Source: Bacteroidales bacterium (GTDB taxonomy: Bacteria > Bacteroidota > Bacteroidia > Bacteroidales > WCHB1-69). From it: DNA of 39,326 bases. The notes under the pieces were generated by a model. It ran no database searches. It saw only the letters and a list, made by a program, of their open reading frames with translations, and was not told the origin of the DNA. The stretch is from assembly GCA_024686335.1 (NCBI GenBank), contig JAILCI010000063.1, positions 1-39,326 of the forward strand. Direction: 5' to 3'. Within the stretch, counting starts at the first letter, position 1; every line of letters starts with the position of its first letter. Below are positions 1-39,326 of this stretch, one piece after another. A program made the position numbers and the translations under genes.

Positions 1-681
1 GAAAAAGAGAGGAAAACCACTATGAAAAGTATTGTAGATGTTCTACCTAAGAAAATTAAAGACATTTCTTCAGACGTAGATAATTGCAACTACTTTTTGA
101 CACACAAACACTCTTTGATTACAGAAAATGCAAAAGATATAGGCAAAGTATCTCCCGTTAATCTTATTTCCGATGTAATCACAAGCCCACCGTATTTGAA
201 CGGAACTAATTATTTCAGAAACACAAAGTTAGAACTGTGGTTTTTAAAACACATAAAAACTGAAATGGATTTGCGATATTTCAGAGATAAAGCATTAACA
301 AGTGGAATCAATGATGTTAAACGAGAATATGGACTTTTGCCTAATAAGACTCAAAGCCAATTGTTGAAACAAACATTACAAGAACTTGAACAAAGGTCTT
401 ATGACTCTCGCATTCCATTAATGGTGAAATGCTATTTTCAAGAAATGTATAATTTTTTCCAAGGATTGACAATACACTTAAGACAAGAGGCTAATATTCT
501 AATTGATATTGGTGATTCCATATTTTCAAATGTCCATATTCCAACGGATTTGATTCTTGCTGAGACAATAGATGTTTTGGGATATGCTCTCAATGAAAGA
601 ATTGTATTAAGAAATAGGACATCAAGGAATGGCCAAACTATTTCTCAGGTTCTTCTTAAGTTTACTTATTCTAAAAGATAA
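1..681 (+). CDS. DNA methyltransferase, 5'-truncated by window edge (probable N4-cytosine type)
   Basis: The frame is open to the left edge. The first ATG is at 22 with a GAGAGG stretch just upstream, but the gene probably starts outside the window. Counting from that ATG, residues 54-58 are TSPPY, the catalytic motif IV of amino-methyltransferases; the S-P-P-Y form usually goes with N4-cytosine enzymes. It is followed by LNGTNYFRNTKLELWFL, which resembles the same region of the next gene (TSPPF...WIRLWFLGW). No SAM-binding DPFxGxG motif lies in the 54 residues before it. The next gene has that motif about 190 residues upstream of motif IV, so the missing part should lie left of position 1. 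The stop (679-681) is 4 nt before the next start, so the two are cotranscribed. Together they look like the paired modification enzymes of a restriction-modification system. If ATG 22 is the real start, this would be a truncated remnant. Confidence 0.75.
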   Translation, partial: EKERKTTMKSIVDVLPKKIKDISSDVDNCNYFLTHKHSLITENAKDIGKVSPVNLISDVITSPPYLNGTNYFRNTKLELWFLKHIKTEMDLRYFRDKALTSGINDVKREYGLLPNKTQSQLLKQTLQELEQRSYDSRIPLMVKCYFQEMYNFFQGLTIHLRQEANILIDIGDSIFSNVHIPTDLILAETIDVLGYALNERIVLRNRTSRNGQTISQVLLKFTYSKR

Positions 682-685
682 TGTC

Positions 686-1816
686 ATGAGCAAATATATT
701 GATACTAAGTGGCGTAGATTTATTAAAGATATGCCCCATCATCAAATTCCTTTTTCTAAAAGGAATTGGGGAAATCCAAATCATTCCTTATGTTCGTATC
801 AAGGGAAACTAAAACCAGCTATAGCTTATCATCTTGTTAAGGTTTTTGTTCCTAAGGCTGGTGTGGTTTTTGACCCATTTGCTGGTGCTGGTACAATTCC
901 ATTTGAAGGTGCTCTTAATGGCATTACTGCTTATGGAATGGACTTAAGTCCATTAGCATACTATATAGCTTCTCCAAAACTTCACAAAAACAATGTGGAG
1001 TCTTGTGTTGACTATATCGAGAAGTTAAGTAACTTTATTGCTTCTGTGGAGATTCCAAGTGAATACATCAAAGCTAATAAAGATTTTGGATTTAATAAAA
1101 CAATCAAAGAATACTACCACCAAGACACCTTTATGGAAGTTTTAAAGGCGAGGTTGTTTTTTCAACAAAATCCACCCAAAACTTCAGAAGAAAAATTAGT
1201 ATTAGCCTCGTTATTACACATTCTTCATGGAAACAGACCTTATGCTTTAAGTAGGAAATCTCATCCCATCGTACCGTATGCTCCTTCAGGCGATTATATT
1301 TATAAAAATCTTGTTGAAAAACTAAAAATCAAAACCATAAAAGCAGCAACTGTTCAATTGCCAGATTGTTTTGTCGAAGGTGATATTATGTTGGGTGATT
1401 CTACAAAGGTTTGGCCTGATAATATTCATGATATTGATGCTATCATAACTTCTCCACCTTTTTATGATAGTACAAGGTTTTATCTTATCAATTGGATTAG
1501 GCTTTGGTTCCTCGGATGGAACTATGAAGATTTTGAAACAGAATCTCTTTCATTTGTGGATGAAAAACAAAAGACAGATTTTACAGTTTATGATACTATA
1601 TTTGAACAAGCAAAAGAAAGGTTAAAGACAAATGGTTATTTTGTCCTGCATCTTGGGAAAAGTGATAAATGTAATATGGGTGAGGTCCTAAGGCAAAAAG
1701 GAAAACACTGGTTCAAAAAAGCAAAATTGTATGATGAAAATGTAACTGATTGTGAATCATTCGGTATTAGAGACATTGGTCGAGTTACTTCTCACCAGTA
1801 TTTGATTTTAGAATAG
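686..1816 (+). CDS. DNA methyltransferase M2 (N4-cytosine/N6-adenine family), 376 aa
   Basis: Complete SAM-dependent DNA amino-methyltransferase. Residues about 38-44 read SYQGKLKP. The SAM-binding motif DPFAGAGT is at 63-70, followed by IPFEG, and the catalytic motif IV TSPPF at 255-259 is followed by a W-rich segment ending LWFLGW. I chose ATG 686, 4 nt after the upstream methyltransferase stop, over an upstream in-frame ATG at 629 that would overlap that gene. The stop codon (1814-1816) abuts the stop of the convergent HNH endonuclease gene. The likely role is to protect host DNA from that endonuclease. Two modification enzymes beside one endonuclease suggest an asymmetric target or separate strand specificities. 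The recognition sequence cannot be read from the protein. Confidence 0.88.
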   Translation: MSKYIDTKWRRFIKDMPHHQIPFSKRNWGNPNHSLCSYQGKLKPAIAYHLVKVFVPKAGVVFDPFAGAGTIPFEGALNGITAYGMDLSPLAYYIASPKLHKNNVESCVDYIEKLSNFIASVEIPSEYIKANKDFGFNKTIKEYYHQDTFMEVLKARLFFQQNPPKTSEEKLVLASLLHILHGNRPYALSRKSHPIVPYAPSGDYIYKNLVEKLKIKTIKAATVQLPDCFVEGDIMLGDSTKVWPDNIHDIDAIITSPPFYDSTRFYLINWIRLWFLGWNYEDFETESLSFVDEKQKTDFTVYDTIFEQAKERLKTNGYFVLHLGKSDKCNMGEVLRQKGKHWFKKAKLYDENVTDCESFGIRDIGRVTSHQYLILE

Positions 1817-2812
1817 TTAGACCAATCCCAATATTTTCTTATTTACATCGGACACATAATCGATTAAATGATTCTTGGTAATAATAGTTCGTAATTCCTC
1901 AACTCTATGGGGCAAATTTGTGTTGTTTCTAATATTGAGGAATTTATCAATTGCAGCGTTAACATCAATATTTGTATTATAAACAGGTTTTTTGCTCGAA
2001 ATCAAGCCTAAATCAGCTCCCGTTATTTTGGATAATTCGACCAGTTCTTGCTCTGAATAGAACTCGCTTGGCCATTTTGCTTTTTTTTGTTCATTTGCTT
2101 CCGATGAGAGGAGTGCTGCATTTTGAATGGTTAAAGGGTAAAAGTATTTAGCAGGAAGAATGTGGTCAACGTGCCATGAGCTTCTATTATTTATATCTAA
2201 TAGTTTTTTTGTCTTGAAACATCTACTACCAAATCTGTTAAAAAGGTCTTGAATATCTATCCTTGATTCCTCATCTTCATCTAAAACAGCCAATAAATCA
2301 CCCAGTCTTCTGTTGGCACCACCTTCTCTAAGCTGTTCTGGCGTTCTTTTAGGGTTTAATTTTGCATTAATTGCAGCTTTACAAGATTTACATTCAAGTT
2401 GTTTTTCAAGTACTCCAAAGGTTTTTCCTGTATGTTTTGCAAATTGTTCTGAGGGGAGAATTCTTCCACAAGTTTTACATTGTTTCCAATAATTTTCAGG
2501 TTTGGAAGTCGCTTCTCGAAAGAAGGCTTTCCAAAATCTTTCACAATTAATAGAAGATTTTTTTAAAAATTCACTTTGCCAATTCTCCAAGCTTAAAGGC
2601 AAATCGGAATATTTTGAATGAACATAACCGCAATATTTACATTCTAATGATAAATAGTTGTATGCTTCTTCTGGCGTTAAGAGCTTTTGGCCAACCTTAA
2701 AAAGGTTTATTTGTCTGCATTGTACACAAACAAACATTAGCCAAATATCCTTTTGGTCGACATCGGCAAGTTGGGAGATGCCTGTGACATTAATGGTTTT
2801 CCTTCTCGACAT
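1817..2812 (-). CDS. HNH endonuclease with zinc-finger pairs, likely restriction enzyme (331 aa)
   Basis: Four CxxC knuckles stand at residues 29-32 (CVQC), 58-61 (CKYC), 112-115 (CKTC) and 141-144 (CKSC), suggesting two zinc-binding modules for DNA recognition or folding. The C-terminal half has an HNH/beta-beta-alpha-metal core: HVDH at 214-217, N231, and NEQKK at 240-244. The frame extends upstream to 3055, but that part is low-complexity and unrelated. ATG 2812 gives a sensible MSRRKTINVTG start and has a TATTTTTG promoter element 16-23 bp upstream. It converges tail to tail, with no gap, on the methyltransferase pair, the expected layout for a type II restriction enzyme. Promoter separation from the methylase genes would allow restriction to be timed independently. 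Function is inferred from the HNH core and neighbours. Confidence 0.8.
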   Translation of the reverse strand: MSRRKTINVTGISQLADVDQKDIWLMFVCVQCRQINLFKVGQKLLTPEEAYNYLSLECKYCGYVHSKYSDLPLSLENWQSEFLKKSSINCERFWKAFFREATSKPENYWKQCKTCGRILPSEQFAKHTGKTFGVLEKQLECKSCKAAINAKLNPKRTPEQLREGGANRRLGDLLAVLDEDEESRIDIQDLFNRFGSRCFKTKKLLDINNRSSWHVDHILPAKYFYPLTIQNAALLSSEANEQKKAKWPSEFYSEQELVELSKITGADLGLISSKKPVYNTNIDVNAAIDKFLNIRNNTNLPHRVEELRTIITKNHLIDYVSDVNKKILGLV

Positions 2813-2827
2813 GTTTTTTATTTTTTG

Positions 2828-2835
2828 CAAAAATA
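2828..2835 (-). promoter_or_regulatory. Bacteroidetes -7 element (TATTTTTG) of the HNH endonuclease gene
   Basis: Reverse strand reads TATTTTTG, matching TAnnTTTG, 16 nt upstream of ATG 2812. The only TTG nearby is at shorter spacing than usual (13 bp), so only the -7 part is convincing. Confidence 0.35.
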
Positions 2836-2913
2836 AAAAATATCTGGACAATTTCACTTTTGATATTACTGAAACCCGTAAAACTCTGAAAATCTGAATT
2901 ATAATTAAAATAC

Positions 2914-2972
2914 GATGAGGTTTAGGTTCACTTATGCTTGTCAGAATCAAAAGTGAGACTCCAAACCTCATC
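2914..2972. repeat. 10-bp inverted repeat (GATGAGGTTT / AAACCTCATC)
   Basis: Perfect arms at 2914-2923 and 2963-2972 with a 39-nt loop. The right arm lies inside the 45-bp repeat that recurs downstream of the nuclease gene, so it may be part of that element. Confidence 0.6.
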
Positions 2973-2989
2973 CTCGATGTTCGGTTTTG
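2945..2989 (+). repeat. 45-bp imperfect direct repeat, copy 1 (upstream of nuclease gene)
   Basis: It matches 4461-4505 at about 38-39 of 45 positions without gaps. The last 17 bases (CTCGATGTTCGGTTTTG) are identical. The two copies bracket the 379-aa nuclease gene and nothing else, as expected of a cassette boundary or a small mobile element. The other possibility is a dispersed intergenic repeat. Confidence 0.65.
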
Positions 2990-3045
2990 GAGATATGAGC
3001 ATTGGGCCAATTTCTTCAGGACGAAGAATGGATAAATATGTATTT

Positions 3046-3076
3046 TTGTTGGCAAGATTTTTAAGTCATATTTTTG
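3046..3076 (+). promoter_or_regulatory. Promoter TTG-N20-TATTTTTG
   Basis: TTG at 3046-3048 and TATTTTTG at 3069-3076 with 20 bp between fit the Bacteroidetes housekeeping consensus. Transcription would begin near 3083, just before ATG 3101. That argues against the alternative TTG start at 3080. Confidence 0.55.
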
Positions 3077-3100
3077 TAATTGAAATTCAATAATTGCATT

Positions 3101-4240
3101 ATGAACAGCTTATTACGTGTACTTACGGAAAAGAGAAAAAAAGAATTATATGAAATAAAACACTCTCATCCTTTGAAATATCCTGAAGTGTATATTCCTT
3201 TTGACTTATATTATATTTTCCGTTCAAAACCCGCTTTGCCAAGCAAGTTGTATAGACCTTCTGAACCAATACGGCCCTCTTCTCCACGAAAACCATTAAC
3301 AGACATTCCGAAGCCAGTCCATTTCATATCTATTGCCATTATCCTGTTGATGATTGTCGGCATTGTTAAGGCCTCACAATTTTCTCTTGCTTTTCTTGTC
3401 GTATTCATCGCAATATTTTTTCTAACAATCCCCGTTTCTATTTACTATCTTCCTCATATCAAAGAGCAAGAAAAATATGCCAACGAACTCAACAAATACA
3501 AAAAAGAACTTGAAAGATATGACGTGGAAAAGGAAAGATATTTAATCAATCTTGCTGAATATGAAAAAAATATCGTTAAAATAAATGCAGAAATTGCAAA
3601 GATACAGTCTGTTGAAAACACCGTCAATCACAGGAAGAAACTTTTCAAAGAAAAATTCAATCATCCATTTGATAAGTTTACTCAACAATATTCAACAGAA
3701 ATAAAAAAGGGGGTGTCTGAACCGCTTTTCTATCGTTACATGAAAACACAATTAAACAAAAGTAATACCACCTGCGATTGGATGATTTTTGAAAATGGAA
3801 AAGTTTTGAAAACGAGTGAAGACGATGCTTACTATCCAGATTATGTTGTTGTTTGCGATAATTTAATCATAGACATAGAAATAGATGAGCCCTATGTGTA
3901 TGACAACAAAAAGCCAATTCATTATCAGTATTCTTCAATAAACAAAAATGGTACTGTATTCAAAAGCATAGATGAAGAACGAGACACTTTTTTTACAGAT
4001 AATAATTGGTGCGTTATACGCTTTGCTGAGGAACAAATTTTCAAAGAGCCATATAAGTGTTTTCTTTTGGTGAAGAAAATAGCAGAATCAATAATATCGT
4101 GTAAAGAACTTCCAGATTTTGAAAACGAGAAGGATTTTTGCGTTCTACCAGTAAACAAATGGTCGGAAACAGAGGCTCAACAAATGGCAGCGGATGACTA
4201 TAGAGATACGTATATTAACGCAATTTTTGACAGTTTATAA
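3101..4240 (+). CDS. Membrane-anchored PD-(D/E)XK-like nuclease (DUF559/Vsr-like), 379 aa
   Basis: N-terminal basic and Pro-rich segment (1-73), a hydrophobic stretch at about 75-118 that can form two membrane spans, a charged Lys/Glu-rich coiled coil (about 118-180), then a globular C-terminal domain. That domain has the order seen in DUF559/Vsr-type nucleases: PDY (D247), a beta strand ending IDIEIDEP (E260, D262), then RDTFF (R294, D295) and WCVIRF (R307). Family members typically show an IEVDG-like strand and a later RD...G..V.RF, so a nuclease fold is likely, though the Lys of a classic D-ExK site is not obvious. ATG 3101 is chosen because the promoter ends at 3076. The gene lies next to the restriction-modification genes and between imperfect 45-bp repeats, so an antiviral or anti-plasmid role at the membrane is plausible. 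This is inference. The AT-rich composition fits transfer. Confidence 0.7.
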   Translation: MNSLLRVLTEKRKKELYEIKHSHPLKYPEVYIPFDLYYIFRSKPALPSKLYRPSEPIRPSSPRKPLTDIPKPVHFISIAIILLMIVGIVKASQFSLAFLVVFIAIFFLTIPVSIYYLPHIKEQEKYANELNKYKKELERYDVEKERYLINLAEYEKNIVKINAEIAKIQSVENTVNHRKKLFKEKFNHPFDKFTQQYSTEIKKGVSEPLFYRYMKTQLNKSNTTCDWMIFENGKVLKTSEDDAYYPDYVVVCDNLIIDIEIDEPYVYDNKKPIHYQYSSINKNGTVFKSIDEERDTFFTDNNWCVIRFAEEQIFKEPYKCFLLVKKIAESIISCKELPDFENEKDFCVLPVNKWSETEAQQMAADDYRDTYINAIFDSL

Positions 4241-4281
4241 TGTTTGTGTACTTTTTGCGCGGCTTTCTATCAGCAGATTAG

Positions 4282-4419
4282 GCTGTTTGGTCTGATGCCA
4301 ATGGCGTGCCGCAAGGCGGGAACAGAATGGGCAAAATCCTGATGATGATTCGAGATTGCCTCCGCAACAATACTGAGCCAACCTACAATAAAGACCTGTT
4401 GAATGAGAAGGGTATATAA
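4282..4419 (+). pseudogene. C-terminal remnant of an unidentified gene
   Basis: A 45-codon frame without a start codon, preceded by in-frame stops, ends in TAA at 4417-4419. It reads AVWSDANGVPQGGNRMGKI..., then a Leu/Met/Arg-rich helix and a short tail ending LLNEKGI. The composition is protein-like (Gly-rich turn followed by an amphipathic helix), unlike random AT-rich intergene. I do not recognise the family. It looks like the tail of a gene deleted when the flanking nuclease cassette formed. Confidence 0.35.
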
Positions 4420-4672
4420 TTCTTAGGTGAAAGACTTGTTTTCTGACGCTGAACAATCCGTATCAAGAATGAGACTAAAAACCTCATTCTCGATGTTCGG
4501 TTTTGACAATGATGAGGTTATTTCCTCCGAAATCTGACCTCGAAATCCAACCTCAACGCCCAAATAGCCCCATTTGCCCATGACAAAAACATAGGAATTT
4601 GTGCTACTTTTGTCGGTGAAAGTGCTACTTTTGTCAAGAATCCTGCCAGTTTTCACTTCTTGATTTTTTATA
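4420..4672. other. Intergenic stretch with repeat copy 2 and tandem -7-like boxes
   Basis: No gene seen. It holds the second 45-bp repeat, an 8-bp inverted repeat AACCTCAT/ATGAGGTT (4480-4487, 4512-4519), and a near-tandem GTGCTACTTTTGTC repeat giving two TACTTTTG boxes at 4605-4612 and 4626-4633. Neither box has a TTG at standard spacing. Confidence 0.5.
4461..4505 (+). repeat. 45-bp imperfect direct repeat, copy 2 (downstream of nuclease gene)
   Basis: Partner of 2945-2989, same orientation, with a few substitutions (for example GAGACTCC versus GAGACTAA). See copy 1 for interpretation. Confidence 0.65.
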
Positions 4673-4703
4673 TTGTTTTGTAAATGAAAAAGTTATAGCT
4701 TTG
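4673..4703 (+). promoter_or_regulatory. Promoter TTG-N20-TAGCTTTG
   Basis: TTG 4673-4675 and TAGCTTTG 4696-4703, 25 nt before ATG 4729. The stretch from the -7 box to the ATG resembles the leader of the paralogous gene at 8049 (ATAG[C/A]TTTGC, then AACTAAAAA, then ATATGG), so the two share a promoter origin. Confidence 0.55.
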
Positions 4704-4728
4704 CTGCCTAACTAAAAACAATAAGAAT

Positions 4729-4947
4729 ATGGAAGCGATTAAACTGACAAACATGGAGAACAATGAGGTATTCATCAACCTCAGCCAAGTATCAACCTTA
4801 AACCGAAGGGGGCGGGGAACAACGGTGATTTTCGACAATGGGACTAAAGTGGAGGTGCGAGAGAGCTTGACCATTGTCATGTATTTGTTGGAGCATTATG
4901 TTTTCAATATTGAAGCTGACGATATTTTACAGCAATCATTACTATGA
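4729..4947 (+). CDS. FlbD-like mini-protein, paralogue 1 (72 aa)
   Basis: Small soluble protein, MEAIKLTNMENNEVFINLSQ..., alternating hydrophobic strands with a basic NRRGRGTTV hairpin and a C-terminal helix ESLTIVMYLLEHYV. The pattern (KLT, then FINL, then TVI, NG, KVEVRES) resembles the FlbD fold of flagellar operons, but no flagellar genes are present, so only the fold is implied. The second copy at 8049-8237 shares ENNEVF/ENEVVY, INLS/VNLS, RGRGT/NGKGT and SxTIVxYLLEHYV. Start supported by the promoter at 4673-4703 and by alignment with the paralogue. A separate gene with its own -7 box follows. The function is unknown. A DNA- or RNA-binding regulator of a mobile region is one possibility. 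Confidence 0.72.
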   Translation: MEAIKLTNMENNEVFINLSQVSTLNRRGRGTTVIFDNGTKVEVRESLTIVMYLLEHYVFNIEADDILQQSLL

Positions 4948-4955
4948 AAAAATGC

Positions 4956-4963
4956 TACCTTTG
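4956..4963 (+). promoter_or_regulatory. -7 element TACCTTTG before the 243-aa gene
   Basis: TACCTTTG fits TAnnTTTG, 34 nt upstream of ATG 4998. No TTG at ideal spacing. Confidence 0.35.
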
Positions 4964-4997
4964 CAGTCAATTTTCATTATAATGTAAATAAACAGAT

Positions 4998-5729
4998 ATG
5001 GAAAATAAGAACAACGAACATCTGATAAATAAAGAATTACTGGATACTCTTAATAATTTCAACATCCATAGCCATTTTGATAGCATTGATGTGGAAAAAA
5101 CAAGAATGTTAAGTGATAAAGAGGAGAACATTGCAAAATATAAAGAGCACCTTAATGGCATCCGAGAGTTCATAGATTCTTTTGATAGTTGTATTGTTAG
5201 TGATGAAATTATGGGTGAGTGGAATATGATAAAAAAAGACATTAACAACTATCTCTTTAACACTAACATAGCACATGATGGAAGTTGTCCCAAAATTAAA
5301 GATTTTTGTATCCGCGAGTTAGCCCACCTAAATTCTATTAAAAACAAATTGGGGTATAATAATATTGAGTATCAAATGATTTGTTCACTTGTAGCAGAAT
5401 CCGTGATTCTTGATGTTGAATCAAACATGTTATTGGTAGTTACAATATGTATGATTAATCGCAACGATTATACAGGCAGGCTAATAAACAATCAAGCATA
5501 TTGTAAAATGTTAAAAGATTGCTTGAACGCATTGGGGAATATAGAATCACTCAATATGGAATACCAATACAAGTACGAGCGGTTCTCTCCTTTTTACAAA
5601 ACACTTTCAGAAGAAGGACGAAAAAAAGGATTAATTGAGACTCGTAAGCAAGAAGAAAAATCAGGTTGTTTAGGAGTAACTATGCTGGTCATATTAAGTA
5701 CCCTTTTTTGCTCGTTTTTGCTAATGTAG
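4998..5729 (+). CDS. Hypothetical protein with C-terminal membrane anchor (243 aa)
   Basis: Not recognised. The protein is acidic and helix-rich with many Asn/Asp residues. Residues about 1-100 are predicted helical, and about 120-165 form a more hydrophobic core (QMICSLVAESVILDVESNML). A Lys/Glu/Arg-rich stretch (about 205-222) leads into one hydrophobic segment at the very C terminus (GCLGVTMLVILSTLFCSFLL, about 223-242). That is the layout of a tail-anchored protein facing the cytoplasm. It follows the FlbD-like gene by 50 nt but has its own -7 box. Orphan, AT-rich cargo beside restriction genes may be defence-related, but nothing in the sequence proves this. Confidence 0.7.
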   Translation: MENKNNEHLINKELLDTLNNFNIHSHFDSIDVEKTRMLSDKEENIAKYKEHLNGIREFIDSFDSCIVSDEIMGEWNMIKKDINNYLFNTNIAHDGSCPKIKDFCIRELAHLNSIKNKLGYNNIEYQMICSLVAESVILDVESNMLLVVTICMINRNDYTGRLINNQAYCKMLKDCLNALGNIESLNMEYQYKYERFSPFYKTLSEEGRKKGLIETRKQEEKSGCLGVTMLVILSTLFCSFLLM

Positions 5730-5798
5730 TCATTATTAATGTGAGTTTTTGAAGTATAAAAACTTGATGTTGAAAGTTTGCTTTAAAATCCCAAGTAT

Positions 5799-6143
5799 AT
5801 GAACAACGATTTTAGAATGAGCCAAGGACAGTTACGCTATCTTTACGATAGTGCCAAAGGTCGGATGGCATATCATCCCGATTATACGGAAAAGTGTCAG
5901 AATATAGTTGATGAATGCCCTCGTTTTGAGAGTGAAAAAGAGGCTACGAAAATGGCCATGAAGATGGAGAAAGAACATCCTGATGGAACATTCAGGGTGT
6001 GGGCTACTCTTGAGAAAGATGAGGAGTTTTATCGCATCAATGCCCCTTGGATAGTAACGACAAACGGTGACCAAATGAAAGCAGCCGAATATATTGGAAT
6101 GGTTACCAAAGAAGAAGTTTACATCTTAATTCAGACAAGATGA
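5799..6143 (+). CDS. Hypothetical protein (114 aa)
   Basis: Not recognised. It is soluble, with no signal peptide or membrane span. The sequence MNNDFRMSQGQLRYLYDSAKG is followed by a Cys pair about 10 residues apart (QNIVDECPRF) and a central Lys/Glu/Met helix. It ends in short strands (FRVWATLE, APWIVTT, VYILIQT). The size and fold pattern suggest a small alpha/beta protein such as an immunity or regulatory partner, but this is a guess. No clear TAnnTTTG box precedes it. It may be read from the upstream promoter (69 nt gap). The stop at 6143 is followed by a short AT-rich gap before the next frame. Confidence 0.55.
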   Translation: MNNDFRMSQGQLRYLYDSAKGRMAYHPDYTEKCQNIVDECPRFESEKEATKMAMKMEKEHPDGTFRVWATLEKDEEFYRINAPWIVTTNGDQMKAAEYIGMVTKEEVYILIQTR

Positions 6144-6195
6144 TGTGTTTTTACTCAATCATGTTTTTCAGCATAAATAATTAACAAAGATTGAC

Positions 6196-6624
6196 ATGTC
6201 GCGAAAAAGCTCAATACAATACAATCCGAAGTTGAGCGTCAAAGAAAACGCTATTCTTAACAACGTCTCTGAAAGTGGAATCTATTACCACATTAGAAGC
6301 CAATCCATAAACCGTGAAGAAGACAGGGCTAATAACCTCATCGCCAAAATCACTCAAGCCATAAAGAACAATCCAGAGGCATCACCGTTCAAAATTTCCA
6401 AAAACCGACACCAGATACAGTCCAGAGTTCTTGAGTGTCTTCATTTTCCCCTCTTTATACAATTCACCCAAAGCTACTGGAGCAACTTATCCTCTATAGG
6501 CACCATATCGCTTAATGCTGAGCAGGTAAGTACGATTAAAGATTTTCTTTGTTTGGTTCTCTGTCACTTTCAGATATTGGACGTGAACTATAAGTCAGTA
6601 AAGGTCTATAAGTATTCAAGATAG
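6196..6624 (+). CDS. N-terminal helix-turn-helix fragment, probably truncated gene (142 codons)
   Basis: Residues 1-50 (SIQYNPKLSVKENAILNNVS, then ESGIYYHIR) look like a complete N-terminal helix-turn-helix of the kind found at the start of larger proteins on Bacteroidetes mobile elements: an 'ENA..N.VS...I.Y.I' helix pair followed by a basic linker. After about residue 62 the composition changes and becomes rich in Cys, Phe, His and Leu without domain character, as if the frame had run into unrelated DNA. I read it as the head of a larger gene fused by deletion to non-coding sequence. The ATG follows AACAAAGATTGAC, with no clear ribosome site. Confidence 0.45.
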   Translation: MSRKSSIQYNPKLSVKENAILNNVSESGIYYHIRSQSINREEDRANNLIAKITQAIKNNPEASPFKISKNRHQIQSRVLECLHFPLFIQFTQSYWSNLSSIGTISLNAEQVSTIKDFLCLVLCHFQILDVNYKSVKVYKYSR

Positions 6625-6668
6625 CTTTAAGTCGCTGTCGTTGAGGTTGTTTGAGTTGTGTTTAAGTG

Positions 6669-6732
6669 AAAGGGCATTGCCTTTATGCGTTGAATCCTAT
6701 CGTATTCAACGAAAACACTTTTCAAGTGTTTT
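6669..6732. repeat. Three adjacent stem-loops
   Basis: AAAGG/CCTTT (6669-6673, 6680-6684), CGTTGAAT/ATTCAACG (6688-6695, 6704-6711) and AAAACACTT/AAGTGTTTT with a 3-nt loop (6712-6720, 6724-6732), almost without spacers. Dense hairpins like these occur at recombination or transfer sites and in structured RNAs. Confidence 0.6.
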
Positions 6733-7158
6733 GCTGCAAACTCACAGCTGAATGAGCTCCAGAACAAGGTACAGTTATCCTTATAGGGAAAAAAAGCGCA
6801 TTTGACACAACCAGCAAGTTCAACTTCACACAACCGTTTTCTTTACCCAGACCAAAGGGGCTCTCCCCTGTGGAATCCCGCTTTCCGAAAGGTGACAAGC
6901 GGGCTTGTGTGAGCGGTGGTGGTACCACCTATATGCTGGCCATTTTTGACGGTGAAGGGGTCTGTCACTCTCGCTTTGATGTCTCCCACACTATCTGTGC
7001 GGTACTGCCACCCTCCGTCTCTGCCTACCTTTATACTGATGCTATCTCGTTAGTGTAGGCTTATCACCCCATTCATCACCTTGCGGGGTGCCGTCTGCCA
7101 ATTTGAAGTTTTGTTTGAACACCAGCTTATCAGCCGTCGTTCCCTCGTGTCTTCATTA

Positions 7159-7171
7159 TTGTAATATACAA
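7159..7171 (+). repeat. 13-bp direct repeat TTGTAATATACAA, copy 1
   Basis: Identical to 7789-7801, exactly 630 bp apart, same orientation, bracketing the HAD gene. It is itself nearly palindromic. Confidence 0.55.
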
Positions 7172-7234
7172 TAAATATCTAGCATTTTCAAAAAAAGATG
7201 AGGTGCTGAAGAAGATGTATTGTTAGGCCTCCCC

Positions 7235-7765
7235 TTATCCTACTAGGGACAGGAGGTCAAGAGGTGAGTATAGTCTAACTGTCGGGTTAGTTTGGTCCAG
7301 CATTTCTGGCTCCAGAGACCCCCAGTAGCAGGCCCCAGAAAGAAAACCGAACTCGTTGGCCTGCTCTACGTCCGATGCTTCGTCTCCTATGTATATTATC
7401 TCACTGTTTTTCAAGCCTTTATACTTTTCGTGCTGCATGGCTATGTCGAACAGGACGGGTTTGGGTTGCGCCCGATAAGGGTATTTGCTGTTACCATACC
7501 TCGTTACCATGGGGTCAAAGTTCAATTTATTGTATTTCAGCACCTTGGACACCATTGTTTTCGTGTTCCTAGAAACAATCCCCACAGGTACGTGGCCCAG
7601 CTTTGTAAACACTTGCTCCCACCCGTCAAACAGCGGATAGTCGGCTATTTTAGCCAAAATTGTATCCCAGTCGGGTTTTCCTTGTAGGTACGGTTTGGCG
7701 GCCCTTGTGTCGAAAAGGGTTTGGTCGAAGTCCAACAGAATTGCTTTAACTTTTACGTCGTTCAT
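7235..7765 (-). CDS. HAD-superfamily hydrolase, phosphatase-like (176 aa)
   Basis: Cytosolic haloacid-dehalogenase fold phosphatase. Motif I is LLDFDQTLFDT with the nucleophile D12 and acid D14. Motif II is the Ser in GIVSRNTK. The motif III Lys lies in AQPKPVLF, and motif IV is IYIGDEASDVEQA, supplying the Mg2+-binding Asp residues. All four motifs are intact and the short cap is typical of PGP/HAD-1 subfamily enzymes. The substrate is unknown. ATG 7765 is chosen over an upstream TTG at 7801 that falls within the 13-bp repeat and a poly-A/T tract. The gene stands alone, opposite in strand to its neighbours, between two identical 13-bp repeats in an AT-rich island. It may have arrived as a unit. 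Confidence 0.85.
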   Translation of the reverse strand: MNDVKVKAILLDFDQTLFDTRAAKPYLQGKPDWDTILAKIADYPLFDGWEQVFTKLGHVPVGIVSRNTKTMVSKVLKYNKLNFDPMVTRYGNSKYPYRAQPKPVLFDIAMQHEKYKGLKNSEIIYIGDEASDVEQANEFGFLSGACYWGSLEPEMLDQTNPTVRLYSPLDLLSLVG

Positions 7766-7788
7766 TTTAAAAATTTTTAAGTTCTCAC

Positions 7789-7801
7789 TTGTAATATACA
7801 A
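7789..7801 (+). repeat. 13-bp direct repeat TTGTAATATACAA, copy 2
   Basis: Identical to 7159-7171. It lies 24 nt upstream of the HAD start codon, so it could instead be an operator or promoter part of that gene. Confidence 0.55.
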
Positions 7802-8011
7802 AAAAATGAGAGGAAAAAAAATACAAGCAAAACAAAAAATCCTCCGAAAAATCGCCCCCTAATCAAACCTCCACCAATAAATGGCCAAAATTGGGTGAGC
7901 AAAAACGAAGCCGTTTCTGCCAGTTTTCGACGCGATTCTGCTAGAAATCTTATCAAGCCTGCATATTCGCATTTTCGTTATTTTTTTCGTGTTTTCTATG
8001 TCTAAAAATCA

Positions 8012-8019
8012 TAGATTTG
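8012..8019 (+). promoter_or_regulatory. -7 element TAGATTTG before FlbD-like paralogue 2
   Basis: TAGATTTG, 30 nt upstream of ATG 8049. The leader resembles that of the gene at 4729. Confidence 0.4.
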
Positions 8020-8048
8020 CCGTCATACAAACTAAAAAAAACATTAAT

Positions 8049-8237
8049 ATGGCATTTTTAAAACTAACAAGCAAAGAAAACGAGGTGGTTTACGTCAACC
8101 TCAGCAAAGTTGTTGCCTTTGAAAGAAATGGGAAGGGTACACGTGTAAAATATGAGAGCGGAAAAACCGAGGAGGTCAAAGAATCATTTACAATAGTGGA
8201 ATATCTATTGGAGCATTATGTAGGTGAAGTTATTTAA
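8049..8237 (+). CDS. FlbD-like mini-protein, paralogue 2 (62 aa)
   Basis: MAFLKLTSKENEVVYVNLSK...: the same beta-rich core, basic NGKGT hairpin and final helix ESFTIVEYLLEHYV as the 72-aa protein at 4729, ending ten residues sooner. The frame runs upstream to 7989, but only ATG 8049 aligns with the paralogue's start and lies after the TAGATTTG promoter box. As at 4729, the next gene downstream is an unrelated orphan with its own -7 box. Two paralogues with related leaders in the same island suggest duplication of a regulatory module or two elements of one family inserted side by side. The function is unknown. Confidence 0.7.
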   Translation: MAFLKLTSKENEVVYVNLSKVVAFERNGKGTRVKYESGKTEEVKESFTIVEYLLEHYVGEVI

Positions 8238-8273
8238 AAACAACGTATCATAGCTAATTCTCACAATTATTTC

Positions 8274-8281
8274 TATCTTTG
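8274..8281 (+). promoter_or_regulatory. -7 element TATCTTTG before the 237-aa gene
   Basis: TATCTTTG followed by GCCG, 24 nt upstream of ATG 8305; fits TAnnTTTG. Confidence 0.42.
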
Positions 8282-8304
8282 CCGTCGTAAAATCGACAAC
8301 AACT

Positions 8305-9018
8305 ATGAAGAGAATTACTGATTTTCTGAATGAATGTAGCAAATGCGAATTGGAGCCTCCCGTTTACAATGGTTGTTCAGATGATGACCAATATTGTGTT
8401 TACATTGACAACCTATATAAAGGAGCTGTATCTGCGATAATGGAGGTTGATAGCGAGTTGAAATTGCCAGTCGTCAAAACGAGATTTTTTGAGGTGAAAG
8501 ATATAATGATTCATGCGGATTTTCCTACACCCGATACCCTGACAAGAATAAAACAAGATTACATGACAACCAAGAGTGAAAGCCTGAAAAAAGACTACAC
8601 TTATTTAGTTATGGCCAAGAAATGTCGGGACATGCAGTTGTATTACTTTTTAGAGTTCTCTAAATATCTTCAATTAGATGATTGTGAAGTTGAATCTTTA
8701 AAATTAGATTTTGGATTAATTCAAAGCGAGCAAGGTGATGAAAAAAACCAAAAATTGGATTCAGAAATAAACACTACGGATGAATCTGTCTCGGTCAACA
8801 GTAGTGATGATGCAGATTTTATAAAGGGAATACGAGAGTTAGCAAAATACTTGAGGTGTGGCATCAATAAAGCTGAAGCCATATCCAAGAGTGGTGTGTT
8901 AAAAAGGAGAGGTGTTCAGTTTATGGTTGGGAATGCTAATTATTTCAGCAAAAAGAAAATGGAGGAAGTCTTATCTAAAAATCCCGATTTATTCAAGAAG
9001 GAGGTGCACTGGCACTAA
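8305..9018 (+). CDS. Hypothetical protein with C-terminal excisionase-like helix-turn-helix (237 aa)
   Basis: Residues 1-140 are an unrecognised, mostly helical domain with an early Cys cluster (NECSKCELEPPVYNGCSDD) and an acidic character. A low-complexity acidic linker (about 145-170, rich in Ser, Asp, Asn) follows. The last 65 residues (GIRELAKYLRCGINKAEAI, SKSGVL, GNANYFSKKKMEEVL) match the plan of Xis/MerR-like helix-turn-helix domains common on Bacteroidetes mobile elements: helix, turn with a small residue, recognition helix, wing ending in a hydrophobic-Lys pair. DNA binding is therefore likely. It is the last gene before tRNA-Ser, the usual place for integration or excision functions, but no recombinase is present. 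Confidence 0.6.
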   Translation: MKRITDFLNECSKCELEPPVYNGCSDDDQYCVYIDNLYKGAVSAIMEVDSELKLPVVKTRFFEVKDIMIHADFPTPDTLTRIKQDYMTTKSESLKKDYTYLVMAKKCRDMQLYYFLEFSKYLQLDDCEVESLKLDFGLIQSEQGDEKNQKLDSEINTTDESVSVNSSDDADFIKGIRELAKYLRCGINKAEAISKSGVLKRRGVQFMVGNANYFSKKKMEEVLSKNPDLFKKEVHWH

Positions 9019-9020
9019 AT

Positions 9021-9040
9021 CCTGCACATTTTCCTGCACA
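9021..9040 (+). repeat. Short direct repeats CCTGCACA (9021-9028, 9033-9040)
   Basis: Two identical octamers 4 bp apart beside the tRNA-Ser gene. A comparable tandem of AAAAATGCACC lies at 38675-38696 by the recombinase near the other tRNA-Ser. They may be recombinase or excisionase arm sites. Confidence 0.4.
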
Positions 9041-9051
9041 CGATAAAACAA

Positions 9052-9094
9052 AAACCATCATAAGTTTTTGAAAATATGTTACTTATGATGGTTT
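9052..9094 (-). terminator. Rho-independent terminator of tRNA-Ser(UGA)
   Basis: Perfect 14-bp stem AAACCATCATAAGT / ACTTATGATGGTTT (9052-9065, 9081-9094). Read on the minus strand it follows the tRNA and ends in TTTTTGTTTT. It may also stop readthrough from the 237-aa gene. Confidence 0.75.
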
Positions 9095-9098
9095 CTTG

Positions 9099-9183
9099 CG
9101 GAGAGAGAGGGATTCGAACCCCCGGAGGTGTGACCCTCAACGGTTTTCAAGACCGCCGCATTCGACCGCTCTGCCATCTCTCC
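9099..9183 (-). tRNA. tRNA-Ser (anticodon UGA)
   Basis: The reverse strand folds as a class II tRNA: acceptor GGAGAGA/TCTCTCC, D-arm with GCAGAGCGGTCGAA, anticodon loop CTTGAAA giving TGA, a long variable arm, T-loop GTTCGAATC and discriminator G. CCA is not encoded. It marks the boundary between the AT-rich island and the core, consistent with use of its 3' end as an integration site. Confidence 0.93.
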
Positions 9184-9193
9184 TTTGAGGGCG

Positions 9194-9201
9194 CAAAAGT
9201 A
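9194..9201 (-). promoter_or_regulatory. -7 element TACTTTTG of tRNA-Ser(UGA)
   Basis: Reverse strand TACTTTTG, 10 bp upstream of the tRNA 5' end; fits TAnnTTTG. Confidence 0.5.
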
Positions 9202-9267
9202 CACTTTTTTTTCACATAGACATCTATGCAAATAATAAAATTTGTCAAGTGGTTATAAATAAATATG

Positions 9268-10038
9268 TTAACCTTCAATTCTCGTCACAACTCCCCGCTC
9301 ACTGACGTACAAAGAATCGTCTAAATTGAAGCATTTTCGCAGACTTTCTGGCGTCAAGACCGCATGGATGTCATTATGGTCCAGAATCTTGCCCTCCCGC
9401 ATCAACAGGGCCTGCCGCGCATACTCAATGGCCATGGTGAAGTCGTGGATGACTATGACGACCGTAGCCTTCTCCACACTATTCAACTCCGCCAAGATAT
9501 CCATGATCTCAAACTTGTGCGAGACATCCAGATTGGAGAGAGGCTCGTCGAGGAGCATCACCGGCGTCTGCTGCGCCATGGCCCGGGCGATGAGCGTCCG
9601 CTGTAGCTCTCCCCCACTCAATGCGCTGATATTACGGTCTTTATATTGCGCAATATGACATCGCTCTAACATCCGCATCACTATCTCCTCATCATCCCCA
9701 GACTGCATCTGCCAATGCTTCTGATAGGGATTGCGGCCCATCATGACCATCTCGTAAACCGACATGTCGAAAATGGTGTCCTGATGCTGCGGCACAAAGG
9801 AGACCTTGCGGGCAAAGTCCATGTGGTTATATTGCCGCAACTCCTGTCCGCCGACGAGGACCTGTCCGGAAGAGGGCGTCAACAGACCCGCCATACACTT
9901 CAAGAGCGTTGTCTTGCCAGAACCATTAGGCCCGACGACCGCACAGAACTCACCCTCCTCTATCGTCACCGAGAGGTCACGGAAGATAGGCTGCTGATGA
10001 TACTGAAAATCAATATGTTGAACTTCTATCCGAGGCAT
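9268..10038 (-). CDS. ABC transporter ATPase, FecE/BtuD type (iron-siderophore, haem or cobalamin uptake), 256 aa
   Basis: Cytoplasmic ATPase subunit of a metal-chelate importer. Walker A is GPNGSGKTT (about residue 36-44), the Q-loop is in SFVPQHQDT, and the signature is LSGGELQR. Walker B is PVMLLDEPLSNLD and the switch His is in VIVIHDF. The length and the Q-loop/D-loop spacing fit the FecE/BtuD/HmuV group. ATG 10038 begins 1 nt after the mutL stop (10040-10042), so translation is probably coupled. A TTG nine bases earlier is less likely. No permease or binding protein is adjacent. Its partners must be elsewhere, or this is an orphan ATPase. It is the last gene of the 81-aa protein-mutL-ATPase operon. 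Confidence 0.88.
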   Translation of the reverse strand: MPRIEVQHIDFQYHQQPIFRDLSVTIEEGEFCAVVGPNGSGKTTLLKCMAGLLTPSSGQVLVGGQELRQYNHMDFARKVSFVPQHQDTIFDMSVYEMVMMGRNPYQKHWQMQSGDDEEIVMRMLERCHIAQYKDRNISALSGGELQRTLIARAMAQQTPVMLLDEPLSNLDVSHKFEIMDILAELNSVEKATVVIVIHDFTMAIEYARQALLMREGKILDHNDIHAVLTPESLRKCFNLDDSLYVSERGVVTRIEG

Positions 10039-10039
10039 C

Positions 10040-11902
10040 TTATCCAAAGAGAGATTCTAACGAGTCTGCATCAAAATAGTGAATGATCTTCTTCTGGGAA
10101 GGGGTCACGGTAGGACAGTCGCAGCTGAAGAGCTGGCGCAGGAACTCCCTGACCGCCTCAACAGTGTGCAACGGCACCTGCCTACCCTTGTATTGTCTGG
10201 CCATGCACAAGGCGATATTCTGATATTTGTCGGTCTTATGCAAGAAAGTATTACTTTTGAACTCATCCAGAATGGTTGAGATAATGTCCTGAATATCACC
10301 CTCTTCCGACTCGTTGTTCGGCGTACCGTTAACGGCGAAATGGGTCATGTCGATCTTCTCCAACTCATAGCCCATCTGCTGGAATTCACTCTTCAGCGAG
10401 TCTGCCAGATCTGCTTGCGAGGGAGTCAGCGTGATAGTTGTCGGGAAGAGGCTCTGCTGCACGCTGATGGGCGTGTCCTCTAGCGCCTTCATATTGCGTT
10501 CGTAGAGAATGCGTTCCCGTGCATTGACGACATTCACCACCATCGGGCGGTCGCCGAGTTGCAGGAACAGATAGCGGTCACGGACGACAAAATAGGGAAA
10601 GTCTTCTGGCATCTCCTGTGGCTCGCAACTCTCCTGTGGTATAAGATTGGCAGCCAACTGCTCCGGTTCCTGACGCTCTATATTCTCCGTCTTCAAGCCT
10701 TGCAAAAAGTCATTCCACGACTGAGTGTCCACACGCTCATTCCACTGGTACGGTTTTGAGGAGCCCGAGGAACTGCCTCTATATTGCGGCACGGAGTCGA
10801 AAGGATTGTAGTTGGGGTTGTGGTCCACCTTGGGCATGACGATAGGACGGTCTGCGGGCCTCTTAGGAAGCTCGAAGATGGGGTCCAAGTCGAAGTCTAT
10901 CTGCGGCGAGAGCGCCATGGTGCCAAGACTCTTCTTGACGGCAGCCAACACAAAACCGAAGAGCAGCTTGTCGTCCTGCAGCTTCACCTCCACCTTGGTG
11001 GGACTCACGTTGATATCCACATTGGCAGGATCCACGTCGATGGCGATGAAATAGGCCGGACGATAGCCCTGCGGAATCAGCTGCGCGTAGGCCTGCTCCA
11101 CCGCATAGTTCAGCAGCGGATGGCGCACGTAGCGGTCGTTGATGAACATATACTGCTCCGCTTTCTTCTTCTTGGCGTTCTCAGGCTTGGCGATGAAACC
11201 GTGTACATTCAAGATGTCGGTCTCCTGATCCACCGGGTAGAGCTTATCCTTAAACGAGTTGCCGAATATGTTGACAATGCGCTGTTTCATGTTGGTGGGC
11301 TCGAGATGATAGACCATCTTGCCGTTATGATAAAGCGTGAAGCCTAAGTCGTGGTGGATGAGGGCGACACGGTAGAACTCCTCCTCGATATGGGTCATCT
11401 CGACATTGTCGGACTTGAGGAAGTTGCGCCGCGCGGGCACGTTGAAGAAGAGGTTCTTGACGGCGATAGAGGTGCCGTCCTGGGTGGCGCAGTGCTCGTG
11501 GCACTTGACCTCCGCGCCCTCGATGGTGACTGCCGTGCCGATTGTCTCCTCCGCCTGCTTGGTCTTCAGCTCCACGTATGCGATAGCGGCGATGGAAGCG
11601 AGCGCCTCCCCGCGGAATCCCTTAGTGCGGATATGGTATAGATCGTCGGCAGCGCGCAGCTTGGAGGTGGCGTGACGCTCAAAGCAGAGGCGCGCATCGT
11701 TGAAGGACATGCCCTTGCCATTGTCGATGACCTGTATCAAGGTACGTCCCGCATCCTTCACAATAAGCTGAATCTCAGTGGCTCCCGAGTCCACAGAGTT
11801 CTCCAGCAACTCCTTCACAACCGAGGCAGGCCGTTGGATCACCTCCCCGGCAGCAATCTGATTCGCCACCGCATCCGGCAGCATCTTGATAATGTCACTC
11901 AT
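10040..11902 (-). CDS. mutL: DNA mismatch repair protein MutL (620 aa)
   Basis: GHKL ATPase of mismatch repair that links MutS to downstream nicking and unwinding. The N-terminal ATPase is intact: IAAGEVIQRPASVVKELLEN with the catalytic Glu, DNGKGM, and TKGFRGEALASI. Next come a transducer domain (about 210-335, with the VDINVSPTKVEVK segment), a Pro/Ser/Gln-rich linker (about 335-430), and a C-terminal dimerisation domain. That domain should carry DQHA(x)2E(x)4E. Here the aligned stretch near residues 450-461 is NVVNARERILYE, keeping the Glu positions but not Asp-Gln-His. The CPHGRP-like motif near the end is replaced by CDCPTVTPSQ. The latent endonuclease is therefore probably lost or altered. 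It lies 18 bp after an 81-aa gene and 1 bp before the ABC ATPase start. Confidence 0.93.
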   Translation of the reverse strand: MSDIIKMLPDAVANQIAAGEVIQRPASVVKELLENSVDSGATEIQLIVKDAGRTLIQVIDNGKGMSFNDARLCFERHATSKLRAADDLYHIRTKGFRGEALASIAAIAYVELKTKQAEETIGTAVTIEGAEVKCHEHCATQDGTSIAVKNLFFNVPARRNFLKSDNVEMTHIEEEFYRVALIHHDLGFTLYHNGKMVYHLEPTNMKQRIVNIFGNSFKDKLYPVDQETDILNVHGFIAKPENAKKKKAEQYMFINDRYVRHPLLNYAVEQAYAQLIPQGYRPAYFIAIDVDPANVDINVSPTKVEVKLQDDKLLFGFVLAAVKKSLGTMALSPQIDFDLDPIFELPKRPADRPIVMPKVDHNPNYNPFDSVPQYRGSSSGSSKPYQWNERVDTQSWNDFLQGLKTENIERQEPEQLAANLIPQESCEPQEMPEDFPYFVVRDRYLFLQLGDRPMVVNVVNARERILYERNMKALEDTPISVQQSLFPTTITLTPSQADLADSLKSEFQQMGYELEKIDMTHFAVNGTPNNESEEGDIQDIISTILDEFKSNTFLHKTDKYQNIALCMARQYKGRQVPLHTVEAVREFLRQLFSCDCPTVTPSQKKIIHYFDADSLESLFG

Positions 11903-11920
11903 AGACCTCTTCGCAACAGA

Positions 11921-12166
11921 TTATGCAAAAAACTTGAAAAAGACAAAAGCCAGCAGCAGCGCAAAGAAGACCATCGTCAGGATGGGCAGCAACGCGAACT
12001 GCTTCTTTGATGCATTATGACGACGCTTGCTGCTCCACTCACGGTGCAACTTGTTGGCAAAGTCGGTCTTGTGATCACCCGTTGCCTGCTCAGCATCAGG
12101 GTCGTAAAAACGGGGTTTGTAGTTGAACTCCCGTGTCTCATTTTCATCGTTTAATAATAAGCCCAT
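11921..12166 (-). CDS. Small single-pass membrane protein upstream of mutL (81 aa)
   Basis: Residues 1-55 are hydrophilic and charged (EFNYKPRFYDPDAEQ, then a Lys/Arg/His-rich stretch ending SSKRRHNASKKQ). One membrane span follows at about 57-79 (FALLPILTMVFFALLLAFVFF), ending near the C terminus: an N-in tail-anchored layout by the positive-inside rule. The gene is 18 bp upstream of mutL and has its own -7 box (12187-12194), so it is the first gene of the operon. The small protein before mutL seems to be a conserved arrangement in Bacteroidales, though I recall this only loosely. The function is unknown. Confidence 0.75.
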   Translation of the reverse strand: MGLLLNDENETREFNYKPRFYDPDAEQATGDHKTDFANKLHREWSSKRRHNASKKQFALLPILTMVFFALLLAFVFFKFFA

Positions 12167-12186
12167 ATCAATAGAATTTTAGAGCG

Positions 12187-12194
12187 CAAATATA
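12187..12194 (-). promoter_or_regulatory. -7 element TATATTTG of the 81-aa protein-mutL-ATPase operon
   Basis: Reverse strand TATATTTG followed by GCGC, 20 bp upstream of ATG 12166. The tandem repeat array starts right behind it. Confidence 0.48.
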
Positions 12195-12203
12195 CAAATA
12201 ATT

Positions 12204-12456
12204 CAGTTAGCAGTTTTCAGTTTTCAGTTAGCAGTTTTTAGTACGGGATCACTGTGTAGAGACGCGCTATAGCACGTCTCCGACGGTGATGGACGGAACA
12301 ATTGTTAGTTAGCAGTTATCAGTTAGCAGTTTTCAGTTTTCAGTTAGCAGTTTTTAGTACGGGATCACTGTGTAGAGACGCGCTATAGCACGTCTCCGAC
12401 GGTGATGGACGGGACAATTGTTAGTTAGCAGTTTCCAGTTAGCAGTTTTCAGTTTG
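12204..12456. repeat. 116-bp tandem repeat (two full copies plus partial third)
   Basis: Copies at 12204-12319 and 12320-12435, with a third start at 12436. Each has a CAGTTAGCAGTTTTCAG-type simple repeat followed by a hairpin GAGACG-N10-CGTCTC (12259-12280 and 12375-12396) and a shared tail TGATGGACGG. The copies differ at only a few positions, so the duplication is recent. The array fills the space between two divergent genes. No gene is seen here. Confidence 0.9.
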
Positions 12457-12485
12457 GGAGTGCACCACCCTATTCTGCTTTTTAT

Positions 12486-12493
12486 TACTTTTG
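12486..12493 (+). promoter_or_regulatory. -7 element TACTTTTG of the thioredoxin-esterase gene
   Basis: TACTTTTG followed by CGG, 33 bp before ATG 12526. Confidence 0.48.
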
Positions 12494-12525
12494 CGGTTTG
12501 TTAGTAACGAATAAAACCATCCACA

Positions 12526-13842
12526 ATGAAAAATATCGCACGTCTCGCACTATTATGGCTCTTCCTTGCAGCCTTCACCACTCTCCAGGCACAGATTCCC
12601 GACTTTGACGAGAAATATGCCGTCCAGCTGTTGAAACCCGGCACCCCCGCGCCCGACTTCCAGCTGCAGACATTAGATGGCAAGATGCTGAAGTTCAGTA
12701 ATTTCAGCAAAGGAAAATACACGGTCATCGACTTCTGGGCCTCCTGGTGTCCCGACTGCCGCAAGGATGCTCCCGAGATCATCCATCTGTATAACAAGTT
12801 CCACGACAAGGGTGTGGAGTTCATCGGCGTCTCCTTCGACACCGACAAAGAGCAGTGGACCAAATGTGTAGAGCAGATGGGCATTCCCTACACGCAGGTG
12901 AGCGAGCTGAAGCGCATGGGACAGTCGAAGGTGGCTGCCGACTACGGCGTCAAGTGGATTCCCTCGCTTTACCTGATCGACCCTGACGGCAACGTGCTGG
13001 TTAGCACCGTCTTATCCTACAAGATCGAGAATATGCTTTACGACCTGTTCGTCAAGGAGTGGCCCGAGAAGGAGATCATTGGCGAGCAGAAGACCTTCAC
13101 CATTGACGGCAGCAAGGGCACGCTGACGGCGCGTCTCTTCACGCCGAAGATGGAGGCAGGTGAAAAGCGCGACCTCGTAATACTCTGTCATGGACTCAAC
13201 GCCGACAAGAACTTCCCGCTGTTGCGGATGACGGAACGTCAGCTGCAGGGCGAGGGCTATGCCACGTTGACCTTCGACTTCAACGGTCATGGCGAAAGCG
13301 AGGGCCGTTTCTCCGAGATGACCATTGCTAACGAGATAGAGGACTTGGAGCAGGTGTTAGCCTACGCTCAGGATCTGCGCTTTGTGGACGACATCGCGCT
13401 GATAGGTCACTCGCAGGGCGGCGTGGTGGCTGCGATGGTCGCCGGCAAGCATCCTGAGGATATCAAATCCATGGTCCTCCTGGCGCCCTCTCCCTCGATA
13501 CGAGACGATGTGGCCCGTGGCGAGTTGTTCGGAATCCGCTTCAATCCCTTGGACGTGCCCGACAGTCTTGTCCTGAATAACGGCATTGCCCTTGGCGAAA
13601 GATACTTGAGAACGGCGACACGTTTACCGATCTTCGAGACCTCTGCGAAATATCAGGGTAAGGTCTGCCTCATCCACGGCACTGGCGACATTCTGGTGCC
13701 CTGGACCTGCAGCGAGCACTACCACCAGATCTGGCCCGGCAGCGAGTACCACCTCCTCGAGTACTACGACCACAATTTCACCGTCTGCCCCTTCCTGCCG
13801 ATCGATTTGACGGTGGAATATTTGGGGAAAACGATGGAATAG
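12526..13842 (+). CDS. Secreted thioredoxin-like / alpha-beta hydrolase fusion (438 aa)
   Basis: Signal peptide at 1-22 (hydrophobic core LALLWLFLAAF, cleavage near LQA-Q). Residues about 37-180 are a TlpA/ResA-like thioredoxin fold with the redox pair C75-P-D-C78 in FWASWCPDCRK and a cis-Pro in KWIPSLYLID. Residues about 188-438 are an alpha/beta hydrolase of the cinnamoyl/feruloyl-esterase or prolyl-oligopeptidase-like type: oxyanion segment CHGLN (221-225), nucleophile S296 in GHSQGG, acid D388 in GTGDILVP, and base H416 in DHNF. All catalytic residues are present in both halves. The protein should act in the periplasm. Fusing a thiol-disulfide module to an esterase is uncommon. The redoxin half may protect or fold secreted proteins, while the hydrolase half removes acyl groups from glycans or peptides. 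It stands alone between repeat arrays. Confidence 0.88.
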   Translation: MKNIARLALLWLFLAAFTTLQAQIPDFDEKYAVQLLKPGTPAPDFQLQTLDGKMLKFSNFSKGKYTVIDFWASWCPDCRKDAPEIIHLYNKFHDKGVEFIGVSFDTDKEQWTKCVEQMGIPYTQVSELKRMGQSKVAADYGVKWIPSLYLIDPDGNVLVSTVLSYKIENMLYDLFVKEWPEKEIIGEQKTFTIDGSKGTLTARLFTPKMEAGEKRDLVILCHGLNADKNFPLLRMTERQLQGEGYATLTFDFNGHGESEGRFSEMTIANEIEDLEQVLAYAQDLRFVDDIALIGHSQGGVVAAMVAGKHPEDIKSMVLLAPSPSIRDDVARGELFGIRFNPLDVPDSLVLNNGIALGERYLRTATRLPIFETSAKYQGKVCLIHGTGDILVPWTCSEHYHQIWPGSEYHLLEYYDHNFTVCPFLPIDLTVEYLGKTME

Positions 13843-13900
13843 TTGATAGTTGACAGTTGATAGTTGACAGTTGATAGTTGTTAGTTGTTAGTTGACAATG
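13843..13900 (+). repeat. Short tandem repeat (AGTTGATAGTTGAC units)
   Basis: About four degenerate 14-bp units starting right after the esterase stop codon, similar in style to the TTAGCAGTT-type repeat before the same gene. Confidence 0.7.
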
Positions 13901-13918
13901 TGTTTCGGTGTCCCTGTA

Positions 13919-13939
13919 GGGTCGATGCGTGCATCGACC
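13919..13939. repeat. Palindrome with core TCGATGCGTGCATCGA
   Basis: Near-perfect palindrome followed by CATCAT. A sister copy with core TCGATGTGTACATCGA lies at 21635-21655, also followed by CATCAT. This is a small dispersed hairpin family. Confidence 0.65.
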
Positions 13940-13963
13940 ATCATTATGCAGGATCTCCATGTA

Positions 13964-14035
13964 GAGACGCGCTATAGCACGTCTCCGCCCTTGATTAACG
14001 GGATCTCCATGTAGAGACGCGTTATAGCACGTCTC
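13964..14035. repeat. Two GAGACG-N10-CGTCTC hairpins in a 50-bp tandem
   Basis: Hairpins at 13964-13985 and 14014-14035, each preceded by GGATCTCCATGTA. They are of the same family as those in the 12204-12456 array. Confidence 0.8.
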
Positions 14036-14123
14036 CAAGCATGTTTTTCGGACTCACGACTGGAGACCGGAGACCTGCGGGGGAAATAATACGTGTTATA
14101 CGCGCGATACTCGGAGCCTGAGA

Positions 14124-14618
14124 CTACTTTATCGAAAACTTCTCATGAATTGGAAAATTTCCTTCAACACCTCTACTACTATTCACCCTAAACTCATTAT
14201 CTGAATACACAGTGACATTATAATACGTATGACTTGTTGAACCACACCACAGATAATCAATAATCACATCCACCGTCCCATCTGATAGTGGCACGGTACG
14301 GATATTGGTGTATTCGAGTTCCGGTTCATACATTTTGAGGCAGTATTTGACGGCCTCCATGGCGCGTTCTTCCTTATTGGATACAGCTGCTGTCTCGGTC
14401 TCATCCTGTTTCTCGGTTTTGCTGACAGACTTGTCTGAGGACTCCGTAGTATTCTGATACGAAGGAGTTATCCCATTCTTCTTCTGCAGCTCAGCAACAT
14501 CCTTCTGGAGTTGTTCTATCTGCTTCTTCATCTCCTTCGTCTCGGAATTGAATGAGAATGAGCATGCGTTAAGAAGCAATGCGATTAGGGCGATTAGGGG
14601 GAGGAATATTTTTTTCAT
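14124..14618 (-). CDS. Lipoprotein with coiled coil (164 aa)
   Basis: A lipobox ends the signal peptide (ALLLNAC, Cys19 as lipid site). The next residue is Ser, and there is no strong acidic export signal, so membrane destination is unclear. Residues about 28-50 form a heptad coiled coil (MKKQIEQLQKDVAELQKK) that may trimerise like Lpp-type stalks. A Ser/Thr/Glu/Lys-rich linker (51-80) leads to a compact C-terminal domain (about 82-164) with strands such as VDVIIDYLW and YYNVTVYS. The family was not recognised. The gene is alone on the minus strand with its own -7 box (14671-14678). Confidence 0.8.
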   Translation of the reverse strand: MKKIFLPLIALIALLLNACSFSFNSETKEMKKQIEQLQKDVAELQKKNGITPSYQNTTESSDKSVSKTEKQDETETAAVSNKEERAMEAVKYCLKMYEPELEYTNIRTVPLSDGTVDVIIDYLWCGSTSHTYYNVTVYSDNEFRVNSSRGVEGNFPIHEKFSIK

Positions 14619-14670
14619 AGGTATTTTGTTTAAAAATTATTCTGTAATCCCATGGATTTTAACAACGCTG

Positions 14671-14678
14671 CAAAGTTA
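14671..14678 (-). promoter_or_regulatory. -7 element TAACTTTG of the lipoprotein gene
   Basis: Reverse strand TAACTTTG followed by CAGCG, 52 bp upstream of ATG 14618. Confidence 0.42.
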
Positions 14679-14708
14679 CATTTTTCCAACAATAATGATA
14701 TTAAAAAC

Positions 14709-14742
14709 AAGCCGCCGAAGAATATTATTCCTCTGGCGGCTT
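14709..14742 (-). terminator. Terminator after the DUF5692-like gene
   Basis: Stem AAGCCGCC (14709-14716)/GGCGGCTT (14735-14742) with an inner GAATA/TATTC pairing and T runs on both sides, so it can work in both directions. On the minus strand it ends the 363-aa gene. Confidence 0.7.
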
Positions 14743-14759
14743 TTTGTTAGGTTATTAAG

Positions 14760-14781
14760 GAGACGTTCCATGGAACGTCTC
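14760..14781. repeat. GAGACG-N10-CGTCTC hairpin (perfect palindrome)
   Basis: GAGACGTTCCA/TGGAACGTCTC, a perfect palindrome between the terminator and the end of the DUF5692-like gene. Fifth copy of this hairpin family in the window. Confidence 0.75.
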
Positions 14782-14794
14782 TACAGGAATAGGA

Positions 14795-15886
14795 TTACTC
14801 CATGTCAGCTCTCTCAAGAGCGTCTTTGTAGTACTTCTGGTTAACGAAGACATCCTCTTTGTAAGGATTGATGCGACGTTTCTTAGCTTGATAGATAATG
14901 TAACCCAAGGCGATGGCGTTGGTGATGAGAGCCAGGGCGCTGATGATGGTCATCATGGTCGGATTGCCAGCCACGGTGTCAACGGTAGTGCCTACAGGGG
15001 CAGCAGCTCCGCCGGCAGCCTCATAGATCTGCTCGATGGTAGCCAAACCTTCCGGATATTGAACAGGAAGAACGGCCCAGCTGAACTTCTGGAAACCATC
15101 TTTAAAGGTCTCTTGGAAGAGCGGGAACACCTGAGCGAACATACACCAGATAGCTAGTGTGTTGGCACGGTTCATGATCCAACCGCCACGATTCCACAAC
15201 AAAGCTGCAATCGTCGGGGCGAGCAACAATGCGATACCGCAATACCAGGAGTGAGTAGGCAGACAGTTGTAGGTGTAAGCGAAGTTCCAGATGTCATAGA
15301 CAACGATGAAGACCCAAGTCATGTCGGCCCAGATCATATCTTTCTTGTCTTTGGACGGGAATACGTTCCACCATGCTGTCATACAGAAGATGTTGAGCAG
15401 GCCAGCGATACCATTCATGACGTTGTGCCAGCCACCATAGAGCCATACGCCCTCAGAGGAGAGCCACCACTTGTTCCAGCCCATGACAGCACTCTCAAAG
15501 TCGGAAACGACAGCGATGAGGATGTTGATAGCCACGATGATGAACGGGAACGGTTTGAACCAATGTTTGGCACCGATGCCCCATTTGTATTTGATCATCA
15601 TGAAACCGATACAGCCGGTGAGTGCAGCATACAGCTTTGCATAGTGGAACCAGCCGTTCATGTACATGTGCGTCTGGTTGTTGAGGGCCCACTCGGCGCC
15701 AGAACGAGCACCGACAGCAATGGCCACGAAGTAAATCGTCAACAGTACGGGGATGACGAAGAAGGTGATGATGCCGCCCATTTTCGTACGGCGTGCAAAC
15801 TCGTTAAACAGAATAAGACCCACGAGAACTACGAGTAACATTCCCCATTGAGCCAGGGCACCTGCCCCATAAACTTGGAAAAACAT
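14795..15886 (-). CDS. Multi-pass inner-membrane protein, DUF5692-like (363 aa)
   Basis: About eight to ten hydrophobic spans are visible, for example WGMLLVVLVGLILFNEF, GGIITFFVIPVLLTIYF, PFIIVAINILIAVVS and the last one, MMTIISALALITNAIALGY. Loops are Trp/Tyr/Asn-rich (WNKWWLSSEGVWLYGGWHN, YDIWNFAYTYN). A Gly/Ala/Pro linker (about 290-312) precedes the last span, and the tail is charged (RRINPYKEDVFV). The overall pattern matches what I recall of the DUF5692 family of Bacteroidales, which has no established function. Conserved polar and aromatic residues inside spans suggest a transporter or membrane enzyme. It appears to be a single-gene unit with a terminator behind it. Confidence 0.72.
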   Translation of the reverse strand: MFFQVYGAGALAQWGMLLVVLVGLILFNEFARRTKMGGIITFFVIPVLLTIYFVAIAVGARSGAEWALNNQTHMYMNGWFHYAKLYAALTGCIGFMMIKYKWGIGAKHWFKPFPFIIVAINILIAVVSDFESAVMGWNKWWLSSEGVWLYGGWHNVMNGIAGLLNIFCMTAWWNVFPSKDKKDMIWADMTWVFIVVYDIWNFAYTYNCLPTHSWYCGIALLLAPTIAALLWNRGGWIMNRANTLAIWCMFAQVFPLFQETFKDGFQKFSWAVLPVQYPEGLATIEQIYEAAGGAAAPVGTTVDTVAGNPTMMTIISALALITNAIALGYIIYQAKKRRINPYKEDVFVNQKYYKDALERADME

Positions 15887-15999
15887 AATACTTTTTATTA
15901 AGTTATTAAAATATGAAATTATTAAATTATGATATAATGCATTTAAGCATTATGAATTGCTACTTTTGGGGCTTTGAGGAATATCAGTCTCCATCTACG

Positions 16000-17922
16000 T
16001 TACTCGCTGATTTCCAACCACTCCATCTCTTTCTCCTCTAATTTTTGCTTCGTCTCCTCATAGGCTTTATAGAGCTCTCCAGAGGCAATTTCGGCGGAAA
16101 ATCGTTCCGGTTGCGCCAATTTGTCCTCTATCTCAGCAACTTTCTGCTGCAACTCTTCCATCTCCAACTCCAACTTGCGCATACGGTTTTTCTTCTTTCT
16201 GTCGATAGCCTCCTGCTCTTTACGACGCTCGTAACTCTCTTTGTTACTCGACATAGTCTTCTCACCATTTCCAGAATTAGCAGCTGCATTACGCTGCAAT
16301 TCATTGAGGGATTCTATCTTACGCTGCTGCAAGAAATCGTAGACATCGCCCGTGTAACCGCGCAACTGTCTGTCTTTAAATTCGTAAGTCTTAGTGGAAA
16401 GTCCTTGCAGAAAATCACGGTCATGGGAGACGAGGATCAGGCTGCCCTCATATTGCAGAAGAGCGTTCTTGAGCACATCTTTAGAAGGCATATCAAGATG
16501 ATTGGTAGGCTCATCGAGGATAAGCAGATTAAAAGGTGAGAGTAGCAGTTTGGCAAGTGCCAGACGGGCTTTCTCACCACCAGAAAGCACCTTAACCTTC
16601 TTTTCTGTTGCCTCTGTATCGAAAAGAAAACTGCCGAGGATGGTACGAATCTTAGGACGGATATCGCCCACAGCCACATCATCGATAGTCTCGAAGACGG
16701 TCTTCTCGGGATCTAGAAGTTTGGCCTGATTCTGGGCATAGTAGCCGATGACGACCTGGTATCCCAACTCCAGCTGTCCGCCCTGTGGGGCCAGTTCGCC
16801 TACAATGGCCTTGACCATGGTAGACTTGCCCTCACCATTACGACCCACAAAAGCCACGCGCTCGCCACGTTCCAAGTGGAAATCAATCTTATCCAACACA
16901 TTGAGTGTACCATAACCTAACGACAACTGCTTGGCATCCACCACCATACGCCCTGAGTGTGGTGCAGGTGGGAACTTAAAGGTGATGGATGAAGAGTCGT
17001 AGTCGTCAATCTCAACTCGGTCCATTTTCTCAAGCATCTTGATACGGCTCTGCACCTGACGGGCCTTCGTAGCCTTATAGCGGAAACGCTCAATGAAGCG
17101 CTCAATCTGAGCTATCTGCTGTTGCTGGTTCTCATAGGCAGCCTGCTGATGCTCGATGCGCTCAAGCCGCTGCTCTACATATTGCGAATAACTGCACTTA
17201 TAATCCTGAATTGTACCGCAAGTGATTTCTACTGTACGGTTGGTAACGCGATCCAGAAAAGCACGGTCGTGGGAAACCAAAATTACACAACCGCTATAGT
17301 TGGCAAGATAATCCTCCAACCATTGTATAGATTCAATGTCAAGATGGTTTGTCGGCTCATCGAGAAGGACGATCTCTGGTTTCTGCAGCAGAATCTTGGT
17401 CAAACAGACACGCATCTGCCATCCATTGCTGAACTCTGCCATCGGACGTTGGAAATCGCTGCGCTTGAAACCCATACCCACAAGGACCTTTTCTGCCTCA
17501 CCCTCGATGGTATTTCCGCCCAAGTGTTGGTGACGGTCGTTGGCGTCGGACAACTGCTGTGCCAACTGTGCGTACTCATCTGACTCATAATCAGTTCGCA
17601 CTGACAATTCATTTGTGAGTCGCTGAATCTTGTTTTCCAACTGCCGCACCTCCACAAAGGCCGACATCGTCTCTTCCCAAACTGTTTTGTAAGAGGTCTC
17701 GGCCAACTCCTGCGGCAGGTAGCCAGTCTTAAATCCAGTAGTGATGACCATCGTACCCGACGTCGGTTCCATCTCACGATGAATAATCTTTAGAAGTGTG
17801 GACTTCCCGGCCCCATTATGACCTACCAGGCCGATACGGTCACGGTCGCCCGCCACGAATGAGATATCATGAAACAAGAAGTCACCCGTGAAGTTGACAG
17901 AGAGTTTATTGATTTGAATCAT
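16000..17922 (-). CDS. ABC-F family ATPase (ribosome-associated), 640 aa
   Basis: Two ATPase domains and no membrane spans. Domain 1 has Walker A GHNGAGKST (34-42), signature FSNGWQMR and Walker B EIVLLDEPTNHLD. The interdomain linker (about 230-320) is rich in Gln, Arg and Lys. Domain 2 has Walker A GRNGEGKST, signature LSGGEKARLALAKLLL and Walker B LLILDEPTNHLD. The C-terminal 100 residues are a charged coiled coil (KKKNRMRKLELEMEELQ...), as in Uup/YdiF-type members. ABC-F proteins act on the ribosome in translation quality control or antibiotic protection. The subfamily cannot be fixed here, and the coiled coil favours Uup-like over EttA. It is the third gene of the DPP11-acyltransferase-ABC-F run, 14 bp after the acyltransferase stop. 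Confidence 0.92.
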   Translation of the reverse strand: MIQINKLSVNFTGDFLFHDISFVAGDRDRIGLVGHNGAGKSTLLKIIHREMEPTSGTMVITTGFKTGYLPQELAETSYKTVWEETMSAFVEVRQLENKIQRLTNELSVRTDYESDEYAQLAQQLSDANDRHQHLGGNTIEGEAEKVLVGMGFKRSDFQRPMAEFSNGWQMRVCLTKILLQKPEIVLLDEPTNHLDIESIQWLEDYLANYSGCVILVSHDRAFLDRVTNRTVEITCGTIQDYKCSYSQYVEQRLERIEHQQAAYENQQQQIAQIERFIERFRYKATKARQVQSRIKMLEKMDRVEIDDYDSSSITFKFPPAPHSGRMVVDAKQLSLGYGTLNVLDKIDFHLERGERVAFVGRNGEGKSTMVKAIVGELAPQGGQLELGYQVVIGYYAQNQAKLLDPEKTVFETIDDVAVGDIRPKIRTILGSFLFDTEATEKKVKVLSGGEKARLALAKLLLSPFNLLILDEPTNHLDMPSKDVLKNALLQYEGSLILVSHDRDFLQGLSTKTYEFKDRQLRGYTGDVYDFLQQRKIESLNELQRNAAANSGNGEKTMSSNKESYERRKEQEAIDRKKKNRMRKLELEMEELQQKVAEIEDKLAQPERFSAEIASGELYKAYEETKQKLEEKEMEWLEISE

Positions 17923-17936
17923 CTTCGAAAATAAAA

Positions 17937-19301
17937 TTAGAACAGCAGTTGCGACATCGTATCTGTTATCTCTGTATTGAGCTCTGACAAACGCTTGTAC
18001 TCTTTTGAATTCCGGATACGACGAGCGCGGAACACACAGAATAGTTTCTTAAGGTGAATTTTATAATGATGCACCAAGAAGGCTGTGCCGAATGTCACCA
18101 AAAGATAAAGCAATGCTATCCAGAAATGTTTACTGATAATCCATACAATTGCGAGAAGAATCAGATACCACACCGGGAAAGCAAGAAGTGCCCCAACGAC
18201 ATATTGGAAAGAGGAGTGGAACATAGGATCTTTCGCCTTGTTGGCAAAATGCTTAGTGATAAACCGCGGCACAAAATTATTGATATAGCCAAATAGGAAT
18301 AGTGGTAACGTAATCAACATCAAGAAAATACGCAATGAGACAGCCGGGATATGCAACTTTCTATTGACAACCCAATGGTTCAAATTGGTCTTTTGCAATA
18401 GAGACATATACTCGCGAGTTTTCAGCATCAAATTCTCGAATGCATCGGGCTGATTCTCCTTATACCGCTTCACATTTGCGATGATAGTCATGGCGGCATC
18501 CTTCTGATTTGGCAGGTAGTTGACACGCAGTCTCTTACTGCGCAGCAACGGCTCGCTCATCATCTGGGTGAGGCTCTCTATTTCATTGTAGTATTCAGGA
18601 ATGTCGATGTCAGGGGTCATCTCCTTCACGCGCGCACGGGCCTTATCCATAAGGGCGTGATACGCCGTGTCATGATTCTCCTTGTACATATCGAAAAACT
18701 CCTCAAAAGTGAATGGTTCCCCAACCGTAACCATCAAATCACTATGGAAATTGAAGTAATTGGAGTAATGGATGTTAAGTGGCAATATCTTGAGGCCGAG
18801 GGAATAATCTTTCATCTCTTCGGCAGCAAAAGCGATACGGGCAAACCCTTTCTTAAATGTGCTCATATAGTGACCATGCTGATGAGCAGCCTCCGGGAAT
18901 ATAACCACTGTACCGCCATTGCCTAATACCGCACCGGCGCGATTGAATAAGCCAATATTACTTCTGACATCGTCCACGTTACCGTCTCGGGTTCGGAAGG
19001 TGGGCATGATTTTCAGGAAACGGAGAATCTTGGCCACACCGTCTTTCTTGAAAATGTCACCTCGCGCAATGAAGACGGGTTGACGCTCATCTTTAAACAT
19101 GGTATGCAGAATAGCCAATGCATCCATCAGACCGTTCTGGTGGTTGGCAATGACCAAAGTCGGCTGTCCCTTAGGCGGAATGTTCTCCTGATTTAGAATG
19201 TAGAAATTCCGATAGTAGATATGGTTATGCGCCAAGCAAAGGTAGCGCATGAAAAACGCATACAGCCTGTCATATTTATCGATGTCGTCAAAAGAGATCA
19301 T
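17937..19301 (-). CDS. PlsC-like acyltransferase, 1-acylglycerol-3-phosphate type (454 aa)
   Basis: Membrane-bound glycerolipid acyltransferase. The N-terminal catalytic domain has NHQNGLMDALA with H54 and D60. The spacing is H-x5-D rather than the usual H-x4-D. Further on are FIARGDIFKK (block II-like) and FPEAAHQHG (block III, where PEG is usual). The C-terminal half has two to three hydrophobic spans (about 330-410: LRIFLMLITLPLFLFGYI, VWYLILLAIVWII, FWIALLYLLVTFGTAFLV) and a basic tail. The extended C-terminal part is longer than simple PlsC enzymes. It probably acylates lysophosphatidate or a related lipid at the inner membrane. It sits 18 bp behind DPP11 and 14 bp before the ABC-F gene. 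Confidence 0.85.
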   Translation of the reverse strand: MISFDDIDKYDRLYAFFMRYLCLAHNHIYYRNFYILNQENIPPKGQPTLVIANHQNGLMDALAILHTMFKDERQPVFIARGDIFKKDGVAKILRFLKIMPTFRTRDGNVDDVRSNIGLFNRAGAVLGNGGTVVIFPEAAHQHGHYMSTFKKGFARIAFAAEEMKDYSLGLKILPLNIHYSNYFNFHSDLMVTVGEPFTFEEFFDMYKENHDTAYHALMDKARARVKEMTPDIDIPEYYNEIESLTQMMSEPLLRSKRLRVNYLPNQKDAAMTIIANVKRYKENQPDAFENLMLKTREYMSLLQKTNLNHWVVNRKLHIPAVSLRIFLMLITLPLFLFGYINNFVPRFITKHFANKAKDPMFHSSFQYVVGALLAFPVWYLILLAIVWIISKHFWIALLYLLVTFGTAFLVHHYKIHLKKLFCVFRARRIRNSKEYKRLSELNTEITDTMSQLLF

Positions 19302-19319
19302 AGTTTAAGGAATTAGGGA

Positions 19320-21479
19320 TTAGTCTTCCACAATAGTCATTTCGTCGATAAGATTCTGAGCATTAGCAAATTTGTCCACAATAAAAAGGAAGTAACGGGC
19401 ATCAAGACTGATGTTGCGACAACGACTCACATCATAGTGGATATCACTCATAGTACCTTCCCAAACACGGTCGAAGTTGGTACCTATGAGATGGCCGTTA
19501 GCATTGATAACCGGGCTGCCGGAGTTACCGCCCGTAGTGTGGTTACTAGCGATGAAGGCGACTGGAAGCTCTCCCTTCTTGTTGGCATAGCGACCATAGT
19601 CTTTCTTTTCCCATAACTCTTTCAGTTTGGGATCCACCTTATAGTCATACACATCGGGATCCTCTTTGGCAATGATGCCGTCCAAAGTGGTATAATGGGT
19701 ATAGCTGACACCGTCGGCAGGGGTGAAACCATCCACTTGGCCATAGGTGACACGCATTGTCAAGTTGGCATCCGGATAGAAGACTTTATCCGTATCCTTA
19801 CTCATCAAAGCATTCACATACTCGCGATAGAGCATATCCAACTTGCCGTTGGTACCACGAGATTCATTATAAGTCGCAACGTAAATCTTATAGAGCTCAT
19901 TATAGAGTGTCACAATTTCGGAGTTGGCCGTCTTAGCGATCTTTTTATAGTTGGCCTTGGACAAGAAATCCAAGAATTTGGCTTGATCGGTGAAATAGGG
20001 AGCTGTTACAGCCATCTTGTCCCACAACTGTTCCATCATCTGTTTAACGGTAGCCTCGTCGAGACAGTATTTCTGGAGGGATGCCGGAATTTGGGCCTGA
20101 TCTTGTGTCGTGAAATAGTAGGTCAGCAAATTCACAAAGCACTCCTTATCGATAGGCTGATAATAGCTCTCCGTAAATTTCTGATAGTTGGTGACGAGGC
20201 GGTCTCTATTGGCAGCAAACTCCTCTTCCTTGCCCATCACAAGCGTGCGGACATAAGGATGAACCACTTTGCTTACCATCTCGATACCGAAGAGACATTC
20301 TCCAATGTAAGTTGTGGACTGGATCTGCTTGCGATAGTCTTGATAGAGTTTCCTCATATCGGGAAGCAAATTGCCGAGTTCTTGTTTACGGGAAGCTGTG
20401 GCGTTAACCCAATTGGTAAACTCGGCCTCCTCTTTTTGCTTGAGTTCGACAACCTTACTCTCACGAATACCCTTGCTTTCGCCTTGCCATTTTTTCCATC
20501 CGTTGGAAATGCTATTGGCTTTAGCGGAATACATCAAACGAATGCGAGGATCCTGATTCATGTAACGTTTCATAGCATCCAGACGGATAGTACGAGCTTG
20601 GATAGCGATGGGATTCTGTACGTTGGCTACAATATCTACTGCATCAGAAGTGTAGAACTGATGAGTGGTGCCAGGATAGCCAAATACAAGCGTGAAATCT
20701 TTTTCATCCACTCCACCGATAGAGATTGGGAACCATTTGGCAGGTTTCATCGGTATATTTTCGGGAGAGTAGTCTGCGGGCATACCATCCTTATCCGTAT
20801 AGATACGCCAAAGAGAAAAGTCACCAGTATGGCGCGGCCACATCCAGTTGTCACTATCACCACCAAACTTGCCTATGCTCTCCGGCGGGACACCCACCAG
20901 ACGAACATCGCGATAGGTCTGTGTAACAAACATAAAGTATTGATTACCATAATAGAAGGGCTTGATAGCCGCTTTGAATGGAGTGGTAGTCTCTACCCTA
21001 TTAATAATCTCTTCAATATTCTTCTTGACCAACTCTTGACGCTCATTTTCTGGAGTAGTACTGTTGACACCTTTTAGCACAGGCTTTGTCACATCCTCCA
21101 TATAGATGAGGAAAGTGACGGTAAGACCTGGCGTCGGAATCTCTTCGGACATAGACTTAGCCCAGAATCCATCCTGCAAGTAATTATGCTCCATAGTACT
21201 ATGAGCCTGCACATTGGAATAGCCACAGTGGTGATTAGTAAGGAGCAAACCTTGTGAAGAGATAAGCTCACCTGTACAACCTCCGCCAAAGAGGACAATG
21301 GCATCTTTCATACTGTGGTGGTTAACGCTGTACACGTCCTCAGCCGTCAACTTGAACCCAAGCGACTGCATCTCAGCCTCATTATAATTCAAGAAAATGG
21401 GTAACCACATACCCTCGTCGGCCATCAGAAAGCCGAAACTGCAAAATGCAAGCAAAAAACTTAGTAATATCTTTTTCAT
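19320..21479 (-). CDS. Dipeptidyl-peptidase 11, S46 family, Asp/Glu-specific (719 aa)
   Basis: Periplasmic serine exopeptidase releasing N-terminal dipeptides with acidic P1 residues. ATG 21479 gives a signal peptide (MKKILLSFLLAFCSFGFLMA-DEG); an upstream in-frame start adds a useless tail. The S46 hallmarks are present: GGCTGELIS, then TNHHCGY (catalytic His near residue 85), and GGNSGSP near the end with the catalytic Ser at 653. Eighteen residues later stands R671 in NFDRVWEG. In Porphyromonas gingivalis DPP11 the catalytic Ser655 and specificity Arg673 have the same spacing, whereas DPP7 has Gly there, so I assign DPP11 rather than DPP7. It leads the DPP11-acyltransferase-ABC-F run and has a well-formed promoter. 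Confidence 0.92.
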   Translation of the reverse strand: MKKILLSFLLAFCSFGFLMADEGMWLPIFLNYNEAEMQSLGFKLTAEDVYSVNHHSMKDAIVLFGGGCTGELISSQGLLLTNHHCGYSNVQAHSTMEHNYLQDGFWAKSMSEEIPTPGLTVTFLIYMEDVTKPVLKGVNSTTPENERQELVKKNIEEIINRVETTTPFKAAIKPFYYGNQYFMFVTQTYRDVRLVGVPPESIGKFGGDSDNWMWPRHTGDFSLWRIYTDKDGMPADYSPENIPMKPAKWFPISIGGVDEKDFTLVFGYPGTTHQFYTSDAVDIVANVQNPIAIQARTIRLDAMKRYMNQDPRIRLMYSAKANSISNGWKKWQGESKGIRESKVVELKQKEEAEFTNWVNATASRKQELGNLLPDMRKLYQDYRKQIQSTTYIGECLFGIEMVSKVVHPYVRTLVMGKEEEFAANRDRLVTNYQKFTESYYQPIDKECFVNLLTYYFTTQDQAQIPASLQKYCLDEATVKQMMEQLWDKMAVTAPYFTDQAKFLDFLSKANYKKIAKTANSEIVTLYNELYKIYVATYNESRGTNGKLDMLYREYVNALMSKDTDKVFYPDANLTMRVTYGQVDGFTPADGVSYTHYTTLDGIIAKEDPDVYDYKVDPKLKELWEKKDYGRYANKKGELPVAFIASNHTTGGNSGSPVINANGHLIGTNFDRVWEGTMSDIHYDVSRCRNISLDARYFLFIVDKFANAQNLIDEMTIVED

Positions 21480-21582
21480 AACAATAATTATTTCTAACAA
21501 CAAATCTCATATCGCCCTTGGAAGCAATGTTTTCATCTTCTTCAACAGGAAAAACATCACCCCAAGTTTAATAATGAGAGCG

Positions 21583-21614
21583 CAAATGTACGAATTTTCT
21601 TTTAAGTACGACAA
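21583..21614 (-). promoter_or_regulatory. Promoter TTG-N21-TACATTTG of the DPP11 operon
   Basis: On the minus strand TTG (21614-21612) and TACATTTG (21590-21583) lie 21 bp apart. This gives a leader of about 100 nt before ATG 21479. Confidence 0.52.
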
Positions 21615-21634
21615 TTCAAAATAGATAATTTGTG

Positions 21635-21655
21635 GGGTCGATGTGTACATCGAGC
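21635..21655. repeat. Palindrome with core TCGATGTGTACATCGA
   Basis: Second member of the family at 13919-13939; both are followed by CATCAT. Confidence 0.6.
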
Positions 21656-21707
21656 ATCATAAATTACAGTGACTCTTACATTCATCTTCTTCATAATTTA
21701 AGGGAGG

Positions 21708-22032
21708 TATATACATGATGGCATAACAAAGATGAGTTCAAAGTCAAAAAAATTGCATTTTAACCGCAACATGATTTACAGAGGCACCTGCCCATAGAAC
21801 ACGCGGGCGGGCAGGCCGACATGCGGTGCGGACGCGGCGTGAATGGCCGGCCTCCAACAGCGGCGTGCAAAGGCGCTTGCGTTTACAAAAATGCATGCCT
21901 TCCGTGTATTTTCCCTTTTGCTACATGCTGCATTTTTGTTCCCGTTTGCCGCCGATGTCAGAGGGCGGACAGAGCGGGCGGGATTCATGTCGGCTTGATC
22001 TTTTGGCAACTTTTCTATCAAGAGAAAAGTTG
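21708..22032 (+). repeat. Dispersed ~320-bp repeat, copy 1
   Basis: From TATATACATGATG to a perfect 10-bp hairpin CAACTTTTCT/AGAAAAGTTG (22007-22032). It recurs in the same orientation at 34651-34964. The last 210 bp differ at only 8 positions and the first 100 bp are more diverged. GC-rich DNA in an AT-rich intergene suggests a mobile or otherwise amplified unit. It sits between the DPP11 promoter and the gcvP terminator. Confidence 0.9.
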
Positions 22033-22033
22033 A
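21821..22033 (+). CDS. Possible 70-aa Cys-rich protein within the dispersed repeat, copy 1
   Basis: The frame opens MRCGRGVNGRPPTAACKGAC and ends HVGLIFWQLFYQEKS. It has nine cysteines (3, 16, 20, 26, 29, 36, 37, 43, 46), all kept in copy 2 (34753-34965). Of the 8 differences between copies, 6 fall at third codon positions of this frame and are synonymous (Gly, Arg, Pro, Cys, Arg, Gly). The other two are Ile30Leu and Pro41His. The overlapping minus-strand frame shows many replacements instead. This hints at selection on the protein but is a tiny sample. No promoter or ribosome site is seen, and such repeats often carry accidental frames. Confidence 0.3.
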   Translation: MRCGRGVNGRPPTAACKGACVYKNACLPCIFPFATCCIFVPVCRRCQRADRAGGIHVGLIFWQLFYQEKS

Positions 22034-22053
22034 GAATTATCAAAATACCTTGT

Positions 22054-22083
22054 AAAAAAAAATGCCGCAATTTCTTGCGGCAT
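22054..22083 (-). terminator. Rho-independent terminator of gcvP
   Basis: Minus strand ATGCCGCAA-GAAA-TTGCGGCAT followed by eight or more T; perfect 9-bp stem. Confidence 0.85.
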
Positions 22084-22106
22084 CTCGTTGTTATAAGGAT
22101 TTCGTC

Positions 22107-24965
22107 TTACTTGTCAAGTTTGCAGACAAGGTTTCTGTCACCGTAAGCGTCGTCAATCTTACCAACGGTAGGCCAGTACTTCTCGGTGTGCGGCATCGGG
22201 AAGGCAGCCTGCTGACGTGTGTAAGGTCTGTCCCAAGTGTCGGCGCAGACCACGTTCATGGTGTGCGGAGCATTCTTGATGACATTGTTCTCGCGGTCAG
22301 CACGACCCTCTTCAATGTCACGAATCTCCTGACGGATGGAAATCATAGCGTCACAGAAGCGATCCAGCTCGCTCAGCGGCTCACTCTCGGTAGGTTCTAC
22401 CATCAAGGTGCCATGAACTGGGAAGGCAACGGTAGGAGCATGGAAACCATAGTCCATCAGACGTTTAGCGATGTCGCCAACCTGTACGCCAGCGGTCTTG
22501 TCGAACTCATTGCAGTCGAGAATCATCTCATGAGCACACATGCCATTGACACCAGTATAGAGAATCTTGTAGTGTCCCTGGAGACGGGCACGCATGTAGT
22601 TGGCGTTGAGAATAGCACAGCGGGTCACATCAGCGAGACCTTCGCCACCTAACATCTGCAGATAACCGTAGGTGATAGGAATCAGATAAGCGCTACCGTA
22701 AGGGAAGGAAGCCACCTGGCTGCCATGTTCGCCACCCACTTTCACCATTGCATGGTTCGGCAGGAAGTCTACCAAATGCTCGGCAACTCCAATCGGGCCT
22801 ACGCCAGGACCGCCACCGCCGTGAGGCATGGCAAAGGTCTTGTGCAGGTTGAGGTGACAAACGTCAGCACCCATATTGCCCGGAGAGGTCAGACCCACCT
22901 GAGCATTCATGTTGGCACCGTCCATATAGACGAGACCACCATTCTCGTGGATAATCTTGATGATGTCGAGGATAGCCTCTTCAAACACACCGTGGGTAGA
23001 CGGATAGGTGATCATCAAGCAGGAGAGGTTGTCCTTGTATTGTTCAGCCTTAGCGCGGAGGTCTTCCACATCCACTTCACCATTCTCGGTGGATTTCACC
23101 ACGACAATCTTGTTGCCAGCCTTAGCGGAAGAGGCAGGGTTGGTACCGTGCGCGGAAGCGGGGATCAAACATACATTACGGTGTCCCTCGCCACGGCTGA
23201 TATGATAGTTGCGGATGACGGTCATACCAGCATACTCACCAGCAGCACCAGAGTTAGGTTGCAGAGAGATAGCCTTGAAGCCCGTAATCTTGCAGAGCCA
23301 CTCGCAGACGGATTTCAACATCTCCTGGAAGCCCTCGGCCTGATCAGCAGGAGCGTAAGGATGGATGTTGCAGGTCTCAGCCCAGCTCAACGGCAGCATC
23401 TCAGCAGCAGCGTTGAGTTTCATGGTACATGAGCCCAGCGGAATCATAGCGCGGTTCAGAGAGAGGTCTTTAACCTCTAACATCTTCATATAGCGCATCA
23501 TCTCTGTCTCGGAGTGATATTTGTTGAAAATACCTTGCTGCAGAAATTCGGATTTACGAGTCAGCTCGGCAGGAATGTGCAGGTCGAGAGTGTTGCATGT
23601 GCCGTCGCAAACATACGGAGTGAACTGTTTGCCAGCAGCAGTAGCCAGAATCTCGAGCATCAGGTTAACATCAGCCAAGACGACGGTCTCGTCCAAAGCG
23701 ATAGTGAAACACTCGTCGCACCAGTAGCGGAAGTTGACCTTCTTCTCAAGAGCAACCTTTTCCACATCTTTAGTGGTGATGCCGGCAGGAACTTGCAGAC
23801 AGAGAGTGTCGAAATAGTACTCGTTATGCTGCTTGTAACCATACTTGGCAGCTTCCTTAGCGAGGACACCTGCGAGCACGTTGATCTTGACAGCCTTGTC
23901 GCGCAGACCTTTAGGTCCGTGCCACATAGCATAGAAACCAGCCATAATGGCGGTCAGTGCGCTGGCAGTACAGATGTTGGAGGTAGCACGGTCGCGTTTG
24001 ATGTGCTGCTCACGAGTCTGGAGAGCCATACGAACGGCGCGGTTGCCCTGAGCGTCCACGGTAACACCGATGATACGACCCGGAGTCTGGCGGAGGTACT
24101 CTTCACGACATGCGAAGAAACCAGCGGCAGGACTACCATAGCCCATCGGCTGACCGAAACGCTGGGTAGGTCCAACAACACAGTCGGCGCCCCACTCGCC
24201 CGGAGGCGTCAGCAGTGTCAAAGAGAGCAGGTCGGTAGCCACACCCACGAGGATATTATGTGCGTGTGCATTCTCAACAAATGCAGAGAAGTTGTGGATA
24301 GCACCATGCTGATTCGGATACTGAATCATAGCTCCGAAATAGGTGTCATCCAACTCAACCTTGTCAGCCTTGCCGATGACCAACTCAATGCCTTGAGGAG
24401 CGGCATTCGTCTTCATCACGCCGATGCAGTGCTGGAAAACATCCTCGGAAACGAAATATTTGCAGACGTTGTTCTTCTGCTGCTCGCGGCTGCGGAGACG
24501 ATAGAACATCAGCATCATCTCACCAGCGGCGGTGGCGTCGTCCAACATGGAAGCATTTGCCAACGGCATGCCCGTCAAACTGCTGACCATGGTCTGGTAG
24601 TTCAACAGAGCCTCGATACGACCCTGGGAAATCTCAGCCTGATACGGAGTATAGGCAGTATACCAACCCGGATTCTCGAAGATATTACGCAAAATAACAG
24701 CTGGAGTGTAGGTGTTGTAATGACCCATACCGATGTAAGATTTGTAAATCTTATTCTTGGCCATCAAAGCGCGAATCTTACCAAGATATTCGCCCTCAGT
24801 CAGACCAGCGGGCAGGTCCAACGGCTTCGGCAGACGAATGGCTGCCGGGATGGTTTTGTCAATAAGTTCATCCATGGTGCTCACACCGATGGTCTTCAGC
24901 ATCTGCTGTTGCTCGTCCTTGCTCGGTCCATTATGGCGAGTGACGAATTCATCTTTAATTATCAT
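22107..24965 (-). CDS. gcvP: Glycine dehydrogenase (decarboxylating), glycine-cleavage P-protein (952 aa)
   Basis: PLP enzyme that decarboxylates glycine and passes the aminomethyl group to the lipoyl H-protein. It is a full-length single-chain form carrying both halves, which some bacteria split into GcvPA/GcvPB. The N-terminal half begins FVTRHNGPSKDEQQQML and includes YTPYQAEISQGRLE-like and NASMLDDATAAGEMM signatures. The C-terminal half has IPLGSCTMKLNAAAEM and the PLP lysine in HLNLHKTFAMPHGGGGPG. ATG 24965 is chosen: the 27 upstream in-frame codons are not conserved-looking and overlap the promoter. No other gcv gene is adjacent. It is monocistronic, with its own promoter and terminator. 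Confidence 0.97.
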   Translation of the reverse strand: MIIKDEFVTRHNGPSKDEQQQMLKTIGVSTMDELIDKTIPAAIRLPKPLDLPAGLTEGEYLGKIRALMAKNKIYKSYIGMGHYNTYTPAVILRNIFENPGWYTAYTPYQAEISQGRIEALLNYQTMVSSLTGMPLANASMLDDATAAGEMMLMFYRLRSREQQKNNVCKYFVSEDVFQHCIGVMKTNAAPQGIELVIGKADKVELDDTYFGAMIQYPNQHGAIHNFSAFVENAHAHNILVGVATDLLSLTLLTPPGEWGADCVVGPTQRFGQPMGYGSPAAGFFACREEYLRQTPGRIIGVTVDAQGNRAVRMALQTREQHIKRDRATSNICTASALTAIMAGFYAMWHGPKGLRDKAVKINVLAGVLAKEAAKYGYKQHNEYYFDTLCLQVPAGITTKDVEKVALEKKVNFRYWCDECFTIALDETVVLADVNLMLEILATAAGKQFTPYVCDGTCNTLDLHIPAELTRKSEFLQQGIFNKYHSETEMMRYMKMLEVKDLSLNRAMIPLGSCTMKLNAAAEMLPLSWAETCNIHPYAPADQAEGFQEMLKSVCEWLCKITGFKAISLQPNSGAAGEYAGMTVIRNYHISRGEGHRNVCLIPASAHGTNPASSAKAGNKIVVVKSTENGEVDVEDLRAKAEQYKDNLSCLMITYPSTHGVFEEAILDIIKIIHENGGLVYMDGANMNAQVGLTSPGNMGADVCHLNLHKTFAMPHGGGGPGVGPIGVAEHLVDFLPNHAMVKVGGEHGSQVASFPYGSAYLIPITYGYLQMLGGEGLADVTRCAILNANYMRARLQGHYKILYTGVNGMCAHEMILDCNEFDKTAGVQVGDIAKRLMDYGFHAPTVAFPVHGTLMVEPTESEPLSELDRFCDAMISIRQEIRDIEEGRADRENNVIKNAPHTMNVVCADTWDRPYTRQQAAFPMPHTEKYWPTVGKIDDAYGDRNLVCKLDK

Positions 24966-25015
24966 ATTGATTATCAGTTTGTTAATTATAAAAATCCATT
25001 TCCTAATAGGAGGGG

Positions 25016-25046
25016 CAAATATAAAAAATCTATCTCCCACCTCCAA
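25016..25046 (-). promoter_or_regulatory. Promoter TTG-N20-TATATTTG of gcvP
   Basis: TTG at 25046-25044 and TATATTTG at 25023-25016 (minus strand), 20 bp apart, 50 bp before ATG 24965. One of the best matches in the window. Confidence 0.6.
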
Positions 25047-25075
25047 AAAAATAATAAGGCTTTGAAAAGGACTTT

Positions 25076-25657
25076 CTACAAGTTCGCTAAGCGCAGCTCC
25101 AACTCCTCTTTCTTGAGGTCGGAAATACAGAACGGTTCCTTAATGTTGTTAAGAAACAAATTGGAACCCTGAAGCTTATGAACCTCTCTCAAATTAACAA
25201 TCTGGTTTTTATTGATCTGCATAAAATCCCCTGACAACTGTTCCAAAATATTTTCAAAAGTACCATATACGGCATCAGTTTTTGTAGATGCAATATAATG
25301 GATGACCTTAATACGAGGATTACCTCCATCTAACTGTTCAAATGATTGTGAAACAATATATTGTATTGTTTCACTCTGGACCTTAAGTGTTCCGATATTA
25401 ATAAACTGACGATTAACAGAGGCAGAGTTGTCCATACGAGCCAGCGTCTGTTTCAGCTCCTCATTTTCCTGTTCTAACGCTTGATTTTTGGCTGTCAACT
25501 CTTTCACCTCCTCTTCCAAGATCAATTTTGTTTTCTGATTCTTTATCTTTTTTATCTCTTGGTATACAGCGCGGATAAGAAAATAGAACAGCAGAATCAG
25601 AGATGAAAACATCAAAATAGCAGCGAAGATTTTAAAGATATTGTCTATAAGGTCCAT
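25076..25657 (-). CDS. Membrane-tethered LytTR-domain protein (193 aa)
   Basis: One membrane span at about 8-30 (IFAAILMFSSLILLFYFLIRAVY), a basic segment, then a long coiled coil (about 33-75, LILEEEVKELTAKNQALEQENEELKQTLARM). The C-terminal 100 residues resemble a LytTR DNA-binding domain: INIGTLKVQSETIQYIVS, a VYGTFENILEQLSGDFMQINKNQIVN core and a LNN...ISDLKKEELE end. In Bacteroidetes, LytTR domains are often joined to membrane proteins rather than receivers, and this has no receiver domain. It could report membrane state to a promoter nearby, for example the divergent exported-protein gene. The DNA target and signal are unknown. Confidence 0.75.
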   Translation of the reverse strand: MDLIDNIFKIFAAILMFSSLILLFYFLIRAVYQEIKKIKNQKTKLILEEEVKELTAKNQALEQENEELKQTLARMDNSASVNRQFINIGTLKVQSETIQYIVSQSFEQLDGGNPRIKVIHYIASTKTDAVYGTFENILEQLSGDFMQINKNQIVNLREVHKLQGSNLFLNNIKEPFCISDLKKEELELRLANL

Positions 25658-25697
25658 GTGAAAAAGATTAAATTAATTTTGTACATGAATGTCATTG

Positions 25698-25705
25698 CAA
25701 AAATA
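25698..25705 (-). promoter_or_regulatory. -7 element TATTTTTG of the LytTR gene
   Basis: Reverse strand TATTTTTG, 40 bp upstream of ATG 25657. Divergent from the box at 25804. Confidence 0.38.
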
Positions 25706-25803
25706 CCTCTTTTTGTGATTGGTGTTGATGACAATCTTTGCTGTTTTCGTGACAAAAATAAGGCATTTGGTTACAATTGAATTTTACAACTTCTTGTACT
25801 GAC

Positions 25804-25811
25804 TACTTTTG
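25804..25811 (+). promoter_or_regulatory. -7 element TACTTTTG of the exported 158-aa protein
   Basis: TACTTTTG followed by CAGC, 39 bp before ATG 25851. It excludes the upstream in-frame start at 25809, which overlaps the box. Confidence 0.42.
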
Positions 25812-25850
25812 CAGCAGAATTCAAAACAAACAATCTCAAAAAACAATTTT

Positions 25851-26327
25851 ATGAAAAAGCTTATTTATGCATGTTTGGCACTGTTATTATGGGTGCCGGT
25901 TTCACTGTCTGCGCAACAAAGAGTAGATGTAGGTATTGTCACGACGAAACGTATTTCCAATGATCATCTGAGAAACAACAACGAAAGCGCCGTAGTCTCT
26001 GCAGATGTCAAAATGAACGGCAATGTAGTGATTGCCGCGGGCACTCCTGTGATACTTGATATCCAATACGAAAAACGACGTGGCATGGGCCGTCCCGCCA
26101 TCATCACCGCCACAGCTGTGAGCACCACCACTGTTGACGGGCAGGTGGTCGCGTTGAACAACGGCGTAAAGCGCGACGAGGGCAAGAACCGACGCGGCGC
26201 AGCCATCGGTTGCGGAGCCACCTTCGGGGTCATCCTCTTCCCCGTCGGACTACTGTTCCTCTGCATCAAAGGCGGAGACGCAGCGATTCCATCCGGAGCC
26301 CAGTGGGCCGCCATCGGGTATCTATAA
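25851..26327 (+). CDS. Exported hypothetical protein with C-terminal hydrophobic Gly-rich segment (158 aa)
   Basis: Signal peptide at 1-21 (KLIYACLALLLWVPVSLSA-QQ). The mature part is a short beta-rich domain: MNGNVVIAAGTPVILDIQYEK, then AIITATAVSTTTVDGQVVALN. The 'G.V.I.AGTPV' phrase resembles beta-barrel or SH3-like pieces in Bacteroidetes envelope proteins. Near the end a Gly-rich hydrophobic stretch (AAIGCGATFGVILFPVGLLFLC) could insert in a membrane. The family was not recognised. It is expressed divergently from the LytTR gene and followed by a strong bidirectional terminator. Confidence 0.7.
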   Translation: MKKLIYACLALLLWVPVSLSAQQRVDVGIVTTKRISNDHLRNNNESAVVSADVKMNGNVVIAAGTPVILDIQYEKRRGMGRPAIITATAVSTTTVDGQVVALNNGVKRDEGKNRRGAAIGCGATFGVILFPVGLLFLCIKGGDAAIPSGAQWAAIGYL

Positions 26328-26344
26328 AAAAACGCCAAGAAGAC

Positions 26345-26377
26345 AAAACCCCGCAGACCAATGGCTTGCGGGGTTTT
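26345..26377 (+). terminator. Bidirectional terminator between exported protein and rmlB
   Basis: Stem AAAACCCCGCA/TGCGGGGTTTT (26345-26355, 26367-26377) with a T run on each strand; serves both convergent genes. Confidence 0.85.
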
Positions 26378-26401
26378 TCAATGTCATAAAACAAACACCG
26401 T

Positions 26402-27454
26402 TTATCGATTTCCGTACATCTTCTGGTAATACTCCTCGTACTCGCCAGAGGTCACATGGCTGAACCACTCCTCGTTGTTGAGATACCAGTCGACAGTCTT
26501 CTCAAAACCTTCGTCAAAACGAACCTTGGGCTCCCAACCCAACTCGTTCTTGATCTTGGAAGCGTCGATGGCATAGCGAAGGTCATGGCCTGCGCGGTCT
26601 GTGACGTAGGTGATAAGCGACAGAGATGTTCCTTCCGGGCGACCTAATTTACGGTCCATAATCTCAATCAACTTCTTAATAAGATCGATGTTGCGCCACT
26701 CATTATTACCGCCGATATTGTAGGTGCTACCCGGCTTGGCCTGATGGAAAATGAGGTCGATGGCCTCCACATGGTCCTCCACATAGAGCCAGTCGCGCAC
26801 ATTGAGACCCTGACCATAGACTGGCAGCGGTTTATTGTGTTTTATATTGTTGATAAACAATGGGATAAGCTTTTCTGGGAATTGGTTAGGACCATAGTTG
26901 TTGGAGCAGTTGGAGATGACCGTCGGCATGCCGAAAGTGTCATGGTAAGCGCGCACAAAATGGTCTGCGGATGCCTTAGCTGCAGAATAGGGACTGTGCG
27001 GGTTGTAGGGCGTCGTCTCGCTGAAGAGACCCGTATCTCCTAATGCGCCATAGACCTCATCCGTGGAGATCTGATAGAACTTCTTACCCTCATAATTTCC
27101 ATTCCAGGTCGTCTTGGCAGCGTGCAACAGCTGAACGGTGCCGAGCACATTAGTATGGATGAACTGCAGCGGATTGGTGATGGAGCGGTCCACATGAGAC
27201 TCGGCAGCCAGATGGATGACACCATCGAACTGCTCTTTCTGGAACAGATTCATGATGAATTCGGCATCTTCAATATCGCCTTTGACAAAGTGATAATTGG
27301 GCATCTTCTCTACATCCGTGAGATTCTCGAGATTGCCGGCGTAGGTCAGTTTATCAAGGTTAAAGATTTCATATTGAGGATATTTGTTGACAAAGTGTCT
27401 AACAACGTGGGAACCGATGAAACCGGCACCGCCGGTGATGAGGATTTTTTTCAT
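26402..27454 (-). CDS. rmlB: dTDP-glucose 4,6-dehydratase (350 aa)
   Basis: Extended short-chain dehydrogenase converting dTDP-glucose to dTDP-4-keto-6-deoxyglucose, the second step to dTDP-L-rhamnose and other deoxysugars. The NAD-binding motif is GGAGFIGSH at 8-16. The substrate-side signature is STDEVYGALG, the catalytic pair is in the YSAAKASADH motif (Tyr-x3-Lys), and NNYGPNQFPEKLIPL follows. The normal family length is about 350, and ATG 27454 starts MKKILITGG. RmlA/C/D are not adjacent, so the sugar pathway genes must be elsewhere. The role is probably surface polysaccharide or glycoprotein sugar supply. A TATCTTTG box lies just upstream. Confidence 0.95.
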   Translation of the reverse strand: MKKILITGGAGFIGSHVVRHFVNKYPQYEIFNLDKLTYAGNLENLTDVEKMPNYHFVKGDIEDAEFIMNLFQKEQFDGVIHLAAESHVDRSITNPLQFIHTNVLGTVQLLHAAKTTWNGNYEGKKFYQISTDEVYGALGDTGLFSETTPYNPHSPYSAAKASADHFVRAYHDTFGMPTVISNCSNNYGPNQFPEKLIPLFINNIKHNKPLPVYGQGLNVRDWLYVEDHVEAIDLIFHQAKPGSTYNIGGNNEWRNIDLIKKLIEIMDRKLGRPEGTSLSLITYVTDRAGHDLRYAIDASKIKNELGWEPKVRFDEGFEKTVDWYLNNEEWFSHVTSGEYEEYYQKMYGNR

Positions 27455-27476
27455 ATTTATTGTTCTTTAGGAACGG

Positions 27477-27484
27477 CAAAGATA
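27477..27484 (-). promoter_or_regulatory. -7 element TATCTTTG of rmlB
   Basis: Reverse strand TATCTTTG followed by CCG, 22 bp before ATG 27454. Confidence 0.48.
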
Positions 27485-27533
27485 CAACTTTTAATAAATA
27501 TATAGACACGTACCCTTTTCTGCAAAAAATCAC

Positions 27534-27541
27534 TATCTTTG
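27534..27541 (+). promoter_or_regulatory. -7 element TATCTTTG before the beta-helix gene
   Basis: TATCTTTG followed by CCGC, 56 bp before ATG 27598; same box as the divergent rmlB. Confidence 0.42.
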
Positions 27542-27597
27542 CCGCTGCAAAATGTGACTTGCACATTTTTTCATTTTAAAGAACTATTTATTGAAAA

Positions 27598-29076
27598 ATG
27601 ACACGTCTCTTCAGACATATCGGTTACCTCCTATGCATCCCTTTCTGCATTCTGACGCTATGCACACAATGTAACCGTCACAATGTTTTGGATGAGAAAT
27701 TGACCTTCTCATCCGACACCGTTCTCTTCGACACGGTCTTCACCACCGTCACCACGGTCACCAAGAACTTCAGGGTCATCAACCCCAACGATGAGGCACT
27801 GACCGTTGACATCCGACTTGCCGGTGGCAATCAGTCGTACTACAACATCAACGTGGACGGCCAGTCGGGCTACGAGTTCCACAACGTGGAGATTCCCGCC
27901 CACGACAGCCTCTTCGTCTTCGTCCGCGCCCTCATCAACCCGACCAACCAGAACACACCTTATCTGATCGCCGACTCCATCCTGTTCTCCAACGACAATA
28001 TTTTCCAACAGGTACAACTCATCGCCTTCGGGCAGGATGCGCACTTTATCCTCCCCGACCACACCAACAGCAGCATGCGCTATAAAATCATCGCGCACGA
28101 ACATGAGGTGGCACACTGGACCAACGACAAGCCATGGGTCATCTACGATTGGGCTGTGGTGGACTCTTTGGGACAACTTATCATCGACCCGGGCACCCAA
28201 ATTTACGTCCATAAGGCTGGCGGCCTCTGGGTCTTCCGCGACGGCAACCTGCAGGTCAACGGTACCCCCGAGGAACCCGTGAGATTCTCCGGAGACCGGC
28301 TGGAGTCATTCTACGACACCGACTATGCCCAATGGAACAGAATCTGGATCAACGAGAGCAGTCATCAGGACAATGTCATCAACAATGCCATTATCACCAA
28401 CGCCACCATCGGTCTGCAATGCTCCGCCATCACCGATTACAACACCAGCCGTTCCAACAAGACCATCGTCAACAACAGCATCATCCACAACAATGCCGAT
28501 GTCGGTGTGCTGGTGCGCGCAGCCAACTTGGAGATGAATAACTGCCAAATCAGCAATAATCAGAACTATAGCATTGTGATGCAGGTGGGTAACTTTGACC
28601 TGAACCACGTCACTGTGGCCAACTACTCTGGACATACCAACCCCTCCGCCGTCGTCGGCAACTTCTTTGATGTGGTCACTATAAACTCTAACGGCGAGTA
28701 CGAAACCGTCTATATGGTCGGTGACGCCAACCTGAACTGCCGCAACAGCATCATCTACGGCAACCGCTCCGACGGCGAATTCGCCACCTCCACAATGGAC
28801 GGTGCCAATGTCAACTATACGTTCCAGAACTGTATCGTCAGAAAGACAGAATTTGACGACCATTTCATCCAATGCATCAATAAAGATCCCCAATTCGTCG
28901 GCAACTACGTACAGGACTACAACTTGCAGGAGACCTCTCCCGCCATCGATGCGGGCATGACCGGCTTAGGCATCACCACCGACCTGCTGGGACGCATGCG
29001 TAACGGCGTTCCCGACATCGGCGCCTTTGAATATTATCCGGCTACGGATATGAAAAAACGTTTATCCACTCATTAA
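27598..29076 (+). CDS. Exported right-handed parallel beta-helix protein, probable lipoprotein (492 aa)
   Basis: The N-terminal hydrophobic segment ends CILTLCTQCNRHN. A Cys near residue 22-25 is a possible lipid site, although the lipobox is not perfect. Residues about 35-140 form an Ig-like domain (VTKNFRVINPNDEALTVDIRLAG). From about 190 to 460 there are Asn-rich rungs typical of parallel beta-helices (NNAIITNATIGLQC, NKTIVNNSIIHNNADVGVLV, NNCQISNNQNYSIVM). The C-terminal GIGAFEY-like ending (VPDIGAFEY after a PAIDAG phrase) is seen in choice-of-anchor beta-helix proteins. It may bind or trim surface glycans. The gene lies 12 bp before GH29, so it is probably cotranscribed with it. Confidence 0.82.
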   Translation: MTRLFRHIGYLLCIPFCILTLCTQCNRHNVLDEKLTFSSDTVLFDTVFTTVTTVTKNFRVINPNDEALTVDIRLAGGNQSYYNINVDGQSGYEFHNVEIPAHDSLFVFVRALINPTNQNTPYLIADSILFSNDNIFQQVQLIAFGQDAHFILPDHTNSSMRYKIIAHEHEVAHWTNDKPWVIYDWAVVDSLGQLIIDPGTQIYVHKAGGLWVFRDGNLQVNGTPEEPVRFSGDRLESFYDTDYAQWNRIWINESSHQDNVINNAIITNATIGLQCSAITDYNTSRSNKTIVNNSIIHNNADVGVLVRAANLEMNNCQISNNQNYSIVMQVGNFDLNHVTVANYSGHTNPSAVVGNFFDVVTINSNGEYETVYMVGDANLNCRNSIIYGNRSDGEFATSTMDGANVNYTFQNCIVRKTEFDDHFIQCINKDPQFVGNYVQDYNLQETSPAIDAGMTGLGITTDLLGRMRNGVPDIGAFEYYPATDMKKRLSTH

Positions 29077-29088
29077 AATAAACCTCAC

Positions 29089-30504
29089 ATGAATAAAAAA
29101 CTTACGCTCTTTTTCGCCCTTCTGTGCATACTCTTTCTTCAAAACGGCTATGCTCAGCAAAAAGAACAGCAGTTTGAAACCGACCCCGTCATCCTGAACC
29201 GTATCAGCGAGTGGCAGGATCTCAAATTCGGCTTCATGATGCACTGGGGCATCTACTCCCAATGGGGCATCGTGGAGTCCTGGTCCATCTGCAACGAACC
29301 CTGGATAGACCGCAAAGGCGAGCCATACACCGACTACAAAGCTCGCTATCAAGCTCTGAACAAGACTTTTAACCCGACCAATTTCAATCCCGACCAATGG
29401 GCCGACGCTGCTAAGGACGCCGGCATGAAATATTTCGTCTTCACCACCAAACACCACGACGGTTTCTGTCTCTTCGACACGAAGGAGACAACTTACTCCA
29501 CCACGGACCCCTCTTGTCCCTTCTCCAAAAACGCCAAGGCAGACATCACCAAGGCTGTGGTAGACGCCTTCCGCGCCAAAGGGCTCTGGACTGGGCTCTA
29601 CTTCTCGAAAGCCGACTGGCACAATGAGGACTACTGGGCTCCCGAGTGGGCCACCCCCGACCGCAATGTCAACTATAACCCTGCGACCTATCCCGAGCGC
29701 TGGCAGAAGTTCTGTGACTTCACCGACCGGCAGATCCAGGAGCTGATGCACAACTATGGCGACATCGACCTGCTCTGGCTCGACGGCGGCTGGGTACGTC
29801 CGGCATGGAGCGTGGACGAGGAGGTGCGCGACTGGCTCGGATGCCAAGGCTGGATCCAGGATATCAACATGGAGAAGATCATCACCAAAGCGCGTAGCAA
29901 CAACCCCGACCTCATCGTGGTGGACCGCACCGTGCACGGCAGATACGAGAACTACCGCACACCCGAACAGACCGTCCCCGACACTCTGCTCCCCTACCCG
30001 TGGGAGACCTGCATGTCGATGGGCGACTCCTGGTCCTATGTGGCTACCGACAAGTACAAGAGCACTAACAAGTTGATTCACCTCCTGGTCGACATCGTCG
30101 CCAAAGGTGGTAACTTCCTGCTCAACGTCGGTCCTGGTCCTGACGGCACGCTGCCCGAAACTGCTCTCACCCGCATGAAAGAGATCGGCGCCTGGATGCG
30201 CGTCAACGGCGATGCCATCTACGCCACCCGCCCGCTCTACCCCTACACCTGCAACGACATCCGTCTCACCCAGACCAAACAGGGCAAAAAGTTCGCCATC
30301 ATTCTCTGTCCCGAGACCGGCATGATGCCCTCCACATATACCCTCAGCAGCGACAAACCTCTGACAGTACGCACTGGCAAAGCTCCAGTGAAGGGCTTCT
30401 CCGAAAAGGCAACCATTAAAAAGAGCGGCAATAACACCTATCAGATCATTCTGCCAAAGAGCCTCTGCAAAAAGGCTAAAAACGCCATCGTGGTGGAATT
30501 GTAG
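29089..30504 (+). CDS. Alpha-L-fucosidase, glycoside hydrolase family 29 (471 aa)
   Basis: Retaining fucosidase that removes L-fucose from host or dietary glycans. Signal peptide at 1-23 (MNKKLTLFFALLCILFLQNG-YAQ). GH29 signatures in order: FGFMMHWGIYS (His of the fucose pocket), FTTKHHDGF with the His pair, and DIDLLWLDGGW with nucleophile D232. The usual signal, catalytic barrel and beta-sandwich tail are present and the length is normal. The acid/base is less conserved in sequence and I do not assign it. It lies 12 bp after the beta-helix gene and 12 bp before the DppB-like permease, suggesting a three-gene run for glycan breakdown and uptake, although the permease type points to peptides. 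Confidence 0.92.
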   Translation: MNKKLTLFFALLCILFLQNGYAQQKEQQFETDPVILNRISEWQDLKFGFMMHWGIYSQWGIVESWSICNEPWIDRKGEPYTDYKARYQALNKTFNPTNFNPDQWADAAKDAGMKYFVFTTKHHDGFCLFDTKETTYSTTDPSCPFSKNAKADITKAVVDAFRAKGLWTGLYFSKADWHNEDYWAPEWATPDRNVNYNPATYPERWQKFCDFTDRQIQELMHNYGDIDLLWLDGGWVRPAWSVDEEVRDWLGCQGWIQDINMEKIITKARSNNPDLIVVDRTVHGRYENYRTPEQTVPDTLLPYPWETCMSMGDSWSYVATDKYKSTNKLIHLLVDIVAKGGNFLLNVGPGPDGTLPETALTRMKEIGAWMRVNGDAIYATRPLYPYTCNDIRLTQTKQGKKFAIILCPETGMMPSTYTLSSDKPLTVRTGKAPVKGFSEKATIKKSGNNTYQIILPKSLCKKAKNAIVVEL

Positions 30505-30516
30505 AAACAGATACCT

Positions 30517-31593
30517 ATGCTGAGATACATCGTTAAAAAGATATTGTATGGCCTGCTGCTGATGCTCGGCGTGGTGACACTGGTCTTCTTCCTGTTCACC
30601 GTGCTGCCATCAGACCCCGCCCGTATGATGATGGGCCAGCGCAGCGACCTCCAGACAGAAGAGGCCATCCGCAAGGAGATGGGCCTCGACCTGCCTATCG
30701 GCGTGCAATATCTCGCCTACCTCAACGACGTCTCTCCCCTCTCCTGGTACAAGACCCAAGACAAAGAGTCCTTCTTCTACTTGGATGACAACGACTACCA
30801 CTATGTCAAGCTCATCCCCATGGGCAAATCGGCTGTCGTACTTAAAGCTCCATACCTGCGACGCTCCTATCAGAGCAAACGACCCGTGGGCGAAATCATC
30901 GGGGAGGCCTTCCCAAAGACCGTCCTGCTGTCCCTGGTTTCCATCTTCTTTGCACTGATAGTAGGTATCGTTATCGGCATTCTATGTGCCTTATTCAAAG
31001 ACACTTGGTTCGACCATGTGGCGCTAGTCTTCTCGGTTTTGGGCATGTCCGTGCCCTCCTTCTTTGCCGCCATTCTGTTCGCGTGGATCTTCGCCTACCT
31101 CCTGGCCGACGTCACCGGCCTCAGCATGTTCGGCAGCCTCTACACCGTTGACGACTACGGCACCGGACAGTTCCTCGACCTCAAAAATCTCATCTTGCCA
31201 GCCATCACCCTCGGCATCCGACCGTTGGCCGTCGTAGTGGAGCTGACCAAGAACTCCCTGCTGGATGTGCTCTCCCAAGACTACATCCGCACCGCCAAGG
31301 CTAAAGGTCTCTCCAAGAAAACCATCATCATCAAGCACTCCCTGAAGAATGCCTTGAACCCCGTCATCACCGCCATCTCCGGCTGGCTCGCCGGTCTGCT
31401 GGCAGGTGCTGTCTTCGTGGAGTACATCTTCGACTGGAAAGGTATGGGCGTCGTCATCGTGGATGCCCTCGATAAGTACGACTTCCCCGTAGTCATGGGC
31501 TCCCTGCTCTACGTCTCCATCGTGCTGATCATCATCAACATCGTCTGCGACATCATCTACGGCTGGCTCGACCCGCGCGTGAGCCTATCGTAA
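30517..31593 (+). CDS. ABC transporter permease, DppB/OppB type (358 aa)
   Basis: Inner-membrane subunit of a peptide- or oligopeptide-type importer. An N-terminal span (YGLLLMLGVVTLVFFLFTVL) is followed by PSDPARMMMGQRS, the usual DppB start. A large periplasmic loop (about 70-125, longer than in E. coli DppB) precedes five spans from about 130. The coupling (EAA-like) loop is DYIRTAKAKGLSKKTIIIKH with the family's Ala-Gly pattern. It ends in WLDPRVSL. It normally pairs with a DppC permease and two ATPases. None follow, since the next 380 bp are repeats and the next gene is on the other strand. The partners lie elsewhere or the system is incomplete. Confidence 0.9.
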   Translation: MLRYIVKKILYGLLLMLGVVTLVFFLFTVLPSDPARMMMGQRSDLQTEEAIRKEMGLDLPIGVQYLAYLNDVSPLSWYKTQDKESFFYLDDNDYHYVKLIPMGKSAVVLKAPYLRRSYQSKRPVGEIIGEAFPKTVLLSLVSIFFALIVGIVIGILCALFKDTWFDHVALVFSVLGMSVPSFFAAILFAWIFAYLLADVTGLSMFGSLYTVDDYGTGQFLDLKNLILPAITLGIRPLAVVVELTKNSLLDVLSQDYIRTAKAKGLSKKTIIIKHSLKNALNPVITAISGWLAGLLAGAVFVEYIFDWKGMGVVIVDALDKYDFPVVMGSLLYVSIVLIIINIVCDIIYGWLDPRVSLS

Positions 31594-31662
31594 GGGCCTA
31601 GTACGGACGTAAGGGCGTAAGGGCTAGTAGCGAGGGCGTAAGGGCTAGTAGCGAGGGCGTAA
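31594..31662 (+). repeat. Short tandem repeat (AGGGCGTAAGGGCTAGTAGCG units)
   Basis: About three degenerate copies of a 20-23-bp unit directly behind the permease stop, leading into the GGGCGAAT palindromes. Confidence 0.75.
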
Positions 31663-31915
31663 GGGCGAATCGCATTCGCCCTCCTATATCTATCCTATGG
31701 GCGAATTCAATTCGCCCCAACCAGATACCCCTATCGCAGATCTACCTCCCAGATACCATACGGGCGAATCGCATTCGCCCTCCTATACCGTACGAGCGAA
31801 TTGCATTCGCCCATCTATATCGTACGGGCGAATAATTATTCGCCCCAACGGAGATCCCCATCGATAAGGGAGCAGCTAGGATATCCTCACGCGTAAGGGC
31901 GAATCGCTTTCGCCC
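31663..31915. repeat. Cluster of six GGGCGAAT...ATTCGCCC palindromes
   Basis: Hairpins at 31663-31681, 31699-31717, 31762-31780, 31794-31812, 31826-31845 and 31897-31915, for example GGGCGAATCGCATTCGCCC. Arms are constant while the central 3-4 bases vary, so arms and not loops are conserved. Spacers of 14-50 bp are rich in TCCTATA. No gene is seen in 31594-31970. Confidence 0.9.
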
Positions 31916-31918
31916 GTA

Positions 31919-31948
31919 TAAAAAACGCCCGACAGAAAGTCGGGCGTT
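31919..31948 (-). terminator. Rho-independent terminator of fusA2
   Basis: Minus strand AACGCCCGAC-TTTCT-GTCGGGCGTT followed by a T run; perfect 10-bp stem, 23 bp after the fusA2 stop. Confidence 0.85.
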
Positions 31949-31970
31949 TCCATAATATAATATAGTACGA

Positions 31971-34100
31971 CTATTCTTCGTCTTTGTTCTCCTCTTCGTA
32001 CTTCTTGATGATCTCGCTTTGAACATCGGTAGGAACCTGCTGATATTCAGCGAACTTCATGCTGTAGGAAGCACGGCCGGAGGTGATGGAGCTCAGTGTG
32101 GTGGAGTATTTGTTCAACTCTGCCAACGGAATCTTAGCGTGGATGTTCTGGAAAGCACCTTCGCTGTCCATACCCATCATGATACCACGACGGCCCTGGA
32201 GGTCAGTCATCACATCACCCATACGCTCTGCGGGAACGAAAATGTCCACATCGTAAATGGGTTCCAGAATCTTCGGACCAGCATTCTTGAAGGCCTCTTT
32301 GAAAGCGTTACGGCCAGCCAATTTGAATGCCAACTCGTTAGAGTCTACCGGGTGCATTTTACCATCGTAAATGTTAACGACGATGTCACGAGCATAGGAA
32401 CCGGTCAGAGGACCCTCTTCCATCTTTTCCATGATACCCTTCAAGATAGCAGGCATGAAGCGTGCGTCGATAGCACCACCCACGATACAGTTGTTGTAGA
32501 TCAACTTACCACCCCAAGGCAGATCGTAGGTCTCAGTGGCACGGATCGGATATTTGCTCTGGGTAGGCATGCCCTCATAGTAGGACTCGATGAGCATGTG
32601 AACCTCACCAAATTGACCGGAACCACCGGATTGTTTTTTATGACGATACATAGCTTCAGCAGACTTCGTGATGGTCTCACGATACGGAATCTTCGGAGCA
32701 TAGTATTCAACTTCAATCTTGTTCAGCTTCTCAATCATCCATTTCACGATGTTGAGGTGCTGCTCACCCTGACCAGAGATAATCAACTGTTTCAACTCCT
32801 TGGATTGCTCCATGAGGAAGGTCGGGTCAGTCTTGCGGATCTCGTTCAAAGCGGCACCCAGTTTCTCATCGTCAGAGCTGTTGACAGCCTTAACGGCGGT
32901 GCGGAACTTAGGATCCGGATATGCAGTCGGAACGATCTGGTCATCACCCTTAGCTACGAGGGTAGTGCCAGTAGGAGTATTTTTCAGCTTAATGGTAGCG
33001 ACGATATCACCAGCCACAGCCTTTTCAACCTCAACTCTGTTCTTGCCGGCGAACACTAACAGCTGGGAGATTCTCTCCTTGGTGTTGGTAGTGGTGTTCA
33101 AGAGGTCAGCAGCCTTGGTAACTTCACCATCATAAATCTTGATGAAGGCAACCTCTCCGAGGTGTTGCTCGATAGCGGTCTTGAATACAAAACCTACGAA
33201 CGGCTCAGCAGCGTTGCAACCATGCTCGTTACCATTGGTAGCCTTAGCAGCGGGAGCCTCGTTAGGAGCAGGACAGTTCTTAACAATCAAATCCAAAAGA
33301 CGATCCATACCTTGATCAGTCTTAGCGGCAACACAGATAACCGGGAAAGTACCACGGTTAGCAATACCTAACTTCAGACCACGAATCATCTCTTCCTCAG
33401 ACAACGTTCCCTCTTCGAAGAATTTGTCCATCAAAGCCTCATCGTTCTCAGCAGCAGCCTCGATCAAAGCGTTGTGCATCTCCTCAGCCTTGTCCATCTG
33501 GTCAGCAGGGATATCCTCAACAACCATCTTGCCACCGTTAGCCGGGAACTTCAGGAGCTTCATTTGGAGAAGGTCGATAACGGAATCGAAACCGATACCG
33601 GCGTTAACCGGATATTGGAACGGCATAACGCTACCACCGAAATACTCCTTCAGCTGATGAAGAGTCTCGTCAAAGTTAGCTTTCTCATGATCCAGTTGGT
33701 TAACAACAAACATCACAGGAACATTAATAGCTTTGGTGTGACGCCATTGGATCTCGGCACCTACGTCAACACCATTCTGGGAGTTGATAACCATAAGAGC
33801 CGTATCCATCACGCGCAATGCACCGATGGTCTCGCCCACGAAATCATCAAATCCAGGGCAGTCAATAATATTAATCTTTTTGCCTTCGAATTCGGCATAC
33901 ATGACCGTACTCTGGATGGATTGCTGACGCTCAAGCTCCACCTCTCTGTAGTCGGAAATTGTGTTCTTGTCTTCAACAGTTCCTCTTCTGCTCACTACAC
34001 CGCCGTGGAAGGCGAGGGCCTCAGCCACTGTCGTCTTACCCACACGGTTACCACCGATGAGGGCAACATTTCTGATTTCGTTTGTCTGATAAACTTTCAT
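31971..34100 (-). CDS. fusA2: Elongation factor G paralogue EF-G2, probably GTPase-deficient (709 aa)
   Basis: Ribosomal translocase paralogue with the five EF-G domains. The G1 motif is GGNRVGKTT (16-24). In switch I the usual RGITI is missing (ELERQQSIQST). The G3 motif is DCPGFDDF (80-87), with F84 where EF-G has the catalytic His of DTPGHVD. The G4 motif is NQLD, where NKxD is usual. Domain IV (GGSGQFGEVHM, then EEGPLTGSYARDI) and domain V (MGDVMTDLQGRRGIMMGMDSEG) are complete. Bacteroides thetaiotaomicron makes an EF-G2 that supports translocation without GTP hydrolysis and is induced during carbon limitation; the residues here fit that paralogue. It has its own promoter (34154-34182) and terminator. 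Losing normal GTPase residues does not prove that activity is zero. Confidence 0.9.
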   Translation of the reverse strand: MKVYQTNEIRNVALIGGNRVGKTTVAEALAFHGGVVSRRGTVEDKNTISDYREVELERQQSIQSTVMYAEFEGKKINIIDCPGFDDFVGETIGALRVMDTALMVINSQNGVDVGAEIQWRHTKAINVPVMFVVNQLDHEKANFDETLHQLKEYFGGSVMPFQYPVNAGIGFDSVIDLLQMKLLKFPANGGKMVVEDIPADQMDKAEEMHNALIEAAAENDEALMDKFFEEGTLSEEEMIRGLKLGIANRGTFPVICVAAKTDQGMDRLLDLIVKNCPAPNEAPAAKATNGNEHGCNAAEPFVGFVFKTAIEQHLGEVAFIKIYDGEVTKAADLLNTTTNTKERISQLLVFAGKNRVEVEKAVAGDIVATIKLKNTPTGTTLVAKGDDQIVPTAYPDPKFRTAVKAVNSSDDEKLGAALNEIRKTDPTFLMEQSKELKQLIISGQGEQHLNIVKWMIEKLNKIEVEYYAPKIPYRETITKSAEAMYRHKKQSGGSGQFGEVHMLIESYYEGMPTQSKYPIRATETYDLPWGGKLIYNNCIVGGAIDARFMPAILKGIMEKMEEGPLTGSYARDIVVNIYDGKMHPVDSNELAFKLAGRNAFKEAFKNAGPKILEPIYDVDIFVPAERMGDVMTDLQGRRGIMMGMDSEGAFQNIHAKIPLAELNKYSTTLSSITSGRASYSMKFAEYQQVPTDVQSEIIKKYEEENKDEE

Positions 34101-34153
34101 TTGTATTGTTAATAAGGTGATTTATAATTTTTTATTGAATTTTTTTAGGGGCG

Positions 34154-34182
34154 CAAATATACATTTTTTTTGAATACTCCAA
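34154..34182 (-). promoter_or_regulatory. Promoter TTG-N18-TATATTTG of fusA2
   Basis: Minus strand TTG (34182-34180) and TATATTTG (34161-34154), slightly short spacing, 53 bp before ATG 34100. In B. thetaiotaomicron the gene is controlled by the Cur/BT4338 regulator; I did not identify a site for it. Confidence 0.48.
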
Positions 34183-34264
34183 TATCATATATTTAGACTC
34201 TCTTCTTAAAGGTCATTTCTCCGCTCATCGTAGGGCCAAAAGCCAACTGTCGACCTCCATAAAC

Positions 34265-34289
34265 AAAAAAAAACTTACATCGTAAGTTT
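34265..34289 (-). terminator. Rho-independent terminator of tRNA-Glu
   Basis: Minus strand AAACTTAC-GAT-GTAAGTTT followed by a T run; perfect 8-bp stem, about 30 bp beyond the tRNA. Confidence 0.8.
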
Positions 34290-34322
34290 CCTTTTGACAG
34301 CTAAATGCCTTTGAAAATCTGG

Positions 34323-34394
34323 TACTGGGTACGAGAATCGAACTCGTATTGCAAGATTGAGAATCTTGATTCCTAACCGTTAGAAGAACCCAGC
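34323..34394 (-). tRNA. tRNA-Glu (anticodon CUC)
   Basis: The reverse strand begins GCTGGGT, followed by D-arm TCTAACGGTTAGGA, anticodon stem-loop CAAGA-TTCTCAA-TCTTG (anticodon CTC), T-loop TTCGATT, acceptor strand ACCCAGT and discriminator A. CCA appears to be encoded (34322-34320), which the tRNA-Ser genes here lack. The first acceptor pair is G-T, a wobble. The D-loop and anticodon arm are typical for Glu. Confidence 0.9.
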
Positions 34395-34416
34395 TAGTTA
34401 CCTCCGTAAAGGTGGG

Positions 34417-34424
34417 CAAAAATA
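34417..34424 (-). promoter_or_regulatory. -7 element TATTTTTG of tRNA-Glu
   Basis: Reverse strand TATTTTTG, 22 bp before the tRNA 5' end. Confidence 0.48.
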
Positions 34425-34650
34425 CATTTTTTTCTTTTCGCTCCAACAACCTCCTGAATTTTATGCGAAATTTTTAATTCGTAATATATTAACTTGTTGA
34501 TTATAACTTGTTTATATGATAAATAAAAATATTCTCCCATCCTATTTCACGACCTTTAAACGATATCTAAACAATAAAAAAACAAGCAATTTTCGGAGAG
34601 TTTTGATGAAGAAGACGCATTTTTAATCTTTATCAACAAAAAAAGAGAGT
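34425..34650. other. AT-rich intergenic stretch without recognised gene
   Basis: Low-complexity AT-rich DNA between tRNA-Glu and the second dispersed repeat. I see no gene, RNA or clear repeat. Confidence 0.5.
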
Positions 34651-34964
34651 TATATACATGATGGGGCAACAGCGATGAGTACAAAGTCAAAAAAACTTCA
34701 ACATGAGTTACCCAGGCACCTGCCCATAGAGCACGCGGGCGGGTGGGCCGACATGCGGTGCGGACGCGGTGTGAATGGCCGACCTCCAACAGCGGCGTGC
34801 AAAGGCGCTTGCGTTTACAAAAATGCATGCCTTCCGTGTCTTTTCCCGTTTGCTACATGTTGCATTTTTGTTCACGTTTGCCGCCGCTGTCAGAGGGCGG
34901 ACAGAGCGGGCGGAATTCATGTCGGCTTGATCTTTTGGCAACTTTTCTATCAAGAGAAAAGTTG
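34651..34964 (+). repeat. Dispersed ~320-bp repeat, copy 2
   Basis: Same orientation as 21708-22032. It starts TATATACATGATG and ends in the same hairpin CAACTTTTCT/AGAAAAGTTG (34939-34964). It sits between tRNA-Glu and the aspartate aminotransferase terminator. Confidence 0.9.
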
Positions 34965-34965
34965 A
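34753..34965 (+). CDS. Possible 70-aa Cys-rich protein within the dispersed repeat, copy 2
   Basis: The same frame and all nine cysteines as copy 1 at 21821-22033, with two replacements (Ile30Leu, Pro41His). The frame continues upstream in this copy to 34675, but that part has no counterpart in copy 1. No promoter or ribosome site is seen. See copy 1 for the codon-position argument. Confidence 0.3.
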   Translation: MRCGRGVNGRPPTAACKGACVYKNACLPCLFPFATCCIFVHVCRRCQRADRAGGIHVGLIFWQLFYQEKS

Positions 34966-35073
34966 AGAATTATGTTTTTGGAAGTTGTTCGCCATGAAGC
35001 TCTTGTCTCCCTCAAAAAACGTCTATCAGCAACATGCTTGGGCATACAAGGTGCCATCAGGTATATAGTCCAT
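34965..35073. other. Gap between dispersed repeat and aminotransferase terminator
   Basis: No gene, RNA or repeat recognised. Confidence 0.5.
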
Positions 35074-35108
35074 AAAAAAAAGTGCGCCAGCATTTGAACT
35101 GACGCACT
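35074..35108 (-). terminator. Rho-independent terminator of the aspartate aminotransferase gene
   Basis: Minus strand AGTGCGTCAG...CTGGCGCACT followed by a T run; 10-bp stem with one G-T pair, 26 bp after the stop. Confidence 0.85.
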
Positions 35109-35133
35109 TGCTTTTTCAATCCGGATGAAACAA

Positions 35134-36336
35134 CTACTTGGTCGTTCTTCCAGGATATACCTTCAAAGCCTCTTCCAGGCACTTGACGGCCTTCTTGAGA
35201 TCTTCGACGTTGAGGCAGTAGCTGATACGCACCTCGTTGACACCCTGACCCTTGGCGGAATAGAAGCCAGTGGCGGGGGCAAACATTACGGTAGCACCCT
35301 CGTAGGAGAACTCTTCCAACAGCCATTTGCAGAAACGGTCGGAATCGTCGATGGGCAGACGTGCCACACAGTAGAAGGCACCCTTTGGCATCGGAACGAA
35401 GCAGCCCGGGATAGCGTTAACACCGTTGACAACAGTATTACGACGTGCCACATACTCACTGAGGACGTTGTCGAAATACTCTTTGGGAGTGTCGACAGCA
35501 GCCCAGCCTAAAATCTGACCATAAAAAGGAGGACTCAAACGAGCCTGAGCCAGTTTCATGGCAGCGGTATATACCTCTTTGTTGTGTGTGATGAGCGCAC
35601 CCGTACGTACACCGCAAGCACTGTATCTCTTTGAAACAGAGTCTAACAAAACAACATGGTCGGCAATCTCTGTCAACTCCATGACGGAATAGTGTTTAGC
35701 TCCGTCATAGCAGAACTCACGATAAACCTCATCAGCGAAAAGGAACAGGTCATGCTTCTTAGCTATTTCACCCAATTTCAAAATCTCAGACTTTGAATAA
35801 AGATAACCTGTCGGGTTGTTAGGGTTACAAATCATGATAGCCTTGGTTCTCGGGGTGATAACCTTCTCAAAATCAGCAATAGAAGGCAATGCAAAACCAT
35901 TCTCAATAGAGGAGATGATGGGTTTTACCACCACACCGCACATCATAGCAAATGCGTTATAGTTGGCATAATAAGGTTCCGGAATGATAATCTCATCACC
36001 AGGATCCAAACAGCTGTTAAATGCAAAAAGCAGACCCTCGCTTCCACCCGTTGTGACAATAATCTCATCGGTAGTTACATGAATACCAACTCTTTCGTAA
36101 TATTCCACCAGTTTCTGACGATAGACAATGTTACCTGCTGAGTGCGTATATGCAATAACTGGAATATCAGTGTTGCGAACAGCTTCACGTGCTGCTTTCG
36201 GTGTCTCAATATCAGGCTGGCCGATATTCAAGTGATAAACATGGACTCCGCGAGCCTTGGCGGCATCGGAATAAGGCACCAGCTTCCTAATGGGGGAAGA
36301 GGGCATCATCTGACCTTTTTTGGAAATTCTAGGCAT
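35134..36336 (-). CDS. Aspartate aminotransferase-like PLP enzyme, fold type I (400 aa)
   Basis: Class I aminotransferase, likely moving amino groups between aspartate and 2-oxoglutarate in amino-acid metabolism. The order is family-like: YHLNIGQPDIETP near the start, then GGSEGLLFAF. Next come the coenzyme loop NPNNPTGYLYS, the Asp in FADEVYREF, and the PLP lysine in LLDSVSKRYSACGVRTG. The Arg of RISYC binds the substrate carboxylate. ATG 36336 (MPRISKKGQMMPSSPIRKL) gives the normal length; 15 upstream in-frame codons overlap the leader. Exact amino-acid preference is not certain, and a phenylalanine/tyrosine or alanine role is possible. Monocistronic, with promoter and terminator. Confidence 0.9.
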   Translation of the reverse strand: MPRISKKGQMMPSSPIRKLVPYSDAAKARGVHVYHLNIGQPDIETPKAAREAVRNTDIPVIAYTHSAGNIVYRQKLVEYYERVGIHVTTDEIIVTTGGSEGLLFAFNSCLDPGDEIIIPEPYYANYNAFAMMCGVVVKPIISSIENGFALPSIADFEKVITPRTKAIMICNPNNPTGYLYSKSEILKLGEIAKKHDLFLFADEVYREFCYDGAKHYSVMELTEIADHVVLLDSVSKRYSACGVRTGALITHNKEVYTAAMKLAQARLSPPFYGQILGWAAVDTPKEYFDNVLSEYVARRNTVVNGVNAIPGCFVPMPKGAFYCVARLPIDDSDRFCKWLLEEFSYEGATVMFAPATGFYSAKGQGVNEVRISYCLNVEDLKKAVKCLEEALKVYPGRTTK

Positions 36337-36408
36337 ATCTAATGTTTTTTTAAAGTGTACTGTAGAGAGAGTTCCGTACAACTCAAGAGGTTACAGTTGA
36401 ACGGACCG

Positions 36409-36416
36409 CAAAAGTA
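36409..36416 (-). promoter_or_regulatory. -7 element TACTTTTG of the aspartate aminotransferase gene
   Basis: Reverse strand TACTTTTG followed by CGG, 72 bp before ATG 36336. Confidence 0.42.
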
Positions 36417-36554
36417 CTGATTATTTTTGAATTATATTATACTTTTTGCAATTTTTTTTAAAGAATATACCAAACGCACTCTACTATTTAAAAAGGCTCC
36501 CACAAACTTGCCAATATGGCAACTAATTGTCTGCCTAAGTTCTGTTATTTTTTG

Positions 36555-36562
36555 TATTTTTG
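36555..36562 (+). promoter_or_regulatory. -7 element TATTTTTG of the MATE gene; decides the start
   Basis: TATTTTTG followed by CCG, 26 bp before the TTG at 36589. Because transcription would start after 36567, the upstream in-frame ATG at 36427 cannot be the start. Confidence 0.48.
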
Positions 36563-36588
36563 CCGTTTTTAAAAAAACAACGACGGAT

Positions 36589-37968
36589 TTGGACACGATA
36601 GACAAGACAAAAGAACTTGAAACCAAGAGTATCGGCTCTCTACTGTGGGTATACGCGCTACCGGCTGTGATCAGTCAGGTGATTGCCTCCGTGTACAACA
36701 TTGCGGACCGTATCTTCATCGGCAACGGTGTGGGACCGCTGGCTATCGCCGGACTTGTCATCACGATGCCGATGATGAACATCATCCATGCCTTCGGTGC
36801 GCTGGTCGGCGTGGGCGCAGGCTCCCGCATGTCCATCGTCTTGGGTAAAAAAGATGTCAACTGGGCAGAGAAGATTCTGGGTAACAGCATGATACTCACG
36901 TTGGGGTTAGGAATAATCGTGATGCTCTGCTGCTATCTCTTCATGGATAGCATCCTGATGAAGTTCGGTGCCACCGCCGACACCCTGCAATACGCCCGCG
37001 ACTATATGGTGGTCATCCTGCCAGGTATGTTCCTGACCACCATCACTTTCAACTTGGCTACCCTAATGCGTTCTTCAGGCTATCCGCTCAAGGCAATGTT
37101 CGTCCTAGGCGGCGGTGCTGTCCTGAACATCATCCTGGACCCGATCTTCATCTTCGGTTTCAAATGGGGCATCATGGGTGCTGCTGCCGCCTCCACCATC
37201 TCCATGTTCGTCACTGCGGTGATTGCCATCGCCCACTTTATAAACCCGAAATCATTCATCCATTTCCGTCTTCACGGATGGAAACCCAAAGGATATATCT
37301 TCCGCAATATCACCATGATAGGACTCAGTCCCTTCTTGATGAACGTAGCGGCTGCCGGAGTGGTTGGCATTATCAACCATCAGCTGCTGCACTATGGCGG
37401 TGACTATGCAGTAGGCGCCTGCGGACTGGTCAACACCTACGGCAACTTCCTCGTGCTGCTCATCATCGGTATCTGCCAGGGCATGCAGCCTATCGCCGGC
37501 TACAACTACGGCGCCGGGCATCCCGACCGACTAAAGGCAGTATTCGTTCTCACCATGAAGATCACTGTGCTGGTAGGACTCGTTGGCAGTGTTGTCTCTT
37601 GTGTCTTCCCGAGATCTATGCTGCGCATCTTCACCAACGACCAGGATCTGATTCGCATCGCCATCCCGGCCATGCGCTATATGATGGTGATGTTCCCGCT
37701 GATCGGCTTCACCATCACCAACTCCAATTTCTTCCAGTCTATCGATAAGCCCTGGATCGCCATCACCACCAGTCTTTCGCGCCAGGTAATCTTCCTCGTG
37801 CCAATGAGCTTCATCATCCCGGTTCTCTTCGCAAGATCGGGCGGCGACGGTCTGACCGGTGTCTGGATGGCTGCCACCATCTCCGATGTGTGCGGTGCCG
37901 TTCTGGCTGCCATCTTGCTGTTCACCCAGCGGAAAGTCTTTTCCGAAAAGGCTACGGACATAAGATAG
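36589..37968 (+). CDS. MATE-family multidrug or metabolite exporter, TTG start (459 aa)
   Basis: Twelve-span Na+ or H+ antiporter of the NorM/DinF superfamily. After a short polar head (LDTIDKTKELETKSIG) the first span starts LLWVYALPAVISQVIASVYNI. Typical phrases follow: ADRIFIGNGVG, GALVGVGAGSRMS, NPKSFIHF, YNYGAGHPDR near the start of the second half, and FFQSIDKPW. The length (459 aa) is normal for the family only with the TTG start. The frame is open for 54 more codons upstream, but these contain the TATTTTTG promoter box and have no domain character. Substrate unknown. It lies alone between the aminotransferase and tRNA-Ser. Confidence 0.9.
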   Translation: MDTIDKTKELETKSIGSLLWVYALPAVISQVIASVYNIADRIFIGNGVGPLAIAGLVITMPMMNIIHAFGALVGVGAGSRMSIVLGKKDVNWAEKILGNSMILTLGLGIIVMLCCYLFMDSILMKFGATADTLQYARDYMVVILPGMFLTTITFNLATLMRSSGYPLKAMFVLGGGAVLNIILDPIFIFGFKWGIMGAAAASTISMFVTAVIAIAHFINPKSFIHFRLHGWKPKGYIFRNITMIGLSPFLMNVAAAGVVGIINHQLLHYGGDYAVGACGLVNTYGNFLVLLIIGICQGMQPIAGYNYGAGHPDRLKAVFVLTMKITVLVGLVGSVVSCVFPRSMLRIFTNDQDLIRIAIPAMRYMMVMFPLIGFTITNSNFFQSIDKPWIAITTSLSRQVIFLVPMSFIIPVLFARSGGDGLTGVWMAATISDVCGAVLAAILLFTQRKVFSEKATDIR

Positions 37969-37998
37969 ATTAACGGTAGAAGATTTGGAAAAAAAATA

Positions 37999-38006
37999 TA
38001 CTTTTG
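37999..38006 (+). promoter_or_regulatory. -7 element TACTTTTG of tRNA-Ser(CGA)
   Basis: TACTTTTG followed by CACC, 12 bp before the tRNA 5' end; same layout as the other tRNA-Ser gene. Confidence 0.52.
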
Positions 38007-38018
38007 CACCCTCTTTCA

Positions 38019-38105
38019 GGAAAGTTGGCCGAGTGGCTTAAGGCAGCGGTTTCGAAAACCGCCGAAGTGTCACAACTTCCGGGGGTTCGAATCCCTCACT
38101 TTCCG
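38019..38105 (+). tRNA. tRNA-Ser (anticodon CGA)
   Basis: Acceptor GGAAAGT/ACTTTCC, D-arm GGCCGAGTGGCTTAAGGC, anticodon loop TTTCGAA giving CGA, a long class II variable arm (GAAGTGTCACAACTTC), T-loop GTTCGAATC and discriminator G; CCA not encoded. Its 3' end, AATCCCTCAC, recurs four times in the array that follows (the last copy is 9 of 10), and a recombinase gene lies 640 bp away, so it is a likely integration target. Confidence 0.94.
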
Positions 38106-38108
38106 CGA

Positions 38109-38141
38109 AAAACAGCAAGGCCTAAGCCTTGCTGTTTTTTT
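38109..38141 (+). terminator. Rho-independent terminator of tRNA-Ser(CGA)
   Basis: GCAAGGC-CTAA-GCCTTGC with flanking A and T runs (extended stem AAACAGCAAGGC/GCCTTGCTGTTT), 4 bp after the tRNA. Confidence 0.85.
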
Positions 38142-38197
38142 GTAGCCAGACCTTCGTCGGACGCTTGCGTACGTAAGAAAGGTCTGGCTACAAAAAA
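38136..38197. repeat. 19-bp inverted repeat with core GTAGCCAGACCTT
   Basis: Perfect arms 38136-38154 and 38179-38197 around a 24-nt loop, starting inside the T run of the tRNA terminator. It may be a second terminator or a recombination-site hairpin. Confidence 0.7.
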
Positions 38198-38217
38198 GAG
38201 CATTGCAAAGCAAAGCT

Positions 38218-38650
38218 GTTTTTCGCAAGGACGCCCGCCGCGGCGCAGGGATATGCAATCCCTCACTCTACCCATTCCATTAAAAAACCCGTTGTCAAAC
38301 CATGTGACGAAAAGCAAAAAAGCGAGCGTAGCGAGTTAGGAAGGTCGCTTCGCTAGGACGCCCGCCGCGGCGCAGGGATATCCAATCCCTCACATACCCC
38401 ATTCCTTTCAACAACTTGTTGTCGAACCATGTGACGAAAAGCAAAAAGGCGAGCGTAGCGAGTTAGGAAGGTCGCTTCGCTAGGACGCCCGCAGCCGCGA
38501 CAGGGATATCCAATCCCTCACATACCCCATTCCTTTCAACAACTTGTTGTCAAACCATGTGACGAAAAGCAAAAAGGCGAGCGCAGCGAGTTAGGAAGGT
38601 CGTTTCGCATGGACGCCCGCAGCCGCGACAGGGATATCCAATCCCTCAAT
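38218..38650 (+). repeat. Tandem array, ~128-bp period, carrying tRNA-Ser 3'-end core
   Basis: Three and a half units. Each starts near GGACGCCCGC and contains GGGATATCCAATCCCTCA (GGGATATGC in the first) and CATGTGACGAAAAGCAAAAA. AATCCCTCAC is at 38257, 38384 and 38512, with AATCCCTCA at 38642, and also inside the tRNA at 38090; spacings are 127, 128 and 130 bp. The array may be scars of repeated integration at the tRNA end, or an unrelated amplification. No gene in 38106-38748. Confidence 0.88.
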
Positions 38651-38674
38651 TATGAGATTTTTTTATGTCCAAAA

Positions 38675-38696
38675 AAATGCACCAAAAATGCACCGA
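38675..38696 (+). repeat. Tandem AAAAATGCACC (two copies)
   Basis: Two perfect 11-bp units next to the recombinase terminator. Compare CCTGCACA repeats at 9021-9040 by the other tRNA-Ser. Candidate recombinase arm sites. Confidence 0.5.
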
Positions 38697-38713
38697 ATCA
38701 TTTGACAAACCAT

Positions 38714-38741
38714 AAAAAAAGGAGATAGCTTCACTATCTCC
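38714..38741 (-). terminator. Rho-independent terminator of the recombinase gene
   Basis: Minus strand GGAGATAG-TGAAG-CTATCTCC followed by a T run, 7 bp after the stop. Confidence 0.82.
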
Positions 38742-38748
38742 TTCCCTT

Positions 38749-39020
38749 CTAAAAGTTTGTTTCCATCATTTTCTTCCTCGTCTTGTCCGTCAATGCTATG
38801 TATGGTTTCATGGTCTCATAATTCTCGTGTCCTGTGTATGTCATCACCAGCTGGGGCGACCAGCCCATCTCCAGGGCATGGACCACGAATGTCCTTCTCG
38901 CCGAATGGGTCCCGATGACGTCACACAAGCGATTGGTTTCGTCTATCCTGTCTTTCCCACAAAACTGCATCTTGGTGATATTTCGTGTGAAACCCTTGTC
39001 ATAAAAACCGAAACGGCAAT
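38749..39020 (-). pseudogene. Tyrosine recombinase/integrase, C-terminal part only
   Basis: The preserved residues are those of the catalytic C terminus of a phage- or conjugative-transposon-type tyrosine recombinase: THSARRTFVV (H-x-x-R box), YTGHENY (second His) and the nucleophile Tyr in ETMKPYIALTD. The tail is RKKMMETNF. On the minus strand the frame is open to 39138, but beyond about 39020 the reading becomes repeat-derived (hairpins and a duplicated TACCGAGCTT...GGGACAT element), and no catalytic Arg-I segment or N-terminal DNA-binding domain is seen. The gene is thus broken by insertion or deletion and is probably inactive. It reads toward tRNA-Ser(CGA), as in an element integrated at that tRNA. 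Confidence 0.8.
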
Positions 39021-39260
39021 GTCCTACCGAGCTTATGTCTCTGTCGGGACATGGCGGCAACCGAAATGCCCCCTTTCTACCGAGCTTTTGTCCCTGTCGG
39101 GACATTGCGATGCATGTTACGGGTCGGGACATCGGCATGATTCCCGAATAGCCCCGGTAGGGGCGACCGCTCGGTAGGACCGGATGCCCTTGCGGGTTTC
39201 ATTCGTCCCGAAGGGACGACACCATGCCCCTTTAAGGGGCAACAGCTCGATATAAAGGAT
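39021..39260. repeat. Hairpin-rich repeat block interrupting the recombinase gene
   Basis: Direct repeats TACCGAGCTTNTGTC-N-CTGTCGGGACAT at 39025-39052 and 39078-39105. Palindromes are GTCCCTGTCGGGAC (39090-39103), GCCCC-GGTA-GGGGC (39151-39164), CGTCCCGAAGGGACG (39204-39218) and GCCCCTTTAAGGGGC (39226-39240). None shows coding character. Confidence 0.75.
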
Positions 39261-39326
39261 GCCATTTCATCGACATTTTTTTGGAAGCCAAATCCGAACC
39301 TTATCTCTTCCCACGTACCGCATAGG
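39261..39326. other. Right window edge, unresolved
   Basis: 66 bp, possibly an upstream piece of the recombinase gene or another element; too short to assign. Confidence 0.3.

What the first reader, a model, noticed from the sequence alone, without database searches (positions are those of the whole stretch)
2914..4540. Membrane-tethered DUF559/Vsr-like nuclease inside a 45-bp-repeat bracket: candidate defence cassette
The 379-aa protein joins two membrane spans, a coiled coil and a nuclease-like domain (PDY, IDIEIDEP, RD, VIRF). It is the only intact gene between imperfect direct repeats and beside R-M genes. A nuclease fixed to the membrane could act on incoming DNA. This is my best candidate for an undescribed system.
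Basis: partly seen in the sequence, partly recalled or inferred. Interest (0 to 1): 0.7.

Follow-up and report, generated by a model that had tools for sequence, protein, structure and literature searches.

The report
Membrane-anchored DUF559-type nuclease, probable DNA guard
A bacterial gene next to DNA-restriction genes encodes a DNA-cutting-type domain fixed to the inner face of the cell membrane; it belongs to an apparently unnamed family seen in Bacteroidota and cyanobacteria and may cut foreign DNA as it enters, which remains to be tested.

Summary
Window 3101-4240 (+) encodes 379 aa: a short N-terminal motif, a two-helix membrane hairpin, a helical stalk and a C-terminal DUF559/Vsr-like domain. 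AlphaFold2 pLDDT is 87.7 (whole) and 92.7 (domain); the domain matches endonuclease-like 3hrl (TM 0.81 over that chain, E 0.14). D247, E260, D262 and H274 are invariant in 60 of 60 aligned relatives. A scan found 328 relatives; the 80 kept are Bacteroidota and cyanobacteria by title. The window protein and five relatives have no convincing PADLOC match (best E 0.0065). The gene is foreign (GC 0.33 against 0.49), beside methylases and an HNH gene. Type I R-M genes lie near at least 7 of 43 Bacteroidota relatives; HsdR is enriched (3 of 42 loci, about 0.25 expected). Other clades sit in a conjugation operon, on plasmids or beside SbcC, so defence is likely but not exclusive. The 'repeat bracket' is two copies enclosing this gene and a NADAR fragment; nothing shows a mobile unit. 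Best reading: a membrane-tethered nuclease cutting incoming DNA, working like SNIPE but not a member (no DUF4041 or GIY-YIG found). Unexpected: 7 of 98 family ORFs end in an SSB-like -LPF tip, like an SSB of each host.

The parts
3101..4240 (+). 379-aa membrane-anchored DUF559/Vsr-like nuclease
   Evidence: ORF list; model m36583d436c7c pLDDT 87.7
3317..3442 (+). two transmembrane spans (residues ~73-91 and ~96-114) with a short uncharged loop; both ends predicted cytoplasmic by charge
   Evidence: hydropathy, charges, helices 75-89 and 94-156
3443..3658 (+). helical stalk, coiled-coil-like (residues 115-186)
   Evidence: helices 94-156, 158-168, 171-186 in the model; weak coiled-coil HMM hits
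3656..4219 (+). nuclease domain (residues 186-373); D247 codon 3839-3841, E260 3878-3880, D262 3884-3886, H274 3920-3922
   Evidence: domain model pLDDT 92.7; Foldseek 3hrl prob 0.99, TMt 0.81, E 0.14; profile hit 3hrl E=0.014; 36 of 60 domain sequences hit PF04480, the window's own does not; invariant residues
3045..3076 (+). possible Bacteroidetes-type promoter (TTTG at 3045-3048, 20 nt, TATTTTTG at 3069-3076)
   Evidence: read by eye; the consensus is recalled, not tested
2941..2989 (+). left copy of the 49-nt direct repeat
   Evidence: the core 26-mer occurs twice in the window, chance expectation 0
4457..4505 (+). right copy of the 49-nt direct repeat (86% identical)
   Evidence: one search reports no third copy in the genome
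4274..4436 (+). 3' remnant of a NADAR-domain gene
   Evidence: 79% identical to part of the ORF L146:6276-6887 of a congener, whose protein hits Pfam NADAR E=3.4e-13
1817..2812 (-). HNH/endonuclease VII-like protein, probable restriction partner
   Evidence: phrog_1035 endonuclease VII E=1.1e-16; Cas9-model hits around its HNH region; Pfam HNH_4 E=0.008, under its cut-off
629..1816 (+). DNA methyltransferase
   Evidence: PADLOC MTase_II 6.1e-17; Pfam UPF0020 1.5e-7 and N6_N4_Mtase 3.2e-7
22..681 (+). DNA methyltransferase part, near the contig edge
   Evidence: PADLOC MTase_II 1.9e-37, matching only the C-terminal part of the model; no Pfam hit at E<=1
9098..9183 (-). tRNA-Ser(TGA) beyond the low-GC region, possible island boundary (inference)
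   Evidence: ARAGORN, Rfam, GC

Best explanation
It is a horizontally acquired, membrane-tethered endonuclease of the DUF559/Vsr-like PD-(D/E)XK superfamily that most likely cuts foreign DNA as it enters the cell. Proposed working: the two-helix hairpin fixes the protein in the inner membrane with both ends in the cytoplasm (predicted); the helical stalk holds the nuclease a set distance from the membrane (model); the D247/E260/D262/H274 centre cleaves DNA (inferred from fold and invariance); tethering keeps it off the nucleoid and near DNA-entry sites, so that place rather than sequence tells self from non-self (inferred, by analogy with SNIPE). What triggers it, and whether it meets phage DNA or conjugated DNA, is unknown.
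For: Fold: domain model pLDDT 92.7; Foldseek finds 3hrl at prob 0.99, TMt 0.81, and the 50 rows shown are mostly nucleases (fold names recalled); sequence profile to 3hrl E=0.014; DUF559 hits in 36 of 60 domain sequences. Active-site-like residues invariant in 60 of 60. Membrane hairpin: 53 of 60 aligned relatives have at least one span N-terminal of the motif; most of the 7 without are short rows. Foreign DNA: GC 0.33 against a mean of 0.489 and a minimum of 0.359 in 145 windows of the contig rest, GC3 0.306 against 0.731 in mutL; single copy in its genome; no full-length relative reported in 39 congeners. Defence neighbourhood: methylases and HNH gene beside it; type I R-M genes in the loci L053, L059, L063, L067, L074, L085 and L111; HsdR (PF04313) inside 3 of 42 Bacteroidota loci against 0.22-0.26 expected from 84 matches in 176.4 Mb of the same genomes, P about 0.002; in L063 one strand carries hsdM, hsdS, a 282-aa ORF, the nuclease and hsdR in that order; L046 has an Mrr-type restriction gene 25 bases upstream. 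Mechanistic precedent: SNIPE (PMC13190303; abstract and sections 5, 9, 29 read).
Against: No activity has been shown. The window protein hits no nuclease model of Pfam, PADLOC, NCBIfam or PHROGs at E<=1. No Foldseek hit reaches E<=0.001, and non-nucleases such as chimallin score as well as many nucleases. Neighbours are heterogeneous, with no constant partner. A clade lies in a conjugation operon, three short members precede an sbcC-like gene, and a TM-less protein with the same domain is common in the genus. 39 of 42 Bacteroidota loci have no PF04313 match in the held flanks. No relative was found in 50,697 phage records and few in viral contigs, which neither helps nor hurts.
Confidence: 0.5

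Rival explanations
1. It serves mobile elements rather than the cell: a nuclease carried by conjugative plasmids and ICEs for handling transferred DNA or for excluding competing elements at the membrane.
For: Of 40 plasmid records with relatives, 24 are predicted conjugative and 6 mobilizable; the ten organism groups named are cyanobacterial (recalled), 11 further groups are not named. In nine Calothrix-type loci an AAA gene follows on the same strand, in eight of them directly; in seven of the nine, homologues of the TrbI-like and TraD/TrwB-like proteins identified in L103 lie upstream and downstream.
Against: No conjugation gene among the eight window proteins scanned, and this copy is beside R-M genes; no conjugation gene cluster was shared by Bacteroidota loci, which lists only clusters seen in three or more loci.
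Confidence: 0.2
2. It is a DNA-repair or recombination nuclease held at the membrane (Vsr-, SbcCD- or SSB-linked), not a defence protein.
For: SSB-like tips in 7 of 98 family ORFs, and an SSB with the same -LPF end in each of those seven genomes; short forms 7 bases upstream of an SbcC-like gene in L090, L092 and L093 (Pfam checked for L090 only); the domain also occurs in a TM-less protein in 18 of 39 congeners; a Caulobacter DUF559 protein is named a Vsr-like protein (PMC12907096, one passage read).
Against: Patchy, low-GC, R-M-associated occurrence in the window; membrane anchoring is odd for chromosome repair; the window protein has no SSB-like tip.
Confidence: 0.15
3. It is an abortive effector: a resting nuclease at the membrane that is switched on by phage and destroys host DNA.
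For: Membrane stalk plus nuclease is a plausible sensor-effector layout; many defence nucleases act this way (established knowledge).
Against: No recognised sensor domain in the protein and no partner gene conserved beside the family.
Confidence: 0.15

Closest known systems
SNIPE (PD-lambda-1), membrane-bound anti-phage nuclease, PMC13190303
   Same: Single-gene protein anchored in the inner membrane near the N terminus, nuclease at the C-terminal cytoplasmic end; some homologues have two predicted spans (7%, section 9 of the paper)
   Different: SNIPE has DUF4041 and a GIY-YIG nuclease; here neither is found at E<=1, the nuclease is DUF559-like and a helical stalk stands in the place of DUF4041. 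The word DUF559 does not occur in the main text of that paper
DUF559 (PF04480) / Vsr-like endonucleases, e.g. 3hrl (NGO0050) and VsrA of Caulobacter (PMC12907096, one passage)
   Same: Fold and part of the motif pattern (H..D..R..VxRF aligned to 3hrl); 36 of 60 domain sequences hit PF04480; 3hrl matched by structure and profile
   Different: Membrane hairpin and stalk, IDIEIDEPY signature, N-terminal YP..P motif (51 of 60); the window's own domain gives no Pfam hit at 0.01
Zorya and Kiwa (membrane-embedded DNA-targeting defences; passages of PMC12904381 read)
   Same: Defence tied to the membrane at DNA entry
   Different: Multi-protein; no PADLOC hit of the window protein to their parts

Membership tests
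DUF559/Vsr-like PD-(D/E)XK superfamily | Sequence match to PF04480 | tested here: inconclusive
   Window protein: no PF04480 hit at E<=1, nor the domain alone at 0.01; 36 of 60 domain sequences hit at E<=0.01, best 1.2e-6; whether they pass the gathering cut-off was not shown
DUF559/Vsr-like PD-(D/E)XK superfamily | Restriction-endonuclease-like fold | tested here: met
   Domain model pLDDT 92.7; Foldseek 3hrl prob 0.99, TMt 0.81, E 0.14; most of the 50 rows shown are nucleases, but no hit at E<=0.001 and chimallin also appears; profile to 3hrl E 0.014
DUF559/Vsr-like PD-(D/E)XK superfamily | Conserved acidic centre and histidine | tested here: met
   D247, E260, D262, H274 in 60 of 60; that these are the catalytic residues is inferred
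DUF559/Vsr-like PD-(D/E)XK superfamily | DNA cleavage | not testable with these tools
   No assay
SNIPE | N-terminal membrane anchor | tested here: met
   Two predicted spans
SNIPE | DUF4041 domain | tested here: not met
   No Pfam hit to it at E<=1
SNIPE | GIY-YIG nuclease domain | tested here: not met
   No Pfam hit to it at E<=1; DUF559-like fold instead
SNIPE | Cuts phage DNA during injection | not testable with these tools
   No assay
Any PADLOC-DB 2.0.0 defence protein | Match to one of 5027 models | tested here: not met
   Window protein: one hit, LmuB at E 0.045 over residues 120-176; five relatives (L046, L071, L063, L103, L079): one hit, PDC-M18B at E 0.0065 for L063 (limit 0.01)

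The most novel reading that the evidence does not exclude
An undescribed class of single-gene, membrane-tethered DUF559 nucleases that guards DNA-entry sites against phage and plasmid DNA, in which some members carry an SSB-mimicking C-terminal tip (-DDLPF) to draw the cell's SSB-binding repair enzymes onto DNA entering at the membrane.
Probability: 0.25. Interest if true: 0.8.

Novelty: new variant of a known kind. Interest (0 to 1): 0.55.

Why it matters
SNIPE was presented in 2026 as a previously unknown way to tell self from non-self: by place, at the injection site (abstract of PMC13190303). A second, unrelated nuclease family with the same layout, in two phyla, would suggest that membrane tethering has been used more than once, and would give testable candidates in Bacteroidota and cyanobacteria. 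The SSB-like tips offer a concrete handle on partners.

Tried and rejected
Repeat bracket as a mobile cassette: only two copies in the genome at the sensitivity, no recombinase among the ORFs between them, and the interval holds a NADAR gene remnant. RNA folds of the two copies are somewhat more stable than shuffles (z -2.67 and -2.13) but differ from each other; Rfam found only the tRNA in 1-9400. A single-protein scan of genome contigs and viral contigs found nothing; only the alignment worked. Phage records: no match in 50,697. Plasmid DNA resembling window 1-9300: only the tRNA stretch matched. A fixed partner gene: none across loci. The PADLOC tally of neighbours (Pfam tally) counts redundant models, and its control was small: 99 genes of 17 same-phylum stretches, 15 families at 1e-10, none R-M but some with other defence-model names; so I rely on the HsdR density test.

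Rows dropped: the neighbour tally used 115 of 123 listed genes, without the eight of L090 and L092, near-copies of one locus; genes under 120 or over 1300 aa had been dropped before. Of 43 loci handed, L074 was not held. In one search L051 gave an in-frame ORF of 76 aa against an open frame of 826 aa and was not counted. The SSB-tail count took 98 loci with a family ORF in the gene list; it contains related loci and L060/L121, which look like one locus, so its P value is not for independent cases. The search for type I R-M genes was not exhaustive: I scanned genes picked by clustering and by eye, so 7 of 43 is a lower bound. Gene calls in scripts are greedy ORF picks, so some short 'genes' are not real.

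Full report
What is there. The ORF at 3101-4240 (+) gives 379 aa. Hydropathy finds two spans at residues ~73-91 and ~96-114; the loop between is short and uncharged and both flanks are basic, so both ends should lie in the cytoplasm. AlphaFold2 on an alignment of 60 sequences gives pLDDT 87.7, pTM 0.75, with helices 75-89, 94-156, 158-168 and 171-186 and a mixed alpha/beta C-terminal domain. The domain alone gives pLDDT 92.7, pTM 0.87.

The domain is a nuclease fold. With the whole model no PDB match reaches E<=0.001, though many of the 47 hits are nucleases (Bax1, Can2, RecU, MGME1, the R2 element; AF1548 is listed as unknown; that these are PD-(D/E)XK folds is recalled). With the domain model, 3hrl, an endonuclease-like protein of Neisseria gonorrhoeae, is matched at prob 0.99, TM 0.81 over its length, E 0.14; the best E is 0.014 (Bax1), and unrelated proteins (chimallin) also appear among the 50 rows shown of 283. 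A sequence profile finds only 3hrl, at E 0.014. Of the 60 domain sequences, 36 hit DUF559 at E<=0.01 (best 1.2e-6); the window's own gives none. D247, E260, D262, E263, H274, R294, F308, E310, C320 and W354 are invariant in 60 of 60. The viral structure library gave no match at E<=0.001 (best 0.004, an unnamed protein); some of the next rows are named endonucleases.

How far it spreads. The own genome has one copy. Of 39 other congeners 18 match at E<=0.001, all only in the C-terminal part (from residue 231 or later), in TM-less ORFs of 442-463 aa. In the family sample (104 genomes, own genus included) one more long relative appears (G488, residues 49-372); in a phylum sample of 395 (own included) 8 match, one of them (L026) only over the stalk. 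A scan of genome contigs with an 11-row alignment found 328 relatives, 80 kept; 5 in viral contigs, 40 plasmid records of 72,556, none in 50,697 phage records. Of the 60 rows in the alignment, 53 have a predicted span before the motif and 51 the N-terminal YP..P motif. On the tree the two phyla need two changes, and 12% of bootstrap trees need one.

Neighbourhood. The window gene lies beside two methylase ORFs and an HNH-type gene, in DNA of GC 0.33 against 0.489, with a tRNA-Ser gene at 9098-9183 beyond the low-GC region. Among Bacteroidota relatives, hsdM, hsdS or hsdR genes are confirmed by Pfam in the loci L053, L059, L063, L067, L074, L085 and L111 (at least 7 of 43). As a density test, PF04313 has 84 matches in 42 of these genomes (176.4 Mb); 0.22-0.26 are expected in the 0.536 Mb of held flanks; 3 are seen (L067, L085, L111), P about 0.002. 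L063 (PF04313 at E 1.5e-4, above the limit; other HsdR domains strong) and L074 (genome not held) would raise this but were not counted. A small control, 99 genes of 17 same-phylum stretches, gave no R-M model hit at 1e-10.

Results that do not fit a pure defence reading. In nine Calothrix-type loci an AAA gene follows the nuclease gene; in seven of them, homologues of a TrbI-like and a TraD/TrwB-like protein flank it (clusters; Pfam run on L103 only). In L090, L092 and L093 a 207-208-aa form lies 7 bases upstream of an SbcC-like gene (Pfam on L090). The TM-less genus protein lay in a similar gene setting in the five of 18 loci listed (L002-L005, L017).

SSB-like tips. Seven of 98 family ORFs end in [LIVM]PF, mostly after acidic residues, against 1 of 948 other ORFs of at least 120 aa in the same loci (Fisher P 4e-7, loci not all independent). 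All seven are Bacteroidota by title; the trait needs four changes on the tree. Of 16 SSB matches in the eight genomes searched, 8 end in PF, one in each genome; in the seven tail-bearing hosts that SSB ends in LPF, and the L046 pair shares DDDLPF; the other 8 SSB matches have other ends. The window protein ends in FDSL and has no such tip; its host SSB ends in DEMPF. That SSB tips are docking sites for repair enzymes is established (abstract starts of PMC7913777 and PMC10164576 seen). That the nuclease tips mimic them is inferred.

Literature. Searches for DUF559 with membrane and defence (0 papers), DUF559 alone (14 papers, none on a membrane form by title and abstract start), and combinations (listings only) showed no description of this family. 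They cover open-licence PMC papers only. SNIPE (PMC13190303: abstract and sections 5, 9 and 29 read) is the closest in mechanism; it has DUF4041 and GIY-YIG, neither of which is detected here, and its main text does not contain the word DUF559. PMC12904381 and PMC12907096 were read in passages only.

Verdict. Supported by computation: fold, membrane hairpin, invariance, foreign composition, R-M neighbourhood. Inferred: DNA cleavage, guarding at the membrane, SSB docking.

Noticed in passing
L042:7180-8316, L046:5978-7273, L062:7992-9296, L066:261-1382, L071:7938-9038, L078:451-1062, L100:7716-8732: Relatives end in SSB-like tips (-DDLPF and variants), and an SSB of each of these genomes ends in LPF too; 7 of 98 family ORFs against 1 of 948 others.
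   Followed up: partly
L037:8648-10621, L038:5844-8450, L118:1848-4268, L125:7551-9308: Longer proteins with the same DUF559-like domain; L038 also has a VWA domain and a span, and is followed 2 bases later by an AAA_11/AAA_12 helicase-type gene. A further C-terminal domain looks RecB-like by eye only, with no Pfam hit in L038.
   Followed up: partly
L002-L019: 18 congeneric genomes carry a TM-less ~450-aa protein with this domain; five inspected loci share a similar gene setting.
   Followed up: partly
L103:2-14412 and similar Calothrix-type loci: The nuclease is embedded in a conjugation-type operon (TrbI-like, TraD/TrwB-like), with an AAA gene directly downstream.
   Followed up: partly
L090:7842-11597, also L092 and L093: Short TM form of 207-208 aa, 7 bases upstream of an SbcC-like gene.
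   Followed up: no
window 4274-4436: 3' fragment of a NADAR-domain gene inside the repeat bracket.
   Followed up: partly
L079:5494-7686: 730-aa protein with a YpsA/SLOG-type domain whose end overlaps the start of the nuclease gene; the same cluster precedes it in L077 and L108.
   Followed up: no
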